This document shows positions 1 to 64,000 of a stretch of DNA of 64,000 bases, piece after piece. The stretch comes from Salinirubrum litoreum (lineage in GTDB: Archaea; Halobacteriota; Halobacteria; Halobacteriales; Haloferacaceae): assembly GCF_020567425.1 (NCBI RefSeq), contig NZ_JAJCVJ010000002.1, forward strand, positions 186,001 to 250,000. The letters are read 5' to 3'. The notes beneath the pieces were generated by a model. The model saw only the letters and a list, made by a program, of their open reading frames with translations, was not told the origin of the DNA and ran no database searches. Within the stretch, counting starts at the first letter, position 1. Each line of letters starts with the position of its first letter. Position numbers and translations under genes: made by a program.

Positions 1-118
1 CGAACATGAGAATCTGCTTGCCTGTCATCTCTGGCGTCACCGGACTGTCGTTCGCGGCGAGTGATCTTAACGATTGTCCGCCATAGATCCGGCGAGCGGC
101 CGCGTCGGCGACCGACGC

Positions 119-898
119 TCAGAGAATCCCGTCGAGTTCCGCAAGCGAGTCGATCACGAAGTCGGGGGTCACGTCGCTTCGCTCCAGTCGCTGCCGGTCG
201 GTGATCCCGGTCGTGACGAGCACCGTCGTCATCCCCGCCCGGCGACCGAACTCGATGTCTGTGTCGAGGCGGTCGCCGACGACGAGACACTCCTCGCCGG
301 GCAGACCGAGTCGGTCGAGGACGATGCGCCGGGCGGGTTCTGAAGGTTTCCCGAGCATCGTGTCGGGGTCCCGTTCCGCCACCCCGGCGACCGCGTTGAC
401 GATGGCACCGGACCCGGGGATGTCGCGCCGTGGTGCCGGGATCACCCGGTCCGGATCGGTGCCGATCAGCGGGACCGACTCGTCGGCCAGTGCCTCGTGG
501 GCGTCGGTCAGGTCGTCGTAGTGGAAGTCCCGGTCGATAGAGGCGACCACGACCTCGGCAGCAGCGGGGTCGTCGGTCAGGCGGAGGTCGGCCTCGGCGA
601 ACTGGTCGCGGAGGCCGTCCTCGCCGACCAGAAAGAGCAGGTCGTCGGTGTGGTGCTCTGCGAGATAGCTGGTCGCTACGGTCCCGGCGGTGACGACCTC
701 CGCTTCGGTGACGCCGAAGCCGGCCCTACCGAGTCGGTCCACGTACGCGGGCGGAGCTTTCGTCGGGTTGTTCGAGACGAACAGGCGGTCGAGTCCCGCG
801 TCGGCGATCAGATCGAGTCCCTCGCGTGCGCCCGGAATCGGGTCGTCGCCCCGGACGACGGTGCCGTCTACGTCCAGCACGACGCCGCTGTGGTCCAT
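119..898 (-). CDS. HAD-superfamily (class IIA, NagD-like) phosphatase
   Basis: A 259-residue soluble phosphatase of the HAD superfamily. Motif I is DVDGT with catalytic Asp9 and Asp11. Motif II is the Ser in VSNN (Ser42), motif III is Lys184 in LGKPS, and motif IV is VVGDRLDTD with Asp209 and Asp213. The large cap between motifs II and III is typical of subclass IIA, the NagD / p-nitrophenylphosphatase / phosphoglycolate phosphatase-2 group. Length is normal for that group. It should hydrolyse a small phosphate monoester in the cytosol with Mg2+; the substrate cannot be read from sequence. It lies alone, downstream of a tRNA gene on the same strand. Confidence 0.9.
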   Translation of the reverse strand: MDHSGVVLDVDGTVVRGDDPIPGAREGLDLIADAGLDRLFVSNNPTKAPPAYVDRLGRAGFGVTEAEVVTAGTVATSYLAEHHTDDLLFLVGEDGLRDQFAEADLRLTDDPAAAEVVVASIDRDFHYDDLTDAHEALADESVPLIGTDPDRVIPAPRRDIPGSGAIVNAVAGVAERDPDTMLGKPSEPARRIVLDRLGLPGEECLVVGDRLDTDIEFGRRAGMTTVLVTTGITDRQRLERSDVTPDFVIDSLAELDGIL

Positions 899-1022
899 GT
901 CTGGTGGTCGGGTGGCCGGTAGTTGAATCCACTGCTGTAGTGGGGAGACGTGAGAGACGGTGTGACGTGCGGCCCGACCGACTGTGTCGTCCAGAGAAAC
1001 TCGGTCGAGAATCGCTGAGAAG

Positions 1023-1097
1023 TAGCGGGAGGTAGATTTGAACTACCGATCTCCGGGTTATGAGCCCGGCGGAATCTCCTGGCTATCCCATCCCGCT
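1023..1097 (-). tRNA. initiator tRNA-Met (CAT anticodon)
   Basis: A full cloverleaf can be folded on the minus strand. The acceptor stem is AGCGGGA/TCCCGCT with A as discriminator, and the anticodon loop CTCATAA gives anticodon CAT. The T arm contains GTTCAAATC. Two features mark it as the initiator: an A1:U72 first pair, and three stacked G:C pairs (GGG/CCC) next to the anticodon loop. CCA is not encoded. No intron is seen. Confidence 0.95.
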
Positions 1098-1201
1098 ACT
1101 ACCACGTACCGCTGTCTTTCGGATAAGGGTTCTGATTCCGACGCAGTGTGTCAGTTCTGCCCGTGGTACGTCCGTGTCGCACGCCCGTCACACTCGCCCG
1201 C

Positions 1202-1651
1202 TCAGGAACTCCCGACGCGCCACGTGAACAGGCTCTCGGCGACGTAGTTGACGAACATCCCGACGCCGATACCGACACCGTTCGCGAAGACGAGCCAGAG
1301 ACTCTCGCCGCCGACCGGGAGCCGATAGTCCAGCCCCGAGACGAAGACGAAGACGACCGTCGCCACCAGCACGCCGCCGGCCCGGACGAGGTTCGACTTC
1401 AGGAAGCGCCGCAGGAACGACCACCGGCCCGCCCCGCCCTCCGTCGAGAACGTCCAGTGCTCGTTGACGAGGAACATGACGACGATAGCCACCTCCGCGC
1501 CGACCAACTTGGCCGACCCGCGATACACCCCGCCGTAGGTCGTCAACAGGACGACGAGGCTCGTGTCACACACCGCTCCGAGCGCGCCGACCGAGGCGAA
1601 CTGGCCGAAGCGGACGCCCGACAGCAGGGCGTCGAGACGCCCCTCGGTCAT
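1202..1651 (-). CDS. GtrA-family membrane protein
   Basis: 149 residues with four predicted transmembrane helices, roughly residues 15-35, 48-66, 88-108 and 118-140. The pattern matches GtrA/DPMS-type proteins, which are thought to flip or channel polyprenyl-phosphate-linked sugars. The start ATG overlaps the stop codon of the upstream glycosyltransferase (ATGA), so the two are translationally coupled. The longer open frame upstream of this ATG is only the shadow of the glycosyltransferase gene. The pairing suggests that the glycosyltransferase makes a lipid-linked sugar and this protein moves it across the membrane for surface glycosylation; this is inferred from family and context. Confidence 0.85.
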   Translation of the reverse strand: MTEGRLDALLSGVRFGQFASVGALGAVCDTSLVVLLTTYGGVYRGSAKLVGAEVAIVVMFLVNEHWTFSTEGGAGRWSFLRRFLKSNLVRAGGVLVATVVFVFVSGLDYRLPVGGESLWLVFANGVGIGVGMFVNYVAESLFTWRVGSS

Positions 1652-2448
1652 CGACCGCCCTCGGCGCGCTCCGACCGCCTGTCGACGAGTGCCGGTTCGG
1701 TCTCGCGCCGCGAGTCCAGTAGCTGGTGCAGTGGGTCGCTGGCGAGCAGTTTCGCCCGGTGACGCGAGACGAGCAGTCCACGCGCGAGACGCAGGCTGGT
1801 CCGGACCGGTTCGACCGTCGAGTTCGGGTGGTCCTCCCAGCGAACCGGTACCTCGCGCAGGTCCGCGCCGACCGCCACCGAGACGGCGACGAGTTCGATG
1901 TCCCAGGCGAAGCCCGGTTCGTAGAGGTGCCCGCGCACTCGTCGCCACAGATCGGCCGTCAGCGCCTTCGCGCCACACTGGTAGTCGTACAGCTTCGCGT
2001 CCAGCAGTCGCCGGGCGAGCCACGCGAAGCCGTCACCCAGGAACCGCCGGGCGATAGTCTGGTGTGACTCGACGACTGCGTCTGGATGCCGACGCGACCC
2101 GACCGACAGATCCGCGCCGTCCCGCACGGCCTGCACGACTCTATCGATCGAACCGGCGGGCGTGCTCCCGTCGGCGTCCGCGAAACACCGGATGTCGGTG
2201 TCGAGCGCCTCGAAGCCGGCGGTGATGGCCGCGCCCTTCCCCCGGCGGTAGGGCACCGGGGCGACCGTCACCTCCGGGAGGTCGGAGAGTTCGTCGGTGA
2301 GGTCCTCGGCCACGCCGGTCTCCGGCGCGTCGAGTTCGACGCGAATCGCGGCGGGGTCGAGTCGCTCGTGGAGGGCACGCACGTACGACGAGAGGAGGGC
2401 CGTGTCGGGTCGGTAGGCGGGGACGACGACACCGACGGTACGCGACAT
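1648..2448 (-). CDS. family 2 glycosyltransferase (dolichyl-phosphate sugar synthase type)
   Basis: 266 residues. The N-terminus VGVVVPAYR is the nucleotide-binding start of a GT-A fold, and DADGST (residues 91-96) is the metal-binding DxD-type motif. The middle carries VGSRRH and YDYQCGAKAL, both typical of DPM1/DolP-glucose synthases such as haloarchaeal Agl enzymes. It probably transfers a sugar from a nucleotide sugar to dolichyl phosphate on the cytosolic face. There is no C-terminal membrane domain; that role is likely filled by the coupled GtrA protein downstream. The sugar is unknown. Confidence 0.88.
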   Translation of the reverse strand: MSRTVGVVVPAYRPDTALLSSYVRALHERLDPAAIRVELDAPETGVAEDLTDELSDLPEVTVAPVPYRRGKGAAITAGFEALDTDIRCFADADGSTPAGSIDRVVQAVRDGADLSVGSRRHPDAVVESHQTIARRFLGDGFAWLARRLLDAKLYDYQCGAKALTADLWRRVRGHLYEPGFAWDIELVAVSVAVGADLREVPVRWEDHPNSTVEPVRTSLRLARGLLVSRHRAKLLASDPLHQLLDSRRETEPALVDRRSERAEGGR

Positions 2449-2487
2449 GGGGACTGCTTTCGCGGGACGGCAAAAAAACCGTTCGAC

Positions 2488-2745
2488 TCACTCCAGGCCG
2501 AGGAACGCCGAGACGAAGAGCACGAACGCGACAGCCCCACAGACGCCGAAGACCGGGAGCGCGAACAGCGTCCAGTCGGCCGGGAGGTCCCGCAGGTCGA
2601 TGATCGCGCGAACGAGCAGGAAGCCGAGCACGGACGCCAGCAGGCCGAACCCGCCGACCAGCAGTCGGCGACTGTCCGCCGGTTCTCGCGGCGGGGGTGA
2701 ACGCTCGTCGTCGGTCTCCGAGTGATTCACACTGCTGTCCGTCAC
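2488..2745 (-). CDS. small two-helix membrane protein
   Basis: 85 residues. It has a polar acidic N-terminus of about 25 residues and then two hydrophobic helices, about residues 28-48 and 58-82. Third codon positions are strongly G/C, as in real genes here. It lies 39 bp upstream of the glycosyltransferase on the same strand, so it may be cotranscribed with it. No function can be assigned. Confidence 0.65.
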   Translation of the reverse strand: MTDSSVNHSETDDERSPPPREPADSRRLLVGGFGLLASVLGFLLVRAIIDLRDLPADWTLFALPVFGVCGAVAFVLFVSAFLGLE

Positions 2746-2910
2746 GACCGGATCACACCTCGAACCGGTCGCGCGTCGGACTTAGCACTTGTCACTCGTG
2801 AAGCGTCACTCGTGGGGCAGTGGTGGGTTCTCGCCACAGCGACTCCGGGGTGACTCGGCGCGCTCGACAACCCAAAAAGCGTATGCCGGGGCGTGCCCCT
2901 CTGCCAGTCG

Positions 2911-5370
2911 ATGGAGTACGCTCTCGTCGCCCTCTGGTGGCTGGCCGCCATCGGACTCGGGCTTCTCGGTCTCCCCCTCTCGGCCCGCCTGTTCCCCCGC
3001 CTCGCCGGTCGCGGCGTCGGCTTCGCGCTCCCCGTCGCACTCGTCGTGCTCGGGACCGTGATCTACTGGCTCGGCCACCTCGCCTACGGCCTGCCGACCG
3101 TGCTCGCCGGTGTCGCGGTCCTCCTCCTGCTCGCCGTGCTCTCGGGTCTCGACCGGGACACCCTCCGCGAGGGAAAGGTCGAGGTCGCCCCCGATCTGGA
3201 GTACGACCTCGACCCCCGCGTGCTGGGGGTCTTCACCGCCGCCTTCCTGCTCGTGATCGCTATTCGGGCCGTGGACCCCGGCGCGATCCCGGCCGGCGGC
3301 GAGAAGTTCCTCGACTTCGGCCTGCTGAACGCGCTGGATCGCGCCGACAGCCTGCCGCCGGAGGACTTCTGGTTCGCGGGCGAGGCAGTGAGCTACTACT
3401 ACGGCGGCCATCTCCTCGTCCACAGCGTCTCGGAACTGACCGCGACGCCTCCGGAGTTCGCGTACAACCTCGGTCTCGCGCTGTTCTACGCGACGTTCGT
3501 GACGGCCGCCTACGATCTGGCCGGCGCGGTCGCCGACGCCCGTGGCCACTCCCGCACTGTGGCCGGACTGCTCGGTGCGTTCTTCGTCGGGGTCGCCAGC
3601 AACCTCGCCACGTTCGGGCGACTGGTGCTGTCGAGTCTCCCGGAGCCCCTGCGGACCAACGCGGCAGAGACGGTCGCGGCGCGGGCCGGCGAGTTGACGA
3701 CCCGGCAGATTCTCCTCGGTGTCGACGAGTTCAACTACTGGACCGCGAGCCGGATCATCCCCGGCACGATCAACGAGTTCCCGCTGTTCGGCTGGCTGAA
3801 CGGCGACCTCCACGCCCACATGATGGGACCGACGTTTCTCCTGCTCGCGGCCGCCGTGGGCTTCAGCTACTACCGAACCCCCACGAGAGACCTCACGCGC
3901 AGGCGACTGCTCGCGTTCGGCGTGATTCCACTGCTGGGTGGGCTACAGGCCGTGATCCACACGTGGAGTTTCCCGACGGTCTTCGGTCTCCTGTGGCTCG
4001 CGGTGCTGTTCGCGCCCAGCGACCCACTCTCGCTGTTCCCGGCCGGCGTCGCCACTCGCGTTCGGAGCGCGGTCGGTGTCGCCCGGCGCGACCCCGATGA
4101 GTTGACCGATCCGGAGGAACTGGCGTCGGACGGCGGAGGGTTCGGCGGCGCGACCGCTGAGCCGGCGACCGTAGGATCACGGACGGCACTCGTCGGCTCG
4201 CCGGCCCGCGTCGAACTGACGCGCGTCGGGAGTGCGCTGGTCGTCGCCGGCGTCGCGGGCCTGCTCGGCTTCCTGCTCGCCGCGCCGTTCCTGCTGTCGG
4301 CGACCGGCGGCGGCGAGCGTGCGATCGACCTCTGGCCGGCGCTGGACCGCAGTGGGTTCGGCGCGCTGCTCATCGTCCACGGCGCGTTCCTCGCGGGCTT
4401 TCTCGCCTTCCTGCTCGCCCGCCTCGATCCGGAGCGACCGGTCCTGCTGGCGGTCGGACTCCTCGCGGTCGTCGGTCTCGGCACGCTGGCGACGTTCCCC
4501 GCGCTCGGACTCGTCGGCCCGGTGCTGCTGCTCGGCTGGGTCGCGCTCCGGTTCCGCGACGACGTGGGCTACGAGACGGTGCTGATGATCGGCGGGGCCG
4601 GACTGGTGCTGGCGGTCGAAGTCGTCTACCTGAACGAGCAAGCCGGACCGGGGCGCATGAACACGGTGTTCAAGACCTACTCGCAGGTCTGGGGACTCTG
4701 GGCGGTCGCACTCGGCGCGGCGCTCGCGTCGATGGTGCCCTCGCTCGAGTCGCTCCGGGCGTCGTTCTCGGGTGGCGTGGATCGACAGGGTGTCCGACAG
4801 GTCGCGGCGGTCGGCTTCGTCGCCCTGCTGGTCGTCTCCACGTCCGTCTACGGGGGGCTGGCGCTGTCGGGTCACCTCTCGGTCGGCGGCGACCCGACAC
4901 TGGACGCGACGGCGTACGTGGACGACCAGCATCCCGAGGAGGCGACCGCGATCCGGTGGCTCGATCGGAACGCCGAAGGCACCCCGACGATGGTCTCCGC
5001 ACCGGGGGCCTACACCGCACCGGCGGGCGGCGGACAGGCCGAACCGGGGATGTACACGTGGGACGCGAGCCCCGCCGCGAGCATGACCGGCGTACCGACG
5101 GTCGCCGGGTGGGCACACGAGGTCGGCTATCGCGGGCAGGCGGCCTACGACTCGCGGGTCCGGGACGTGGACCTCGTCTACCAGGGTGACGCCGAGACGC
5201 GAGTGCGACTGTTAGCCGAGTACGACGTGCAGTACGTCTGGGTCGGCCCGGCCGAGCGGCTACGCTACGGTGAGGTGCGGTCGTTCTCGGGCCTGCAAGG
5301 TGTCGAGGTCGCTCACCAGTCCGGGTCGGTGACCATCTACCGGGTGGACCAGTCGGCGCTGGCCGAGTGA
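2911..5370 (+). CDS. DUF2298 (chlor_arch_YYY) multi-pass membrane protein
   Basis: 819 residues from the ATG chosen here; a GTG 18 nt upstream is also possible. There are about 13 hydrophobic helices in blocks separated by polar loops. The central region (WFAGEAVSYYYGGH, FGWLNGDLHAHMMGPT) is diagnostic of the DUF2298 family, first described in Chloroflexi and archaea. The YYY triplet and the DLHAH motif resemble lipid-linked-sugar glycosyltransferase/mannosyltransferase active sites, so a GT-C-type surface glycosylation role is plausible but unproven. The C-terminal 200 residues form a soluble, probably extracellular domain. The nearby dolichol-sugar genes support a glycosylation setting. Confidence 0.85.
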   Translation: MEYALVALWWLAAIGLGLLGLPLSARLFPRLAGRGVGFALPVALVVLGTVIYWLGHLAYGLPTVLAGVAVLLLLAVLSGLDRDTLREGKVEVAPDLEYDLDPRVLGVFTAAFLLVIAIRAVDPGAIPAGGEKFLDFGLLNALDRADSLPPEDFWFAGEAVSYYYGGHLLVHSVSELTATPPEFAYNLGLALFYATFVTAAYDLAGAVADARGHSRTVAGLLGAFFVGVASNLATFGRLVLSSLPEPLRTNAAETVAARAGELTTRQILLGVDEFNYWTASRIIPGTINEFPLFGWLNGDLHAHMMGPTFLLLAAAVGFSYYRTPTRDLTRRRLLAFGVIPLLGGLQAVIHTWSFPTVFGLLWLAVLFAPSDPLSLFPAGVATRVRSAVGVARRDPDELTDPEELASDGGGFGGATAEPATVGSRTALVGSPARVELTRVGSALVVAGVAGLLGFLLAAPFLLSATGGGERAIDLWPALDRSGFGALLIVHGAFLAGFLAFLLARLDPERPVLLAVGLLAVVGLGTLATFPALGLVGPVLLLGWVALRFRDDVGYETVLMIGGAGLVLAVEVVYLNEQAGPGRMNTVFKTYSQVWGLWAVALGAALASMVPSLESLRASFSGGVDRQGVRQVAAVGFVALLVVSTSVYGGLALSGHLSVGGDPTLDATAYVDDQHPEEATAIRWLDRNAEGTPTMVSAPGAYTAPAGGGQAEPGMYTWDASPAASMTGVPTVAGWAHEVGYRGQAAYDSRVRDVDLVYQGDAETRVRLLAEYDVQYVWVGPAERLRYGEVRSFSGLQGVEVAHQSGSVTIYRVDQSALAE

Positions 5371-5405
5371 GCGGCGGGAGGAGAAGTCGCGGTCGGGGCG
5401 TCGAC

Positions 5406-5672
5406 TCAGACCGACAGTTCGCTGCGGCCCTTGATGACGGTCAGGGCCTCGGCGTCGATGGACTCGACGTCGAGCCAGTGGGGGACGTAGTTCCGCTTCA
5501 TGTAGTCTTCGCGTTCGTCCTCGCTTCCGATGACACACCACAGTTGGACTTCCTCGGGTCCGTGGTAGTCGCCCTGTCGCTGGATCGAGAAACAGATCTG
5601 CTCCTCACCGTCGTACTCGATGATGGCGTCCTTCCGGATGCCGGGATCGCCACGCACGATCAGGTGTTGCAT
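5406..5672 (-). CDS. conserved haloarchaeal protein (HAH_0734 family)
   Basis: 88 residues, soluble and acidic. I recall this as the uncharacterised HAH_0734 family. No catalytic motif is visible. It contains one segment with Trp and Cys (VQLWCVIGSE) and a conserved-looking C-terminus (VIKGRSEL). A TATA-like sequence lies about 28 nt upstream of the ATG, consistent with a leaderless transcript. It is convergent with the DUF2298 gene, with only 35 bp between stops. Confidence 0.7.
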   Translation of the reverse strand: MQHLIVRGDPGIRKDAIIEYDGEEQICFSIQRQGDYHGPEEVQLWCVIGSEDEREDYMKRNYVPHWLDVESIDAEALTVIKGRSELSV

Positions 5673-5844
5673 GGGCGGGGGTTCGGCAGGTCTGCGCTTA
5701 ACGGCTTCGATGACTGGTACGCGTACTTCGATGTGTGGGTTGTCGAATCGGTCGCTGGTTGGAACTGGGTCGAGTCGGTCGCAGATGACGAGGGGTGAAA
5801 GCCCTGTGGCGATGTGGATGATGTCGAATCAGTTGGTGAGAACA

Positions 5845-6004
5845 AGAGGTGAAAGCCCCCGCGCTCTCGACCACCGGGAGAGACAAGCTCTCCCGAGTCT
5901 TCGTCACCGGCGCGGAGCGCCGGTTTCCAGCGGGACCTCCGGTCCCGCCCTGCTTCCGTCGTCCGGGATGGATCGAGAGCGCGGCCCCTTTCAGTCCCGC
6001 CCGA
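5845..6004. repeat. inverted-repeat element, copy A
   Basis: The left arm, 5851-5870, reads GAAAGCCCCCGCGCTCTCGA. The right arm, 5973-5992, is its inverse apart from a GGG/CCC difference. The match continues imperfectly inward for about 10 bp. The interior carries further hairpins, such as CGGGAGAG...CTCTCCCG at 5874-5894. The same end sequences occur at 14935-15087 (full) and 35381-35420 (ends joined), so this is a dispersed element. It encodes no protein; it is either a MITE-like element or a structured RNA. Confidence 0.75.
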
Positions 6005-6031
6005 GGGATTTTGCCACCCATCATGCGACAA

Positions 6032-6147
6032 TCGGTGGACCAGTCGGTTTCAGCGTCGTGCCGACCTGCAACCGTCGGCGCGACACGGGGCTCGCCCGAG
6101 GCGGCCCCACGCCGCCGAAGTGTCGCGCCAGCCCACTCGACTGGTAA
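6032..6147. repeat. repeat D-type segment, short form
   Basis: Read on the minus strand this segment has ACCAGTCGAGTGGGC, then GGCGCGACACTTCGGCGGCG, then CGACGGTTGCAGG, and ends GCTGAAACCGACTGGTCCAC. The same blocks in the same order occur on the plus strand at 37548-37781, where extra 44-bp units are inserted between them. That order-preserving match, between two non-coding sites 31 kb apart, shows a shared mobile or amplified sequence. Confidence 0.7.
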
Positions 6148-6289
6148 GCGTGTCGTGAGCTGAAATCTCGTCAGACTGTCCCGGTGTGGTTTGCGGTCGG
6201 CGCGCGAGAAACGCGCGAGGGAGAATCGCGGGCGGTGCGGAGAGCGATTCGAGGCTGGGGAGGATCGAGGTGCGGTCTGCGGTGTGGGT

Positions 6290-6440
6290 GCGCTGGTAGG
6301 TGCGCTAGATCGAGTAGCGGTGCCGGTGCTGTCTGCGGTGTTGTCGCGGTCTGCGGTGCGGGTCCCTGCGCTACTCGTCGTAGCGGTGCTATGGCGGTCG
6401 CGGTTCCGCTGTTCGGTACGCTCAACCGAGTAACAGTAGC
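6290..6440. repeat. degenerate GTAGGTGCGCTAGATCGAGTAG repeat, copy 1
   Basis: A low-complexity stretch with TAGGTGCGCTAGATCGAGTA near 6298-6320, followed by repeated GCGGTGCTG / TGCGGTGTTG units. The same wording reappears as a clearer tandem array at 14228-14440, and both are preceded by TTGCGGTCGGCGCGCG. Minus-strand translation of both gives the peptide word LLDLAHL, which is a by-product of the repeat, not evidence of a gene. Confidence 0.6.
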
Positions 6441-6497
6441 AGTGCTGTTCGCGTCACGACCTCCATCAGTCCAACCGATCACTCGAACACCCGAGTC

Positions 6498-7337
6498 TCA
6501 CCGGTCCTCGTCACCAGCATCCTCGCCCGACTTACCCTCCTCGTCTGCACCGTTCTGCCCGAGTTCGTCTTTGATGGACTGGAGTTCGGCCTCCACGTCC
6601 ACGTCTTCCTCCTCGCCAGCGTCCGCCGACGCCGACGCTCGCTCGGTCGTCGCCGTCTCGTCACTCCCCGTCTCGCCCACGTCACTCGATTCGTCACCCT
6701 CCTCACGAACGTCGATGGCGATGCCACGGTCACGACTCCCGGCATCTCGCTCCCGACGGTCGTCTCGCCCGACACCCGAGTCGGAGCCTCGCTCGTCTCG
6801 ACTCGAATCCCGAGTCGAATCCCGACCAGAACCACGATCACGTTCTTCACGACGCTCACGCGCCTCGGCGATCCGGTCCTCGATCTCGTCGGTCAGACTC
6901 CGGGCGTCTTCCACGATGTCGCGCGACTCCGGATCGGCCGGCAGGTCGGCCGAGGAGAGGGCATCCGAGAGATCGGTCAGACTGCGCTCCAGTTGCGAGA
7001 GCGCGGTTCGGCCGGCGTCGTCCAGTCGGTCGCGGGCGTTCGCCGACTCGGCTCTCGCCGCGCGCTCCGGGTCGGCCATCCGGAGGACGCGCTGGGTCGC
7101 CTTCAGCGCCCGGATGTTCGCCTCCAGTAGGGTGACGATTGCCGGGATGGTGTACTCCTCGGTGAACCGCAACAGGTCGCTCATCGACGGCGGGCGAGGC
7201 GGACGCGGCGGGTCACCGGCGCGACTCCGGCCACCTCGACCACCACGCTCTGTGTCGAGTTCGGCACGGAGGTCGGAGAGTGTCGTCTCCAGTTCGTCGA
7301 GGAGGTCGGCGAGGTCTTCGTCACTGCGGGTACTCAT
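6498..7337 (-). CDS. conserved haloarchaeal coiled, highly charged protein (DUF7547-like)
   Basis: 279 residues from the ATG chosen. This start is supported by a TATA-like GCTTATACGG about 28 nt upstream, which fits a leaderless transcript. The N-terminal 30 residues predict a short coiled coil (LADLLDELETTLSDLRAEL). A conserved-looking block follows at about 55-90 (LLRFTEEYTIPAIVTLLEANIRAL). A second helical region runs to about 165, and then comes a long disordered Arg/Asp/Glu/Ser-rich tail. I recall this block as an uncharacterised haloarchaeal DUF. No enzyme motif is seen; a scaffold role would be a guess. Confidence 0.72.
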   Translation of the reverse strand: MSTRSDEDLADLLDELETTLSDLRAELDTERGGRGGRSRAGDPPRPPRPPSMSDLLRFTEEYTIPAIVTLLEANIRALKATQRVLRMADPERAARAESANARDRLDDAGRTALSQLERSLTDLSDALSSADLPADPESRDIVEDARSLTDEIEDRIAEARERREERDRGSGRDSTRDSSRDERGSDSGVGRDDRRERDAGSRDRGIAIDVREEGDESSDVGETGSDETATTERASASADAGEEEDVDVEAELQSIKDELGQNGADEEGKSGEDAGDEDR

Positions 7338-7383
7338 ACCCGACGGTTGCACCCCGCGCCGTATAAGCCTTCGAGCGCGGATC

Positions 7384-8478
7384 TCAGAACCCGCGCCGGT
7401 ACTGCACCGGCGGTTCGGCGTCGGCGTCCAGTTCGTCGGCCGCCTCCAGCCCGAAGTACGGGTTCCGGAGGTGTTCACGCCCGAGAATCGCCACGTCGGC
7501 ACGCTCGTTCTGGATCAGTTCCTCGGCCTGTACCGGTTCCGTGATCCCGCCGACCGCGCCGACCGCCATCGGCACGTCTTCGTCGCGCAGATGCTCGCGG
7601 ATCGTCTCGGCGTAGGGCACCTGGTAGCCCGGCCCGGTCGCCGGCACCTGCTGGTCCGGGTGGATGCCACCGGCGCTCACGTCCAGCAGGTCCGCCCCGG
7701 CCTCGAACAGCAGGGGCGCGAGCCGAGCCGACTGTGCGACGTCCCACGACTCCCGGTCCGGGAGCCAGTCGGTCGCGGAGATGCGCACGAAGACGGGTTT
7801 GTCGTCCGGCCACACCTGTCGGACCGCGGCGGTCACCTCCCGGACGAGGCGCGTCCGGTTCTCGAAACTCCCGCCGTACTCGTCGTCGCGGTCGTTCGTC
7901 ACCGGCGAGAGGAACTCGTGGAGGAGGTAGCCGTGGGCGGCGTGAACCTCGGCGACCTCGAACCCGGCAGAGAGCGCGCGCTCGGCGGCGTGGGCGAACG
8001 CGTCGATCACGCGACCGATTTCCGCGCGGTCCAGCGCGTGTGTCGGCGGTGCCTCGTCGTCGTAGGGGTAGGGCGTGTCGCTCGGGCCGACGACTTCCCA
8101 CCCCTCTCCCTCTGGCTGGAGTGGGCCGTGGCCCTCCCACGGTCGACTCGTCGAGGCCTTCCGCCCGGCGTGCGCCAACTGGATCGCCGGGACCCCTCCT
8201 TGTGAGCGAACGAAGTCGGCGACAGGTGCGAGCGCCTCTGCGTGCTCGCGGCTCCAGATGCCGAGGTCCTGCGGCGAGATGCGGCCGCGCGGTTCCACGG
8301 CGGTCGCCTCGGTCATCACGACGCCGGCACCGCCGACCGCCCGACTGCCGAGGTGGACGAGGTGCCAGTCGGTCGCCAGACCGTCGGGCGAGGAGTACTG
8401 ACACATCGGCGAGACCACGATCCGGTTCGGGAGTTGTGTCTCCCGCAGTGTGAGCGGGCTGAACAACGAGTCGGTCAT
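7384..8478 (-). CDS. NADH:flavin oxidoreductase, YqjM-type old yellow enzyme
   Basis: 364 residues, a single FMN-binding TIM barrel of the old-yellow-enzyme family. VVSPMCQYSS near the N-terminus holds the Cys that marks the YqjM/thermophilic-like subclass. HAAHGYLLHEFLSPVTNDRDDEYGGSFENR is the family signature (His pair binding substrate, Arg contacting FMN; given here as motif text in pieces HAAHGYLLHEF and EYGGSFENR). It should reduce activated C=C bonds of enones using NAD(P)H in the cytosol. The start chosen is the ATG giving MTDSLFSPL; the much longer open frame upstream overlaps the divergent gene and is spurious. Confidence 0.92.
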   Translation of the reverse strand: MTDSLFSPLTLRETQLPNRIVVSPMCQYSSPDGLATDWHLVHLGSRAVGGAGVVMTEATAVEPRGRISPQDLGIWSREHAEALAPVADFVRSQGGVPAIQLAHAGRKASTSRPWEGHGPLQPEGEGWEVVGPSDTPYPYDDEAPPTHALDRAEIGRVIDAFAHAAERALSAGFEVAEVHAAHGYLLHEFLSPVTNDRDDEYGGSFENRTRLVREVTAAVRQVWPDDKPVFVRISATDWLPDRESWDVAQSARLAPLLFEAGADLLDVSAGGIHPDQQVPATGPGYQVPYAETIREHLRDEDVPMAVGAVGGITEPVQAEELIQNERADVAILGREHLRNPYFGLEAADELDADAEPPVQYRRGF

Positions 8479-8562
8479 CACGGCGTCTTCGGAAGGCCCG
8501 GTGAAACCGCTGTCGGGTTCCGGTCGGGCGGCGGGTGACACGTGACCATACTGTCGGATGAC

Positions 8563-8576
8563 ACAATATTTATTGT
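8563..8576. promoter_or_regulatory. symmetric AT-rich box over the promoter of the 8603 gene
   Basis: The sequence ACAATATTTATTGT has perfect 6-bp arms (ACAATA / TATTGT) around a TT centre. It lies 27-40 nt before the ATG at 8603, where the TATA box of a leaderless gene should be. It may simply be the TATA/BRE, or a repressor site overlapping the TATA box. The neighbouring flavoprotein gene is divergent and could share control. Confidence 0.45.
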
Positions 8577-8602
8577 ACATCGGTCCGCACCTATCTGAAA
8601 GG

Positions 8603-9310
8603 ATGGCCCACGAGAGTCGAACGGACACGTCGTTCGCCGATGCCCTCGAGGAGTTCAAGCGTCGAGGGAGCAACCTGCTCGTCGTCGGCCCGCCCTCCGA
8701 CCGTGCGCGGTCTGCGATCTGTCGCCGACTGCTCGGTGACGCCAGTGGCCGGACGCGCCGCCGGTTGTTCGTCGAGACCGACGGCACCGCGTCGTGTCTC
8801 GACGACTGTGACGGGGCGATCACGCCGGAGACGACGCGCCTCGTCACCCGGCCCACGCCGACCCGGAGTGCCGCCGCGACGGTCGACAGCTCCACCACGT
8901 CGACCGAGTCGCCCGAGTCGACTGCCGGCGGAGTCGCCCGCAGACACGTCGCGGAGCGTGGGTTGGCGACACTCGCCTGCGCCATCAACGAGGAGATCGG
9001 GGTCTTCACCGACCGCGCCGACGAACTCGACCCGGCGGAGCTTCGGCTCTGTTTCGACTCGTTGACGCCGCTCGTCGCCGAGAACGACAGCGTCGCCGTT
9101 CGACGGTTCCTCCACACGATCACGGGGCGTGTCCGATCGTGTCGCGGGATGGCTCACTACCACCTCGCCGCCGGGCGGCGTGACGACGTGGTCGTCGAAC
9201 TGGCCCCGGCGTTCGACGCGGTGGTCGAACTCCGGATCGACGGCGATCGGCCGGAACAGCGCTGGCACGTCCCCGACCGCGACCTGCACACCGACTGGCT
9301 CCCGCTGTAA
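8603..9310 (+). CDS. conserved haloarchaeal protein (DUF7504-like)
   Basis: 235 residues from the ATG at 8603, chosen because the TATA box lies about 30 nt upstream. An ATG 45 nt further upstream falls on the TATA box. The N-terminal half resembles a degenerate P-loop-like fold (LEEFKRRGSNLLVVGPPS) without a true Walker A Lys-Ser/Thr. The C-terminal half contains LRLCFDSLTPLVAE and RFLHTITGRVR, seen in DUF7504-type proteins often linked to haloarchaeal signalling genes. The role is unknown; a degenerate RecA/KaiC-like regulator is my best inference. Confidence 0.72.
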   Translation: MAHESRTDTSFADALEEFKRRGSNLLVVGPPSDRARSAICRRLLGDASGRTRRRLFVETDGTASCLDDCDGAITPETTRLVTRPTPTRSAAATVDSSTTSTESPESTAGGVARRHVAERGLATLACAINEEIGVFTDRADELDPAELRLCFDSLTPLVAENDSVAVRRFLHTITGRVRSCRGMAHYHLAAGRRDDVVVELAPAFDAVVELRIDGDRPEQRWHVPDRDLHTDWLPL

Positions 9311-9421
9311 GCGTCTCGACTGCTGTTCTCTCGGGGTCCGCGCACACCCGCTCTCGTCCGCGATCCCGTCTCGCTTGCCGGAACCACTGGCTTTCCCCTG
9401 CCGTCGGCCGTGGCACGGGTC

Positions 9422-10255
9422 ATGGGACTCACGACCGAGGAGATCATGGAGTTGAGCCTGTCACTCGTCGACTGGGACGAGGTGCCGGGCGACAGCACCG
9501 TCTACGTTCCCGGCGAAGACATCGAGACCGCACTGGTCGGTATCGACCTGGAGAGCCCGGAGATCCAACTCGCGGCCAGCGAGGGGTACGACCTCGCACT
9601 GGCTCACCACCCGGTCGGCGACGACGCGCGGTTGGAGTTCACCGACGTCCTCGACCGCCAGGTCGACCTCATGACCGACCACGGCGTGCCCGAGGACGCC
9701 GCCGAGGACGCCATCGCCGACCTCCGAGAGCGACTGGACCACTCGGCACACGCCTCGAACTACCGGCACGATCCGAGTGTCGCCGAACTGCTCGACCAGC
9801 CGTACATGAACGTCCACCTCGCGCCCGACGAGATCGGTCGTCGAGCCTTCGTGGCGGTCGCCGAGGACCTTCCGGACGACGCGACGGTCGGCGACTTCCG
9901 CACCGCGCTGCGGGAGGCGTTCCCGGCGTTCCGGGACGCCGACACCGACATTGAGGTGCGACTCGGCGACGCGGACGCCGAACTCGGCGAGGTGGCGGTC
10001 CACCACGCCGCCGGGACGAACGGCGGGGCGTCGGTCGCCGAGGCGTACTACGACCACGGCGTCGACACCGTCCTCTACATCCACGTCGGCGCGGACGACA
10101 CCCAGCAGTTGCGCGAACAGTACGGCGACGAGAAGAACCTCGTGATCACCGGCCACATCGCCAGCGACGCGGTCGGGTTGTCGGTGTTCGTCGACGCACT
10201 GGAGGAGGCGGGCGTCTCCTGTACCTGCATCTCCGGTGTCGGCATCGGTCGCTGA
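9422..10255 (+). CDS. NIF3/DUF34-like dinuclear-metal protein
   Basis: 277 residues. The metal-binding pattern expected for NIF3 proteins is partly visible: LALAHHPVGD (His-His-Pro) near residue 60 and, at the C-terminus, NLVITGHIASDAVG with the second metal-site His. These proteins form toroidal hexamers with two metal ions per subunit; their biochemical role is poorly defined. The start MGLTTEEIM is preferred over an upstream GTG-type extension. It is transcribed alone. Confidence 0.72.
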   Translation: MGLTTEEIMELSLSLVDWDEVPGDSTVYVPGEDIETALVGIDLESPEIQLAASEGYDLALAHHPVGDDARLEFTDVLDRQVDLMTDHGVPEDAAEDAIADLRERLDHSAHASNYRHDPSVAELLDQPYMNVHLAPDEIGRRAFVAVAEDLPDDATVGDFRTALREAFPAFRDADTDIEVRLGDADAELGEVAVHHAAGTNGGASVAEAYYDHGVDTVLYIHVGADDTQQLREQYGDEKNLVITGHIASDAVGLSVFVDALEEAGVSCTCISGVGIGR

Positions 10256-10397
10256 CAGCGGGAGTCGGCCGGTCGGCCCGACCGTCGCCGACCGAGAGCA
10301 CACTGCCCGCATGCGATTCTCGGCGGAACCACCGGACACACAGCCAGGTTTAGGCGAACCAAAAGCCATATAGCCGCGTGGCTACCTACCACGGATC

Positions 10398-10571
10398 ATG
10401 GAGACGGAACCGGACGACGAACCGGCGCGCTTGCGGGGCGAAGAACCCAGTTCGGAGCCCGCCGCGTCGGTGTCGGCCTACGAGAGCAGACCGGGGAGAC
10501 TGGTGTTCACCGAGGAAGGGAACACGGAGGGCTGGATCGCGATCGACGGCGCGGTCGACGTAGAGCGGTAG
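10398..10571 (+). CDS. small conserved-looking acidic protein, 57 residues
   Basis: A 57-residue frame reading METEPDDEPARL at its start and EEGNTEGWIAIDGAVDVER at its end. Third positions are strongly G/C biased. A TATA-like CATATAG lies about 30 nt upstream, so a leaderless start at this ATG fits. The segment YESRPGRLVFTEEGNTEGWIA looks like the core of small uncharacterised haloarchaeal proteins I have seen before. There are no Cys or His residues, so it is not a zinc ribbon. Confidence 0.65.
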   Translation: METEPDDEPARLRGEEPSSEPAASVSAYESRPGRLVFTEEGNTEGWIAIDGAVDVER

Positions 10572-10647
10572 GACCCACCCAACGCTGGGGCGGAGCGTCC
10601 GGCGATCGGACCGAAGCTTTTGCCGATCGGCGACGTAGTCGAACCTG

Positions 10648-10968
10648 ATGTCCCACACGAAAGTCAACGTCACCGACACAGACGCGGTCGCGGACGCGAT
10701 GCACTTCCTGCGAGACCCACTCGACGCCGAACAGTTGGGGTTCACCGTCGTCGACTGTGAACCGGGCTGGATCGGCAAGGAACACGACCACGCCGAGATG
10801 GGCCACGAGGAGGTGTACTTCCTCGTCTCCGGGTCGGCGACGCTGACGGTCGACGGCGAGGAGGTGCCGCTGTCACCGGGTGATGCGGTCCGGGTCGCCC
10901 CCGACAGCGTCCGGCAGATCCACAACGGCGACGGAGAGAGTCGCCTCGTGATCGCCGGCGCACCCTGA
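10648..10968 (+). CDS. single-domain cupin protein
   Basis: 106 residues making one cupin barrel. Motif 1 is KEHDHAEMGHEEVYFLVSG (HxH and Glu as metal ligands) and motif 2 is SPGDAVRVAPDSVRQIHN with the second-motif His. It should bind a metal and may be a small isomerase, dioxygenase or a sensor; the substrate is not predictable. A TTTTGCC box about 30 nt upstream of the ATG looks like its promoter. Confidence 0.82.
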   Translation: MSHTKVNVTDTDAVADAMHFLRDPLDAEQLGFTVVDCEPGWIGKEHDHAEMGHEEVYFLVSGSATLTVDGEEVPLSPGDAVRVAPDSVRQIHNGDGESRLVIAGAP

Positions 10969-11079
10969 CCACGGGCGCTCCGCAGTGTCTCGACCAGGGC
11001 GCACGGTAAACCACACGAGGGCGTCGTCACCGTCGGCGTGACGCGCGACGCTTTTGCCCGTGGCGTCCCAACGACTGCT

Positions 11080-11805
11080 ATGCACGTTCTCGGCGACCTG
11101 GTCGCCCGCGAGCGCCGGAGTGACCACCCCGCACTGCGCACCGCCGGGGGGCGTCGGTACAGCTACCACGACTTCTGTACGACGAGTTACAAAGCCGGGA
11201 ACTTCCTGCGCTACCTCGGCGTCCGGGCCGGGGACACCGTCGCGGTCGAACCCGACCCGGTGCCGGAACCCACCCTCACCTTCTTCGGCGCGGTGCAGTT
11301 GGGCGCGGCGACGCGCTTCGATCCGGGTGTCTCGCGTCGGCCGGAGGTGGGTGGGGACCCGCCTCGGGCGACGGTCGTCCCGGTCGAGCGCGAGTCGGCG
11401 TTCTCGCTCCCGCCGGGCCACAAACTGGCGGTGTACGGCGGGTCGCCGGAGTCGCCGCAGGTAGCCCACTGGGAGCAGGAGGTGTGGAGCGAGAACCCCG
11501 CGTTCCCGCCGACAGAGGTCGATCCGGAGTCCCCGGCACTACTGACTGCCGACGGGAGCGAGTCGAGTCACGAGGACCTGCTGGCGGTCGCGCGACGCGT
11601 CGTCGCCGAGACCGGGTTGGGTGAGCACGACGAGGTGGCGGTTCGGGGGTCGCTGTCGGACCCCGGTGTCGTCGCGGGTGGCGTGATCGCGCCACTGCTC
11701 GCTGGGGCGACCGTGGTGTTCCCGGCCGCCGACGAGGTGTGTGACGTGGCGGTCGGCGAGGGCCCCGAGGAGATGGTCGTCGATCCAGACTCGCTCGACG
11801 TGTAG
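11080..11805 (+). CDS. short AMP-binding (acyl-CoA synthetase-like) protein
   Basis: 241 residues, starting at the ATG preceded by TTTTGCCC at -29. The N-terminal 60 residues (HPALRTAGGRRYSYHDFCTTSYKAGNF, cited as the two parts HPALRTAGGRRYSY and DFCTTSYKAGNF) match the beginning of ANL-superfamily adenylating enzymes. The middle (SPALLTADGSESSHEDLLAVAR) resembles the region near the P-loop, and APLLAGATVVFP resembles a later block. The YTSGTTG-type P-loop and the whole C-terminal lid domain are missing, while a normal ANL enzyme has 500 or more residues. It is therefore a reduced, probably non-adenylating homologue, perhaps an acyl carrier or regulator. It is convergent with rbcL. Confidence 0.65.
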   Translation: MHVLGDLVARERRSDHPALRTAGGRRYSYHDFCTTSYKAGNFLRYLGVRAGDTVAVEPDPVPEPTLTFFGAVQLGAATRFDPGVSRRPEVGGDPPRATVVPVERESAFSLPPGHKLAVYGGSPESPQVAHWEQEVWSENPAFPPTEVDPESPALLTADGSESSHEDLLAVARRVVAETGLGEHDEVAVRGSLSDPGVVAGGVIAPLLAGATVVFPAADEVCDVAVGEGPEEMVVDPDSLDV

Positions 11806-11873
11806 ACGGCGGGCGGAGCAGCGTTCTTCGGTCGAGTCTCGAGGAGGCGACCGATGCTGCCGAGTCGGTCAGG

Positions 11874-13118
11874 TCACCGCGGCGTCTCGGTCCCCCACTT
11901 CTCCAGTGCGGCACCCAACTCGGGCGACTCCTGTGCCCGCACTTCGAGCGGTTCGTCCAGCACCGCCGCCTCGACCGCCGCCCGGAGCGCCCGCGCGCCG
12001 GCCTCCGTTCCTTCCGGGTGGCCGTGGACGCCGCCGCCGGCCTGCACGCAGATGTTCGGGCCCGTCGCCTCGAGTAGCTTCGGCACGAGTCCGGGGTGCA
12101 ACCCGCCGGACGCGACCGGCAGCACGTCGCGCATCCCGTACAGATCGGAGCGAAGCCAGTCGTTGATCCCGACCGTGTCCTCGTTCGCCAACTTACCGAG
12201 CCCCGCCGTGCCGGTGTGGAGTTGATCCACGCCGACGAGTCGGCTGATCTGCGCGAGGACGCGCATCGAGACGCCGTGGTGTGGCAAGCGGTCGAAGGCG
12301 GCGTGCATCGCGCGGTGGGCGTGGATCGCGAGGCCGAGTTCCTCACACCGGTCGCGGACCGTCTGGACCGCGCCCCAGCCGGTCGTCACCACGTCCACCA
12401 TCACGTACTCGCCGCCCGCCTCGGCGACCATGTCGGTGCGTTCGAGCATGGTCTGGGTGTCGGCGGTGACGTTGATGAGGTAGCTCTTGACCTCGCCGGT
12501 CTCCTCCTGAGCGCGGTCGCGGGCGTCGAAACTCTCCGCCAGTCGGTCGGCGAAGGGGTTGAACGACTGGTCCGTGAGGTTCTCGTCGTCCTTCAGCAGG
12601 TCCAGCCCGCCGATCCACGCCTCGTAGCCGACCTCGGCGTGGCGCTTCGTCGAGAGGCCGACCTTCGGTTTCGGCACCGTCGCGGTGATCGGGCGGTCCT
12701 CGACGCCGAAGATCTCCTCACGAACCGAGGAGCCGAAGCCGGGGCCGGTGAACCCCTCGACGACCTCGCGGGGCCACTCACAGTCCAGCAGACGGATCGT
12801 GTCGACCGCCTTCATGCCCATGATGTTCCCGGCGATACAGGAGAGGATCTGCGGCATGTTGCCCGGTTCGAAGAGGCCGGGGGGGTACGCGACCCCGATC
12901 TCGTCGCCGTCGATGGCGAAGGCGGTCGCGCCCATGTCGGTGAAGTCCTCGCCGGTGTCGAGTGCGGCCCAGGTCCCGTTCGAGGACTCGCTGGCGACAC
13001 GGCTCGCGGCGCTCTCCATCGTCTGGTCGTCGGCAGGGTCGATCCGGAACCGGCAGACGAGATCGGAATCGCGCGGTTCGTACGACAGGTCGAGGAAGTC
13101 CTCGTACGTGAGTCCCAT
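11874..13118 (-). CDS. rbcL: form III ribulose-bisphosphate carboxylase, large subunit
   Basis: 414 residues, shorter than plant-type large subunits as expected for archaeal form III. Active-site blocks are intact: KPKVGLS, GGLDLLKDDEN (carbamylated Lys plus Asp/Glu for Mg2+), HAHRAMHAAF (catalytic His), the loop-6 Lys in TAGLGKLANED, SGGLHPG, and the phosphate-binding QAGGGVHGHP. It fixes CO2 on ribulose 1,5-bisphosphate to give two 3-phosphoglycerates. With AMP phosphorylase (28.5 kb) and ribose-1,5-bisphosphate isomerase (30.1 kb) it completes nucleotide salvage into glycolysis; no phosphoribulokinase is seen, so a Calvin cycle is not indicated. A TATA-like TTTTATCA about 25 nt upstream supports a leaderless start. 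Confidence 0.95.
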   Translation of the reverse strand: MGLTYEDFLDLSYEPRDSDLVCRFRIDPADDQTMESAASRVASESSNGTWAALDTGEDFTDMGATAFAIDGDEIGVAYPPGLFEPGNMPQILSCIAGNIMGMKAVDTIRLLDCEWPREVVEGFTGPGFGSSVREEIFGVEDRPITATVPKPKVGLSTKRHAEVGYEAWIGGLDLLKDDENLTDQSFNPFADRLAESFDARDRAQEETGEVKSYLINVTADTQTMLERTDMVAEAGGEYVMVDVVTTGWGAVQTVRDRCEELGLAIHAHRAMHAAFDRLPHHGVSMRVLAQISRLVGVDQLHTGTAGLGKLANEDTVGINDWLRSDLYGMRDVLPVASGGLHPGLVPKLLEATGPNICVQAGGGVHGHPEGTEAGARALRAAVEAAVLDEPLEVRAQESPELGAALEKWGTETPR

Positions 13119-13270
13119 GCCCTCGGAGTACGCGCCTCTCCGTGATAAAACCGGGAGCCGTCAGCGTCCTGTCGTGACCGCCGACGCGTCGATCACACTC
13201 CGGTCGCCGACCCCCGTGTCGCTTGCCGGCCCCGCGCGACCTTTACGGCTCCGGACCGAACGGCCGGTCG

Positions 13271-13954
13271 ATGTCGTCTGCACTGTTCATCGTCAGCGAA
13301 GCGGGGTACTGGGGCGAGGAGTGTATCGAACCTCTCACGACACTCGACGCGGCCGGTGTGGACATCACCGTCGCCACGCCGACCGGCGAGAAGCCGATGG
13401 TCGACGACCGGTCGGTCGATCCCGACGAGGTCGGCGAGGAGATGGCCGAACACGTCCTCGACGTCCACGAGAACGACGAGCGACTGAACGATCCGGAACT
13501 GCTCGGCGCGGTCGATCCACGGGAGTACGACGCGGTCGTCTTCCCCGGCGGCCACGGCACCGAGTGGGACGTGAACCAGGACCGGCACGCCCGGCAGGCA
13601 CTCCTGACGGCGGTCGCCGGCGACGAGGGCCACGCGATGGTCGTCTGTCACGCGGTCGGCATCCTCGCCTTCACCCGCGAGGCCGACGGCTCGTTCCTCG
13701 TGGAGGGACGCGAGATCACCGGCTTCCCGAACGAGTGGGAGGAGGGCATCGTCGACGAGAACGACCTGATGCCGGACGGCCGAAAGCTCCCCTACTGGGT
13801 CGAAGACGAAGTGGTCGCCGCCGGCGGTATCTGGGACGCCGAACTCGATCAGGACACCAGCGTCACGGTCGACGGTGATCTGGTGACTGCGCGTGGGCCG
13901 GGGTCCTCGACCGAAGCGGCCGAGACCCTGCTCGCCGAGATGGACGTGGAGTAG
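13271..13954 (+). CDS. DJ-1/PfpI (Hsp31-like) family protein
   Basis: 227 residues. The family nucleophile elbow is VVCHAVGIL, with the Cys at the sharp turn. FPGGHGTEWD provides the neighbouring conserved Gly-Gly-His-Gly and Asp. The layout resembles Hsp31/YajL-type glyoxalase III or chaperone proteins rather than the short PfpI proteases. The probable role is methylglyoxal or protein-damage defence. The start MSSALFIVSEAGYW begins the first beta strand; an in-frame start 48 nt upstream adds a non-conserved tail. Confidence 0.85.
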   Translation: MSSALFIVSEAGYWGEECIEPLTTLDAAGVDITVATPTGEKPMVDDRSVDPDEVGEEMAEHVLDVHENDERLNDPELLGAVDPREYDAVVFPGGHGTEWDVNQDRHARQALLTAVAGDEGHAMVVCHAVGILAFTREADGSFLVEGREITGFPNEWEEGIVDENDLMPDGRKLPYWVEDEVVAAGGIWDAELDQDTSVTVDGDLVTARGPGSSTEAAETLLAEMDVE

Positions 13955-14081
13955 AACACGAGACGCCGAATCGACTCACCGGGTTCCTTCTGTCTCGTGA
14001 ACTGAGTTCTCTGTCGGCGGTTGCGGTCGGCGCGCGCGACTTGACGCGTGCGAGGTCTTCGTGAGCCTGCGAACGAAGGCT

Positions 14082-14143
14082 CGGAAATCGAAGATTTCCG
14101 GTGGATGAGCATCGCAGTACGGCGCGCCCCTCGTGGGCGCGCC
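14082..14143. repeat. two adjacent perfect hairpins
   Basis: CGGAAATCGAAGATTTCCG (14082-14100) folds with an 8-bp stem, and GGCGCGCCCCTCGTGGGCGCGCC (14121-14143, arms GGCGCGCCC / GGGCGCGCC) folds with a 9-bp stem around CTCGT. They are 20 bp apart. They may act as transcription terminators or processing sites for the flanking convergent genes, or be part of the repeat system. Confidence 0.5.
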
Positions 14144-14227
14144 ACTGTTTGAGAAGCGCAGTCAGTTGGGGAGGGTCGTGGCTCGTGCGATTGCGGTGCG
14201 GTGGCGGTTGCTGTGCGGTTGCGGTCG

Positions 14228-14440
14228 TCTCGTAGGTGCGCTAGATCGAGTAGCGGTGCTGGTGCGGTCGCGGATTGCGGTGCGGTCGCGGTTCCGTGTC
14301 CTACGACGAGTAGCGTTGTTGTTACGGTCGTCTCGTAGGTGAGCTAGATTGAGGAGCGTTGTTGTCGCGGTGTTGTTACGGTCGTCTCGTAGATGCGCTA
14401 GATCGAGGAGCTGTGTTGTCGTGGTCGCGTTCGAGTAGTC
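14228..14440. repeat. 54-bp tandem array
   Basis: The word TCTCGTAGGTGCGCTAGATCGA begins units at 14228, 14331 and 14385 (each time TCTCGTAG.TG.GCTAGAT.GA). The spacing 14331 to 14385 is exactly 54 bp, and the 103 bp before that is nearly two units. Units end in GTTGTTACGGTCG. It is related to the shorter stretch at 6.3 kb. There are no unique spacers, so it is not a CRISPR array. Confidence 0.65.
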
Positions 14441-14511
14441 CACACATCTCAGACCGAGAACGATTCAGTCGTACTTACCGACCCCGACCGCAGTCCCGGC
14501 GTACAGTCGTC

Positions 14512-14802
14512 TCACTCGACTTTGAACACCGCTTCGTCGATACTCTCGCTCCGGCAATCGGGACACCGCGAGGGGTGGTTCACCGGGTCGTCGAAGTCCG
14601 CGAAGCCGCAGTCGGCACACTCCGGCGGGGCGACGAGGAACTGCTCGTCGGTCCCGTCGAGCGACCGGGCGACGTGCCGGAGGTGGTCGTAGACGGTCGA
14701 GCGCGGCACGGCGAGGTCCTCGGCGAGCGTGCTGGCGCTGGCCTGCTCCGCCCTCAGCGCGTCGGCGATACGCTGTCGGGTGGTTTCGTCTGCCTGTCGC
14801 AT
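14512..14802 (-). CDS. HTH transcription regulator with C-terminal zinc ribbon
   Basis: 96 residues from the internal ATG giving MRQADETTRQ; the upstream extension of the frame is non-coding in character. Residues 8-50 form a winged or plain helix-turn-helix (TRQRIADALR, STLAEDLAVPRSTVYDHLRH). Residues about 60-85 hold two CxxC knuckles (CADC and CPDC), a zinc ribbon. This is the architecture of the archaeal predicted regulators with an HTH fused to a zinc ribbon (COG3357 type). It is expected to bind DNA; its targets are unknown. It is a stand-alone gene. Confidence 0.82.
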   Translation of the reverse strand: MRQADETTRQRIADALRAEQASASTLAEDLAVPRSTVYDHLRHVARSLDGTDEQFLVAPPECADCGFADFDDPVNHPSRCPDCRSESIDEAVFKVE

Positions 14803-14934
14803 GGAATACGGTTGGTGGTGGGTGGGTATAGGTCTTCGGCGAGACGTGTCCGTCTGAGAGAACTCGGTCCGAGGAGTCGATGAGAACGTAGTGAACCCTG
14901 CTAGTGAGAACTCCGCGAACTCTGCCAGCAACAA

Positions 14935-15087
14935 CGAGAGGTGAAAGCCCCCGCGCTCTCGGCCCTCCGGGACTCGTTGCGCGCTTCCCTCACGAGGGCG
15001 CGTCGCTTCGCTCCGCGCCCTCGATCAGTCCAGTGCTTACATCGTCCGGGAGGGACCGAGAGCGCGGCCCCTTTCAGTCCCACCCGA
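14935..15087. repeat. inverted-repeat element, copy B
   Basis: The left arm is at 14943-14961 and the right arm at 15057-15075, in the same orientation and with the same end words as copy A: CGAGAGGTGAAAGCCCCCGC on the left and GCGGCCCCTTTCAGTCCCAC on the right. The interior differs from copy A but also folds strongly; GAGGGCGCG...CGCGCCCTC forms a 9-bp stem. Conserved ends and a variable, structured middle argue for selection on structure or for transposition ends. Confidence 0.75.
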
Positions 15088-15097
15088 CTCGGTCAAA

Positions 15098-15170
15098 GCG
15101 CACGCAACTGCGGTGGAAAGTGAAGACGCACGCAACTGCGGTCGGTTGTGACAGCGCACGCGACCGTGGT
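15098..15170. repeat. 28-bp tandem repeat, three units
   Basis: GCGCACGCAACTGCGGT begins at 15098, recurs at 15126 (one mismatch) and in a diverged form at 15154, giving an exact 28-bp period. It lies directly after repeat copy B and about 170 bp before the nuoB promoter. It may be part of the repeat cassette. Confidence 0.6.
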
Positions 15171-15338
15171 TGGAAGTCCGATTCGTTGAGGAGGATCACC
15201 ACCTCTGGCTGGCGAATTCTCGGCGTCGATCAGGAAGATTCGTGAGGCGGCCGAAAGACCCCTGCGAACCCAACTCCCGAATTCGGCGCGTACACCCGTC
15301 TCAGGCCCCGATGCGGCCCGACGGGACAGGTATCAACT

Positions 15339-15346
15339 CTTATATG
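15339..15346 (+). promoter_or_regulatory. probable promoter of the nuoB operon
   Basis: ATCAACTCTTATATGG contains a good TATA box, with a start site expected near 15370. That gives nuoB a 5' leader of about 270 nt, unusual for haloarchaea. The surrounding words match those in front of the detached nuoA gene (ATCAACACTTATACGC), suggesting the two promoters share an origin or regulator. Confidence 0.55.
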
Positions 15347-15371
15347 GACGGCTTACTAACCGCCGACCGCT

Positions 15372-15410
15372 ATGGGATCGGACGAACGACCCGCTGTACT
15401 GCACCCGTAA
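15372..15410 (+). CDS. possible leaderless 12-residue leader peptide
   Basis: An ATG lies about 28 nt after the TATA box, where a leaderless start would fall. It reads MGSDERPAVLHP and then TAA. No Shine-Dalgarno sequence is needed in that mode. It could be an upstream ORF regulating the nuo operon, or chance. No homologue can be checked from here. Confidence 0.25.
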   Translation: MGSDERPAVLHP

Positions 15411-15645
15411 TCCACGCCGGAAGGTGCACCCCCCACGATGTCACTCGGACTTCGCTCACCGCGACCACCAGACAGGCGCGTTCACACGCGAGTAGTCTGC
15501 CGTCCGGCTGGCACCTGGGGAGACGCGGGGAGTGCCCGTGTTTTCTCCGTCTCGACGCGGCGGCGCGTCGGGCTGTCGCCGTCGCGGCCTCTCTGCGGAC
15601 ACGGCCCGCTGGCACCGTTCACCGATCACCGACCGAAGGACCACC

Positions 15646-16350
15646 ATGAGTAGCGAGCAAACACCATTCGAAACAGACACCAGCAAGGTACAGACCGCGA
15701 CCCAGGACGCTCGCTTAGGCGAAGCACTGGACGACCGGTTCAACTCGAAGCTCCGGGAGGCGTTCGGCTCCTCGCCGTTCATCCTCACGAAGTTCGACAA
15801 GTTCATGAACTGGGTGCGGGGGTCGTCGATGTTCATGCTACAGTTCGGCATCGCCTGCTGTAGTATCGAGATGATGCACACCTACGCCGTCAAGCACGAC
15901 CTCGACCGCTTCGGCGCGGGTGTGCCCCGTGCGTCGCCGCGACAGGCCGACGTGATCATCGTGCCGGGGACGATCGTCTCGAAGTTCGCCCCGCGCATGA
16001 AGCGCGTCTACGACCAGATGCCCGAGCCGAAGTTCGTCATCGGGATGGGTTCGTGTACCATCTCCGGCGGCCCGTTCCAGGAGGGGTACAACGTCGTGAA
16101 GGGCGCAGAGGAGGTCATCCCGGTGGACATCCACATCCCCGGCTGTCCCCCGCGCCCCGAGGCACTCGTCTACGGCGTCGCCAAGTTGCAGGAGCGCGTC
16201 GCCAACGGCGAGAGTTCCCCGGTCGTCGTGAAACCGTACGAACTCGAGGAGTTCGGCGACCTCGACCGCGACGAAGTGGTCGAGAAACTCGCAGCGCAGA
16301 TCGACGAGGACGACCTCGTCATGCGGTACAACTGGGCTGATTCCCCATGA
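15646..16350 (+). CDS. nuoB: complex I subunit NuoB
   Basis: 234 residues. The N2 4Fe-4S ligands are visible: the tandem Cys71-Cys72 (GIACCSIE), Cys137 (GMGSC) and Cys167 (GCPPRPEA). This subunit hands electrons to quinone at the junction of the peripheral and membrane arms. The N-terminal 40 residues are an acidic halophile extension. The start is the ATG after ACCGACCGAAGGACCACC; the longer upstream frame is untenable. Its stop overlaps the nuoCD start (ATGA), so it opens a tightly coupled operon. nuoA, normally just upstream, is missing here and lies at 31.4 kb. Confidence 0.95.
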
Positions 16351-18023
16351 GCCTCGAAGAACCCGAACCGGACGCGACCGAACTGGTCGCCGACGAACCG
16401 CTCGACGGCGACGACATCGAAGCCCTGCTGGGCGACCACGTCCTCTCGCGTGACGACCACGTCAACGCGCCGGGCTTCGTCATCCGCCCCGACGAGGTGC
16501 AGGACGTCCTGTTCCGTCTCCGCGACGAGGCCGGCTTCGACCACCTCTCGTGTGTGACGGCACAGGAGTACGAGGACCGCTACGAGTCAATCTACCACCT
16601 CAAGCAGTACGACGACCCGACCCAGCGTATCTCCGTCGTCGTCCCAACGAGCAAGCAGCACCCGGTCAGCCAGACCGCCGAACCGGTCTACCGGACGGCC
16701 GACTGGCACGAACGGGAGGCGTACGACCTCGTCGGCATCGAGTACGAGGAGCACCCGGACCTGCGCCGTATCCTCCTGCCCGAGACGTGGCAGGGCCACC
16801 CGCTGGCGATGGACTACGACCAGGATCGGCCGCAGATCGTCCCCCTGCGTGAACACGCGAACCCACTGCAGGAGGACCACAAGGCCGAGGACGACACCGA
16901 CACGATGTTCGTCAACATCGGGCCGCACCACCCCGCGACCCACGGTGTCCTCCACCTGAAGACCACGCTGGACGGCGAGCAGGTCGCCGACGTGGAACCG
17001 GACATCGGCTACCTCCACCGCTGTGAGGAGCAGATGGCCCAGAACAGCAACTACCGCTACCAGATCATGCCGTACCCGGACCGCTGGGACTACATCTCGG
17101 CGGGCCTGCTCAACGAGTGGGCCTACGCGCGTGCCATCGAGGAGATGGCCGACATCGACGTGCCGGAGTACGCGCAGGTCATCCGGACGATGGGCGCGGA
17201 ACTGTGCCGCATCGCGGCGCACCTCCTCGCACTGGGGACGTTCGCGCTGGACATCTACGGCGACTTCACCGCGACGTTCATGTACTCCATCCGGGACCGC
17301 GAGAAGGTCCAGTCCATCCTCGAGGACCTGACCGGGCAGCGGCTGATGTTCAACTACTTCCGCCTGGGCGGCGTCGTCTGGGACCTCCCGGAGCCGCGCG
17401 AGGAGTTCTTCGACAAGATCCGCAACTACCTCGACGAACTCCCGGCCGGCCTGGAGGAGTACCACGACCTCGTCACGGGCAACGAGATTCTGCAGGCCCG
17501 CACCGTCAACACGGGCGTCCTGCCGAAGGACGTCGCCAAGAGCTACGGGGCGACCGGTCCCGTCGCTCGCGGGTCGGGTGTCGACTACGACCTGCGGCGT
17601 GACGACCCCTACGGCTACTACGACGAACTCGACTGGGACGTGGCCGTCGAGGACGGCTGTGACAACTACAGCCGCCTCCTCGTGCGCATGCGCGAGGTCG
17701 AGGAGTCCGCGAAGATCATCGAGCAGTGTGTCGACCTGCTCGAAGACTGGCCCGAAGACGAGCGCAACATCCAGTCGAACGTCCCCCGGACGCTCCGGCC
17801 GGACGACGACACGGAGATCTACAGCGCCGTCGAGGGCGCGAAGGGCGAACTCGGGATCTACATGCGTGCGGACGGCACCGAACAGCCGGCCCGTTTCAAG
17901 ATCCGGTCGCCGTGCTTCTCGAACCTGCAGACGCTCCCCGAGATGTCGAACGGCGAGTACGTGCCGGACATGATCGCCTCGCTCGGCAGTCTCGACATCG
18001 TCCTCGGTGAGGTGGATCGGTAA
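16347..18023 (+). CDS. nuoCD: complex I subunit NuoCD (fused)
   Basis: 558 residues. Residues about 35-170 are the NuoC part (HLSCVTAQEY, TADWHEREAYDLVGIEYEEHPDLRRILLP, cited as separate motifs WHEREAYDLVGI and HPDLRRILLP). Residues about 185-558 are the NuoD part, homologous to the NiFe-hydrogenase large subunit (NIGPHHPATHGVLH, GYLHRCEE, RIAAHLLALG). Fusion of C and D is common in haloarchaea. In NuoD the hydrogenase metal-binding Cys residues are absent, and the HPATHG segment lines the quinone cavity. It overlaps nuoB by 4 nt and its last base is the first of nuoH. Confidence 0.95.
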   Translation: MSLEEPEPDATELVADEPLDGDDIEALLGDHVLSRDDHVNAPGFVIRPDEVQDVLFRLRDEAGFDHLSCVTAQEYEDRYESIYHLKQYDDPTQRISVVVPTSKQHPVSQTAEPVYRTADWHEREAYDLVGIEYEEHPDLRRILLPETWQGHPLAMDYDQDRPQIVPLREHANPLQEDHKAEDDTDTMFVNIGPHHPATHGVLHLKTTLDGEQVADVEPDIGYLHRCEEQMAQNSNYRYQIMPYPDRWDYISAGLLNEWAYARAIEEMADIDVPEYAQVIRTMGAELCRIAAHLLALGTFALDIYGDFTATFMYSIRDREKVQSILEDLTGQRLMFNYFRLGGVVWDLPEPREEFFDKIRNYLDELPAGLEEYHDLVTGNEILQARTVNTGVLPKDVAKSYGATGPVARGSGVDYDLRRDDPYGYYDELDWDVAVEDGCDNYSRLLVRMREVEESAKIIEQCVDLLEDWPEDERNIQSNVPRTLRPDDDTEIYSAVEGAKGELGIYMRADGTEQPARFKIRSPCFSNLQTLPEMSNGEYVPDMIASLGSLDIVLGEVDR

Positions 18024-19096
18024 TGTCGGTGGCTCTCCAGCAGGCACCCCTGCCGGACGCCATCGCCAACGGCCTCGGTCTCTCGGGGACGCTCGGCGAG
18101 ATCGTCGCCAGCCTCATCGGCGCGTTCCTGATCGCCAACATCCTGCTCATCACGGCCGCGATCGCGGGGCCGTGGGCGAAGCGGAAGATCATGGGCGCGT
18201 TCGTCGGCAAGATCGGGCCGAACCGGATCGGGCCGGCCGGCCTGCTGATCATCGTTGCGGACGCGGTCCGGTTCCTCTCGAAGGAGGTCATCATCCCCGA
18301 GGGTGCCGACCGTCCCGCCTACGAGATCGCGCCGCTGCTGCTTCCCTTCTCTGCGATGCTCGGCTTCGCCGTCATCCCGATGGGTAACGGGATCCACCTC
18401 GCGGATCCGGAGTCGGGCGCGGCGTTCGTCTTCGCCGCCGCCTCCATCGCCTCGCTCGGCCTGCTGATGGCCGGCTACGCCTCGAACAACAAGTACTCGC
18501 TCATGGGCGGGCTTCGCGCGGTCGCACAGAACATCGCCTACGAGATCCCGCTCATCGTGACTGCGGTCTCGGCGGTGCTGCTCGCCGGGTCGCTCCAGAT
18601 GAGCGAGATCGTCGCGGCCCAGACCGGGACGCTGATCCAGATCGGGCCGATCTCGGTCAACGGCTGGTTCGCGTTCGTCAACCCGTTCGCGTTCGTGCTG
18701 TTCATGGTGGCGAACCTCGCGGAGGTCGGACGCAACCCGTTCGACATCCCCGAGGCACCGACCGAGATCGTCGGCGGGTACATGACGGAGTACTCCAGCG
18801 TCTACTTCGTCCTCCTGTACCTCGGCGAGTTCATCCACATCTTCCTCGGCGGTGCCATCGCGGCGACGCTGTTCCTCGGTGGGCCGTCGGCACCCATCGC
18901 ACAACTGAGCTTCATCCCCGGATTCGTCTGGTTCCTCGTCAAGATCTGGGGCGTCTACCTGTTCACGCAGTGGGCGCGGAGTGCGGTGCCGCGCGTGCGG
19001 ATCGACCAACTGATCGAGATCGGTTGGAAGGGGCTGCTCGTGCTCTCCTTCGCCAACCTGGTGCTCACGGCCATCATCGTGGGAGTGATCGTATGA
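18023..19096 (+). CDS. nuoH: complex I subunit NuoH
   Basis: 357 residues with eight predicted helices. The loop EVGRNPFDIPEAPTEIVGGY is the NuoH signature that contacts the quinone channel, and KRKIMGAFVGKIGPNRIGP marks the first loop. It anchors the peripheral arm to the membrane and forms the first proton-path element. Its start overlaps the nuoCD stop by 1 nt (TAATG) and its stop overlaps the nuoI start (ATGA). Confidence 0.95.
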   Translation: MSVALQQAPLPDAIANGLGLSGTLGEIVASLIGAFLIANILLITAAIAGPWAKRKIMGAFVGKIGPNRIGPAGLLIIVADAVRFLSKEVIIPEGADRPAYEIAPLLLPFSAMLGFAVIPMGNGIHLADPESGAAFVFAAASIASLGLLMAGYASNNKYSLMGGLRAVAQNIAYEIPLIVTAVSAVLLAGSLQMSEIVAAQTGTLIQIGPISVNGWFAFVNPFAFVLFMVANLAEVGRNPFDIPEAPTEIVGGYMTEYSSVYFVLLYLGEFIHIFLGGAIAATLFLGGPSAPIAQLSFIPGFVWFLVKIWGVYLFTQWARSAVPRVRIDQLIEIGWKGLLVLSFANLVLTAIIVGVIV

Positions 19097-19554
19097 TCGG
19101 GATTCTGAAATCAATGGCGCGGACGATGGAGAACGCACTGAACGGGGAGACGTTCACGGTCGAGTATCCGGACGTGGCACCCGAAGTCAGCCCCCGGTTC
19201 CGTGGGGTCCACAAGTTCTCACAGGAGCGGTGCATCTGGTGTCGCCAGTGTGAGAACGTCTGTCCGAACGACACGATCCAGATCGTGCAGGACGACAAGC
19301 GGAACGGCGAGCAGTACAACCTCCACATCGGCCAGTGTATCTACTGCCGGCTGTGTGAGGAGGTCTGTCCGGTGGACGCGATCCTGCTGACGCAGAACTT
19401 CGAGTTCACCGCGGACGCGAAACACGAGTTCGTCTACAACAAAGAACAACTGAAGAACGTTCCGTGGTACAAGGACATCGACCCGCTGGAGTCCCGCGAA
19501 CCCGACCGCAACGCGTGGATCGGGGAGGGCGACGGCGAGATCGACTACCAGTAG
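19093..19554 (+). CDS. nuoI: complex I 2x4Fe-4S ferredoxin subunit NuoI
   Basis: 153 residues. Two classic clusters are seen: Cys47, 50, 53, 57 (CIWCRQCENVCP) and Cys82, 85, 88, 92 (CIYCRLCEEVCP). They carry electrons (N6a/N6b) toward NuoB. The start ATG overlaps the nuoH stop; the earlier open frame is a shadow of nuoH. With no NuoE, F or G genes in the operon, the electron donor to this subunit is probably not NADH but another carrier. Confidence 0.95.
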   Translation: MIGILKSMARTMENALNGETFTVEYPDVAPEVSPRFRGVHKFSQERCIWCRQCENVCPNDTIQIVQDDKRNGEQYNLHIGQCIYCRLCEEVCPVDAILLTQNFEFTADAKHEFVYNKEQLKNVPWYKDIDPLESREPDRNAWIGEGDGEIDYQ

Positions 19555-19586
19555 GAGCGTCTCGAAATCTACAAAGGGATACCTCA

Positions 19587-19592
19587 AGGAGA
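19587..19592 (+). promoter_or_regulatory. internal Shine-Dalgarno site before nuoJ1
   Basis: AAGGAG lies about 10 nt upstream of the nuoJ1 ATG, in the only notable gap (47 bp) of the operon. All other junctions overlap or abut, so this is where ribosomes must reload. Most starts in this window have no such motif. Confidence 0.55.
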
Positions 19593-19601
19593 ACTCTAAC
19601 A

Positions 19602-19862
19602 ATGGTCTACGAAACTATCGCGTTCGCGCTGTTCGCCCTCGTCACAGTAGGGTGCAGCCTGGGCGTCATCCTCGTGGAGGACGTGTGGCACTCCGCACTC
19701 CTCTTGGGAGGCGCGCTGTTGAGCGTCGCGGTGCACTACGTGATGTTGCAGGCCGAGTTCCTCGCGGCCATGCAGATCCTCGTCTACGTGGGCGGGGTCC
19801 TCATCCTCGTCACGTTCGCCGTGATGCTGACACGTCCCGACCCGGAGGTGACCGGTACATGA
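19602..19862 (+). CDS. nuoJ1: complex I subunit NuoJ, N-terminal half
   Basis: 86 residues with three helices, ending LVYVGGVLILVTFAVMLTRP. The motif EFLAAMQILVYVGG is the conserved third-helix region of NuoJ, with its pi-bulge Tyr-Val-Gly-Gly. The normal 170-200 residue NuoJ is split here into two genes, as in other haloarchaea. Its stop overlaps the start of nuoJ2 (ATGA). Confidence 0.93.
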   Translation: MVYETIAFALFALVTVGCSLGVILVEDVWHSALLLGGALLSVAVHYVMLQAEFLAAMQILVYVGGVLILVTFAVMLTRPDPEVTGT

Positions 19863-20215
19863 CGACGAAGCCGGAACTGAAACTCGGATCACACCTGCTC
19901 CCCGGCCTCGTCGCCGCCGCGCTGTTCGGCGTGATGACGGTCGTGTTCCTCGGGACGCCGTTCCCGGACCCGCAGGGGTTCGGCGAGGGTGCGAACATCA
20001 CTGCGAGTATCGGCTACGCGATGTTCAACCTCGATCTCGGTGACGTGAGCGGCGAGAGCTTCCTCGTCGCGTTTCTCGTCATCGCGATCACGCTGGACGT
20101 CGCACTCGACGGTGCGGTCCACCTCGCCAAGCGCGAGGAGGGCGAGACGATCCTCGCCGACGGTGGCCGCCGGATGAAGGAGAAGCTGTTCGACGACGAG
20201 GACGGTGAGCGGTGA
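19859..20215 (+). CDS. nuoJ2: complex I subunit NuoJ, C-terminal half
   Basis: 118 residues with two helices (HLLPGLVAAALFGVMTVVFL and FLVAFLVIAITLDVALDGAV) and a charged C-terminus. It corresponds to the last helices of a standard NuoJ. The ATG start overlaps nuoJ1 and the stop overlaps the nuoK ATG (TGATG). The long upstream open frame is the nuoJ1 shadow. Confidence 0.9.
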   Translation: MTTKPELKLGSHLLPGLVAAALFGVMTVVFLGTPFPDPQGFGEGANITASIGYAMFNLDLGDVSGESFLVAFLVIAITLDVALDGAVHLAKREEGETILADGGRRMKEKLFDDEDGER

Positions 20216-20517
20216 TGGTGCCGCCACAGTACTATCTCGTGCTGGCGGCCGCCGTCTTCTGTATCGGCGTCGCCGGCGTGCTCACGCGGCGGAACGCCCT
20301 GCTGTTCCTGATGTCGGTCGAACTGATGTTGAACGCCGCGAACATCAACCTCGTCGCCTTCTCCTACTACTGGGGGAACGTGACGGGCCAGACGTTCAGC
20401 CTGTTCACGATGGCGCTGGCGGCCGCCGAGGTCGCCGTGGGGATCGGTATCATCCTCGTACTGTACCGTAACTTCAAGGACGTAGACGTGGCCAAGGCCA
20501 CGACGATGAGGTGGTAA
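20215..20517 (+). CDS. nuoK: complex I subunit NuoK
   Basis: 100 residues with three helices. FLMSVELMLNAANINLVAF is the NuoK signature with the membrane-buried Glu needed for proton pumping; the second conserved Glu is in LAAAEVAVG. An in-frame GTG one codon earlier is possible, but the ATG overlapping the nuoJ2 stop is preferred. nuoL starts 1 bp after its stop. Confidence 0.95.
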   Translation: MVPPQYYLVLAAAVFCIGVAGVLTRRNALLFLMSVELMLNAANINLVAFSYYWGNVTGQTFSLFTMALAAAEVAVGIGIILVLYRNFKDVDVAKATTMRW

Positions 20518-20518
20518 G

Positions 20519-22564
20519 ATGGCAGGTGCATTCGACTTCGCGCCGGCGATCGCGCTGTTGCCGTTCCTCTCGTTCGTGATCGCGCTCGCGCTCGGCGACC
20601 GGATGCCGAAGGGCGGCGCGTTCGCGGGGATCGCGGCGACCGCCGGGTCGCTGTTGCTCTCGATCTGGGTCGCACTGACCGTCGCGGGCGGCGCGACGTA
20701 CAACGAGACGATCTACACGTGGGCCGCAGGCGTCGGAGCAGACACGGTCAGTCTGAACTTCGGCCTGCTGCTCGATCCGCTGTCCGCGATGATGGCGATC
20801 ATCGTCTCGCTCGTGGCACTGCTCGTCCACGTCTTCTCGCTCGGCTACATGAACGACGAGGGCGAGACGGGCCTGCCGCGCTACTACGCCGGTCTCGGTC
20901 TGTTCACCGCGTCGATGCTCGGGTTCGTCATCGCGTCGAACCTGCTGATGGCGTTCATGTTCTTCGAACTGGTCGGGCTCTGCTCGTACCTCCTGATCGG
21001 CTTCTGGTTCCGCGAGGAGGGACCGCCGAGTGCGGCGAAGAAGGCGTTCCTCGTCACCCGCTTCGGTGACTACTTCTTCCTGATCGGCGTCGTCGCCGTG
21101 TTCGCCACCTTCGGCACCGCGCGGTTCGCGGGCGAGGGGGCGTTCCCGGTGCTCGCAGAGCAAGCACTGCTCGGGGAGACGACCGTCACCACGTTCTTCG
21201 GACTCGACCCGGCGACGTGGTTCACGGTGGTCGGCCTCCTCGTCTTGGGTGGCGTGATCGGCAAGTCCGCCCAGTTCCCGCTGCACACGTGGCTCCCGGA
21301 CGCGATGGAGGGTCCGACCCCCGTCTCTGCGCTCATCCACGCCGCGACGATGGTCGCCGCCGGGGTGTACCTCGTCGCGCGGATGTACGGCTTCTACGCC
21401 ATCTCCCCGACCGCGCTCGGAATCATCGCGCTGGTCGGTGGGTTCACGGCGCTGTTCGCGGCGACGATGGGCGTCGTCAAGAACGAGATCAAGCAGGTGC
21501 TGGCGTACTCGACCATCTCGCAGTACGGCTACATGATGCTCGCGCTGGGTGCGGGTGGCTACGTCGCGGCGACGTTCCACCTCCTCACGCACGCGTTCTT
21601 CAAGGCCCTGCTGTTCCTCGGTGCCGGGTCGGTCATCATCGCGATGCACCACGACGAGAACATGTGGAACATGGGCGGGCTGAAGGACAAGATGCCCGTC
21701 ACCTACTACTCGTTCCTCGCCGGGTCGCTGGCCTTGGCGGGCATCTTCCCCTTCGCCGGCTTCTGGTCGAAGGACGAGGTGCTCTACGAGACGCTCATCC
21801 ACGGGCTGGGCGGGTCGCCGCTCCTGCTCGTCGGCTACGCGTTCGGTCTGCTCGCGGTGCCGGTCACGGCCTTCTACACCTTCCGGATGGTGTTCCTCAC
21901 CTTCCACGGTGACGCCCGGACCGACGCCGCGCGCGATCCGGTCTCGGTGCGCTGGAACGTCAAAGGACCCCTCGCGGTGCTCGGCGTCCTCGCCGGCGTC
22001 ACCGGCTTCGTCAACATGGTGCCCGTCGCAAAGCTGACCGGTGCGAACATCGACTTCCTGCACGACTGGCTCGACGGCGGCATCACCGAGTTGACGGTCC
22101 ACTACTACACCGGCTCCGAGGGGCTCACCCACGACTTCGCCGGCTACTCGGCCGGCTACATCGGCGGCGAGGTCGGCACCCTGCTGATCGGCGTCGCGCT
22201 CTCGCTCGGACTCGCGCTCGCGGGTGCCGGACTCGCGTACCGGCTGTACAACGTGCCGGAGCCGACCGAGCACACCGCCGCGCTCGGCCCGGTCAAGACC
22301 GTACTGTTCGACAACTACTATCAGGACGAGTACCAGGTCTGGATCGCACAGACGACCCACGGTGTCGTCGCGCGCGTCGCGGACAAGTTCGACCAGGGCG
22401 TCGTCGACGGCGTCGTCAACGGCGTCTCTTCGGTGTCGCTGCTGTCCGGTGAGCGCATCAAGCGCATCCAGTCTGCGGTCGTCAGCAACAACGCCTTCCT
22501 GCTGGTGGCCGGGCTGACCGCCTTACTCGTCGTCTTCGGCGTCATGGGAGGTTGGTTCGTATGA
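20519..22564 (+). CDS. nuoL: complex I proton-pumping subunit NuoL
   Basis: 681 residues with about 16 helices. HTWLPDAMEGPTPVSALIHAATMVAAGVYL is the antiporter-like signature (seen as HTWLPDAMEGPTPVSALIH followed by AATMVAAGVYL), with buried Lys and His further on (LLTHAFFKALLFLGAG). The C-terminal 150 residues hold the amphipathic lateral-helix region and a final helix. It is the distal proton channel. Its stop overlaps the nuoM ATG. Confidence 0.95.
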   Translation: MAGAFDFAPAIALLPFLSFVIALALGDRMPKGGAFAGIAATAGSLLLSIWVALTVAGGATYNETIYTWAAGVGADTVSLNFGLLLDPLSAMMAIIVSLVALLVHVFSLGYMNDEGETGLPRYYAGLGLFTASMLGFVIASNLLMAFMFFELVGLCSYLLIGFWFREEGPPSAAKKAFLVTRFGDYFFLIGVVAVFATFGTARFAGEGAFPVLAEQALLGETTVTTFFGLDPATWFTVVGLLVLGGVIGKSAQFPLHTWLPDAMEGPTPVSALIHAATMVAAGVYLVARMYGFYAISPTALGIIALVGGFTALFAATMGVVKNEIKQVLAYSTISQYGYMMLALGAGGYVAATFHLLTHAFFKALLFLGAGSVIIAMHHDENMWNMGGLKDKMPVTYYSFLAGSLALAGIFPFAGFWSKDEVLYETLIHGLGGSPLLLVGYAFGLLAVPVTAFYTFRMVFLTFHGDARTDAARDPVSVRWNVKGPLAVLGVLAGVTGFVNMVPVAKLTGANIDFLHDWLDGGITELTVHYYTGSEGLTHDFAGYSAGYIGGEVGTLLIGVALSLGLALAGAGLAYRLYNVPEPTEHTAALGPVKTVLFDNYYQDEYQVWIAQTTHGVVARVADKFDQGVVDGVVNGVSSVSLLSGERIKRIQSAVVSNNAFLLVAGLTALLVVFGVMGGWFV

Positions 22565-24090
22565 TCATCGAAGCGCTCATCGCCTTCACGTTCGTCGCCG
22601 CGCTGGTCACGTTCGCACTCCCCGACGAGTACGCGAACAAGGCCGCCGCGGCGCTCTCCGTCGTTCCCGTCCTCGGGAGCCTCTGGATGTGGGCACAGTA
22701 CGACGCGACCGGTAACGCCCTGCTCGGCGGGGACATCGCGTTCGAGACGACCGTCGAGTGGCTGGACCTCGCGGGCTACACGCTCTCGTGGCACACCGGC
22801 GTCGACGGGATCAGCCTGCCACTGTTCGTCCTGACGACGGTGCTCACGACGCTGGCAATCGTCAGCGCGTGGACGCCGATCAGCGACCGACAGTCGCAGT
22901 TCTACGGGCTGATGCTGTTCATGGAGGCGAACCTGCTCGGCGTCTTCACGGCGCTGGACTTCTTCGTCTGGTTCGTCTTCTGGGAGGCCGTGCTGGTCCC
23001 GATGTACTTCCTCATCGGCGTGTGGGGCGGCCCGCGCCGGAAGTACGCCGCGATCAAGTTCTTCGTCTACACGAACATCGCGTCGCTCGTGATGTTCATC
23101 GGCTTCGTCGCGCTGGTCTTCGGCCTGGGCGACTCGGTGTCGTCGTTCGACTTACCCGCCATCGCGCAGGCGACGCGGGCCGGTGAAGTCGGCTCCTTCG
23201 CCGGCCTCTCGGCGGGTGCGCTGCGGACCGCCGCGTTCCTGGCGATGTTCGTCGGCTTCGCCGTGAAGGTGCCCGTCGCGCCGCTGCACACGTGGCTGCC
23301 GGACGCTCACGTCGAAGCACCGACGCCGGTGTCGGTGATGCTGGCGGGCGTGCTCCTGAAGATGGGGACCTACGCCCTGCTCCGGTTCAACTTCACGATG
23401 CTCCCGGACGTGGCCACCGCCCTCGCGGTGCCCATCGCGGCCATCGCGGTGATCAGCGTCATCTACGGCGCACTGCTCGCGCTGGCACAGGAGGACCTGA
23501 AGCGCATCGTCGCGTACTCCTCGGTCTCCTCGATGGGGTACGTCATCCTCGGCCTCGTCGCGTACACGACCTACGGGGTCGGCGGCGCGACGTTCCAGAT
23601 GGTCGCTCACGGCCTCATCTCGGGGCTGATGTTCATGGCGGTCGGCGTCATGTACAACGTGACCCACACCCGGATGGTCGGCGACATGTCCGGGATGGCC
23701 GACCGGATGCCGATCACCTCCGGCATCTTCGTGGCCGGCGCGTTCGGCTACATGGGCCTCCCGCTGATGGCCGGCTTCGCCGCCGAGTTCTTCATCTTCA
23801 AGGGGGCCTTCGAGTCCACGATCATCGCGGGCAACGGGATGGCGCTGGCGACCGGGCTGGCGATGTTCGGCATCGTCATCGTCGCCGGCTACCTGCTCTT
23901 CGCGATGCAGCGGACGCTGTTCGGCTCCTTCCGGCTGGAGACGGACTACGAGGTGCGTGAGGCCGCGATGCACGACGTGGCACCGCTCGCGGTGTTGCTC
24001 GTGCTCGTCATCGCCCTCGGCGTCGCCCCGAACCTGTTCTTCGGGATGATCCAAGAGGCCGTCAACCCCATCCTGGGAGGTGTCCTGTAG
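22561..24090 (+). CDS. nuoM: complex I proton-pumping subunit NuoM
   Basis: 509 residues and 14 predicted helices. Its signature is HTWLPDAHVEAPTPVSVML plus AGVLLKMGTY. WEAVLVPMYFLIG contains the buried conserved Glu on helix 5, and RRKYAAIKFFVYT the conserved Lys. The ATG overlapping the nuoL stop is used rather than the GTG 9 nt upstream. nuoN begins immediately after its stop, with no gap. Confidence 0.95.
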   Translation: MIIEALIAFTFVAALVTFALPDEYANKAAAALSVVPVLGSLWMWAQYDATGNALLGGDIAFETTVEWLDLAGYTLSWHTGVDGISLPLFVLTTVLTTLAIVSAWTPISDRQSQFYGLMLFMEANLLGVFTALDFFVWFVFWEAVLVPMYFLIGVWGGPRRKYAAIKFFVYTNIASLVMFIGFVALVFGLGDSVSSFDLPAIAQATRAGEVGSFAGLSAGALRTAAFLAMFVGFAVKVPVAPLHTWLPDAHVEAPTPVSVMLAGVLLKMGTYALLRFNFTMLPDVATALAVPIAAIAVISVIYGALLALAQEDLKRIVAYSSVSSMGYVILGLVAYTTYGVGGATFQMVAHGLISGLMFMAVGVMYNVTHTRMVGDMSGMADRMPITSGIFVAGAFGYMGLPLMAGFAAEFFIFKGAFESTIIAGNGMALATGLAMFGIVIVAGYLLFAMQRTLFGSFRLETDYEVREAAMHDVAPLAVLLVLVIALGVAPNLFFGMIQEAVNPILGGVL

Positions 24091-25602
24091 ATGCTCGAAC
24101 CACTCCAGACGACGCTGCCCGAGTGGGCCGCGCTCGCGCCGACGCTCGTGTTGGCGACGACGGCGCTGGTCCTGCTCGTCATCGACAGTATCGACCCCGA
24201 CTCGAAGAACGCGCTCGTCCTCGCGGGGACCTCCGTGGTCGGGGCCGTCGTCGCACTCGGTCTCGCCGGCTGGTTCCTCCTCGCGGGGACCGGACAGGAG
24301 GGCACCGGCGGGCCGATCTACCTGTTCGGCGACGCGGTCGTCGTCGACGGGATGGCCCTGTTCTTCATGGCCATCTTCACCGCCGTCACCGCGATGGTCT
24401 GTCTCGGCGCGTACGACTACCTGAAGGACCGCGAGTACCAGGCGGAGTTCTACACGCTCGTCCTCTTCGCCGCGACGGGGATGACGCTGATGGCCGCCTC
24501 GAACTCGCTGGCGACCGTCTTCGTCAGCCTCGAACTCGCGTCGCTCCCCTCGTACGTCCTCGTGGCGTACCTCAAGCGCGACCGGGGGAGCGTCGAGGCG
24601 GGCCTCAAGTACTTCCTGATCGGCGCACTCTCTTCCGCCGTCTTCGTCTTCGGGATCAGCCTGATCTACGCCGTCACCGGGTCGCTGGTGCTCGGTGACG
24701 TGGCGGCCGGCCTGCAGGGCGCAGACCAGTTCGTCGGGATCGCCGGCATCGGCGTGCTGATGATCGCCGGCGGCTTCGCGTTCAAGACCGCCTCCGTCCC
24801 GTTCCACTTCTGGGCACCGGAGGCCTACGAGGGCGCACCCGCCCCGGTCTCGGCGTTCCTCTCGTCGGCCTCGAAGGCCGCCGGGTTCGCGGTCGCGTTC
24901 CGCGTGTTCGTCACCGCGTTCCCGGTCGGCGAGGTCGTCCCGATGGGGATCGACTGGGTGCTGGCGTTCCAGGTTCTCGCGGTCGTCACGATGACGCTCG
25001 GGAACTTCGCCGCCGCCACCCAGTCGAACGTGAAGCGGATGCTCGCGTACTCCTCGATCGGGCACGCGGGCTACGCGCTGATCGGTCTCGCGGCCCTCAC
25101 GGCCGGCGGGCAGAACGGTGACGTGCTCGGTGCGTCGATGACCCACCTGTTCGTCTACGGCTTCATGAACACGGGCGCGTTCCTGTTCATCGCCCTGACG
25201 GAGTACTGGGACGTCGGCCGCACCTTCGAGGACTTCAACGGTCTCGCGACGAAGGCCCCGATGGCCTGCGTGGCGATGACCGTCTTCATGTTCTCGCTCG
25301 CCGGCCTGCCGCCCTTCGGCGGGTTCTTCTCGAAGTACGCGCTCTTCTTGGGCGCGGTCGAGAACGGCTTCGTCTTCCTCGCGGCGGTCGGTGCGATCAA
25401 CAGCGCGCTGTCGCTGTTCTACTACAGTCGCGTCGTGAAGGCGATGTGGATCGAGGAGCCGTCGGGCGACCTGGAGATCGGTAGTCGCCCGACCGGGCTC
25501 TACGTCGCGGTGCTGTTCGCGGCGGTCGGCACGATGCTGCTCCTGCCGGGGATCGGTCCGGTCGTCGAGACCGGCCAGTCCGTCGCCGCCGCGCTGTTCT
25601 GA
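24091..25602 (+). CDS. nuoN: complex I proton-pumping subunit NuoN
   Basis: 503 residues, 14 helices. SLELASLPSYVLVAYLKRD contains the buried helix-5 Glu, and FHFWAPEAYEGAPAPVSAFLS is the NuoN antiporter motif. FGGFFSKYALF is also conserved. This closes the operon: after its stop there is a short T-rich tract (CCTTCTTTTCGTTCG) that may terminate the transcript before the convergent gene ends at 25631. Confidence 0.95.
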   Translation: MLEPLQTTLPEWAALAPTLVLATTALVLLVIDSIDPDSKNALVLAGTSVVGAVVALGLAGWFLLAGTGQEGTGGPIYLFGDAVVVDGMALFFMAIFTAVTAMVCLGAYDYLKDREYQAEFYTLVLFAATGMTLMAASNSLATVFVSLELASLPSYVLVAYLKRDRGSVEAGLKYFLIGALSSAVFVFGISLIYAVTGSLVLGDVAAGLQGADQFVGIAGIGVLMIAGGFAFKTASVPFHFWAPEAYEGAPAPVSAFLSSASKAAGFAVAFRVFVTAFPVGEVVPMGIDWVLAFQVLAVVTMTLGNFAAATQSNVKRMLAYSSIGHAGYALIGLAALTAGGQNGDVLGASMTHLFVYGFMNTGAFLFIALTEYWDVGRTFEDFNGLATKAPMACVAMTVFMFSLAGLPPFGGFFSKYALFLGAVENGFVFLAAVGAINSALSLFYYSRVVKAMWIEEPSGDLEIGSRPTGLYVAVLFAAVGTMLLLPGIGPVVETGQSVAAALF

Positions 25603-25630
25603 TTCGGGTCCTTCTTTTCGTTCGTCTCGT

Positions 25631-26026
25631 TCAGTCGGTCGTGACCGGTTCCGCCAACACCGACCGGATCGCCTCGGCGACCTCCTCGGAGCGTCTGATC
25701 GTCAGGCCGTCGGTGGTGACGAACACGCCGCTGTCGCCGACCGTGAGTCGGGTGAGAAAGCCGTTCTCGAAGGCGCGCACCGTGTAGCCGTAGTCACCGA
25801 GTTCCGAGCCACGGTAGGCGGTCGTCGCGTGGAAGCCGTCCGACTCGTGTTCGACGAAGCCCGCGAGGTCCGCGTCCGACTGGAGGTCTGCCCGCAGGTA
25901 GAGCTGTTCGAAGGCCGTCGGCGTGAAGTACGTCACACTGCGGAGACTGTCGCCGACCGCCGTCCGACAGGCGGCTCTCAGTTGCTCTGCCAGTGCGTCG
26001 TCCACGAGTCCGTCCTGTTCGTCCAT
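25631..26026 (-). CDS. conserved haloarchaeal protein of unknown function
   Basis: 131 residues from the ATG at 26026. That start is supported by an AATTATTATCG TATA box about 30 nt upstream; the 455 codons of open frame further upstream are the shadow of the divergent DHH gene. The protein is soluble and acidic, with alternating strands and helices (LRSVTYFTPTAFEQLYLRADL) and a small domain ending LTIRRSEEVAEAIRSVL. I recall similar small haloarchaeal DUF proteins but cannot name a function. Confidence 0.72.
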   Translation of the reverse strand: MDEQDGLVDDALAEQLRAACRTAVGDSLRSVTYFTPTAFEQLYLRADLQSDADLAGFVEHESDGFHATTAYRGSELGDYGYTVRAFENGFLTRLTVGDSGVFVTTDGLTIRRSEEVAEAIRSVLAEPVTTD

Positions 26027-26224
26027 GCTAACTAGTACCACAGACGAAGCGATAATAATTCCATCGGCGTCCGCCGTGGACTGGCCGGTCGGGGCCCCCG
26101 TCCGGGACTCGATGAGTCCGGGAGTAGTCGAGTCGGTAGGTGACGACTCGGTGATGCGGTCGATCACGAACCGGCGAGTCGCCCGTGACGGTAGGGTTTT
26201 CCCGTGGCGGACCCACCGTCGGAT

Positions 26225-27694
26225 ATGGTCACGCGACTGGTGCTCGGCTGTGGCACCGTCGGCCACGCGATCATCGACAGACTCGTCGAACGCGGTGCCC
26301 GCGACCTCCACGTCGTGGACGCCCACGAGCGCCGCGTCACCGCCCTCCGTGACGAGAACGTCGACGCGGTCACGGCGGAGCCGACCGACCCGTCCGCGTA
26401 CCCGAAGACCGTCGACGTGGTGCTCGTCGGCGACGACGACCCGGCGACGAACCGGGCCGCCGCCGGCATCGCCCGCGACCGGTTCCCCGAGGCGATGGTC
26501 GTCGCGTACACCGGCATCGACCCGACGGACGCCGACCGGGACGCACTCGCTTCTGTCGCGGACAGGGTACTGGACCACGAGCGACTGCTGGCCGACCGCG
26601 TCTCCGCGCTGGCGACCGGCGACGACGCCGACCGCGTGACGCGCCTGCTCCGCGTCTTGCGGGGGATCGAGGGCCGACTCGCGGTCGTCACCCACGACAA
26701 CCCGGACCCGGACGCCATCGCCAGCGCACTCGCGCTCGTCCGGATCGCCCAGTCGGTCGGTGTCGCCGGCGACGCCTGCTACTTCGGCGACATCTCCCAC
26801 CAGGAGAACCGCGCGCTGGTGAACCTCCTCGACCTCGATCTGGTCCAGTTGGAGCGGGGAGACGACCCCCTCGCAGCGTACGGCGGGGTCGCGCTGGTCG
26901 ACCACTCCCGACCGGGCGTCAACGACGGGCTCCCGGAGGAGACGCGCGTGGACGTCGTGATCGACCACCATCCGCCGCGCGGCCCCGTCGACGCCCGGTT
27001 CCCGGACCTCCGGCACGAGGTCGGCGCGACGAGCACACTGCTCGTGGACTACCTCGACCGACTCGGCATCGATCCGGACCGGACGACCGCGACCGCCCTG
27101 CTGTACGGTATCCGGGTGGACACGAAGGACTTCACGCGGGAGGTCTCCGGTCGTGACTTCGAGGCGGCGGCGTTCCTGCTCCCGTTCGTCGATCCGGACG
27201 TGTTGGATCGGGTCGAGACCCCGAGCATGAGCGCAGAGGTGCTGGCGACGACGGCGAAGGCGATCCGCAACCGAGAGGTTCGTGGGTCGGTCGGAGCCAG
27301 CGGCGTCGGGCGCATCCACGACCGAGACGCACTGGCGCAGGCCGCCGACCGACTGCTGGCGATGGAGGGACTCGACGTGGTACTCGTCCACGGGATCTTA
27401 GACGACACCGTCTACGCCTCGGGCCGCGCCCGTGGCTCTGCGATCGACCTCGGCGAGGTCCTGCGAGACGCCTTCGACCAGATCGGCAGTGCCGGCGGAC
27501 ACGCCGACATGGCCGGCGCACAGATTCCACTCGGCATCTGGGCCGACGTGGACGAGGGGCTCAACGAGACGCTGGAGACTGCTGTGGCGGCGAACATCAA
27601 CGGCCGGTTCTTCGAGACGGTGTCGTCGTTCGCTGCGGTCCCGGCGGACGACAACGAGACCGATCCGTTGCTCTCCGAGTCGAGTAGCGAGTGA
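26225..27694 (+). CDS. TrkA-N plus DHH/DHHA1 phosphoesterase
   Basis: 489 residues with two modules. Residues 1-115 are a Rossmann TrkA-N/RCK domain (GCGTVG at 8-13, acidic end of beta-2 at VVDAH). Residues 150-480 are a DHH phosphoesterase: motif I HDNPDPDA (157-164), VDHSR, motif III VIDHHPP (246-251), and the DHHA1 motif GGHADMAG. The catalytic half resembles GdpP/NrnA enzymes, which cleave c-di-AMP or nano-RNA. The NAD-sensing domain suggests ligand-controlled activity. The start MVTRLVLG is used; TTTTCCCG lies at about -30. Confidence 0.88.
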   Translation: MVTRLVLGCGTVGHAIIDRLVERGARDLHVVDAHERRVTALRDENVDAVTAEPTDPSAYPKTVDVVLVGDDDPATNRAAAGIARDRFPEAMVVAYTGIDPTDADRDALASVADRVLDHERLLADRVSALATGDDADRVTRLLRVLRGIEGRLAVVTHDNPDPDAIASALALVRIAQSVGVAGDACYFGDISHQENRALVNLLDLDLVQLERGDDPLAAYGGVALVDHSRPGVNDGLPEETRVDVVIDHHPPRGPVDARFPDLRHEVGATSTLLVDYLDRLGIDPDRTTATALLYGIRVDTKDFTREVSGRDFEAAAFLLPFVDPDVLDRVETPSMSAEVLATTAKAIRNREVRGSVGASGVGRIHDRDALAQAADRLLAMEGLDVVLVHGILDDTVYASGRARGSAIDLGEVLRDAFDQIGSAGGHADMAGAQIPLGIWADVDEGLNETLETAVAANINGRFFETVSSFAAVPADDNETDPLLSESSSE

Positions 27695-27724
27695 CGAGAA
27701 GAAGCGGAGCGGTGGGCGGAGCGA

Positions 27725-28273
27725 TCAGCCCAGCACGTAGTCGAGGATCGGGTAGCGTTCCGTCAGGGGGACGCCGCCGACCTCCATCTTCTCGACGATA
27801 CCGTCGAGGCCGAGGATCCGACCCGCGCCGAACGCGGCGACCGCGAGGAACACGAGCATGTACGCGAAGTCGCCGTTGATGACGCCGTGGGCCACGTCCC
27901 AGTTCCCGAAGTAGAACATGAGCATCATGAACGCGCCCCAGAAGGCGGCCATGCGGGTCATGAAGCCGACGATCAGCCCGAGACCGATGAGGAGTTCACC
28001 CCACGGGACCGCGAGGTTGACGAACGCGACGAAGAGGTCGCTCGATCCCATCGTCACGAACAGGTCCGCCAGCGGCGATCCGTTCTCGGGGGTCGCGTAC
28101 AGCAGGTAGCCACGGGCGTCGAACGGTTCGACGATCTTGGCCACACCGGCGTACGTGAAGGCGATCCCCATCATGAGTCGGAGCGCGAGGACGAACCACG
28201 CACTGAGGCTGTGGGCCTCGCCGGAGACGGTCACGCCCGCGATCCTGCTCTCGAATGTGTTTGCAGTAGACAT
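27725..28273 (-). CDS. DoxX-family membrane protein
   Basis: 182 residues with four helices. LALRLMMGIAFTYAGVAKIVEPF and GELLIGLGLIVGFMTRMAAFWG are the DoxX/DoxD core (cited in parts: RLMMGIAFTYAGVAK and ELLIGLGLIVGF). The family includes the small subunit of a terminal quinol oxidase and thiosulfate:quinone oxidoreductase, but most members are uncharacterised. A TATA-like GTTATAACC lies about 40 nt upstream. It is convergent with the DHH gene. Confidence 0.85.
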   Translation of the reverse strand: MSTANTFESRIAGVTVSGEAHSLSAWFVLALRLMMGIAFTYAGVAKIVEPFDARGYLLYATPENGSPLADLFVTMGSSDLFVAFVNLAVPWGELLIGLGLIVGFMTRMAAFWGAFMMLMFYFGNWDVAHGVINGDFAYMLVFLAVAAFGAGRILGLDGIVEKMEVGGVPLTERYPILDYVLG

Positions 28274-28481
28274 CGTGTTTCACCTAACAACTACACCGAC
28301 GCCCCCACAGGGGTTATAACCGAAACGTGGTTCTCACCCCCCGAGAACCGTCGGTCTCGGCGGTTAGGATCGAGTGAACGAGAGCGTCTCGGCACCCGGT
28401 TTCGTCCGACCGCGTGCTCACCGGTCGCCCCGACCGCGGGCCGCGTGAGCGTTTTGTCCCGCGGTCACGTAGTGTGGTGGC

Positions 28482-29963
28482 ATGGAACTCACTGCCCGCG
28501 AGATCGACATCGGGACGCGGTCGCCGACGGTGCTGGTGAACAGCGACGACGCCGCCGAACTCGGGGTCCACCCACTCGACCGCGTGCAACTCGCGTGGGC
28601 GGGCGGCCGGGGCGTCGGCATCGTCGAGACGACCGACGAACTCGTCCCAGCAGGGGAACTCGGCGTGACGCGGCGACTGGGCCACGTCTCCGGCACGGTC
28701 GAGGTGACGGTCGCGCCACACCCGGACGCGGTCCACTACATCCGGAAGAAACTCGACGGGATCGAACTGGAACGCGACGAGATCGACCGCATCGTCACCG
28801 ACATCGCCGAGGACCGCCTCTCGGACATCGAACTGGCGGCGTACGTCGTCGCGACCTACACCCGCGGCCTGTCGCTCGCGGAGACGATGCACCTCACCCA
28901 GTGCATGACGAACGCCGGCCACCACCTCTCGTGGGACGTGCCGGTCGTCGCCGACAAACACTCAATCGGCGGGGTCGCCGGCAACCGCGTCACGCCGATC
29001 GTCGTCTCCATCGTCGCGGCGGCGGGCGTCACCATCCCGAAGACCTCCTCGCGGGCGGTCACGTCGCCGGCCGGCACCGCCGACACGATGGAGGTGTTCT
29101 GCGACGTGGAGTTCTCGACAGAGGAGATCCGCGAGATCGTCGCCGAGACGAACGGCTGTCTCGTCTGGGGCGGCGGGGTGAACCTCTCGCCGGTCGACGA
29201 CAAGATCATCCGCGCCGAGATGCCCCTCTCGCTCGACCCGCACGGCCAACTGATCGCGTCGGTCCTCTCGAAGAAGCGGAGTGCCGGGTCGACGCACGTG
29301 ATCGTCGACATCCCCTACGGCGAGGGCGCGAAGGTCGCAGACCTGAACGCGGCCCGCGAGTTGGCCGACGACTTCGTCCGCGTCGGCGACCACCTCGGGA
29401 TGACGATCGAGTGTGCGATCACGCGCGGGGAGGTGCCGGTCGGCAGAGGGATCGGTCCCGTACTGGAGGCCCGCGACGTTCTGGCCACACTGGACGGGAA
29501 CGGGCCCGAGGAACTCCGTCTCAAGAGCGTCCGCCTCGCCGAGATACTGCTCGACTGCTGTGGCCGTGAGGACGTGGACGCGACGGAGATCCTCCGGTCG
29601 GGTCGCGCACTGGCGACCTTCCGCGACATCGTCGCGGCACAGGGTGGCGACCCTGACGTGACGCTCGACGACCTCCCGCCCGGACGCCACGAGACGACCG
29701 TCAGCGCCTCGCGGGACGGCGTCGTCACCCACGTCGACAACCGCCTCGTCAGCGACATCGCCCGCCGGGCGGGTGCGCCGAGAGACAAGCGTGCGGGCAT
29801 CGACCTCCACCGCCGGGTCGGCGACGAGGTACAGACGGGCGACCGCCTGTTCACGATCTACGCCGAGTCGGCGGCGAAGCTGTCGGACGCAGAACGGCTC
29901 CAGCGCAAGTCGGAGGCGGTCCGGGTCCGGACCCGCGACGAGGCGCTGGTCGAACACGTCTGA
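28482..29963 (+). CDS. deoA: AMP phosphorylase
   Basis: 493 residues. It is related to thymidine phosphorylase but carries the N-terminal extension of about 80 residues found only in archaeal AMP phosphorylases. The phosphate-binding loop is DKHSIGG (158-164), and SRAVTSPAGTADTMEV is the nucleoside-site motif. It converts AMP plus phosphate to adenine and ribose 1,5-bisphosphate, the first step of the pentose bisphosphate pathway. The next gene downstream encodes the second enzyme. TTTTGTCC about 29 nt upstream of the ATG fits a leaderless promoter. Confidence 0.93.
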   Translation: MELTAREIDIGTRSPTVLVNSDDAAELGVHPLDRVQLAWAGGRGVGIVETTDELVPAGELGVTRRLGHVSGTVEVTVAPHPDAVHYIRKKLDGIELERDEIDRIVTDIAEDRLSDIELAAYVVATYTRGLSLAETMHLTQCMTNAGHHLSWDVPVVADKHSIGGVAGNRVTPIVVSIVAAAGVTIPKTSSRAVTSPAGTADTMEVFCDVEFSTEEIREIVAETNGCLVWGGGVNLSPVDDKIIRAEMPLSLDPHGQLIASVLSKKRSAGSTHVIVDIPYGEGAKVADLNAARELADDFVRVGDHLGMTIECAITRGEVPVGRGIGPVLEARDVLATLDGNGPEELRLKSVRLAEILLDCCGREDVDATEILRSGRALATFRDIVAAQGGDPDVTLDDLPPGRHETTVSASRDGVVTHVDNRLVSDIARRAGAPRDKRAGIDLHRRVGDEVQTGDRLFTIYAESAAKLSDAERLQRKSEAVRVRTRDEALVEHV

Positions 29964-30062
29964 GTCGGCGGACACCTCCGATCACCAGCCTCTCGAGGCC
30001 GCTGGCGACCGCCGGTCGGCTTCTCGCCCACCTTCTTACCGCAGGCGGGCGTAGGTCGACAC

Positions 30063-31019
30063 ATGGACAGCGCCGTACACCCCGACGTCCGCGAGACGGC
30101 CGAGGCCATCGACACGATGGAGATTCGCGGTGCGGCGACCATCGCCACCGCCGTCGCCGAGGCGCTGGCGACACAGGCGGCGGAGAGCGACGCGACCGAT
30201 CCCGAGCGGTTCCGGGCCGAACAGCGGGCCGCCGCGCGCGTCCTCTACGAGACGCGCCCGACCGCGGTGAGTCTGCCGAACGCGCTCCGGTACGTCCTGC
30301 AGGACATGGAGGGCCACTCGGTCGAGGTGCTCCGCGACAGCGTCGTCCGGAGCGCGACCGAGTTCCAGCGCCGGATCGAGTCCGCACAGGAGGATCTGGG
30401 ACAGGTCGGCGCGAACCGCCTCCGTGACGGCGACACGGTGATGACGCACTGCCACTCGACTGCGGTCGTCGCCTGCATCCGGGCGGCGGTCGAACAGGGC
30501 AAGGAGATCCACGCGATGGTGAAGGAGACCCGGCCGCGGAACCAGGGCCACATCACCGCGACACAGCTCCGCGAGATGGACGTCCCGGTCACCCTCATCG
30601 TCGACAGCGCGGCCCGGCGCTACCTCAACGACGTGGATCACGTCCTCGTCGGCGCGGACAGCATCGCCGCCGACGGGAGCGTCATCAACAAGATCGGCAC
30701 CTGCGGGCTGGCTGTCAACGCCCGTGACTGCGGGACGCCCATCGCCGTGGCGGCGGGGACGTTGAAGTTCCACCCGGACACCCTGACCGGCCACACCGTC
30801 GACATCGAGATGCGCGACGAGCGAGAGGTGATCGACGACGAGACGCGCGCAGAGATCGGCGACATCGAGGTACTGAATCCGGCGTTCGACGTGACGCCGC
30901 CCCGGTACGTCGACGCCATTCTCACGGAACGCGGGCAGTTCGCGCCCGAGGGCGTGGCGACCCTGATGCGGGAACTGTTCGGCGAGGGGACCGTGGATCC
31001 GTGGGACGAACCCGAGTGA
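30063..31019 (+). CDS. ribose-1,5-bisphosphate isomerase
   Basis: 318 residues of the eIF2B-alpha/methylthioribose-1-phosphate isomerase family. RGAATIA is the substrate-binding motif; Cys130 (THCHST) and Asp199 (VGADSI) match the catalytic Cys and Asp of archaeal ribose-1,5-bisphosphate isomerase. It makes ribulose 1,5-bisphosphate for RuBisCO. It lies 99 bp after the AMP phosphorylase gene with a CTTACC box in the gap, so it may be cotranscribed or have its own promoter. A regulatory eIF2B subunit is less likely because the enzyme residues and neighbour fit the pathway. Confidence 0.93.
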   Translation: MDSAVHPDVRETAEAIDTMEIRGAATIATAVAEALATQAAESDATDPERFRAEQRAAARVLYETRPTAVSLPNALRYVLQDMEGHSVEVLRDSVVRSATEFQRRIESAQEDLGQVGANRLRDGDTVMTHCHSTAVVACIRAAVEQGKEIHAMVKETRPRNQGHITATQLREMDVPVTLIVDSAARRYLNDVDHVLVGADSIAADGSVINKIGTCGLAVNARDCGTPIAVAAGTLKFHPDTLTGHTVDIEMRDEREVIDDETRAEIGDIEVLNPAFDVTPPRYVDAILTERGQFAPEGVATLMRELFGEGTVDPWDEPE

Positions 31020-31044
31020 CTCGCGGCGGTCGGTCGATCCTCTC

Positions 31045-31362
31045 TCACCGCTCGTAGTACCACTCGACGACGCGGAACGCGCTCCACACCCCGACCGCTA
31101 ACGTGGCGAGCAAGAGGAGCCAGTTCACCGTGTTCGAGAACCGGCCGAGACCGAACACGTCACGCGCGGTGTTGAGCAGGACCCACTGCACGCTCAGGAC
31201 GACCGGCGTGAGGAAGAACAGCGCCAGCCCACTCGCGCCCAGTAGTTCGAGCACGTTCAGGTAGTACTGGCGTCTCGAGTCCGCCTCGGGGAGGGACACA
31301 CTCGCCTGTCGTGCCTTCGGCCCGTAAATCCGGGCGTCGTCGAGTGCTGGGAGTTCGGTCAC
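31045..31362 (-). CDS. small two-helix membrane protein
   Basis: 105 residues if it starts at the GTG giving VTELPALDDARIYG. It has a polar N-terminus of about 38 residues, then helices at about 45-68 and 78-98, and it ends RVVEWYYER. A GTG start is favoured because more upstream codons read into the nuoA promoter. It is divergent from nuoA and their promoters overlap. No family is recognised. Confidence 0.65.
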   Translation of the reverse strand: MTELPALDDARIYGPKARQASVSLPEADSRRQYYLNVLELLGASGLALFFLTPVVLSVQWVLLNTARDVFGLGRFSNTVNWLLLLATLAVGVWSAFRVVEWYYER

Positions 31363-31403
31363 GGCCGCCGGCCGAACCGACCGACACCCACGGCGAGAAT
31401 CAA

Positions 31404-31413
31404 CACTTATACG
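31404..31413. promoter_or_regulatory. shared TATA region of nuoA and the divergent gene
   Basis: ATCAACACTTATACGC: the near-symmetric CTTATAC/GTATAAG can serve as a TATA box on both strands. It is about 30 nt from the nuoA ATG and about 45 nt from the divergent GTG. The same words precede nuoB at 15331-15346. Confidence 0.5.
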
Positions 31414-31438
31414 CCCCGCACGCAAAGCCGCGACCAAG

Positions 31439-31852
31439 ATGAATCCGTGGATCGCAATCGGCGCGCTCGGGCTGATCGCCGTCGTCATCCCGGTCGGGAT
31501 GATCGCGGCCTCGTGGCTGATCCGCCCGTCGGTGCCGGAGCAGGGCAAGAACCTCACCTACGAGAGCGGTGAAGTACCGACAGGGACCGCGCGCCTCCAG
31601 TTCAACATCCAGTACTACATGGTGGCGCTGTTGTTCGTCATCTTCGACATCGAGACCGTCCTCATCTTCCCGTGGACGCTCGTCTACCGCCCGGCACTGG
31701 AGAACGGCGTGGCGCTCTCGACGATGCTGCTGCCGATGCTCGCGTTCATCGGCATCCTGGTCGTCGGTCTCGTCTGGGCGTGGCGCAACGGCGCGGTCAA
31801 GTGGGCCAAGAGCCCGTTCGCGTCCAAGCGGAAGACCGAACGCGACGCGTAG
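31439..31852 (+). CDS. nuoA: complex I subunit NuoA, detached from the operon
   Basis: 137 residues with three helices. Signature blocks are YESGEVPTGTARLQFNIQYY and VALLFVIFDIETVLIFPW, including the conserved acidic FDIE in helix 2. It forms the quinone-channel loop with NuoH and NuoJ. Normally it is the first gene of the nuo operon; here it is 5.8 kb downstream of nuoN (15.8 kb from nuoB) with its own promoter. It looks intact, so the complex should still assemble. Confidence 0.95.
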   Translation: MNPWIAIGALGLIAVVIPVGMIAASWLIRPSVPEQGKNLTYESGEVPTGTARLQFNIQYYMVALLFVIFDIETVLIFPWTLVYRPALENGVALSTMLLPMLAFIGILVVGLVWAWRNGAVKWAKSPFASKRKTERDA

Positions 31853-31953
31853 CTGTCTCCCGGTTCTCTCGGTTCTCACTGCTCGCCAGCCACCGCGCCG
31901 GTCAGACCTGCACGGAGCGACAGGGTTTTGTCGCTCTCGCCGGAGTGAGCAGT

Positions 31954-31995
31954 ATGGTCGCACAGACGATGGATCGCGTTCCGCGACGACAGTGA
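31954..31995 (+). CDS. possible leaderless 13-residue leader peptide
   Basis: An ATG lies about 30 nt after a GGGTTTTGTC promoter box of the type seen before several genes here. It reads MVAQTMDRVPRRQ and then TGA, in the same frame as the next gene, 33 nt upstream of that gene's ATG. The downstream gene has a GGAGG ribosome site about 10 nt before its start, so it does not need the leaderless start. It may be a regulatory upstream ORF, or chance. Confidence 0.3.
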   Translation: MVAQTMDRVPRRQ

Positions 31996-32028
31996 CGACG
32001 ACCGCCGACTTCTGCCGGAGGCCACACG

Positions 32029-32838
32029 ATGACTAGCCGAGACGCACTCGCCCGAACCGGACTGGACGCCGTGGCGCTCAAGCCGACCGAGTGTGACGTG
32101 CGCCGGGCCGCCGACCTCCCGTTCGACCTCGTGGCCATCGACTACGAGGGCCGCGACGCGGTGCCCGACAGGGAGACGCTGGCGGGACTGGCAGACGAGA
32201 TCGACGTCAAACTGACGACGCCGGTGCGGGCCGACGGCTACGACCCACTGGGCGACGAGAGCCTGCTGGCGGAGATTCCGACGAGCGTGGACCGGGTCCT
32301 CGTCGCGGGGCACCCGGCGTATCTCTCGGAGACCGAACGGTCGCGTGCGGTCTCGCCGCGACTGGGTGAGGCCCGCGCGGCGGACGGCGGGGCGTGGGTC
32401 GGCACCGAGGGCATCGAACGCGTCGCCCTCGCGGTCGGCGGGACGCAGTACGAACTGCTCTCGCGGTCGACGGAGCGCGACGTGCGGGCGCTCCGGGCGG
32501 CCGGCTTCGACGGCGACGTCGCACTGTACGCGCCGACGGTGCTGACCGACGACGAGGACGGTGTGCTGGACGCCGTGGGCGGGTACGCCGCCCGCAGGCG
32601 GCCGGTCGCGTCGGCACTCCCCGAAGACCCCGTCACCGACAGTCGTGCCGAGGGGCGCACCCGCGAGGTGCTCTCGAAGGCGGTGCGGGACTACGCGCTC
32701 GTCGGGACGCCCGAGACGGTCGGCGAGCGTGTGGAGCGACTACACGAGACCGGCGTCGACACCGTGGTCGGCTACCCGGCACGTGGCATCGAGGAGTTCC
32801 TGGTCGACGAGGCGGTGTCGCTCGCCTCGGACGACTGA
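32029..32838 (+). CDS. conserved haloarchaeal protein, unrecognised
   Basis: 269 residues, soluble. Repeating strand-helix units (FDLVAIDYEG, VLVAGHPAYL, RVALAVGG, DVALYAPTVL, DTVVGYPARGIEEFL) suggest a TIM-barrel-like fold. The segment ALVGTPETVGERVERLHETGVDTVV closely resembles the C-terminal part of F420-dependent luciferase-like monooxygenases, where GTPEEVAERIEEY is typical. I infer a reduced luciferase-like (LLM) protein, without certainty. It starts at an ATG preceded by GGAGG. It lies 176 bp downstream of nuoA. Confidence 0.7.
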   Translation: MTSRDALARTGLDAVALKPTECDVRRAADLPFDLVAIDYEGRDAVPDRETLAGLADEIDVKLTTPVRADGYDPLGDESLLAEIPTSVDRVLVAGHPAYLSETERSRAVSPRLGEARAADGGAWVGTEGIERVALAVGGTQYELLSRSTERDVRALRAAGFDGDVALYAPTVLTDDEDGVLDAVGGYAARRRPVASALPEDPVTDSRAEGRTREVLSKAVRDYALVGTPETVGERVERLHETGVDTVVGYPARGIEEFLVDEAVSLASDD

Positions 32839-32882
32839 CCACGGCAGGTCGTCACAGACGGCACCACCAGCCGACGGTCGAG

Positions 32883-33278
32883 TCAGCCGTTCCGGCCGTC
32901 CAGCGGTTCGGTACACCACTGACAGAACGCCAGGTCCTCGTCGATGGGCTTCCCGCAGTGTGGACAGGTCGGCCCCTCCGTGGTCGCCTGTCGGCGTTCC
33001 GTCACGGTCGCCAGTCGGTAGGCGTCCACCGTGCTGAGCAGCATGACGACGGCGAACGGAATCGAGACCGTCAACGGGAGCGAAGCGACCGTCACCTGCG
33101 TCGGGTCGCCGACGAACAACGAGACGAGGACGAAGAACGCACCGATCCCGGTGACGAACCACGCGATCGCGCGGCGCCACTGTCTGAGGTAGACGTGGCC
33201 CGCGCCCGCGATGCCGAGCGTCGCTCCCAGCGCACCTACCAGTGCAGCCACGAGCGCACGCCGACTTGCCGTTGCCAT
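32883..33278 (-). CDS. membrane protein with C-terminal zinc ribbon
   Basis: 131 residues. Three hydrophobic helices (about 8-28, 35-56, 65-85) are followed by a cytosolic zinc ribbon, CPHCGK...CQWC, at the C-terminus. The helix region GAGHVYLRQWRRAIAWF resembles TM2-type small membrane domains. No function is known. It is convergent with the 32029 gene, 44 bp apart. Confidence 0.7.
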   Translation of the reverse strand: MATASRRALVAALVGALGATLGIAGAGHVYLRQWRRAIAWFVTGIGAFFVLVSLFVGDPTQVTVASLPLTVSIPFAVVMLLSTVDAYRLATVTERRQATTEGPTCPHCGKPIDEDLAFCQWCTEPLDGRNG

Positions 33279-33366
33279 AGTCCGAACTGAGTACGCCCCG
33301 TCGTTTAAATCCCCGTATCCTCGCCCTCTGTCGGTTCGGACACCACAGCGCCCGGCGCGCCCCGAC

Positions 33367-34044
33367 TCACCGCAGCGTCTCGACCAACTCCGCGAGGGTC
33401 GCCAGGTCGTACTGTCCCGGCGCGGTCGCGTCCGCCGGGTCGACCGGCGCGTAGCCGATCTTCGACCCGTAGAGCGGTGTGACCGCGCGGGTGTGTCGAC
33501 CCGCGTCGCCCATCGCCATCGTCGCCACGCGGTGGCCCGCCTCGGTCGCCCGGTGGGTCGCCGACAGCAACGCGAGGGTGTCCGCCCGCGATTCGGCGGT
33601 CACCGCCAGTTTCCCCACGTCGCCGACCGTGGCCGCACGGGACAGCAGGTCGTCCACCTCCGACGGCGTCGTCTCGAAGTCGTGGACCGACGCGATCACC
33701 GTCACGCCGTGCTCGCGGGCGTGGTCCGCGACCCACCCGGCGGCCGGCCCGGGCGACTCGCCGACGAGACTCCGGAGTTCCACGTCGACTGCCGCGACGT
33801 GCGGGTGCTCGCAGGCGGTCGCCAGCGCGTCGAGTCGGTCGTCGCCGTCTGCGGTCGCGCCACCCTCCCAGTCCGGGCGGTTCGTGACGATCAGCGGGAG
33901 GTCGCCCTCGTAGTCGGCGAGTGCGGGACGTGGGTCAGCCGCGAGGTCCATCCGAAACTCGACGGCGTCGGCGTGCTCGCGGGCCGTCGGCTCTGCCGCG
34001 AGGTCGTCCGTCGCCGCCGTGAGGACGAAGTCGTCGAACTCCAT
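33367..34044 (-). CDS. aroD: type I 3-dehydroquinate dehydratase
   Basis: 225 residues, a TIM barrel. ASVHDFE carries the catalytic His and GKLAV the Schiff-base Lys; VEFRMDL near the N-terminus carries the substrate-binding Glu and Arg. It converts 3-dehydroquinate to 3-dehydroshikimate in the shikimate pathway. No other aro genes are nearby. The start MEFDDFVL is used; 8 further in-frame codons upstream are unlikely to be translated. Confidence 0.92.
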   Translation of the reverse strand: MEFDDFVLTAATDDLAAEPTAREHADAVEFRMDLAADPRPALADYEGDLPLIVTNRPDWEGGATADGDDRLDALATACEHPHVAAVDVELRSLVGESPGPAAGWVADHAREHGVTVIASVHDFETTPSEVDDLLSRAATVGDVGKLAVTAESRADTLALLSATHRATEAGHRVATMAMGDAGRHTRAVTPLYGSKIGYAPVDPADATAPGQYDLATLAELVETLR

Positions 34045-34214
34045 ACCGGCGCGTCGTTCTCCCGGCACAAACCGGTTTCCGTCGGTGCGACCACGCTTGG
34101 GCGGCCGCGCGGCCGGGCTGCCGGGCGGGGGCCGCCGTGATCGAGAGACGGCGGTGCGAGGGTGGTCGGCACCGAACCGCAGTATTCACTACGGGGCGTT
34201 CCTAACGGTGGCGT

Positions 34215-34841
34215 ATGACCGACGGTAACGGCGGCGTCTCACGACGGGCGTTCGTGCGCACCGCAGGCGGCCTCACGGCGACTGCGGCGGCGACCGGGAC
34301 CGCGAGCGCACAGAACGAGAGCGGCAGTGGAAGTAGTGGCGGGACGACTCACACGGTCGACATGACCGACGGCCTCGTCTTCGACCCGGACAGTCTCACC
34401 ATCGCGCCGGGCGACACCGTCGAGTGGCCGAACGTCGGGAGCGTGGGCCACTCCGTGACGTTCTACGACGACGGGATCCCGGAGGGGGCGACCTACTTCG
34501 CCTCCGGCGGCTTCTCCTCCGAAGAGGAGGCCCGCACCGGGTGGAGCAACGGCGAGGGGAACGTCGCGGGCGGTGAGTCGGTGAGCCACACCTTCGAGAC
34601 CACCGGCACCTACGAGTACTTCTGCATCCCCCACGAGAACGCGGGCATGGTCGCCGAGATCGAAGTCGTCGAGGGGGGCGGCTCCTCTGGCGGCGGGGAC
34701 AGCGGCCCCAGCGTCCCGCAGGTGCCCGACACCGCCAAGACGCTCGGCGTCGCCACGGTGTTCTCGATGGTCGCCACGCTCGGACTCGCCTTCTTCTTCC
34801 TGAAGTACGGCGGCGACTACGAGGAAGAACTGGAAGCGTAA
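34215..34841 (+). CDS. halocyanin-like blue copper protein, TAT-exported and membrane-anchored
   Basis: 208 residues. The N-terminus has the twin-arginine signal SRRAFVRTAGG and a cleavage-type site near ASAQ. A Ser/Gly linker leads to a plastocyanin fold with type I copper ligands His (GHSV), Cys-His (FCIPH) and Met (AGM). A second Gly/Ser linker is followed by a C-terminal helix (VFSMVATLGLAFFFL) and an acidic tail. It should carry electrons on the outer face of the membrane, probably to a terminal oxidase. It stands alone; no oxidase gene is in the window. Confidence 0.92.
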   Translation: MTDGNGGVSRRAFVRTAGGLTATAAATGTASAQNESGSGSSGGTTHTVDMTDGLVFDPDSLTIAPGDTVEWPNVGSVGHSVTFYDDGIPEGATYFASGGFSSEEEARTGWSNGEGNVAGGESVSHTFETTGTYEYFCIPHENAGMVAEIEVVEGGGSSGGGDSGPSVPQVPDTAKTLGVATVFSMVATLGLAFFFLKYGGDYEEELEA

Positions 34842-35584
34842 TCGCGTCTCCGAGTCGGCGGTTCTCTGCTCGGGGATGGTCGTCTCGCCGAACCTGATGG
34901 GGTCGTCGGTCGTGCTATCGGGACGGCTAGCAGGTGGCTGAACGCAGAGCAGAACTGCCTCCGCGACCGCAACGACACCGTTACTCGATCTTGCGCACCT
35001 GCCAGCGGAACCGCGACAACACAGCACCTCGGTCCTCCCCACCCTCGGCGGGCGCACGAGAGCGCCCGCCTCCCTCGCGCGCGTCGTGGTCGCGCGCGCC
35101 GAGAACTGTTGCGGGGTCACACGTTGCGGGGTCACACTCGGATCGGGGGGTGTACGCACTTTCGAATCTCTCTGTCCCACTCACAGACGACCGTCTCGTC
35201 ATCCGACACTCCCGACGACGACCCGGATCCCGTATCGGACGCGATCTGCTGGCGACCGGCCCCGACCTGTATCCGAGCGATAGCGAGTGGCCTGCTCGCA
35301 GGCCGCGTCGCCAGCAGTCGGGGAGGCTCGGGGACGACTCACTGGGTGACGACCAGTAGCGACGCGATGGGTCGCCCATCTCGGGTGGGACTGAAAGGGG
35401 CCAGGGGTTTTCACCCCTCGTACTCTGCGACCGATTCGACCGAGTTACAATTGGGATGTTCGACCGAGTCGTACCGGAGCTATGCCACCGAGTTCCTCGC
35501 GACACACTCGACAGTACGCCCGACGACTCCACCGAGAAAACCAGAACTCACGCCACGAGTCGAATCCACGGCCCGCGTTCCCAC
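34842..35584. other. 743-bp gene-free region with repeat copy C
   Basis: No gene is supported: the open frames have poor codon bias and unrelated composition. It contains repeat copy C (35381-35420) flanked by degenerate units such as CGACCGATTCGACCGAGTT. The rest appears unstructured apart from GCGCGCGTCGTGGTCGCGCGCGCC-like palindromic GC runs near 35080-35100. Confidence 0.65.
35381..35420. repeat. inverted-repeat element, copy C (ends only)
   Basis: TCGGGTGGGACTGAAAGGGG at 35381-35400 is the inverse of the right end of copies A and B. Right after it, GGGGTTTTCACCCCTCG is the inverse of the left end. The whole interior of about 110 bp is absent, as in a collapsed or minimal copy. It is in inverted orientation relative to A and B. 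The flank CGTACTCTGCGACCGATTCG matches the flank of copy A, so the flank travels with the element. Confidence 0.7.
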
Positions 35585-36043
35585 CTACTTCGAGTCGGCG
35601 CGGACGAACGTCACCGGACACGGCGAAGAGAGCATGACCTCCTGTGCCGTGCTCCCGAAGACCGCCTTCCCGGTCGGCGAGCGCTTGCGGCCGCCGACGA
35701 GGACGCGGTCGGCGTCCACCTCGCCCGCGACTTTCACGATCTGTTCGCCGTGGTCGCCGACGGCACCCCGGATTTTCACGTCGATGTCGGCCTCGTCGAA
35801 CGCCTTCGCCAACTGGCGCGTGCTGGAGTGTCGCCGGGCCGCGTCGTCCGGGCCGACCTCCGACGCCTCCCGGTCGAACTCCAACCGGTCGATCGTCTTC
35901 TCGTACTCCTCTTTCGTGAACACGTGCAGGAGGACGACCTCCGCACCTGTCGGTCCCGCGACGTCGATCGTCTCCTCTGCGAGACGTTCGAGGCGGTCCG
36001 TGTCTCCGGTGCCGACTGCGAGCAGGATCGTGTCGATAGCCAT
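35585..36043 (-). CDS. universal stress protein UspA family
   Basis: 152 residues, one Usp domain. VGGRKRSPTGKAVFGSTAQEVM is the ATP-binding Gly-2x-Gly-9x-Gly-Ser/Thr pattern, so an ATP-binding type. The start is MAIDTILLAVG; a GTG/ATG 24 nt upstream is less likely. Role: stress-related regulation or stability, cytosolic. Its upstream region holds TATA-like boxes and, about 160 bp away, a symmetric ACTACA..TGTAGT site. Confidence 0.88.
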   Translation of the reverse strand: MAIDTILLAVGTGDTDRLERLAEETIDVAGPTGAEVVLLHVFTKEEYEKTIDRLEFDREASEVGPDDAARRHSSTRQLAKAFDEADIDVKIRGAVGDHGEQIVKVAGEVDADRVLVGGRKRSPTGKAVFGSTAQEVMLSSPCPVTFVRADSK

Positions 36044-36199
36044 ACCCTCCGGTTCTCCCGCACGCATCTTAAAAGTAGCGAATTCTTTACTCAGTTCCGA
36101 ATAAAGATTTCGAGCAGGCTGGCGGAGGGGGTCGATCGCCCGCCAACGTCGAACGTGTCACGTGGTAGCACTACACTCGTCGGTCCGACCGACGCAACC

Positions 36200-36213
36200 A
36201 CTACACTTGTAGT
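36200..36213. promoter_or_regulatory. operator-like palindrome ACTACA-CT-TGTAGT
   Basis: Perfect 6-bp arms with a 2-bp centre. The core TACANNTGTA is the operator pattern of BlaI/CopY winged-helix repressors. A half-site copy, CACTACACTCGT, lies 30 bp upstream (36169-36180), about three helix turns away. The only nearby promoter that it could control is that of the UspA gene, about 160 bp downstream on the minus strand. No regulator of that family is in the window. Confidence 0.4.
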
Positions 36214-36353
36214 TTTCTCCGCCCCGTCGGTCGAAGTCGGGCCGAGGCGTCGGCGAACCGCGGCCGGGCGTCGAGTGGTCCGGAGACGAACCGCGTGGCT
36301 GGCGGCAGTCTCGTCGTCCGTGAGACGCAGTCGCGTGAGAAGTCGACGACAGC

Positions 36354-36737
36354 TCAGATGTCGGGGGACTCGTCCTCGACGGCGCGTTTCATCGACTCGC
36401 GGCGGGACTTCGCGTCCCGGCCGGTCGCTTCGAGCAGGAAGTCGTTCTTCGCGGCGACGGCGTCCTGTGCGGCGTCGGCGTTCCCCTCGGCGATGACCTC
36501 GGCGGCGTCGCGCTCCTCGAAGTGGACGGCGAGTTTGTCCTTCTTGCCGCTGTACTTCGCCGCGCCGACGGTGATCTTCTTGAAGACCGGGTTCTTGGGT
36601 TCGCCGACGACGTACAGTTCGTGGCCGTTGACCTCCTCGGTGCCCGTGATCGGCCCGAAGTAGTCCTCGACGGTCGCTTTCATGTCCGGGATACGCTCCT
36701 CGAGATACTCCCCTCGGCGCATCTTGTACTCCTTCAT
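36354..36737 (-). CDS. DUF5611 family protein
   Basis: 127 residues from the ATG giving MKEYKMRRGEYLEERIPDM, the family's conserved start; upstream codons are dropped. The fold looks like a single alpha/beta domain (VNGHELYVVGEPKNPVFKKITVGAAKYSGKK, in pieces GHELYVVGE and KITVGAAKYSGKK), rich in Lys for a haloarchaeal protein, with a helical tail. The function is unknown. Divergent from the HAM1 gene. Confidence 0.82.
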   Translation of the reverse strand: MKEYKMRRGEYLEERIPDMKATVEDYFGPITGTEEVNGHELYVVGEPKNPVFKKITVGAAKYSGKKDKLAVHFEERDAAEVIAEGNADAAQDAVAAKNDFLLEATGRDAKSRRESMKRAVEDESPDI

Positions 36738-36895
36738 GGCCGGGCGTTCGGCAGGCGAGGGTTTCACTGTTTCGTCAGCCGTCGCCTTTTGAGGGCCTGT
36801 GCCGGGGTCGCACGGCACATCACCGGGCCGGCGAGAGCCACCCCGCGGCGACGCGCTTTCGACGCACCTATCCCCGGACCGTCCCGACGGCCGGT

Positions 36896-37522
36896 ATGCT
36901 CCACTACGTCACGACGAACCCCGGCAAGACCCGGGAGGCACGCGAGTATCTCGGCGGCGAGGTCGCCCAGACGAACTTCGACTATCCGGAGATTCAGGCC
37001 TCGGAACTCGGTCCCATCGCCGCCGAGGGTGCTCGCTCGGCCTACCGCGAGGTCGGCGAACCGGTCATCGTAGACGACGCCGGTCTGTTCGTCGAGACGC
37101 TGGACGGCTTCCCCGGTCCCTACTCATCGTACGTCGAGGAGACGCTGGGCGTTGAGCGCGTCTGGCAGATCGGCAAGGCGGAGGAGGACCGCCGGGCCAG
37201 CTTCCGGTGTGTGATCGCCTACTGTGACGGCCAGCCCTTCGACGCCAGTCCGGACCCGGTGGATCGTGCCGATCGGCACGTCGCGGCCGCCAGCGACGAA
37301 GAGGGGGAAGGAGACGACGCCGGGAGCCTGCCGGTGAAGCTGTTCACCGGACGCGTGCAGGGGACGCTGGTCGCCCCCCGGGGCGAGGGTGGGTTCGGCT
37401 ACGATCCGATCTTCGAGCACGACGGACAGACGCTCGCCGAGATGGACACCGAGGCGAAGAACGCCATCTCCCACCGGGGCCGGGCGCTGGCGAAGTTCGC
37501 CGAGTGGTTCGCGCAACGGTAG
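36896..37522 (+). CDS. rdgB: non-canonical purine NTP pyrophosphatase (HAM1/RdgB)
   Basis: 208 residues. The N-terminal TTNPGKTREA is the substrate-binding motif of the ITPase family; VDDAGLFVETLDGFPGPYSS holds the metal-binding Asp; GEGGFGYDPIFEHDGQ and SHRGRALAKF complete the family pattern. It hydrolyses ITP and XTP to monophosphates and keeps hypoxanthine and xanthine out of nucleic acids. There is a polar acidic insertion near residue 130 (SDEEGEGDD), a typical halophile surface loop. Confidence 0.93.
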   Translation: MLHYVTTNPGKTREAREYLGGEVAQTNFDYPEIQASELGPIAAEGARSAYREVGEPVIVDDAGLFVETLDGFPGPYSSYVEETLGVERVWQIGKAEEDRRASFRCVIAYCDGQPFDASPDPVDRADRHVAAASDEEGEGDDAGSLPVKLFTGRVQGTLVAPRGEGGFGYDPIFEHDGQTLAEMDTEAKNAISHRGRALAKFAEWFAQR

Positions 37523-37547
37523 GGTCGATCGCTGTTCACGACAGACG

Positions 37548-37781
37548 CACCAGTCGAACGGGCGGGCGCGACACCTCGGCGGCGTGGGGGCGCCTCGGGC
37601 AAGATTTAGCTGGCGCACCTCGACGACGTCGGGTCGCCTCGAGCAGGGTTTAGCTCGCGCACCTCGACGACGTAGGATCGCCTCGGGCAGGGTTTAGCTC
37701 GCGCACCTCGGCGGCGTGAAGCCGCCTCAGGTACGCCGACGGTCGCAGGGAGGATCACACGCTGAAAGCGACTGGTCCACC
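37548..37781. repeat. repeat D, long form with 44-bp tandem units
   Basis: Starts CACCAGTCGAACGGGC, runs into a tandem array, and ends CGACGGTCGCAGG...GCTGAAAGCGACTGGTCCAC. The start and end blocks match the short form at 6032-6147 (inverted). Inside, GGTTTAGCTCGCGCACCTCG-type units repeat at exact 44-bp spacing (unit starts 37612, 37656, 37700), with a 47-bp first unit. Units are nearly identical, with no unique spacers. Confidence 0.75.
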
Positions 37782-37956
37782 GGGAGTTGCACGGTGGGGT
37801 CGCAGATTCCGCCGGGTGGGACGTTCACCTCTCGTTGTTGCCGGTATCCGGCCCGACCAAGTTCTCAACGACCGATCCAACCCAGTTCTCACCGACCGAC
37901 TCGACAGAAGCCACCTCACAGGCCGATTCAACAGAGTTGCTACCGAACACGTACAC
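37782..37956. other. non-coding stretch with degenerate GAACTGGGT..ATCGGTCG units
   Basis: On the minus strand this reads TCGAGTCGGTCGGTGAGAAC then TGGGTTGGATCGGTCG: two adjacent units of the same degenerate sequence that flanks repeat copies A and C. No gene is seen. Confidence 0.55.
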
Positions 37957-38406
37957 CTACGACTCTTTCAGATCGTCCAGGACTTGCGCCCCGATGTCGC
38001 CGACGTCCACTCCGTTCCGTTTCGCGTACAGCACCGCCGCCGCCTCCAGCGTCACGCCGAGTTCGCGCTGACGGCGGTTGATGTCCGCGACCGCCGCCTG
38101 CTTCTCGACGCCGGTGGCGACCACCGCGTCCAGCACTTGCTCGAAGGTGGACTGCTCGTGGAGAATCGACTCGTCGGGGACGAAGTTCTGTGGCACCTGC
38201 ACGTCGTCGGGGTCGAACTCCGCGATCAGTTGGTTCTCCTCGCGGGTGAGCAACCCCCGACCGGCGGCCACGTCGATCAGTCGCTTCGCCTGATCCGGCG
38301 AGAACCAGTCTCTGTCGAGCGAGAGCGCGACGACGAACTCCCCCTCGCCGAGTCGTGTCCGACCCTCCTGCCGGAACGGCACCGCGACCGCCACGTCGAG
38401 ACTCAT
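37957..38406 (-). CDS. DUF2240 family protein
   Basis: 149 residues, soluble, mostly helical. The N-terminal half (MSLDVAVAVPFRQEGRTRL, LSLDRDWFSPDQAKRLI) and the C-terminal EAAAVLYAKRNGVDV match the archaeal DUF2240 family as I recall it. The function is unknown. A nucleic-acid-binding role has been guessed for such helical archaeal proteins but is not shown here. Confidence 0.8.
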   Translation of the reverse strand: MSLDVAVAVPFRQEGRTRLGEGEFVVALSLDRDWFSPDQAKRLIDVAAGRGLLTREENQLIAEFDPDDVQVPQNFVPDESILHEQSTFEQVLDAVVATGVEKQAAVADINRRQRELGVTLEAAAVLYAKRNGVDVGDIGAQVLDDLKES

Positions 38407-38483
38407 CGCTCGGGACTGTTCGGGCCGAGGGAGTAAGGGTTACTACTCGGAGTGGCGACCGGGACGGAGTCCTGGCCGAGCGA

Positions 38484-38807
38484 CTACTCCTCGCGAGTGA
38501 CGACGACGCGGTAGTCGGCGTACACCTCGACGAGACAGCCCTGCATCGGGAAGACGACACGCCCCTCGTCGCGGTCTGTCCCGTCGAGTCGCGCCGCGAA
38601 CAGGCGGTCCAGCGCGTCCGGGTCGACGTAGTCGTTGAGTTCGGCGTCGAGGTGCTCGACCGGTGTACCCGTCACCTCGGCGATGCCTCGTGCCACCGTC
38701 GTCCCGACGTGGTGGTTCGGGTCGTGTGTCAACTCGATCCGGTCGGGTGCGTCGTCGTCACCCGTGTTCGCACTCCCCGCTCCGTTCGACGCGTAACTCG
38801 AATTCAT
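38484..38807 (-). CDS. HalOD1 output-domain protein
   Basis: 107 residues, one HalOD1 domain: VARGIAEVTGTPVEHLDAELNDYVDPDALDRLF (in parts IAEVTGTPVEHLDAEL and YVDPDALDRLF) and a terminal beta hairpin VEVYADYRVVV. This domain is restricted to haloarchaea and is found alone or at the end of response-regulator proteins; its molecular role is unknown. An ATTAATATC TATA box about 28 nt upstream supports a leaderless start. It is probably transcribed alone. Confidence 0.82.
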   Translation of the reverse strand: MNSSYASNGAGSANTGDDDAPDRIELTHDPNHHVGTTVARGIAEVTGTPVEHLDAELNDYVDPDALDRLFAARLDGTDRDEGRVVFPMQGCLVEVYADYRVVVTREE

Positions 38808-38825
38808 ACTCCGCAGTCGGGCGCA

Positions 38826-38876
38826 GGGATATTAATACCATCACATCAACTAATCAACTATCTTATACTATCGGGC
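38826..38876. promoter_or_regulatory. AT-rich promoter island between HalOD1 and rps8e
   Basis: A rare AT-rich stretch: GGATATTAATACC, repeated ATCAACTA words, and CTTATACTATCG. The first is the TATA box of the minus-strand HalOD1 gene. The CTTATACT near 38863-38870 would fire rightward around 38893, about 115 nt before rps8e, so it could serve a long leader or a small RNA. rps8e also has a closer CATTCAAGTAG box. Confidence 0.45.
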
Positions 38877-39009
38877 TCCCCGACGGAACGACGTGACGGC
38901 GGCGGCCGGCAGGGTGGACGGTCGGCTGGTCGTGGTCGGCACGGCCCCGGTGTCGGGACCGACGAGCCGTTCCGAGCCATTCAAGTAGCTGCTGGCAGTT
39001 TCAGAAGAC

Positions 39010-39384
39010 ATGAAGGATCAGGGACGCTCGAAGCGGAAGCGAACCGGTGGCCGACTCCGGCCGTTCCGGAACAAGAAGCGCTACCAGCTCGGCCGCGAGC
39101 CGGCAGAGACGACCGTCGGCGAGCCGCGGTTCCAGGTCATCGACTCGCGTGGCAACGGCACGAAGACGCGCGTGCTCTCGACGAACGTCGCCAACGTCTC
39201 CGTCGACGGCGAGACCGTCGAGGCCGAGATCACGAACGTCGTGGACAACCCCGCCAACATCAACTACATCCGGCGGAACATCATCACGAAGGGCGCGATC
39301 ATCGAGACCTCCGAGGGCCAAGCACGCGTCACCTCCCGTCCGGGCCAGACCGGACAGGTCAACGCCGTCGCGGTCGACGAGTAA
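39010..39384 (+). CDS. rps8e: 30S ribosomal protein S8e
   Basis: 124 residues. SKRKRTGGRLRPFRNKKRYQLGR (basic N-terminus; key part RSKRKRTGGR) and NPANINYIRRNIITKGAIIET-like core (NYIRRNIITKGA) identify archaeal S8e, a small-subunit protein with no bacterial homologue. Length is normal. It stands alone with its own promoter. Confidence 0.95.
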   Translation: MKDQGRSKRKRTGGRLRPFRNKKRYQLGREPAETTVGEPRFQVIDSRGNGTKTRVLSTNVANVSVDGETVEAEITNVVDNPANINYIRRNIITKGAIIETSEGQARVTSRPGQTGQVNAVAVDE

Positions 39385-39509
39385 CGCGACCGTTCTCTCT
39401 GTTTCGCCAGACGTGGAGTGACGACGTCGGGACCGAGCCGACAGCAGACGGTTCGGCCTGCGTCGCGGGAAAGGGTTTTGCCGGGGGGCACCAACCCACA
39501 GCTACGCCG

Positions 39510-40523
39510 ATGGCAGACGCAGCAGATCACGTCGCCTACGCGGCGGAACTCCGGGCCGACGACCGTCCGGACGACGCCGCAGCCCACTACGAGCGGGCGC
39601 TCTCGCTCGATCCGGCCCACGCAGAGGCGCACGCCGAGTACGCGACACTGCTCGCAGCCGAGGACCCCGCGTCCGCCGAACACCACTACCGCGAGGCGCT
39701 CACGCTGGCACCCGACGACCCGGCGACCCACTCCGACTACGGCGTCCTGCTGTACGAGGAGAACCGCCCGCGTGACGCCCGCGAGCACCTCGAACGCGCG
39801 GTCGAGACGTGGCTGGCACGGGACCGGCGGGCCGACGCCCTCCTCGATCTGGACGTGTTGATCCGGATCGACCACAGTCTCGACCACTCGACTGCCGCGA
39901 CCGCGCGCTGGCGCTACGCGATGGACTTGCTCGCCGAGACCAGCGTGGACCCCGAGGTCGACCGCGGCCTCCGCGCGCTCGGCACGGTGCTCACTGCCCG
40001 CGACGTCCACGACCGGGTGCAGGACGCGGTGGCACTCGGGGTCGAACACCTCGGTCGCGGGGAGTTCCAGCAGGCGATCCGGTTGTTCGCGCCCGCGTGG
40101 GACCAGCACGACCGACTCCGCGAAGGGTCGGCCGCCCGGCAGGACGCACGCTGTGCCGGCACCGCACTCGCCGGCTTCCACCGGGTCGCCGGGAACACGC
40201 GGGAGGAAGGTGCGCTGGTCGCCGAACTCGGTGGGTTTCGGGACCGACTCGCGCCGGGGCCACGGGCGGTGTACGACAGACTCGTCGGTGCCGCCGGGCG
40301 CTCGCCGGACGACCTTCGAATGTTGGCGACCGACTTCGGTGACGCGGGATCGGACGACGAGGAGCGTGGTGAGACGCGGGTCGACGGCGCGGAGTCGGGC
40401 GGTGACGAGTCAGGTAGTGACGAGTCAGGGAGCGACGAGGCAGGCGGCGACAAGTCGGAGGCAGTCGACTCTGCGCGACTGTTCGCCTTCGCCGATCTGT
40501 TGGAACTGATGGACGAGTCGTGA
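39510..40523 (+). CDS. TPR-repeat protein
   Basis: 337 residues. Three tetratricopeptide repeats fill the first 100 residues (AAHYERALSLDPAHAEAHAEYA, AEHHYREALTLAPDDPATHSDYG, AREHLERAVETW, each within family consensus). Further helical hairpins run to about 260, and then comes an acidic Ser/Asp/Glu-rich low-complexity tail (repeats of GSDES). It probably acts as a protein-protein scaffold. The ATG is used; TTTTGCCGG lies about 35 nt upstream. The partner is unknown. Confidence 0.8.
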   Translation: MADAADHVAYAAELRADDRPDDAAAHYERALSLDPAHAEAHAEYATLLAAEDPASAEHHYREALTLAPDDPATHSDYGVLLYEENRPRDAREHLERAVETWLARDRRADALLDLDVLIRIDHSLDHSTAATARWRYAMDLLAETSVDPEVDRGLRALGTVLTARDVHDRVQDAVALGVEHLGRGEFQQAIRLFAPAWDQHDRLREGSAARQDARCAGTALAGFHRVAGNTREEGALVAELGGFRDRLAPGPRAVYDRLVGAAGRSPDDLRMLATDFGDAGSDDEERGETRVDGAESGGDESGSDESGSDEAGGDKSEAVDSARLFAFADLLELMDES

Positions 40524-40574
40524 CACTGTTCGACGAGTCGTGAAGACGAGCGCGCACTGAGAGAGGGAGAGAGA

Positions 40575-41576
40575 TTACGGCGTCGGCGCGGCCTTCTGCA
40601 GTCCGGTCTCCGCGATGTTCCCGCCGTAGTCGGCCGCCCGCGACACCGAGTCGACGATCAGGCCGAGCAGTTGCGCGCGTGCCGGATCGAGATCACGCAG
40701 GAGTTCGTCGATAGCGCGGGCCTCGGTGTCGATGTCCTCGACCATCTCGCGGGCCTCGTTCGCAAGATTCGTCGCCTCGACCGAGTCGTCGGTGAACAGT
40801 GCCTCCATCGCCGTGTCGATCACCTGTGCGGTCGCCTCGTGGAGATCGAACAGCGCGTCGGTGACCTCCTCGGGCACCGGTTCCTCCAGATTGAGCGTCA
40901 GGTGTGCGATCTTGGTCGCGTGGTCCGCGACACGCTCCAGTTGCCGGGCGCTGGAGTGGTAGTCGAAACACACCTCGCGGGGCACGCCGAGTTCCTCGGC
41001 GGCCTTCGGCGTGCGCAGGGTCGCCCGGAAGATGCGCGAGACGACCATCCACAGGCGGTCCACGTCGTCGTCGCGCTGGATCACGTCGCGCGCCATGTCC
41101 CGGTCCAGATCCGCCAGCGCGGTCATCGCGTCTTCGAGCATCGACAGCGAGATGAGTCGCATCCGGGTGACGGCGTTGTGGATCGACAGTTCCGAGGAGT
41201 CCAGCAGGTCGCGGATCACGACGCGGTCGCGGGTCTCCTCTAAGACTTCCAGGCCGACGAGACTCTGGGTCGCCTCGCGGATGGTCCGGCGCTGGTCGTT
41301 GGTGATCCGGGAGTTCTCCAGGGCGATGATGTCGAACCCGGAGACGTACATCGTCATCACCGCCCGCGTGAGTTCGTCGCCCGACAGGTCGGCGATGTCC
41401 AGCGTCCCCTCGGTACGCTCGTCGCCGCGCCGGGGCGTGAGAAACAGCGAGTCCCCCTCGGGGTAGAACTCGACTTCACTGCCGGCGCTGACGCCGTTCT
41501 CGGTCGCCCACGTCTTCGGGATCGACACGGTGTACGTCGATCCGCCCGTCACCTGCACCTTTCGTGTCTCGACCAT
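40575..41576 (-). CDS. phoU: AbrB-type DNA-binding domain fused to PhoU domains
   Basis: 333 residues. Residues 1-45 are a swapped-hairpin AbrB/SpoVT domain (RKVQVTGGSTYTVSIPKTWA, EVEFYPEGDSLFL). The remaining part contains two PhoU three-helix bundles with the ExxxD metal-site patterns (RQLERVADHATKIAH). This is the archaeal DNA-binding PhoU, expected to regulate phosphate genes, likely the adjacent divergent pst operon. A TTTATTGG TATA box about 28 nt upstream gives a leaderless start. Confidence 0.9.
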   Translation of the reverse strand: MVETRKVQVTGGSTYTVSIPKTWATENGVSAGSEVEFYPEGDSLFLTPRRGDERTEGTLDIADLSGDELTRAVMTMYVSGFDIIALENSRITNDQRRTIREATQSLVGLEVLEETRDRVVIRDLLDSSELSIHNAVTRMRLISLSMLEDAMTALADLDRDMARDVIQRDDDVDRLWMVVSRIFRATLRTPKAAEELGVPREVCFDYHSSARQLERVADHATKIAHLTLNLEEPVPEEVTDALFDLHEATAQVIDTAMEALFTDDSVEATNLANEAREMVEDIDTEARAIDELLRDLDPARAQLLGLIVDSVSRAADYGGNIAETGLQKAAPTP

Positions 41577-42134
41577 ACGCCACCCAAGCGACGTACTCCC
41601 AATAAATCTGCCTATCTCTATATACTCACGCCTGTAGTTCCGGTAACACGACTCGTCGCCGCCGGCGAACCAGCAGTGCGGCCGAGGCGACCACAGACGG
41701 AGCAATCGTGAAGAACCGTCTCCCGTGTGTCGGTTCGAGACGGGACCGTCGGCCGAACATCGTCGAGCAGGACGTGAGCAGACGACGATCGTCGACTCCG
41801 GAGTCGAGTCGGAGACGCGTGAGAACTGCGCCGACTACTCGTGTCGACTCGGGTGGTATATACTCGCGTTCGATACTCCGAGACACCCTCGTTTCGTTCA
41901 ACGAGTTCGTGCGTGTTTCCAAACGAGACTCCGATACGGAGAGAAACCGGACGGTCGTTTTCGCCGAGAGATCGGCTCACGTTCGGGGAGAGCACTCGTC
42001 GTGAGATCTGCGTCGATGTACTCGGATCGTGACGGTCGTGTCTCCGTTCCGATCATTGACGGCTCCCCACAGATATTTCTTCTATATAGCCATATTAGCA
42101 GTGGTTTTAGTGATCCTACGGTGAGGTACAGGCG
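41577..42134. promoter_or_regulatory. divergent control region phoU / pstS
   Basis: 558 bp without a credible gene. At its left end are two TATA-like boxes for phoU (minus strand). At its right end, TCTATATAGCC (42081-42091) and GTTTTAGTG (42103-42111) are candidate TATA boxes for pstS, about 46-52 and 24-32 nt before its ATG. A further GGTATATACTCG near 41851 could be a minor promoter. The AbrB-PhoU protein may bind here; no exact site was identified. Confidence 0.5.
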
Positions 42135-43280
42135 ATGACGCAGAAACCGTCGAAGCAGGGCGAGGGCGTTTCGCGGCGTAAGTTCGTGATCGCGTCGGGT
42201 GCGGCAACCGGTGCTGCTGCACTCGCTGGATGTACCGGTGGCGGTGGCTCGGAGGAGACCGAGAGCAGTGGTGGCAGCTCGGGCGGCGACTCCGACTCCG
42301 GCTCCGACAGCGGCATGGAAGAGACCGAGTCCTCCGGAATGGACACGAGTCCGCTCGAATCCGGCGGCTCCTCGACCGTCTACCCCATCGCACGCGAGGC
42401 GTCCTCCTACTGGAACGCCAACCGGCCGGCCTCCGACAGCGAGTACTGGCCGCACGACGAGTACGGCATCGACACGGACCTCGCGCTCGCGGACTACTGG
42501 GCGAGCCTCTACGGCTACGAACCGAGCGGCGAGGGCGAGCCGCCGTTCACCGTCTCGGTCGCACTGTCCCACTCCGGCACCGGCGTCGAGAAGGTCCGCG
42601 ACGGCCAGCTCGACCTCGGTAACTCCTCGGGCAACGTCGAGGACGAACTGCCGGACCGCGAGTCGTACGACGACTTCGTCGACCACGTCGTCGGCGTCGA
42701 CGGCCAGCCGCTCGTCGTCTCTCAAGAGATCGCCGACGCCGGCGTCGAGCAGATCACCGGCGACCAGCTGAAGGACCTCTACAAGGGTCGCATCAGCAAC
42801 TGGAGCGAACTCGGCGGTCCGGACCGCGAGATTCAGGTCCTCGGCCGCGTCAAGGGCTCCGGCACACGCACCTCCTTCGTCGCCAACGTCTTCGGCAACC
42901 CCGAGGAGGACACGACGGTCGCCAACCGCTACGGGCAGAACCAGCGGCTCGCGCAGGCCATCGCACAGGCCGACAACGCGATCAGCTACCTCGCGCTCGC
43001 GTTCCTCGACACCGACGGCGTCTCGCCCATCGCGCTGGAGTGGGAGGGCACCACCTACGCCTACGGCGACGACGAGAACGGGCTGGACTCGACCGACTAC
43101 CCGCTCTCGCGTGACCTGCACATGTACTCGTGGCAGGGTACCTCCAACAAGGAGGCCGCCTTCCTCAACATGATCTTCTCCGAGTTCGGCCAGGAACGCT
43201 TCGTCGCGCCGAACAACTACTTCACCCTCGGTGCACGGCGACTCGAAGAGGAGCGCGCGAAGCTCCCCGACCAGGTCTGA
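42135..43280 (+). CDS. pstS: phosphate ABC transporter substrate-binding lipoprotein PstS
   Basis: 381 residues. A twin-arginine signal (SRRKFVIASG) and lipobox LAGC give a TAT-exported, lipid-anchored protein. A Ser/Gly/Asp/Glu-rich linker follows to about residue 75, then the periplasmic-binding fold: GGSSTVYPIAREA is the phosphate-binding first loop, and GRVKGSGTRTSF the second phosphate-contact motif. It captures phosphate outside the cell for PstCAB. It is the first gene of the operon, with 90 bp before pstC. Confidence 0.95.
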   Translation: MTQKPSKQGEGVSRRKFVIASGAATGAAALAGCTGGGGSEETESSGGSSGGDSDSGSDSGMEETESSGMDTSPLESGGSSTVYPIAREASSYWNANRPASDSEYWPHDEYGIDTDLALADYWASLYGYEPSGEGEPPFTVSVALSHSGTGVEKVRDGQLDLGNSSGNVEDELPDRESYDDFVDHVVGVDGQPLVVSQEIADAGVEQITGDQLKDLYKGRISNWSELGGPDREIQVLGRVKGSGTRTSFVANVFGNPEEDTTVANRYGQNQRLAQAIAQADNAISYLALAFLDTDGVSPIALEWEGTTYAYGDDENGLDSTDYPLSRDLHMYSWQGTSNKEAAFLNMIFSEFGQERFVAPNNYFTLGARRLEEERAKLPDQV

Positions 43281-43370
43281 GCCCCCCGCCCTCGTTTCGA
43301 CCCTTCGCAGCTCCCGGCCGGAGAATGGAAAACGACAAAACTACCGCTCAAGATTTTCAGAGTACACTCA

Positions 43371-44492
43371 ATGATAGCCGAAGTCAGGTCTAGCGCGCGC
43401 AAGACACTCCTCGGTGGTGACGCGTCGGAAGGGGCGTTGCTCGCCGTCGGAGCGTCGGCCGTGACACTCGCGGCGACCATCGCCGCGTTCCTACTCCAGC
43501 CGGGCATCGCGCTCCCGATTCTGGGAGCGTTCGTCTTCGTGACGGCGCTGGGGTGGGTCACGTTTCAGGCCGAAATCGCCCGACTGCTGACGCTGGTCGC
43601 CACCGTCCTGACGGTGCTGACTGTCGGGTTCATCACCTACTACCTGTTCGCCAGCGCCTACCCGGCGTTCGTCGAACACGGGCTCGGTCTCCTGTTGATC
43701 CCGATCCAAGACGGCGAGGTCCGCTGGTTCTTCTGGCTCGAGACCGTCCTCCCGTCGAACGAGACGTACTGGAACCCGCTGTCGGGTGCCTACTCGCTCA
43801 TCCCGATGATCTGGGGGACCGTGATCGTCACGCTGATCGCGGGCGCGATCGCCGGGCCGCTCGGCGTCTTCGGCGCGCTGTTCATCGCCGAGGTCGCCAG
43901 CGACGGCCTGCGCGAGATCATCAAGCCCGGCGTCGAGGTGCTGGCCGGCATCCCGTCGATCGTCTACGGCTTCATCGGCTTCCAGGTGCTCAACAGCTTC
44001 ATCCAGACCAACTTCCTGGACGACGGGGCCAGCTTCCTCATCGCGGGCGTCGTCGTCGGCATCATGGCGCTCCCGACCGTCGTCTCGGTCGGCGAAGACG
44101 CCCTCTCCTCGGTCCCGGGCGCGATGTCCGACGGTTCGGTCGCGATGGGTGCGACCGAGTGGCAGACGATGAAGTCCATCTCGATCCCCGCCGCCTTCTC
44201 CGGTATCTCGGCGGGCATCATCCTCGGACTCGGTCGGGCGATCGGTGAGACGATGGCGGTGGCCGCGATCATGGCCGCCGGAACCCAGTTCGCCAACCCG
44301 CTGTTCGACATCTTCGACGCGAACGTCACCCTGACGAGTCTGATCGCCACCCAGTACGGCAGTGCCTCCGAGTCGACCATCGACGTGCTGTTCGTCGCCG
44401 GCGTGATGCTGTTCGTCATCGTCGCGGGGATGAGCATCGTCTCACAGTACATCGAACAACAGATGGAAGCGAAACTGAAGGGGCAACAATGA
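43371..44492 (+). CDS. pstC: phosphate ABC transporter permease PstC
   Basis: 373 residues, six core helices plus two N-terminal helices. The cytosolic EAA loop that docks on PstB is VGEDALSSVPGAMSDGSVAMGATEWQTMK (key part AMGATEWQT). VLAGIPSIVYGFIGFQ is a conserved PstC/PstA membrane motif. The stop overlaps the pstA start (ATGA). Confidence 0.94.
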   Translation: MIAEVRSSARKTLLGGDASEGALLAVGASAVTLAATIAAFLLQPGIALPILGAFVFVTALGWVTFQAEIARLLTLVATVLTVLTVGFITYYLFASAYPAFVEHGLGLLLIPIQDGEVRWFFWLETVLPSNETYWNPLSGAYSLIPMIWGTVIVTLIAGAIAGPLGVFGALFIAEVASDGLREIIKPGVEVLAGIPSIVYGFIGFQVLNSFIQTNFLDDGASFLIAGVVVGIMALPTVVSVGEDALSSVPGAMSDGSVAMGATEWQTMKSISIPAAFSGISAGIILGLGRAIGETMAVAAIMAAGTQFANPLFDIFDANVTLTSLIATQYGSASESTIDVLFVAGVMLFVIVAGMSIVSQYIEQQMEAKLKGQQ

Positions 44493-47152
44493 GCGACGCC
44501 TACGCCGCAGACACCGACGCACAACTCGTCGACGCAGAGTCGAACGTCTACGACCGGGGACTCGACGGCGCGATCGCGCTGAGCGTCGTCGGCTTCGCGC
44601 TCGCACTCCTCACGCTGGTCGAACTCGTGCCGCTGGACGCGACCGGCAGCACGCTCACCGGGGGTCTCGGTGCGATTCTCGCGGTCACGGTCGGCGCGGT
44701 CGGCACGGTCGGTCTCGCCTCCTACACGAACGTCGTCCCGGTCACCTCACAGCGCGTGCGCGGCATCGCACTCGGACTGGTGGTCACCACGCTCGGGTTG
44801 ACCCTGCTCGGGGTCGTCTTGCCAGTCTCGCTCGCGACACTGCTCGGCCTCGTTCTGCTGATCGAGGCGGTCGCGATCGCGGCGGCCGGCGTCGTCTCCC
44901 GGTTCGGGAACGTCGGGACAAGTCCGAGTTCGAGTGCGGGCCTGTTCGCCGGCGTCGCCTTCGGCGTCATCGGCGTCGTCCTCGGGAGCATCCTCGGCGG
45001 GTGGTTGCTGGGCTTCGGCACGGTGCTGTGGCCGGTCGTCGGTCTCGGCGTCGGCGCGGTCCTGCTCGTCGGGACCGTCGTCCCGCGTGAGGACCTCGGC
45101 TCGACGCTGCCCGCCGCACTCGTCGTCGGCGTCACCGGCCTGCTGATCGCCGGCAACGTCGTCGGCGTCGGCTGGCAGTGGAACCCGTCGAACATCTCCG
45201 GCGGCTTCACCGGCAACGCGGTCGTCCCCATCCTCGTGCTGTTCGGCAGCATCTTCTCGGCGTGGGCCGCCGCGAAGTGTCGGGCGGGCTTCGGCGCGGT
45301 CGGCAGGGAGTACGGGGCCTTCCTCGTCATCAACCTCAACGCCCTCCTGATGGTCGCGGTGATGGTCGCTATCGTCGTCTTCGTGACGATGAAAGGGGTC
45401 GGCTACGCCTTCCACGGCTTCAGCATCGGGGCGGTCTCCGCGCTGGTGTTGCTCGCGCCCGCACTCCTCCTCGCGGTCACCACCGCGAGGCGGCCCGCCG
45501 GCAGCGCCGAGTGGCACTCGGGGGCGCGCCTCCTGTTCCGCGTCCTCCCGCTGGCGGTCGTCGGCGGACTCGCGGCACTGGTCGCGTCGGTGCTCGTCAC
45601 CGGGAGTCCGCTCCGGTACGACTTCACCTACGACGTACTCGTCAACCGACAGCTCGAACCGCTCGACACGAGCATCGGCGTCACACCCGAAGCGACCGTC
45701 GGCGCACTGGTCCTCGTCGCGCCGATGGTACTGGTGACGGTGTACTTCTTCCGGCGGTACGGCAACCTCCGGAGCGTCGGCACGTCCGTCGCGCTCGCAG
45801 AGCGCGTCCGGGGTGTGCTGCCGCCGCTCGTCGCCGGCGTCCTCGCGCTGACGGGGTTGTTCGTGATCCTCGGTCCGTCGCCGTTCGGCCTCCCGGTCGG
45901 CGGGACGCTCGGACTGGCGGTCGTCGTCGCCGGTGCGGTCGGCGCGGCCGCGCTGTCGCTCGCGCCGCTCGCCGGCATCCTGACCAGCGACGCCGAGGGC
46001 GGCCTTCCCGCGAAGGCGACCGACCGCGCACCGCTGTTCACGCTCGGCGTCTTCGGCGGTCTCGCTCTGCTGACGGCGGTGCTGTTCCTCGAACCGGCGG
46101 CGGCGATCACGCCCGGCACCGGACTCACCGATCCGGTGCCGATGGTCGCGGTCGTCGGGGCGGTCGCCTCGGGTGCGACTGCGCTCCTGACCGGGGTCGC
46201 CCGGCGTGACGCCGAGGCGTCGATCACCCGCCGACTGCTGACCGAGGAGACGCGCCTGGCGCTCGTCGGTACGGCCGGCTTCCTCACGCTGCTCGGCCTG
46301 CACGTCGCCGCGACCGGCCAACAGTTCGACCTGCTGGCGCTGACGGTCGCCAACGAGGGGACGTTCTCGTGGCCGATGACACAGGAGGCGTACATCCCGC
46401 TCGGCACGGAACCCGGCGGGATCATGCCGGCCGTGGTCGGCACGGTCTGGCTGGTCGTCGGCGCGACGACCTTCGCGCTCCCGCTGGGCGTCGGTGCGGC
46501 CATCTTCCTCACCGAGTACGCCGAGCAGGGCCGGTTCACCGCGCTGGTCGAGATCGCGACGAACGCGCTGTGGTCGACCCCGAGTATCGTCTTCGGCCTG
46601 TTCGGCGCGGCGTTCCTCATCCCACGGCTGGGCGGCGACGAGTCGATGCTGGCCGGGATGCTCGTTCTCGGCTTCATGCTCCTGCCGCTGGTGTTGATCA
46701 CCTCTCGCGAAGCGATTAAGGCGGTGCCGGACGAGTACCGAGACGCGAGCGCGGCGCTCGGAGTCAACCAATGGACAACGATTCGCAGTGTCGTCTTGCC
46801 GGCCGCGATGCCCGGTGTCATCACCGGGGTCATCCTCGGGGTCGGCCGCATCGCCGGCGAGACGGCACCCCTGATCCTCGTGCTCGGCTCGACGCTGAAC
46901 TCCACCGAGGCGATCGACGTGATCGGCGGCTTCGAGTTCGTCGCACAACCACCCTTCATCGCGAACGACGCTCTCTTGAGCGCCTCGGCCTCCCTGCCGA
47001 CGCAGGTCTGGGCAGTCATCGCGGCCGGGGTCAGTGGCTCGCCCTCGATGGGGTGGGCGACGGCGTTCATCCTGCTGATGGTGGTGTTGACGTTCTACGC
47101 GGTCGGTATCACTGCGCGGACCTACTTCCGGAGGAAACTGAACTATGAGTGA
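44489..47152 (+). CDS. pstA: phosphate ABC transporter permease PstA with giant N-terminal membrane extension
   Basis: 887 residues, about three times a normal PstA (near 290). Residues about 600-887 are the ordinary permease, with [17 protein letters not shown] and the EAA loop [20 protein letters not shown]. Residues 1-600 contain about 14-16 hydrophobic helices (such as [19 protein letters not shown] and [16 protein letters not shown]) with only one sizeable polar loop near 370-400, which lies between helices and contains [17 protein letters not shown]. That loop resembles the extracellular loop of PstC/PstA proteins. No break or internal restart is evident and the codon bias is uniform. 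It ends overlapping pstB by 8 nt. Confidence 0.9.
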
Positions 47153-48062
47153 GACGACAGTCGAACCCGAACGGGGTACAGCATCGGACGAACAGACGCT
47201 CGGCACGACGGTGGACGGCGAGAGCGACGAACGAGTCCGCGAGGAGTGGACCGACTACCGCTTCGACGGCGAAGCGAAGCTCTCCGTCGAAGACCTCAAC
47301 GTCTGGTACGGCGACGATCACGCGCTGAAGGACGTCTCGATGGAGATCCCCGAGAACAGCGTCACCGCGCTGATCGGGCCGTCGGGGTGTGGGAAGTCCA
47401 CGTACCTCCGGTGTCTCAACCGGATGAACGACCGGATCAAGGCCGCCCGCATCGAGGGGTCGGTCGAACTCGACGGCACCGAGATCTACGACCCGAACGC
47501 GAACCTCGTCGAACTCCGCAAGCGGATCGGCATGGTGTTCCAGTCGCCGAACCCGTTCCCGAAGTCGATCCGGGAGAACATCTCCTACGGTCCGCGCAAA
47601 CACGGCGACATCGAGAAGGGGCTGCTCGCCCGCCTGTTCGGTCGTGACGACACCGACAAGGAGACCGAACTCGTCGAACGCTCCCTGAAGCAGGCGGCGC
47701 TGTGGGACGAGGTGTCGGATCGGCTGGACGACAACGCCCTCGGCCTCTCCGGCGGGCAGCAACAGCGGCTCTGCATCGCCCGTGCGCTGGCGACCGATCC
47801 CGAGGTCATCCTGATGGACGAACCCGCGAGCGCGCTGGACCCCATCGCCACCTCGAAGATCGAGGACCTGATCCACGAACTGAAGAAGGACTACACGGTC
47901 GTCATCGTCACCCACAACATGCAGCAGGCGGCGCGTATCTCCGATCAGACCGCCGTCTTCCTGACCGGCGGGGTGCTCGTCGAGTACGGCGACACCGACC
48001 AGATCTTCGAGAACCCGGAGAGTCAGCGCGTCGAAGACTACATCACCGGCAAGTTCGGCTGA
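47145..48062 (+). CDS. pstB: phosphate ABC transporter ATPase PstB
   Basis: 305 residues. Walker A is GPSGCGKS (78-85), the Q-loop is [11 protein letters not shown], the signature [15 protein letters not shown], Walker [13 protein letters not shown], and the switch His is in [13 protein letters not shown]. An acidic N-terminal tail of about 45 residues precedes the ATPase core. It powers phosphate import with PstC and PstA. An 8-nt overlap with pstA indicates translational coupling. Confidence 0.96.
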
Positions 48063-48118
48063 TCGGCTCTCCCTCGGTCCGCGCAGTTGGCTGTTCTCTC
48101 CCGTCTGTTTCTCCCGAG

Positions 48119-49246
48119 TTAGCCACCACTCGGCGTCACGGTCACGTCGATACCACGCTCGCCGACGGTGATCGAGATGGGGCCACGTGGCGCACAGAAA
48201 CGCCAGTCGTAGCGTTCGCGCGGGCCGTCGTCGGTCGTCACCTCGAAGCTCAGCGTGCCGCGTGGGTCGACCGCCGAGGGGAGTCTGCGCGCCTCGCCGG
48301 GCGAGAGCGTGACCGACCTGTCGAAGACGCCGACGCCGCCGGCGGTGACCGCGACCGAGACGGTCCGACTGTCGGTCGTCTCGTTGTCGATCACCAGGTC
48401 GTGCGGGGTCAGACCACACCGGAAGGCGGGCGACCCGCCGACCACGCCGTACAGTGTCCGGCGGAGCCGGGGAACCCACTCCTCGCTGCTCTCGCCCGCC
48501 TCGGTCGCGAGTTCGACCCGGTAGGCGCGGCGGCGACCCGACACCGGGACGACCGCCCGCGCGTCCGGCGGGAGGTCGTACTCTGCGGCGAAGAGGGTCT
48601 CGTCGCCGTCTGCGATCCGGAGGCGAACAGACCGGGACTCGTCGGCGTCGTTGTCCAGCCAGAGTGCGGGCGTGCGGTCGCGGCGGCCGGCCGGCGAGAC
48701 GGCGGTCGGGAACGTCGCCGGCGGCGGGGTGGTGACGGCCGCCAGCGAGCCACAGTCGCGGAGACACCGAAACGGCCGGTGGAAGCTGATCGCGGGCGTC
48801 AGATCGACCCACAGGTCGGGGAGGTCGGTCGTGACGGTCCAGTCGTAGCTCGCTCGCCGACCGTCTGCGGTCTCGACCACGACGCCGTACTCGCCGGGGT
48901 CGCCGATCAGGTCGAGGACCGCGAACCTCTCGCCGGCCGGGACACGCCGGCTCTCGACGTACACGTCCTGCTCGTCGCCGGTGACGACGACGGTCAGATA
49001 GCGGCTCCCGGACGCGAGGTTCCGGACGACCAGTCCGCCGGGGTCGTCGAGCGTCGGTCCCCGGTCGGCCTCGTAGGGGCGGTTCGGCGTCCCCGAGAGC
49101 GGGGTGGACCGGTCGCCGGGTCGCTCCTCGTCGCGCCGTCTGTCGGCGTCGGCGGTGAACAGCCCGGCACAGCCAGACAGTCCGGCGGTGCCGGCGACGA
49201 GTGCGAGCAGTCGCCGGCGGGGTGGGCCGCCGGGCGTGTCGTCCAT
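48119..49246 (-). CDS. TAT-type lipoprotein, haloarchaeal, unknown function
   Basis: 375 residues. The N-terminus PRRRLLALVAGTAGLSGC has a twin-arginine-like basic start and a lipobox, then a disordered linker, then three or four beta-sandwich-like segments (LVVRNLASGSRYLTVVV, VRLRIADGDETLFAAEYDLPPDA, VSVAVTAGGVGVFDRSVTLSPGE). These resemble tandem immunoglobulin-like folds on the cell surface. It faces the pst operon convergently (57 bp). No enzyme motif is seen. Confidence 0.75.
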   Translation of the reverse strand: MDDTPGGPPRRRLLALVAGTAGLSGCAGLFTADADRRRDEERPGDRSTPLSGTPNRPYEADRGPTLDDPGGLVVRNLASGSRYLTVVVTGDEQDVYVESRRVPAGERFAVLDLIGDPGEYGVVVETADGRRASYDWTVTTDLPDLWVDLTPAISFHRPFRCLRDCGSLAAVTTPPPATFPTAVSPAGRRDRTPALWLDNDADESRSVRLRIADGDETLFAAEYDLPPDARAVVPVSGRRRAYRVELATEAGESSEEWVPRLRRTLYGVVGGSPAFRCGLTPHDLVIDNETTDSRTVSVAVTAGGVGVFDRSVTLSPGEARRLPSAVDPRGTLSFEVTTDDGPRERYDWRFCAPRGPISITVGERGIDVTVTPSGG

Positions 49247-49377
49247 GGTCTCCGGAGGGACGCCACGGACTTGTAGGTTGATCGTGAGGTGTATATATCG
49301 GTCCCGAGACGACCCCACATCTCCCGATTCCGACGCGACCGACAGCCATTCGTATCAGCATCGAGAACCCGGAGAGT

Positions 49378-50049
49378 ATGCCACGACAGCAGTATCAGGA
49401 TCGTCTCGACGAACTTCGGGACGACGTGCTCTACATGAGCGAACTGGTCGCAGAACGGTTGCGTGACGGGTTGACCGCACTGGAGGAGAAGGACGACCGC
49501 CTCGCCGAGGAGGTCATCCAGGGCGACGGCGAGATCAACCGGATGTACCTCGAACTCGAGAGCGACTGTATCGACCTGTTCGCCCTCCAGCAACCGGTCG
49601 CGGGCGACCTGCGCTTCATCGCGGCGTCGTTCAAGATCATCACCGACCTCGAGCGCATCGCCGATCTGGCGACGAACCTCGGGAAGTACACCAAAGACGC
49701 AGAGAACGACGTGTTCCCGGACGTGGACGTCCAGCGCATCGGCGACGCGGTGCTCGACATGCTGGAGGAGGCGATGCTCGCGTACGCCGAGCAGGACGTG
49801 GAGACCTGCTACGCGGTCGCGGACCGGGACGACGTGGTCGACGACCTCTGTAGCACCGCCAGCGAGACGGTCGTCCGCGACCTGATCCAGCGCGATCAGG
49901 CCGACGAGGGCGAGACCGAGGCGCTGATGACCGACATCTCGCGGCTCCTGTTGACGATCCGTGACCTGGAGCGTGTCGGCGACCACGCGGTCAACATCGC
50001 CGCCCGCACGCTGTACATGGTCGAGAACGACGACGAACTACTGTACTAA
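49378..50049 (+). CDS. phoU: phosphate signalling protein PhoU
   Basis: 223 residues, a stand-alone PhoU of two helical bundles. The metal-site motifs are FKIITDLERIADLATNL (ExxxD) and IRDLERVGDHAVNIA. It is thought to report the transport state of PstSCAB to regulators. It has no DNA-binding domain, unlike the other PhoU at 41 kb. A GTGTATATATC box lies about 80 nt upstream and could serve it or the divergent lipoprotein gene. Confidence 0.94.
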   Translation: MPRQQYQDRLDELRDDVLYMSELVAERLRDGLTALEEKDDRLAEEVIQGDGEINRMYLELESDCIDLFALQQPVAGDLRFIAASFKIITDLERIADLATNLGKYTKDAENDVFPDVDVQRIGDAVLDMLEEAMLAYAEQDVETCYAVADRDDVVDDLCSTASETVVRDLIQRDQADEGETEALMTDISRLLLTIRDLERVGDHAVNIAARTLYMVENDDELLY

Positions 50050-50286
50050 GCGGTCGACTCCGGAACGAGGTTTTCTGGTCGGAGCGCGAATTGGGTTCCC
50101 CGATGAGACGCAGAGAACTCGGTCGAATCCACTCGTGGCGGGGACACAGTTGCGTGTGTCGTCCGCGACAGGTTCAGCTGAGTTGTTCACGACCGACTTC
50201 ACATCGAGATCGCTCACGAACGAGAGAATTCGAGCGCCACAGTCGTCACTAGTCGAGTCGAAAACGAGAGAAGGTCGAGCGATTAC

Positions 50287-50751
50287 TTACTCGTACAGCC
50301 ACTCGGCGTCGATCTGGTCCCAGTCGACGAGTTCCGCGTCGTCGAAGAACAGATCGATCTCGCGCTCGTTCGCGCCCTCGTCAGCGTGGTCGGAGCCGTG
50401 GATCACGTTCCGACCGAGGTCGAGACCGAAGTCGCCCCGGATCGTGCCCGGCGCGGAGTCGGCGGGGTCGGTCTCGCCCATCATGCGGCGGACCTGACGG
50501 GTCGCGTCCTGCCCCTCCCAGACCATCGCGAAGACCGGTCCGGAGGTGATGAAGTCGACGAGACCGTCGAAGAACGGCTTGCCCTCGTGCTCGCCGTAGT
50601 GCTCGTGGGCGAGTTCCTCGTCGATCTGCATGAACTTGCCGCCGACCAGCTTCAGGCCGCGATCCTCGAAGCGGGAGACGATCTCGCCGATGAGGCCGCG
50701 CTGGACGCCGTCCGGCTTGACCATGACGAAGGTGCGCTCGGAGTCGCTCAC
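50287..50751 (-). CDS. ndk: nucleoside diphosphate kinase
   Basis: 154 residues. The catalytic His118 lies in [25 protein letters not shown] is the N-terminal family motif. It transfers phosphate between nucleoside tri- and diphosphates. It is the last gene of a conserved archaeal operon, L7Ae-S28e-L24e-ndk; its ATG overlaps the L24e stop (ATGA). The C-terminus is normal (WLYE). Confidence 0.96.
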
Positions 50752-50975
50752 TCGTCACGCTCCTCGCGAGACTGCTCGCGCGCGCTGGCGGCCGCGCTGG
50801 CTCGGCGACCCTGCTCCGTCCAGTTGACTTCGCGGGGTTCCCGACCCAGATCGGCGTTCTTCTCGCACTTCGAGGAACAGAAGTGCGTGACGGTGCCGTC
50901 GGTGTGGACGAACATCGTCCCCGTGCCGGGTTCGATGTCCGCGCCGCAGTAGTCACACTGTCGCGTCTGTGGCAT
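50748..50975 (-). CDS. rpl24e: 50S ribosomal protein L24e
   Basis: 75 residues. The treble-clef zinc site is CDYCG...CSSKCEKN. The first 60 residues are the full archaeal L24e; the last 15 are a charged Arg/Glu tail. It is downstream of S28e by 2 bp and overlaps ndk by 4 nt. Confidence 0.95.
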
Positions 50976-50977
50976 CG

Positions 50978-51202
50978 TTACTGGCCTCCGATGGAGTCGG
51001 CGTCACGCTGCGTCTCGCGGAGCTGGAGCACGTCGCCCTCGCGGACGGGGCCCAGCACGTTGCGCGTGATGATCCGGCCCTTGTTCGAGCCTTCACGGAT
51101 CCGGCACTTGACCTGCATGGCCTCGCCGTGCATCCCGGTCTTGCCAACGATCTCGATGACCTCAGCGGGCGTCGAGTCGCTGGCGGACTCTTCTGCGCTC
51201 AT
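50978..51202 (-). CDS. rps28e: 30S ribosomal protein S28e
   Basis: 74 residues. The OB-fold core, [18 protein letters not shown] and [19 protein letters not shown], is diagnostic, as is the terminal LRETQRDAD. It binds 16S rRNA near the exit site. It is 6 bp downstream of the L7Ae gene. Confidence 0.95.
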
Positions 51203-51208
51203 GGTGGC

Positions 51209-51571
51209 TTATCGGAGTTCCTCGACCTTCGAGCCGATATCTTCGACATCGTCCTCGGCCTCGCCGGCGTCGACGATGGCGGCGGCGGCCGAGCCGACTT
51301 CCAGCCCGGCGGCCTGCCCGACCTCGTCCTGAGTCTCGACGAAGACGAAGGGGATTCCCTTCTCGTCGCACAGCTCGGGGAGATGCATGACGATCTCCTC
51401 CGGCTGGACGTCCTCGGCGATGTAGACCAGATCGGCGTTACCGCGCTCGACGGCCTTGGTCGTCTCGTTCGTTCCTTTCTTCACGCTACCTGTGTCTCGG
51501 GCGACCTCCAGCGCTTCGAGAGAGCGCTCGGCGAGGTCGGCTGGGACTTCGAAGTTGACGTAGACTGGCAT
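51209..51571 (-). CDS. rpl7ae: 50S ribosomal / kink-turn-binding protein L7Ae
   Basis: 120 residues from the ATG giving [10 protein letters not shown]; the 40 upstream in-frame codons belong to the leader. [14 protein letters not shown] is the K-turn-binding motif and [14 protein letters not shown] the loop-9 region. It binds kink-turns in 23S rRNA, box C/D and H/ACA guide RNAs and RNase P RNA. Its leader is about 90-100 nt and holds a strong hairpin (51604-51640). It is the first gene of the operon. Confidence 0.96.
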
Positions 51572-51603
51572 TGGTTTCCCTCCCCGCTCGCTGGCTCCAG
51601 CGT

Positions 51604-51640
51604 CCTCGCCGTCCGTGTGGAACGGTCCCTGTCGGCGAGG
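51604..51640 (-). promoter_or_regulatory. leader hairpin of the L7Ae operon, possible kink-turn
   Basis: In the transcript, CCTCGCCG pairs perfectly with CGGCGAGG (8 bp) around an interior ACAGGGACCGTTCCACACGGA that makes a CCG/CGG inner stem with unpaired GA on both sides. Asymmetric loops with GA on each strand are the hallmark of kink-turns, the ligand of L7Ae itself. Autoregulation through such a leader is known for archaeal L7Ae. The unpaired stretch here is longer than the classical 3-nt bulge. The TATA box CTTTTATGG lies near 51690-51698. Confidence 0.4.
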
Positions 51641-51780
51641 CGCATCATCAACCGCGAGCAGGTTGTACGACTCAGTAAATTCCCACCCCATAAAAGCGCT
51701 TTCAAACCACTGCAGGCGTGCGATACCGGCTCACACCGGGGTTCGCCGCGAGAGCGTGTCAGTGTGTCTATCGGTCCGGC

Positions 51781-52248
51781 TCACGAGGACTCGACGGCGG
51801 GGTAGACCGCACCCAGCACGACGCCGTAGACGAGGTGCGCGACGAGGCTCATCACGTTCACGTTGGGGAACGGCGGGTTCGCCGGAGAGCCGACGGCCGA
51901 CAGCCAGAGGGGCATCACCAGGACCGCGAGGACGACCCACAGCACGGCTCCGTAGCCAGCACCGACGACCGCCGTCTTCGCGGTCGAGTCGGTGTACTGC
52001 GGCAGTGCAGTCGCCACGCCAGCGAACACCACGCCGAGGATCGCCGAGTGACCCATGTGGACGATCCAGCCCATCGCGCCGCCGGACAGTCCGTACATCG
52101 ACGGGATGGCGACCTGAATCACCGGCGTCATCAGCACCGAGAGCAACACACCCATCAGCGCGCCGCCGGCCAACCCGGCGACCACACCGCCCTTCCACAC
52201 GCCCTGTTCCGTCGCCGTCACCGCACTGGTTGCCGTTTGGGAACTCAT
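51781..52248 (-). CDS. four-helix membrane protein, haloarchaeal
   Basis: 155 residues with four hydrophobic helices (GVVAGLAGGALMGVLLSVLM; HMGHSAILGVVFAGVATAL; AVLWVVLAVLVMPLWLS; MSLVAHLVYGVVLGAVYPA). Repeated HxxH-like His in helices 2 and 4 (IVHMGH, VAHLVYG) could bind a cofactor or metal. It resembles archaeal DUF6789-type membrane proteins as I recall them. The function is unknown. A TATA-like GCAAAAGTCG box lies about 25 nt upstream. Confidence 0.7.
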   Translation of the reverse strand: MSSQTATSAVTATEQGVWKGGVVAGLAGGALMGVLLSVLMTPVIQVAIPSMYGLSGGAMGWIVHMGHSAILGVVFAGVATALPQYTDSTAKTAVVGAGYGAVLWVVLAVLVMPLWLSAVGSPANPPFPNVNVMSLVAHLVYGVVLGAVYPAVESS

Positions 52249-52342
52249 AGCAAGAGAGAGTACCGCAGATTCGGCAAAAGTCGTATCTCGGACGGGCGAG
52301 GTCCCCGCACGCCGGGGATAGGGTTATGTAGTAGTCCCGGCA

Positions 52343-52603
52343 ATCTGTGCCGGCTGTTCGCGTCGATACCCGATACCGCCGACAGCCTCCCGCTGGCCGC
52401 GTCGTCGAGATTCCCCAGTGAACTACAGAGGGAGGTGTGCAACGTCCTCCGGCGACCGACCGACAGCGTGCCCGCCGTCCGGCAGTGGGACACGCTCGTC
52501 AGGAAGCGCGTCCCGCAGTTGTCGGGCCCGCGCGCCCGGTGCGGTGCTGGCGGTCGTGGCGACCGTCACCGCGCTTCTCGCGCGCCTGCTGGTTCGACGC
52601 TGA
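52343..52603 (+). pseudogene. possible frameshifted small gene remnant
   Basis: From about 52350 one frame has strong G/C third-position bias and reads like protein (LPLAASSRFPSELQREV, RPTDSVPAVRQWDTLVRKRV). Near 52530-52540 this bias passes to the next frame, which ends GAVLAVVATVTALLARLLVRR and then TGA at 52603, a membrane-helix-like tail. No good start codon is present in the first frame. It overlaps the 3' end of cofG on the other strand by 38 nt. It may be a decayed gene, a sequencing frameshift, or GC-rich non-coding DNA. Confidence 0.22.
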
Positions 52604-53780
52604 GTGGTCCGTCCCGGCGCGCCACGCCGCGGAACCGCTCGCCGTGGACCGTCTCCGCCGAGAGCGCCGACCGAATCGGGTCGGCGAGCCAGCCATCGGA
52701 ATCTGCCTCACCGGCCGAGGGCGGCGCGTCGGCGACCCGCCCCGCGAAGTCCGCCCGCCGGAACTCCTCAGGCAGGTACCGGTCGTACACCGGCAGTCGC
52801 TCGTACAGCGGCACCCCCGCGTCGTCGGCGATGTCCACGAGTTCCCGGAGTGCCGGCCACGCGTACTCCGGGTTCACGTAGTCGTCGGTGACCGGCGAGA
52901 CGCCGCCGAGGTCGTCGACGCCGCAGTCCAGCAACTCGCGCGTCGGCGAGAGGTTCGGCGGCACCTGCACCGAGATCTCGTCGGGCAGGGCGGTACGCGC
53001 CATCGCCACGACCCGGCGCATCGTCTCGACCGAGGGTTGCTCGAAGTCCGACCGCTCGTTCGGGACGACGTTCTGCACGATGATCTCCTGCACGTGGTCG
53101 TACCGGTCGTGTAACTCGCGGATCGCCAGCAGGCTCTCCGCGCGGTCGCGCCACGACTCGCCGATGCCGACGAGGATGCCCGTGGTGAACGGGACGCCGA
53201 CCTCGCCGGCTGTCTCGATAGTATTGAGTCGTTGGCCGGGCGTCTTCCGCCGGCCCCCCGAGTGGGCGCGCACGTCGGCCGTCGTCTCCAGCATCACGCC
53301 CATGCTGGCGTTGACCGGCGCGAGCGTCTCGAAGGCCTCGCGCGTCAGGTCGCCAGGGTTCGAGTGCGGGAGCAGTCCTTCCTCGATGGCGATTGCACAG
53401 CAGTCCCGCAGGTAGCCGTAGATGGCCGTGTCGCTCTCGCCGTAGCCCCACTCGCCCAGTTGCTCGCGGATCGCGGTGTACCGGGCGTCGGGCTTGTCGC
53501 CGAAGGTGAACAGCGCCTCGGTACAGCCGGCGTCGGCACCCCGGCGGCAGGTCTCGCGGACCTCCTCGGGCGACATGAGCGTCGCCTCGCCGGGGACGTC
53601 GTAGTAGGTGCAGTAGGTGCAGGTGTACCGGCAGGCGGTGGTGAGGGGGAGGAAGACGTTCCGCGAGAAGGTGAGTTCGGGCGCGGGGTCGGCGTCGGCC
53701 GGCGTGACCGACAGCAGGCGCTCGACTTCGGTCTCGTCGACCTCGACGTCGACGCCGTACGCCTCGCTGGCCGGGAACAT
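52566..53780 (-). CDS. cofG: FO synthase subunit 1, CofG (radical SAM)
   Basis: 404 residues. The radical-SAM motif is CRYTCTYC (Cys50, 54, 57), followed by YYDVPGEATLMSPEEV. It joins with CofH to form the 7,8-didemethyl-8-hydroxy-5-deazariboflavin (FO) chromophore of F420. Length is normal for archaeal CofG. The start MFPASEAYG is used. It lies 84 bp after cofC on the same strand, so F420 genes are grouped; cofH is not in the window. Confidence 0.95.
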   Translation of the reverse strand: MFPASEAYGVDVEVDETEVERLLSVTPADADPAPELTFSRNVFLPLTTACRYTCTYCTYYDVPGEATLMSPEEVRETCRRGADAGCTEALFTFGDKPDARYTAIREQLGEWGYGESDTAIYGYLRDCCAIAIEEGLLPHSNPGDLTREAFETLAPVNASMGVMLETTADVRAHSGGRRKTPGQRLNTIETAGEVGVPFTTGILVGIGESWRDRAESLLAIRELHDRYDHVQEIIVQNVVPNERSDFEQPSVETMRRVVAMARTALPDEISVQVPPNLSPTRELLDCGVDDLGGVSPVTDDYVNPEYAWPALRELVDIADDAGVPLYERLPVYDRYLPEEFRRADFAGRVADAPPSAGEADSDGWLADPIRSALSAETVHGERFRGVARRDGPLSVEPAGAREAR

Positions 53781-53864
53781 ACACCCGACTCGGGCGTAGG
53801 CCGACAAAAGCCTGTCACTCCCGGCGAGTTCACTCGACCCGCGCCGTCGGTCTCGGCGCCGACG

Positions 53865-54599
53865 TCACGACCGCGTCACGCCGACTCGCCCGTCGGTCAC
53901 GTCTACCTCGAAGCCAGCGTCACGAAGCCAGTCGGTCGCTCGACCCTCACCGTGCAGGAGCAGTTCCGCCAGATCTGCGGGTTCGTCCACGTCGGTCGCC
54001 AGTCGCATCGAGTCGACTTCCGCGTACTCCGCGCCGACCTCGCGGGCGATACGTCGGTGGTCCCGGATCGACGCGCCGTGGTAGTCCACGCGAAAGTCGG
54101 GGTGGCGAACGACGAGGGCGTTCGTCCCGCCGCCGCGACCCGGCACCGCGACCACCTCGCTCTCGGCCCCGAACAGTCGTTCCAGGCTCTCCGGCGTCGC
54201 CAGCGCGAGGTCGGCCATGACGACCGCCACCGCGTCGGCTCCCTCCCGCCGGTCGGTCGCCGACTCGTGGGCGGTCTCGTTCGCCGTGGCTGTTCGTGGA
54301 TCGTCTGCGGTCGCTGTCAGTGTCTCCTCGAAGACGCCGTTGACGGCAGTGGTGAGTGGTCGGTCGTCCACGGTGACGGGCGTTGCATGGGGATCAGAGG
54401 TGTCGCCGGTCGGCCCGGCGTCGTCCCCGAACTCGACCGGCGCGGTCGCCAGCAGTTCCGGCGTCTCGCCGACCTGTCGGATCGCGTCGAGAACGTCCCG
54501 GCACATCGCTTCGGAGAACGCGATTCGCTCGGCTGGCGACAGGACTGCCGAGAGCCGCGTCTTCGGCTGATCGACTGCGTAGGGGACGACGACACGCAC
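53865..54599 (-). CDS. cofC: 2-phospho-L-lactate guanylyltransferase CofC
   Basis: 244 residues. The N-terminus [22 protein letters not shown] has the nucleotidyltransferase start with the Lys-Thr-Arg-Leu motif, and [15 protein letters not shown] holds the metal-binding Asp. [17 protein letters not shown] is the GTP-site loop. It activates 2-phospholactate (or PEP) with GTP for F420 side-chain synthesis. There is an acidic/Thr-rich insertion around residues 85-120 ([19 protein letters not shown]). It lies 39 bp after the upstream gene. Confidence 0.92.
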
Positions 54600-54638
54600 G
54601 AAAAGGTGGAGGGGAACCGAACGGTTAGGCGTGTCGGG

Positions 54639-55433
54639 TCAACCGAGTTTGTCGTAGCTGTCCTGCTGGGAGCGCCAGTAGAGGACGCCACCGACCAGCA
54701 GTCCGACGACCAGCAGCCCACCGACGGCCATCAGGATCAACTGGGTCGTCTGCTGGCTCTGCTCAGCAGAGTTCGCCTTCTCCTCGGCGCGCTCTGCGAG
54801 CGTGACCGCGTTGTCGAAGTTGCCGGCCTCGTAGGCGTCCACGGCCGACTCGTAGTCGCCTTGCGCGTCCTCGTTGCTCACGTCGTCGAGGGCACTACCG
54901 GCCGCGTCGATGGCCTCGCGGGCGTCCTGACTGTCGGCGGTGTAGTGGTGGGTGGCCCACGAGTCGATCTCACTGCTGGAGCCACCCTCGCGGGTCTGTG
55001 AGAGCGCGGCGAAGGTGAACTCCTCTTCGGGGTCGTAGGTGTACTCCTCGACCGCCGGCACGGTGCCGGTGATCGTCACCTCGACCTCGCTGACGCCGTC
55101 ACTGGCCGAGATACTGCCCCCGGTGACGTTCTGCCCGTCGATGGACTCCTGGCTCACCTTCGCGCCGGTCTGGTCGTAGTAGACCATCGTCCAGGTGACG
55201 TTCTGCAGGTCGGTCTCACCCGAGAGTCGCCACTGCTCCAACTGCGGGTTCTGGTACAACTCGTTCAGCGTGATCGTGGCGCTCACCTGAGTCCCGACCT
55301 CGGCGTCGCTCGGCACGTCCTCCTCCGCGACCGACACGGCCGCCACTGGGACGGCGACCGCCGACAGCAGGAGGACGGCGACGGCGAGGACCGCGACGAA
55401 CTCAGAAGAGCGACTCGAGTTCGTCCTCTCCAT
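54639..55433 (-). CDS. secreted, C-terminally membrane-anchored protein
   Basis: 264 residues. A Sec-type signal peptide (VAVLAVAVLLLSAVAVPVAA) is followed by an extracellular beta-rich domain (VGTQVSATITLNELY, VSEVEVTITGTVPAVEEY). A helical stretch with TPR-like spacing comes next (YESAVDAYEAGNFDNAVTLAERAEEKA), and then a C-terminal helix (LILMAVGGLLVVGLLVGGVLYW) with a short charged tail. The start lies inside the 3' end of cetZ (32-nt overlap), so the two are coupled. No known family is recognised. It may be an envelope partner of CetZ, inferred only from position. Confidence 0.75.
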   Translation of the reverse strand: MERTNSSRSSEFVAVLAVAVLLLSAVAVPVAAVSVAEEDVPSDAEVGTQVSATITLNELYQNPQLEQWRLSGETDLQNVTWTMVYYDQTGAKVSQESIDGQNVTGGSISASDGVSEVEVTITGTVPAVEEYTYDPEEEFTFAALSQTREGGSSSEIDSWATHHYTADSQDAREAIDAAGSALDDVSNEDAQGDYESAVDAYEAGNFDNAVTLAERAEEKANSAEQSQQTTQLILMAVGGLLVVGLLVGGVLYWRSQQDSYDKLG

Positions 55434-56580
55434 CGTCTACCAGGTTCTCCAAGTTCTCCTCGCTCTCCTCGCGGATCTCCTCGATGTTGTCCTGTGCCTC
55501 GATCGCGACCTGCTGGAGTTCCTTGATCCGGGGGACGTTCGTCACGCCCGACAGCAGGATCACGCCGGCGACGAAGCCGGAGCCGGTGACGGGGTAGTCG
55601 CCACCGCGAACCTCCATCGACCCGGTCTGCTCCTCCAGCCACTTCCGCCCGCGCTCGATGCCTTTCCGGTTCAGGTGACGCGGCGGCCCGGCCATGACGA
55701 GCAGGGCGCGCTCTGCGCCCTCGATCTCACAGGGAAGCGTGAGCCGACCGAGGGCGGCCTTCCGGACCAGGCTCGTGATGCGGTTGGTCGTGTGGGCGGT
55801 GTCGAGGCTGTCGTTCTCCTCGCCACCCGTCAGCCGCGACAGGAGTCCGCCGGACTGCTGTTCTTCGACCTCCTCGGAGGCGTAGCCGACCGTCGAGACG
55901 CCGCCCGAGTTGAGCGTGTTGATGATCTCCGAGGAGTCCACGACACTCTCGGCGACCTCCTGGCCGGCTTCGACCTCGCCGGCACCGAACAGGATGCCGA
56001 ACCGTCTGACGATCTCGTCGTTGATCTCGTCGTAGCCGCCCTGGACCGACTCGCCCGTCTTGCGCCACGCGTCGTTGTCGAAGACGAGCAGGTTGTCCAC
56101 CTCGCGGACGAACGTCTGGAACGACCGTGCCGCGTTGAGCGTGTAGATGCCACCCTCGTCGCTCCCCGGCAGGACGCCCAGGCCGTACACCGGTTCGGTG
56201 TAGATGCGCTTCAGGTGCTTCGCCAGCACCGGCGCACCGCCCGACCCGGTCCCGCCGCCGAGACCGGCGACGACGAGGAACGCGTCCACCTCGTGGACGG
56301 GGATGGCGTCGATCGCCCCCTGCACCTCGTCGATGTCCTCTTCGGCGATCTCCGCGCCGAGTTCGTTGTCGGCCCCGACGCCGTGGCCCTTCACGCGCGA
56401 CTGCCCGATCAGGACACGCTGTTCGTCGGGGATGTGTTCCAACCCCATGAGGTCCGCCTTCGCGGTGTTGACCGCGACTGCGGCGCGGACGATGCCGCTG
56501 CCGTGTCGCTGGTCGTACTCCACGAACTTGTCTACGATCTTTCCCCCGGCTTGCCCGAATCCGATCATCGCCAGTTTCAT
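55402..56580 (-). CDS. cetZ: tubulin-like protein CetZ
   Basis: 392 residues of the archaeal CetZ group of the tubulin/FtsZ superfamily. MKLAMIGFGQAGGKIVD is the CetZ N-terminal GTP-binding loop, and LVVAGLGGGTGSGGAP contains the tubulin signature GGGTGSG (108-114). The T7-loop region is present and an acidic C-terminal tail (EESEENLENLVDDGEDELESLF) ends the protein. CetZ proteins control cell shape and motility in haloarchaea. A GTTTATATCC TATA box lies about 40 nt upstream. It leads an apparent run with the secreted-protein, cofC and cofG genes. Confidence 0.95.
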   Translation of the reverse strand: MKLAMIGFGQAGGKIVDKFVEYDQRHGSGIVRAAVAVNTAKADLMGLEHIPDEQRVLIGQSRVKGHGVGADNELGAEIAEEDIDEVQGAIDAIPVHEVDAFLVVAGLGGGTGSGGAPVLAKHLKRIYTEPVYGLGVLPGSDEGGIYTLNAARSFQTFVREVDNLLVFDNDAWRKTGESVQGGYDEINDEIVRRFGILFGAGEVEAGQEVAESVVDSSEIINTLNSGGVSTVGYASEEVEEQQSGGLLSRLTGGEENDSLDTAHTTNRITSLVRKAALGRLTLPCEIEGAERALLVMAGPPRHLNRKGIERGRKWLEEQTGSMEVRGGDYPVTGSGFVAGVILLSGVTNVPRIKELQQVAIEAQDNIEEIREESEENLENLVDDGEDELESLF

Positions 56581-56973
56581 GTTTCCGTTCCCCTCGCCAT
56601 TGCGTGAAACCCAGTACGAAAACGGATATAAACCTTGTGTATCCCGAGTGTCGGAAAGCCCCCGTTTAAGGTCGAAAAACGCACGACAGCGCCGAGTTCT
56701 TAGGCCGACATTACAGCGTCAGACGGGCGTCAGCCGCGAAGGTATAGCTGTGTTTATATTTCACCCGAGAGGTGTGTTCGGCGGTATCGTTTAACATGGG
56801 GTACGTCCTGCGATCGGCCCGACTGCTCGCGCGCGCCTCGGGCGCGCCGGCGACACGCCAGTCGGCGACCACGGGAGTGGACGAACGGCGGAGTCCGGAG
56901 ACGTCACCCCGACGAGTGTGGTCGCGTCTCACACTCCCCGAACGCTTACCACGAGGGCACACGACGCCCGACC
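56581..56973. other. 393-bp intergenic region upstream of cetZ
   Basis: Left part: the cetZ promoter (minus strand). Middle: a second strong TATA-like stretch, GTTTATATTTC near 56752-56762, which could direct rightward transcription toward an ATG at 56796, but the frame from it is the poor-quality shadow of the kinase gene. Right part: GC-rich, with GCGCGCGCCTCGGGCGCGCC palindromic runs. No gene is supported. Confidence 0.55.
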
Positions 56974-58047
56974 GTGACCCGCGACCCAAGCGCGGCGACC
57001 GTCCGCGAACAGGTCGCCGTCGTCGATCCGACCGTGTCGGTCGAGACGGTCGACGCCGTGGATCGCGGTCGGTCTGCCGTCTTCGCCGTGACCGTCACGC
57101 GGGAGGGCGAGACGACCGACTGGTTCCTCAAACTCGCACCGGAGGCCGACGACGGCGGCATCCCGGCAGACGCCCGCCTCACGACCCTGCTCGCCGACCG
57201 GACCGACGTGCCCGTCCCGACGGTTCACGGCGTCGTGGACGACCACCCGGATCTGCCGACGCCCTACTACGTCAGTTCGGCGCTCGGTGGGGACGCGCTC
57301 GACTACGCCGAGGTCGGCTGGCTCTCGGACGACGCACTCGCCAGACTGGCCCGCGAGACGGGCAGTGCACTGGGCCAACTGCACGCCGTCGACGCGGTCG
57401 ACTCGTTCGGACTGGTTCGCCCCGCGAGAACACGGTCGTACGCCGGCGAGCGACCGACTGGCGGCGTCGACGACCTCGCAGTCCGAGGTCCGGACTCGTG
57501 GCACGAGTGGCTCGAGGCGTGGCTCGACAGCGAACTCGACCGGCACGCGGACTCGCGGTTCGGCGACCTCACGCCACGGCTTCGGTCGTGGGCCGAGTCC
57601 CGCCTGCCGACGGTGGCGGAGCCAGCCCACCCGGTGCTCGGGCGGAACGACCACGGCCTGCACAACCTCTTGCTCGACGCCGAGACCGGCGAGATGCGGG
57701 CGATGCTCGACTGGGCGTACACGCTCGCGGTCGCGCCCGCGTTCGACTTCCACTACGCCGAGTACATCTACGGCGGGCGCTACCTCGCCGGAATCGAGGC
57801 GGTGCCGGACCGGCAGTCGCTCGTCCGCGAGTCGATGCTGGCCGGCTACCGATCGGTCGCACCCGACCGTGTCGAGTGGGTGGCGGAGCCGCGACCGCTG
57901 TACGACCTACTGGCGTCGATGCGCGTCCAGATCGACTTCGACCTGCTCGCACCGCAACTGCCCGAGGGGACGGGCGAAGCGGTCGCCGAGGGCCTGCGAA
58001 CCGACGCCGAGCGACTGCTGGCCGGCGAGCACCGGTACGCCGACTGA
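56974..58047 (+). CDS. APH-family phosphotransferase
   Basis: 357 residues from a GTG; no better ATG precedes it in the coding zone. Kinase-fold landmarks: FLKLAPE (ATP-site Lys), the catalytic loop NDHGLHNLLL (catalytic Asp and metal Asn) and MLDWAYT (metal-binding Asp). The family phosphorylates small molecules (aminoglycosides, choline, fructosamine, homoserine and others); a haloarchaeal chromosomal member most likely has a metabolic substrate, not a drug. It is followed 58 bp later by a TOBE-domain gene. Confidence 0.83.
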   Translation: MTRDPSAATVREQVAVVDPTVSVETVDAVDRGRSAVFAVTVTREGETTDWFLKLAPEADDGGIPADARLTTLLADRTDVPVPTVHGVVDDHPDLPTPYYVSSALGGDALDYAEVGWLSDDALARLARETGSALGQLHAVDAVDSFGLVRPARTRSYAGERPTGGVDDLAVRGPDSWHEWLEAWLDSELDRHADSRFGDLTPRLRSWAESRLPTVAEPAHPVLGRNDHGLHNLLLDAETGEMRAMLDWAYTLAVAPAFDFHYAEYIYGGRYLAGIEAVPDRQSLVRESMLAGYRSVAPDRVEWVAEPRPLYDLLASMRVQIDFDLLAPQLPEGTGEAVAEGLRTDAERLLAGEHRYAD

Positions 58048-58105
58048 CCTGCCGGAACGAGCGGAGGCGACTGTTTATCTCGGCTCGCGTCGTCAGGTCG
58101 TTCGT

Positions 58106-58315
58106 ATGACACTCAGCGCACGCAACCGGATCGCAGGGACGGTCACGTCGGTCCAGACGGACGGGCTGATGGCCGAGGTCGTCGTCGAGACCGGCGACGG
58201 ACAGGAAGTGACGGCGATCATCACCGCGAACTCGGTCGAGCGACTCGGCATCGCGGTCGGCGAGGAGGTCTCGGCGGTCGTGAAGGCGACCGAAGTGATG
58301 ATCGAGACCGAGTGA
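58106..58315 (+). CDS. TOBE/Mop-domain molybdate-binding-type protein
   Basis: 69 residues making a single Mop (TOBE) domain: LSARNRIAGTVTSV at the start, VVVETGDGQEVTAIIT in the middle and GEEVSAVVKATEVMIE at the end. Such molbindins bind molybdate or tungstate as oligomers. The ATG at 58106 fits the family start. It may store oxyanion or act as a sensor. No Mo-enzyme gene is adjacent. Confidence 0.88.
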   Translation: MTLSARNRIAGTVTSVQTDGLMAEVVVETGDGQEVTAIITANSVERLGIAVGEEVSAVVKATEVMIETE

Positions 58316-58355
58316 GCCGACGCCCGGCGTCGGGTCACTCAGGGGTGGGGTCTCC

Positions 58356-59801
58356 TCAGGACGGGTCTGCGCCCGAATCGACGCCAGCGTCGACCGCCCG
58401 GACGCGCTCCCCGTCGATCGTCTCCGGGAATATCTTCCCCGGGTTCAGCGTGTCTGTCGGGTCCAGCGCGCGCTTGATCGCACGCATCGCCTCGACCGAC
58501 GCCTCGCCGTGTTCCGCGAGGAGGTACTCCCGCTTGCCGGTGCCGATGCCGTGTTCGCCGGTCGCGGTCCCACCCATCTCGATCGCTCGCTCGACGATGG
58601 TCGCCGACACCTCCTCGCCGAGTGCGACCTGGTCGGCGTCGTCGGGATCGACCAGCACCGAGTAGTGGAGGTTCCCGTCGCCCGCGTGGCCGAAACAGGG
58701 GATCAGGAGGTCGTGTTCGTCCGCGAGACGCTTCGCCTCGCGGATGATCGCGGGGTACTGGGAGATGGGCACCGTCACGTCGCCCGGGTGGAGCGGTTCG
58801 AGGTCGGGGTCCCACGACTGGACTGCGTACGCGAGGTCCTTCCGGGCCTGCCAGAGGTCGGCCATCTCGGCCTCCGAGTCGGCGATCTCGAAGTGAGTCG
58901 CGTCGTGGTGCTCGAAGATCGACCGACAGAAGTCGATCTCCCGGTCGACGCCGTGATCGGCGTGAAAGCGCAGGAACACGGTCGGCGCGTCCGGGAGGTC
59001 GGTGCCGGTGTAGGCGTTCGCCATCCGGGCGCTGGTGGCGTCGATCAACTCGATACTCGCCACGTCCACCCCCGACCGGATGGCGTCCGCCACCGCCTCG
59101 CTCGCGTCGGCCAGATCGGCGAACAGTGCTCTGCCGGCGCGGCGCTGTTCGGGGATGCCGGCGAGTCGCAGGGTCGCGCGCGTGACGACCCCGAGTGTCC
59201 CCTCGGAGCCGACGAGGAGGTCTTTCAGGTTGTAGCCAGACGAGGTCTTGACCGCCTTGCTCCCGGCGGTGATCACCGACCCGTCCGCCAGCACCGCCTC
59301 CAGTTCGAGCACCCAGTCGGCCACCTCGCCGTACTTCACCGTCTGCATCCCCGAGGCGTCGGTCGCGATCATCCCGCCGATCGTGGAGAAGTCGCCCGAG
59401 GAGGGAAGCGGCGGGAAGAACAGTCCCTCGGGAGCGACCGTCTCGTCTACCGTCGACCCGACGACGCCGGCCTGCACGTCGATCTGGAAGTCGTCGGGGC
59501 GCACGTCCAGTATCGCGTCCATCCGTGTCAGGTCGAGGCTGATCCCCCGGTGGACCGGCGTGGCGTTCCCCTCCAGTCCGGTGCCGGCGGCGTAGGGCGT
59601 CACCGGCACGTCGTGGTCGGTCGCGGCCGCGAGCACCGCCGACACGTCGTCGGTCGACTCGGGCCAGACCACGGCGTCCGGCGGCACCTCGTCGCGTTCG
59701 GGTGTGCCCCAGTCGCCCGCGTGACTCGCCCGGTGTGACTCGCCGGTCGAGACCGTCCCGTCGAGTGTGAGGTCGTCGAGAAACGACAGGTCGTGTGTCA
59801 T
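58356..59801 (-). CDS. GlcD-type FAD-linked 2-hydroxyacid dehydrogenase
   Basis: 481 residues. The FAD-binding PCMH domain spans about 45-225 (TPYAAGTGLEGNATP; DASGMQTVKYG). The C-terminal FAD-linked oxidase domain carries HAGDGNLHYSVLVDP and GEHGIGTGKREYL. It oxidises D-lactate, glycolate or a similar 2-hydroxyacid at the membrane. No GlcE/GlcF partner or Fe-S module is nearby, so it is probably a single-subunit type. The start MTHDLSFLDD is used. It is convergent with the TOBE gene, 40 bp apart. Confidence 0.9.
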   Translation of the reverse strand: MTHDLSFLDDLTLDGTVSTGESHRASHAGDWGTPERDEVPPDAVVWPESTDDVSAVLAAATDHDVPVTPYAAGTGLEGNATPVHRGISLDLTRMDAILDVRPDDFQIDVQAGVVGSTVDETVAPEGLFFPPLPSSGDFSTIGGMIATDASGMQTVKYGEVADWVLELEAVLADGSVITAGSKAVKTSSGYNLKDLLVGSEGTLGVVTRATLRLAGIPEQRRAGRALFADLADASEAVADAIRSGVDVASIELIDATSARMANAYTGTDLPDAPTVFLRFHADHGVDREIDFCRSIFEHHDATHFEIADSEAEMADLWQARKDLAYAVQSWDPDLEPLHPGDVTVPISQYPAIIREAKRLADEHDLLIPCFGHAGDGNLHYSVLVDPDDADQVALGEEVSATIVERAIEMGGTATGEHGIGTGKREYLLAEHGEASVEAMRAIKRALDPTDTLNPGKIFPETIDGERVRAVDAGVDSGADPS

Positions 59802-59930
59802 ACGACGACACGCGACGCGGACCGGCATAAGTCCGTGGCCCGCAGGTGTCGACGCAGACGAGAGTGCGAGCGGTGACGACCGCCGGACAGTTCCGGGTCT
59901 TTAATAGCACGGCACGGACCGATACGGTGT

Positions 59931-61319
59931 ATGAAGCGAGTAGACGTTGCGGTCGTCGGCGGAGGTCCCGCCGGGGCCGCCGCCGGCAGAGCGGCCGCCG
60001 ACGGCGGTGCTTCGGCACTCGTCGTGGAGAAGGGAGTCCCGCGCGCCGACCGCGAGGGACTGGGCCCGGACTCGACAGACGCCGCCGGTATCCTCGACTA
60101 CTGGGTGGACATCATGGGCATCCACCCCGACGAGTTCCCAGACGGTGTCCTCCTCCGGGAACTGAACCGTGCCGAGTTCGTCGGCCCGACCGAGACGGCG
60201 ACCCTGCACAGCACCGGTATCGACGCCTCGTACGACCACTTCGGCTACACGATGAACCGCGCCCGGTTCGACGACTTCCTCCGGTCGCGCGCCGAGGACG
60301 CCGGGGCAGAGTATCGGGTCGGCGTCACGGTGAGAGACGTAGACCACCGACTCGACGCCGTGGGCTCCGATCCCCGCCACGTCGTCCGAACTGCGACGGG
60401 CGAGGATATCGGCGCGGACTTCCTGATCCTCGCCGACGGGCCACAGCGCACGGTGACGAACAAGGTCCTCGACCGGTTCCTCCCGGACGACGCGAAGGCC
60501 TCGGAGCGACTCGCCTCCACGCGCGCGAACCACATCGCGTACCAGGAGTACCGGCGCTTCCCCCCCGAGGTGTTCGAGACCGTGAAGGACGCCATCGTCT
60601 TCTGGTGGGGCCACATGCCTGGTCACACCGCCTACCCGTGGGTGTTCCCGAACGACGGCGAGGTCTGTCGCGTCGGCCTGACGATGCCCATCGGGATGGA
60701 CATCGACGACGTGCGGGAGCGAGAGAAGTACAAACTGCTCCGGCCGGACGACGACCGCATCCCGCAGGGCAGAGAGTACATCCGGCGACTGCTCGAACAG
60801 GAGTACGGCGACGAGTACGATATCGAGGAGGACTTCCCGGTCGTCGAGGATCGCGGGAAGTCGAAGGGCACCGAGACGTACCCCATCTCCTCGACGCGAC
60901 CGATCGACTCGCCGGCGGCGGCCGGCATCTGCGTCGTCGGGGGCGCGATGGGGACCACCTCGGCGTTCCACGAGGGCGGCGACCACGTCGCGGTCCGGAC
61001 CGGCAAGATCGCCGGGCGACTCGCGGCGGCCGGCGACACGTCGAACTACAACCCCGCGTGGAAACGCGCCATCGGGGACGAACTCGTCCGGAACGTGACG
61101 ATGGCGGACATGGCTCACGACTACGGCCCGGACGACTGGGACTGGGTGTTCGGGACCGCGAACGAGATGCTGGCAGGAAGCGACGGCTACCGCATGTTCG
61201 ACCAGAAACTCGCCGCCGGTGTGGACGCGATCAAACTCCTCGGCACGTATCGGTGGCGGAAGTTCGGCTTCCGCGGCGACCGCTACGTCCAACTCCACGA
61301 GTCGGAGTACACCGTCTGA
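59931..61319 (+). CDS. geranylgeranyl reductase-family flavoprotein
   Basis: 462 residues. The FAD-binding Rossmann motif is VVGGGPAGAAAGRAAADGG with the ribose-binding Glu in VVEKG. FLILADGPQRTVTNKVLD and VGGAMGTTSAFHEGGDHVAVRTGK are the second FAD motif and family C-terminal pattern (key word HEGG). It belongs to the digeranylgeranylglycerophospholipid/menaquinone reductase family, which saturates isoprenoid chains of archaeal membrane lipids or quinones. A CTTTAATAGC box about 30 nt upstream of the ATG fits a leaderless promoter. Confidence 0.9.
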   Translation: MKRVDVAVVGGGPAGAAAGRAAADGGASALVVEKGVPRADREGLGPDSTDAAGILDYWVDIMGIHPDEFPDGVLLRELNRAEFVGPTETATLHSTGIDASYDHFGYTMNRARFDDFLRSRAEDAGAEYRVGVTVRDVDHRLDAVGSDPRHVVRTATGEDIGADFLILADGPQRTVTNKVLDRFLPDDAKASERLASTRANHIAYQEYRRFPPEVFETVKDAIVFWWGHMPGHTAYPWVFPNDGEVCRVGLTMPIGMDIDDVREREKYKLLRPDDDRIPQGREYIRRLLEQEYGDEYDIEEDFPVVEDRGKSKGTETYPISSTRPIDSPAAAGICVVGGAMGTTSAFHEGGDHVAVRTGKIAGRLAAAGDTSNYNPAWKRAIGDELVRNVTMADMAHDYGPDDWDWVFGTANEMLAGSDGYRMFDQKLAAGVDAIKLLGTYRWRKFGFRGDRYVQLHESEYTV

Positions 61320-61461
61320 CAGGAAGCCGACGGAAGACGCTCCCGGGATACTCTCAAGCGTCTGTCTATTCGTTCGAAACCGACAGACAGAGTGCCGTAC
61401 GAGCGCAATAGAACCTGATGTATCGGCCCAAACGCTTAAGTCGCTATATGTCTTCTTTCGT

Positions 61462-61962
61462 ATGATTATGCACACTTCACGTGTTCTCACGATGCTTCTC
61501 GCGTTGTTCGTCGTCACCTCGGCGGTGCCGGGCACCGTCGTCGCCCAGTCGGACGACCCGGCGTGGGCCGACGAGTTGTTCGCACAGATGCAGACGATGG
61601 TCGAACCGTACAACGAACGCGCCGGGAGTCTCGACCTGCCGATCGGGAACAGCCTGCTGGAGAACGCGCGGATCACCGCCGAGATCTCCGACGACGCCGG
61701 CAACACCGTCTACTACCGCATGGAGACCAACGGACAGAAGGAGATCACCAGCCTCCAGCGCGGTGAACACCCCGACCCGACGCTGAAGATCGTCACGACG
61801 CTCTCCGCGATGGAGGACATCGCGAACGCACAGGACCCGGTGAACGAACTCGCCACCAAGATCGAGACCGGTGAAGTCCAACTGAAGGGTGTCGGCATCA
61901 CGAACGCCGTCACGACCACGATCATCGACGTGCTCCGGTTCGCGTCGGGCCTGTTCGGCTGA
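61462..61962 (+). CDS. secreted small protein, SCP2-like fold possible
   Basis: 166 residues with an N-terminal Sec signal (VLTMLLALFVVTSAVPGTVVAQ, cleaved near AQS). The mature part of about 140 residues contains YYRMETNGQKEITSLQRGEHPDPTLKIVTTLSAMEDI and a helix with LATKIETGEVQLKGVGI. The words PTLKI.T and I.TGEVQ.KG recall sterol-carrier-protein-2-like domains, where a DP.V.F.GD / L.GKVKI pattern is typical. This is a guess. CGCTTAAG about 27 nt upstream of the ATG may be its TATA box. Confidence 0.7.
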   Translation: MIMHTSRVLTMLLALFVVTSAVPGTVVAQSDDPAWADELFAQMQTMVEPYNERAGSLDLPIGNSLLENARITAEISDDAGNTVYYRMETNGQKEITSLQRGEHPDPTLKIVTTLSAMEDIANAQDPVNELATKIETGEVQLKGVGITNAVTTTIIDVLRFASGLFG

Positions 61963-62123
61963 ACTCTCCGGACACCGAGCGGTCGGAGAGGAGGGCGACC
62001 GCGACCCACGCCCGACCGCCTCGTCCACCGTCGTCTCCGCCGGTGTCCACTGTAGATTGTTTCTCGGATCGTTGTCGTGTTCTTTCCCCAACAGCTTTCA
62101 GCCCCCGGTCTGACCACCGTACG

Positions 62124-62666
62124 ATGCACGGCGTCGTGTTCACCGAACTGAAGTCGTTCGTCACAGAGACCTACAGCGAGCAGGCGTGGCGGTCGATTCT
62201 CGACAGCGCCGACACGAGTACGGGGCTCTACCTGCCGACGAGTCGGTACCCCGACGAGGAGGCACTCGCCATCGTCGCGGCCGCGAGCGAAGCGACCGAC
62301 GTCCCGGTGCCCGAGTTGCTGGAGGCGTTCGGCGAGTACCTCGCCGGGTCGCTGTTGACGATGTACGGCGCACAGATCGACGACGACTGGAGCGTCTTCG
62401 ACCTGCTCGAACGCATCGAGACACAGATACACACCGTCCTCCGGATGCAGGACGACGAGGTCGAACCGCCGGAACTGGCCTGCGAGCGCACCGGCGAAGC
62501 GGAGGTCGTCATCGACTATCGGTCGGATCGGGAGTTGTGTGCTCTCGGGAGAGGGCTGGTCGCGGGTGTCGGCGACGCCTACGGGCAGTCGCTGTCGGTG
62601 CTGGAACGACAGTGTATGCACGACGGCGCGGGCGCGTGTGAGATGGTCGTGCGACCGTCGTCGTGA
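62124..62666 (+). CDS. H-NOX/HNOB-type haem NO-binding protein
   Basis: 180 residues, one stand-alone domain beginning MHGVVFTELKSFV, the usual H-NOX start (MxGxVF). The proximal haem ligand is likely His103 (ETQIHTVL), and the haem-propionate motif YxSxR is present as YRSDR (132-136). The C-terminal CMHDGAGACEMVV resembles the last hairpin of HNOB/V4R domains. It should sense NO or O2 in the cytosol. There is no fused or neighbouring kinase or cyclase; a cupin gene follows 56 bp downstream. Confidence 0.85.
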   Translation: MHGVVFTELKSFVTETYSEQAWRSILDSADTSTGLYLPTSRYPDEEALAIVAAASEATDVPVPELLEAFGEYLAGSLLTMYGAQIDDDWSVFDLLERIETQIHTVLRMQDDEVEPPELACERTGEAEVVIDYRSDRELCALGRGLVAGVGDAYGQSLSVLERQCMHDGAGACEMVVRPSS

Positions 62667-62722
62667 GTCGGCGTCGGTCCCGGTGCCACAGGTAGAAGCG
62701 TCCCGGCCACCTGCACGCTCAC

Positions 62723-63088
62723 GTGGAGAAAGTCTCACTCGCAGACGCGTTCGCGTCGTTCGACGACCACTGGGAGCCACGCCTCGCGGCCGAACTGAAC
62801 GGACAGGCCGTCAAACTCGCCAAGGTCGAGGGTGAGTTCGTCTGGCACCACCACGACGACGCCGACGAACTGTTCTTCGTCCACTCGGGCGAACTGCGAA
62901 TCGAACTCAGGGACCGAGACGACATCGAACTCACGGCGGGCGAGATGGTCGTCGTCCCACGCGGTGTCGAACACCGGCCGGTCGCCGACGAGGAGAGCGA
63001 GATTCTACTGTTCGAGCCACGCGAGACGCGGAATACGGGCAACGTCGAGAGCGACGAGACGCGGGAGGAACTGAACCGGATCGACTGA
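62723..63088 (+). CDS. cupin-domain protein
   Basis: 121 residues from a GTG. The single cupin has motif 1 FVWHHHDDADELFFVHSGE (His ligands and Glu) and motif 2 MVVVPRGVEHRPVA. The pattern resembles small mannose-6-phosphate-isomerase-like cupins. It lies 56 bp after the H-NOX gene on the same strand, so an operon and functional link are possible. Confidence 0.82.
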   Translation: MEKVSLADAFASFDDHWEPRLAAELNGQAVKLAKVEGEFVWHHHDDADELFFVHSGELRIELRDRDDIELTAGEMVVVPRGVEHRPVADEESEILLFEPRETRNTGNVESDETREELNRID

Positions 63089-63513
63089 CCTCCGCCGCAG
63101 TGTCGTCGGTCGGCCGAAGCGGACGACGACCAGATACCCCGCGATCAGCAGTTCGCAGACGGCACGGAAGGAGACGACAATTCGACACCGGCCGTGAGGA
63201 GGCGAGGCTGTGCGAGTCGGACTGTCAGCGTGGAGTCGGTCACGTCCGGGTCGACGGACGGTTCTGTTACGCGACTTCTCTTTCGAGAAGCGTGGGTTCG
63301 GGGTGTGAAGACGTCTGCATCGAAACGAACGAGACTGACAGGGGCGGTGGTCGCGAGAGCGTCAGATCCCGGCTGTGGAGATTTTGTATCGCGCCATACG
63401 ATTTATCGCCGGTCGAATCCCGGCTTTCGGCGGCCACAGCGACGGGTGGAGAGACAGCGGTTCGGCTCTGTGGAACCAACATCTTCAAAACCGACCGCCC
63501 CGCAGTCGTTCGT
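63089..63513. other. 425-bp intergenic region
   Basis: No gene is seen; the open frames across it have flat codon bias. The region near 63390-63405 (CGCCATACGATTTATCG) and CATCTTCAAAACCG near 63480-63493 are promoter-like; the latter is about 25-30 nt before the zinc-ribbon gene start. Confidence 0.5.
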
Positions 63514-63675
63514 ATGAGCTTAGAGATGGAACACGACTGCCCGAGTTGCGGCGGGTCGAAGCAGTTCTGGCGGACGGCCAGTACCGAGCTCCACCTCGGG
63601 ACGAAGATCAAGTGGCGGTGCAGCGAGTGCGACTTCGGTCTCATCCAGATCAACGGCATCGACAGCACGGCCTGA
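63514..63675 (+). CDS. small zinc-ribbon protein, 53 residues
   Basis: 53 residues: MSLEMEHDCPSCGG at the N-terminus and WRCSECDFGLIQINGID at the C-terminus give two CxxC knuckles about 28 residues apart, a zinc beta-ribbon. Such small zinc ribbons are abundant in haloarchaea and often bind nucleic acid or proteins. The family start matches; the longer frame upstream lacks codon bias. Leaderless transcription is likely (CAAAACCG at -27). Confidence 0.8.
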   Translation: MSLEMEHDCPSCGGSKQFWRTASTELHLGTKIKWRCSECDFGLIQINGIDSTA

Positions 63676-64000
63676 TCGGTCGGCACGGCGCGTTCGGAGC
63701 TATTTATAAACGAACTCGTCGGATTATATACCCCTTCTCCGGAGTGGATCGGCGGCCAGCTCGGCGTGTCGGCGGGGAGATCTCGGGAATTTGACCGGCG
63801 GGCCGGCGTGACGCGATCTCGACTCGGAGGGTGGTCGTCGGAAGACGAAGTTGGGATGTCTCCGGACTGGACGACAGCAGTGCTGACCTTCGCCTTCTGC
63901 GGGGATTCCGACTGCGAGTGATCGACACGACTCGACTACGACTGTCCTGTCCCCTTCGACTGTGGCAGTGACGCTACTGATGCTCGCGTTCGGAACGGCA
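63676..64000. other. gene-free right end of the window
   Basis: No gene is seen. Two strong TATA-like boxes, GCTATTTATAAACG (63700-63713) and GGATTATATACCCC (63721-63734), lie back to back, suggesting a promoter. The only ATG frame at the expected distance is very short, so the product is unknown: a small RNA, a leftward antisense transcript, or a gene beyond the window. Confidence 0.45.

Follow-up and report, generated by a model that had tools for sequence, protein, structure and literature searches.

What is a non-coding repeat of about 150 nt, with fixed ends and a changing interior, doing in the genome of a haloarchaeon? The question is raised by the window, a 64,000-nt stretch of Salinirubrum litoreum DNA. 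An earlier note, made from its letters alone, listed three copies and proposed either a MITE-like element moved by a transposase elsewhere or a family of structured RNAs. The end words were found at all three places and all three copies are real, but they are three among dozens. The 15-nt word GGGACTGAAAGGGGC occurs 64 times exactly (32 per strand) and a further 19 times with one mismatch in the whole 4.06-Mb genome (five contigs). Because the 64 exact copies compare with 0 for the same word read backwards, the window copies of the end words are far beyond chance.

We defined the plus strand of the element as the strand with GGGACTGAAAGGGGC at the left end. Copy A (positions 5851-5998, minus strand) is a full element of 148 nt. 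Its left end word GGGACTGAAAGGGGC (5984-5998, minus) comprises the unpaired GGGACT, the GAAAG strand of a foot helix, the GGG of an internal loop and the first C of the stem, and its right end word GGGGCTTTC (5851-5859, minus) comprises the last G of the stem, the internal-loop GGG and the CTTTC strand of the foot helix. Copy B (14943-15081, minus) is also full, 139 nt long, and its core is of the common type I; our covariance model matches it at 88.1 bits (C2:200943-201081). Copy C (35387-35412, plus) is a collapsed element of 26 nt, GGGACTGAAAGGGGC-CA-GGGGTTTTC, which has both ends and no interior. The interiors of A and B had been described as different; they are not unrelated, however: the core of B is the common one, and A shares the outer stem but has a core expanded by additional hairpin modules. 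The fold of either copy is far better than that of shuffled sequence (z = -3.6 for A and -6.2 for B).

The surroundings of the copies also recur. A solo right end, AGGGCTTTCACCCCTC (5790-5805, minus), lies 46 nt beyond copy A in the same orientation, next to CGACCGATTCGACCGAG (5765-5783, minus), a flanking repeat that in this genome typically stands on the right of copies and does so at copy C as well (35426-35444, plus). The intergenic module CGAGGCTGGGGAGG, repeated to the left of many copies, is found at 6250-6263 (plus) and, differing by one mismatch, at 35034-35047 (minus), left of copy C. Solo right ends (GGGGCTTTC plus a lineage-specific flank) iterate at intervals of 45-50 nt without a change of orientation, as at window positions 5790-5805 and at loci L283, L341 and L024; such iterations stand beside 11 of 72 copies in this genome and 22 of 241 copies elsewhere. 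The module at 6250-6263 and 35034-35047, GAGGCTGGGGAGGA, is a second dispersed intergenic repeat, often to the left of the hairpin elements, with 27 copies per strand at 54 places in the genome and 0 occurrences of its reversed control. A TATA-like box (TTTATA/TTTTTATACC) lies about 200-250 nt to the left of some copies in this genome (L005, L009, L018, L019 and L025), most clearly in the last three, and longer transcripts running through the element are possible.

All copies examined were intergenic and non-coding, in agreement with the earlier view that no protein is encoded. Relative to neighbouring genes, as predicted by a home-made gene caller, the copies of this genome had no preferred orientation (++ 10, -- 10, +- 8, -+ 6), and a riboswitch or leader role was rejected on this ground. 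The site of copy A in 20 relatives was too diverged for an empty-site comparison to define boundaries.

Read from GGGACTGAAAGGGGC, the element consists of that word, a long variable stem, a structured core, the returning stem and GGGGCTTTC. In the outer part, the unpaired GGGACT is followed by a 5-bp foot (GAAAG/CTTTC) and then by a GGG/GGG internal loop; what had been read as a 'GGG/CCC mismatch' consists, when a single strand is followed, of two GGG runs opposite each other within a helix. Past the loop there is a stem of about 10-12 bp, free in sequence and constant in pairing, and then a second stem. The type-I core is made of short helices split by internal loops of the GA/A, AA/GCA and A/A types, followed by an apical hairpin. 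In 11 copies the same ends as in type I enclose a second core type, TGGTCG..GACCCCTATC-hairpin-GATATGTCGCTGAGCGACCGC. Full elements, whose ends pair, are typically 95-139 nt long; further hairpins lengthen many copies, in this genome to as much as 380 nt, and collapsed copies measure 26-53 nt, including a form, GAAAG-GGGCCGGGGG-CTTTC, that recurs in seven contexts. Interiors differ widely among the copies of this genome.

GGGGC flanks every interior, and for this reason we considered the interior to be a site-specific insert with GGGGC as its 5-bp target duplication. That reading was dropped, as the ends of the interior are not conserved and no precise empty site, GAAAGGGGCTTTC, turned up as such. 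The only match with a GGG loop, L228, proved to be an ordinary element with a stem starting TTTC. Several further observations concern the interior. The second core fold with family ends is present at L082, L086, L092, L095, L096, L102 and L110. The extra hairpin modules inside long elements (for example L036, L052 and L064 of this genome) recur in both orientations, and look as if hairpins insert into hairpins. DNA folds of long elements contained 89 GNA triloops and 51 of the reverse-complement TNC triloops; GNA triloops were dropped as a sign of DNA hairpins, since folded apical loops are not uniformly GNA. In the DL31 plasmid phalar01 (L113:2006-3251), a putative insertion sequence interrupts the interior of an element, with its ends now 1.2 kb apart.

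We then asked how the fold has been maintained. For 48 diverse type-I copies the covariation score was 0.478, against 0.162 when shuffled and no more than 0.095 when slid; for 92 model-aligned copies it was 0.513 (shuffled 0.144; slid at most 0.083). The 92-copy alignment is fitted to the structure, and the 48-copy alignment, made from sequence alone, agrees with it. In the 92 copies, 94.6% of cells pair and both-side, compensatory changes occur at 28 of 33 base pairs. The foot helix covaries as well (CAAAG/CTTTG, GAACG/CGTTC, GGAAG/CTTCC and GAAAC/GTTTC), the first of these forms being present throughout one genus (G009, G038). GGG facing GGG is retained in 85 of the 92 model-found copies, including lineages with a compensated foot helix, which bears out the earlier suspicion that the 'bulge is wanted'. 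Among type-I copies, mean identity was 90% in unpaired core columns against 72% in paired ones, and the GA, the AA and three single A residues of the unpaired core were invariant in 48/48. Mismatches in the outer stem were G·T in 67 cases against A·C in 24 (binomial p = 7e-6, ignoring the relatedness of copies). Core and ends were found in the same relative direction 240:2. Thus, from the invariant unpaired core purines and the excess of G·T over A·C, there is strong evidence that the fold of one strand is selected, either as RNA or as single-stranded DNA.

The family is found across the class. Genome-wide and haloarchaeal searches, as the earlier note had proposed, located the exact end word in 210 of 391 Halobacteria genomes (61 of 86 genera), and the covariance model, likewise proposed there, matched 333 of the 391 (76 of 86 genera). 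Exact copies reach 74 in other genomes, within an overall range of 0 to 74; the model scan scored at most about nine candidates per genome, and its copy numbers are lower bounds. The two outcomes named beforehand as counting against the element, ends at only three places without conserved pairing and arms inside an annotated transposon with a transposase, did not occur. In a sample of the phylum, no model match fell outside Halobacteria, all 36 positives lying within the class, and the 80 loci listed from a scan of named genomes were from Halobacteria only. Viral contigs gave 0 matches, and phages nothing but weak 32-nt matches in Serratia phages. Annotated plasmids gave ten matches, all in unannotated DNA. 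Five plasmid copies (L111, L113, L114, L115 and L118, from Halomarina, DL31, Halorientalis, Haloprofundus and Haloplanus) adjoin a divergently transcribed 'DNA-binding protein' gene, an OB-fold protein in DL31, sometimes with a TFB gene alongside, in what appears to be a conserved plasmid module. Low-copy genomes had no gene neighbour in common, and a conserved genomic home was rejected on that basis.

In one lineage the mode of movement can be recognised. Near-identical copies in genome G239 define a unit consisting of a terminal repeat, a reversed element, a centre of about 31 nt, a forward element and a second terminal repeat. The terminal repeats (about 45 bp; GGTACTGTTTAGATTAGC / AGTAGTGTTTAGATAAGC) agree with the ends of an insertion sequence of 698 bp in G280, which encodes an IS6 transposase (NF033587, E 1.3e-61). 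Perfect 8-bp target duplications flank four of nine element-bearing units and all three intact insertion sequences, while control alignments average about 2/8. IS6-type repeats and 8-bp duplications are shared by G239, G280 and G135, and IS6-like ends surround the copy in L359. The IS6 family typically makes 8-bp duplications, and MITEs have been noted for it (PMC7986276). The data show that, in one genus, element dimers between IS6-type ends with 8-bp duplications are a true MITE. The search for flanking target duplications succeeded in this lineage; outside it no precise unit boundaries from which to judge were found, and no duplication was recognised. At L312:1500-1563 we also observed a 64-bp, almost empty pair of IS6-type terminal repeats flanked by the TGTGACAGC repeat, a remnant of the unit minus its elements.

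Dimers of other lineages carry other ends, for example AACAGCMAGAAAGCCCC. In other genomes 100 of 243 copies have an inverted back-to-back partner, against 0 of 73 here. At one orthologous site in genus g29, the same flanks enclose three different interiors, the first present in four genomes, the second in at least two and the third in G115; G102 has a deletion or collapsed state, and in others the element is absent. The copies of the present genome are mosaics whose break points lie about 80 and about 280 nt to the left of the element. From these mosaics and interior swaps we infer recombination through the shared ends. Covariation, the two core types and the swaps at the orthologous site uphold the description of a structured element with fixed arms and changeable cores.

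Several explanations of the family were weighed against these data. The lineage of G239, G280 and G135, together with L359, would fit ordinary IS6-derived MITEs throughout, but IS6 transposase gave 0 matches in this genome (G000; 64 copies) and in G026, G131, G383 and G281, all copy-rich. The IS6 terminal-repeat pattern is also absent from this genome, and other lineages have other flanks. IS6 was accordingly rejected as the general mobiliser, and this account, which we regard as highly improbable for the family, is refuted in general and true for one lineage; the proposal of a MITE moved by a transposase elsewhere holds for that genus and fails for this genome. It is also very unlikely that the copies are REP/REPIN-like elements whose folded single strand is acted on by a Y1 (IS200/RAYT-type) transposase. 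A selected single-strand fold and the common inverted pairs in other genomes are what it predicts, but no Y1 transposase (PF01797) was found in the copy-rich genomes G026, G311, G231, G146 and G198, although one may have been active there in the past, and IS200/RAYT was rejected as the general mobiliser.

Two further accounts concern the fold itself. Hairpins can template their own correction, and arm-to-arm copying by replication errors could mimic stem covariation without selection in decaying palindromic hitch-hikers; collapsed and mosaic copies are indeed common. Such correction should erase mismatches, yet the GGG/GGG and core internal loops persist, and it predicts no bias of G-T over A-C, which was observed. 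This account is already disfavoured, and we hold it to be distinctly unlikely. Alternatively, the copies might be host-functional structured non-coding RNAs, trans-acting or in untranslated regions, that were multiplied by duplication. Covarying variable helices, invariant unpaired purines, tolerance of G-U on one strand and class-wide conservation all speak for RNA, but there is no enrichment of TATA-like promoters within 100 nt of the elements, no T-run terminator pattern at them, no preferred gene orientation, no conserved locus and a copy number that ranges down to zero. Rfam 15 covariance models gave no gathering match in the window and none at E<=1 in ten element loci. The structure proposed for an RNA family was thus borne out; its RNA nature is a possibility, with no promoter or terminator adjoining the element. 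Because a purely selfish passenger has no obvious need for conserved internal-loop purines, we give a host-functional RNA a small but real chance. Overall, the earlier interpretation is partly supported.

Known systems offer partial likenesses. Bacterial REP and REPIN sequences are palindromic, intergenic, often in inverted pairs and non-autonomous. The present family shares these properties; unlike REPs (about 20-40 nt), its members measure 100-380 nt, have a conserved internal-loop core and occur without Y1 transposase. The dimers of G239, G280 and G135 resemble IS6-family MITEs (PMC7986276) in their ends and 8-bp duplications, but such ends occur only in some lineages, and the hairpins are found without them. 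Haloarchaeal PATEs are also transposase-free and palindromic (PMC3119063), but their palindromes are near-terminal and they lack terminal inverted repeats, whereas our element forms a single hairpin over its whole length. The description that comes closest is that of the SMR-A repeats (HqIRS42, HqIRS43 and HqIRS55) of Haloquadratum walsbyi. These are about 110 bp long and non-coding, have prominent terminal inverted repeats and tens of copies, make no target duplication and are mobilised in an 'enigmatic' way; copies of one type share >95% identity, and the palindromes of IS605 elements or PATEs are their insertion sites (PMC3119063). Compared with that published description, rather than with the HqIRS42/43/55 sequences, our family is alike in size, terminal inverted repeats, lack of coding, copy number, haloarchaeal host and an equally unidentified mobiliser; it differs in spanning the class and in interiors that vary freely with pairing kept. 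It is not filed as a member, because the >95% identity feature fails. Apparently the family is undescribed so far: nothing alike was found in Rfam or in the literature searched, where the word GACTGAAAGGGG did not occur.

On balance, we lean towards small mobile repeats of an SMR/MITE-like kind, non-coding and non-autonomous, that make up one family throughout Halobacteria and have a single-strand fold under selection. The unit is one long hairpin: its ends (GGGACT-GAAAG-GGG ... GGG-CTTTC) are fixed, its stem varies in sequence yet is always paired, and its core usually takes one conserved fold, sometimes another, often with extra hairpins. Such units may spread as passengers of different transposases or of recombination, lineage by lineage, while recombination through the shared ends would homogenise copies and exchange interiors. 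The plus-strand fold may be kept for a protein that reads it as single-stranded DNA or RNA, candidates being an enzyme of mobility and a host factor by which the hairpin is tolerated or cut. More tentatively, the elements could represent a new class of archaeal mobile element that needs a folded single strand (RNA or single-stranded DNA) in order to spread, the fixed ends and a required GGG/GGG loop serving as a chassis for exchanged structured cores. The family would be among the most widespread non-coding elements of the whole archaeal class. For annotators, many unexplained intergenic repeats of haloarchaea would be one family, and the conserved single-strand fold makes the movement of haloarchaeal 'small mobile repeats' directly testable.
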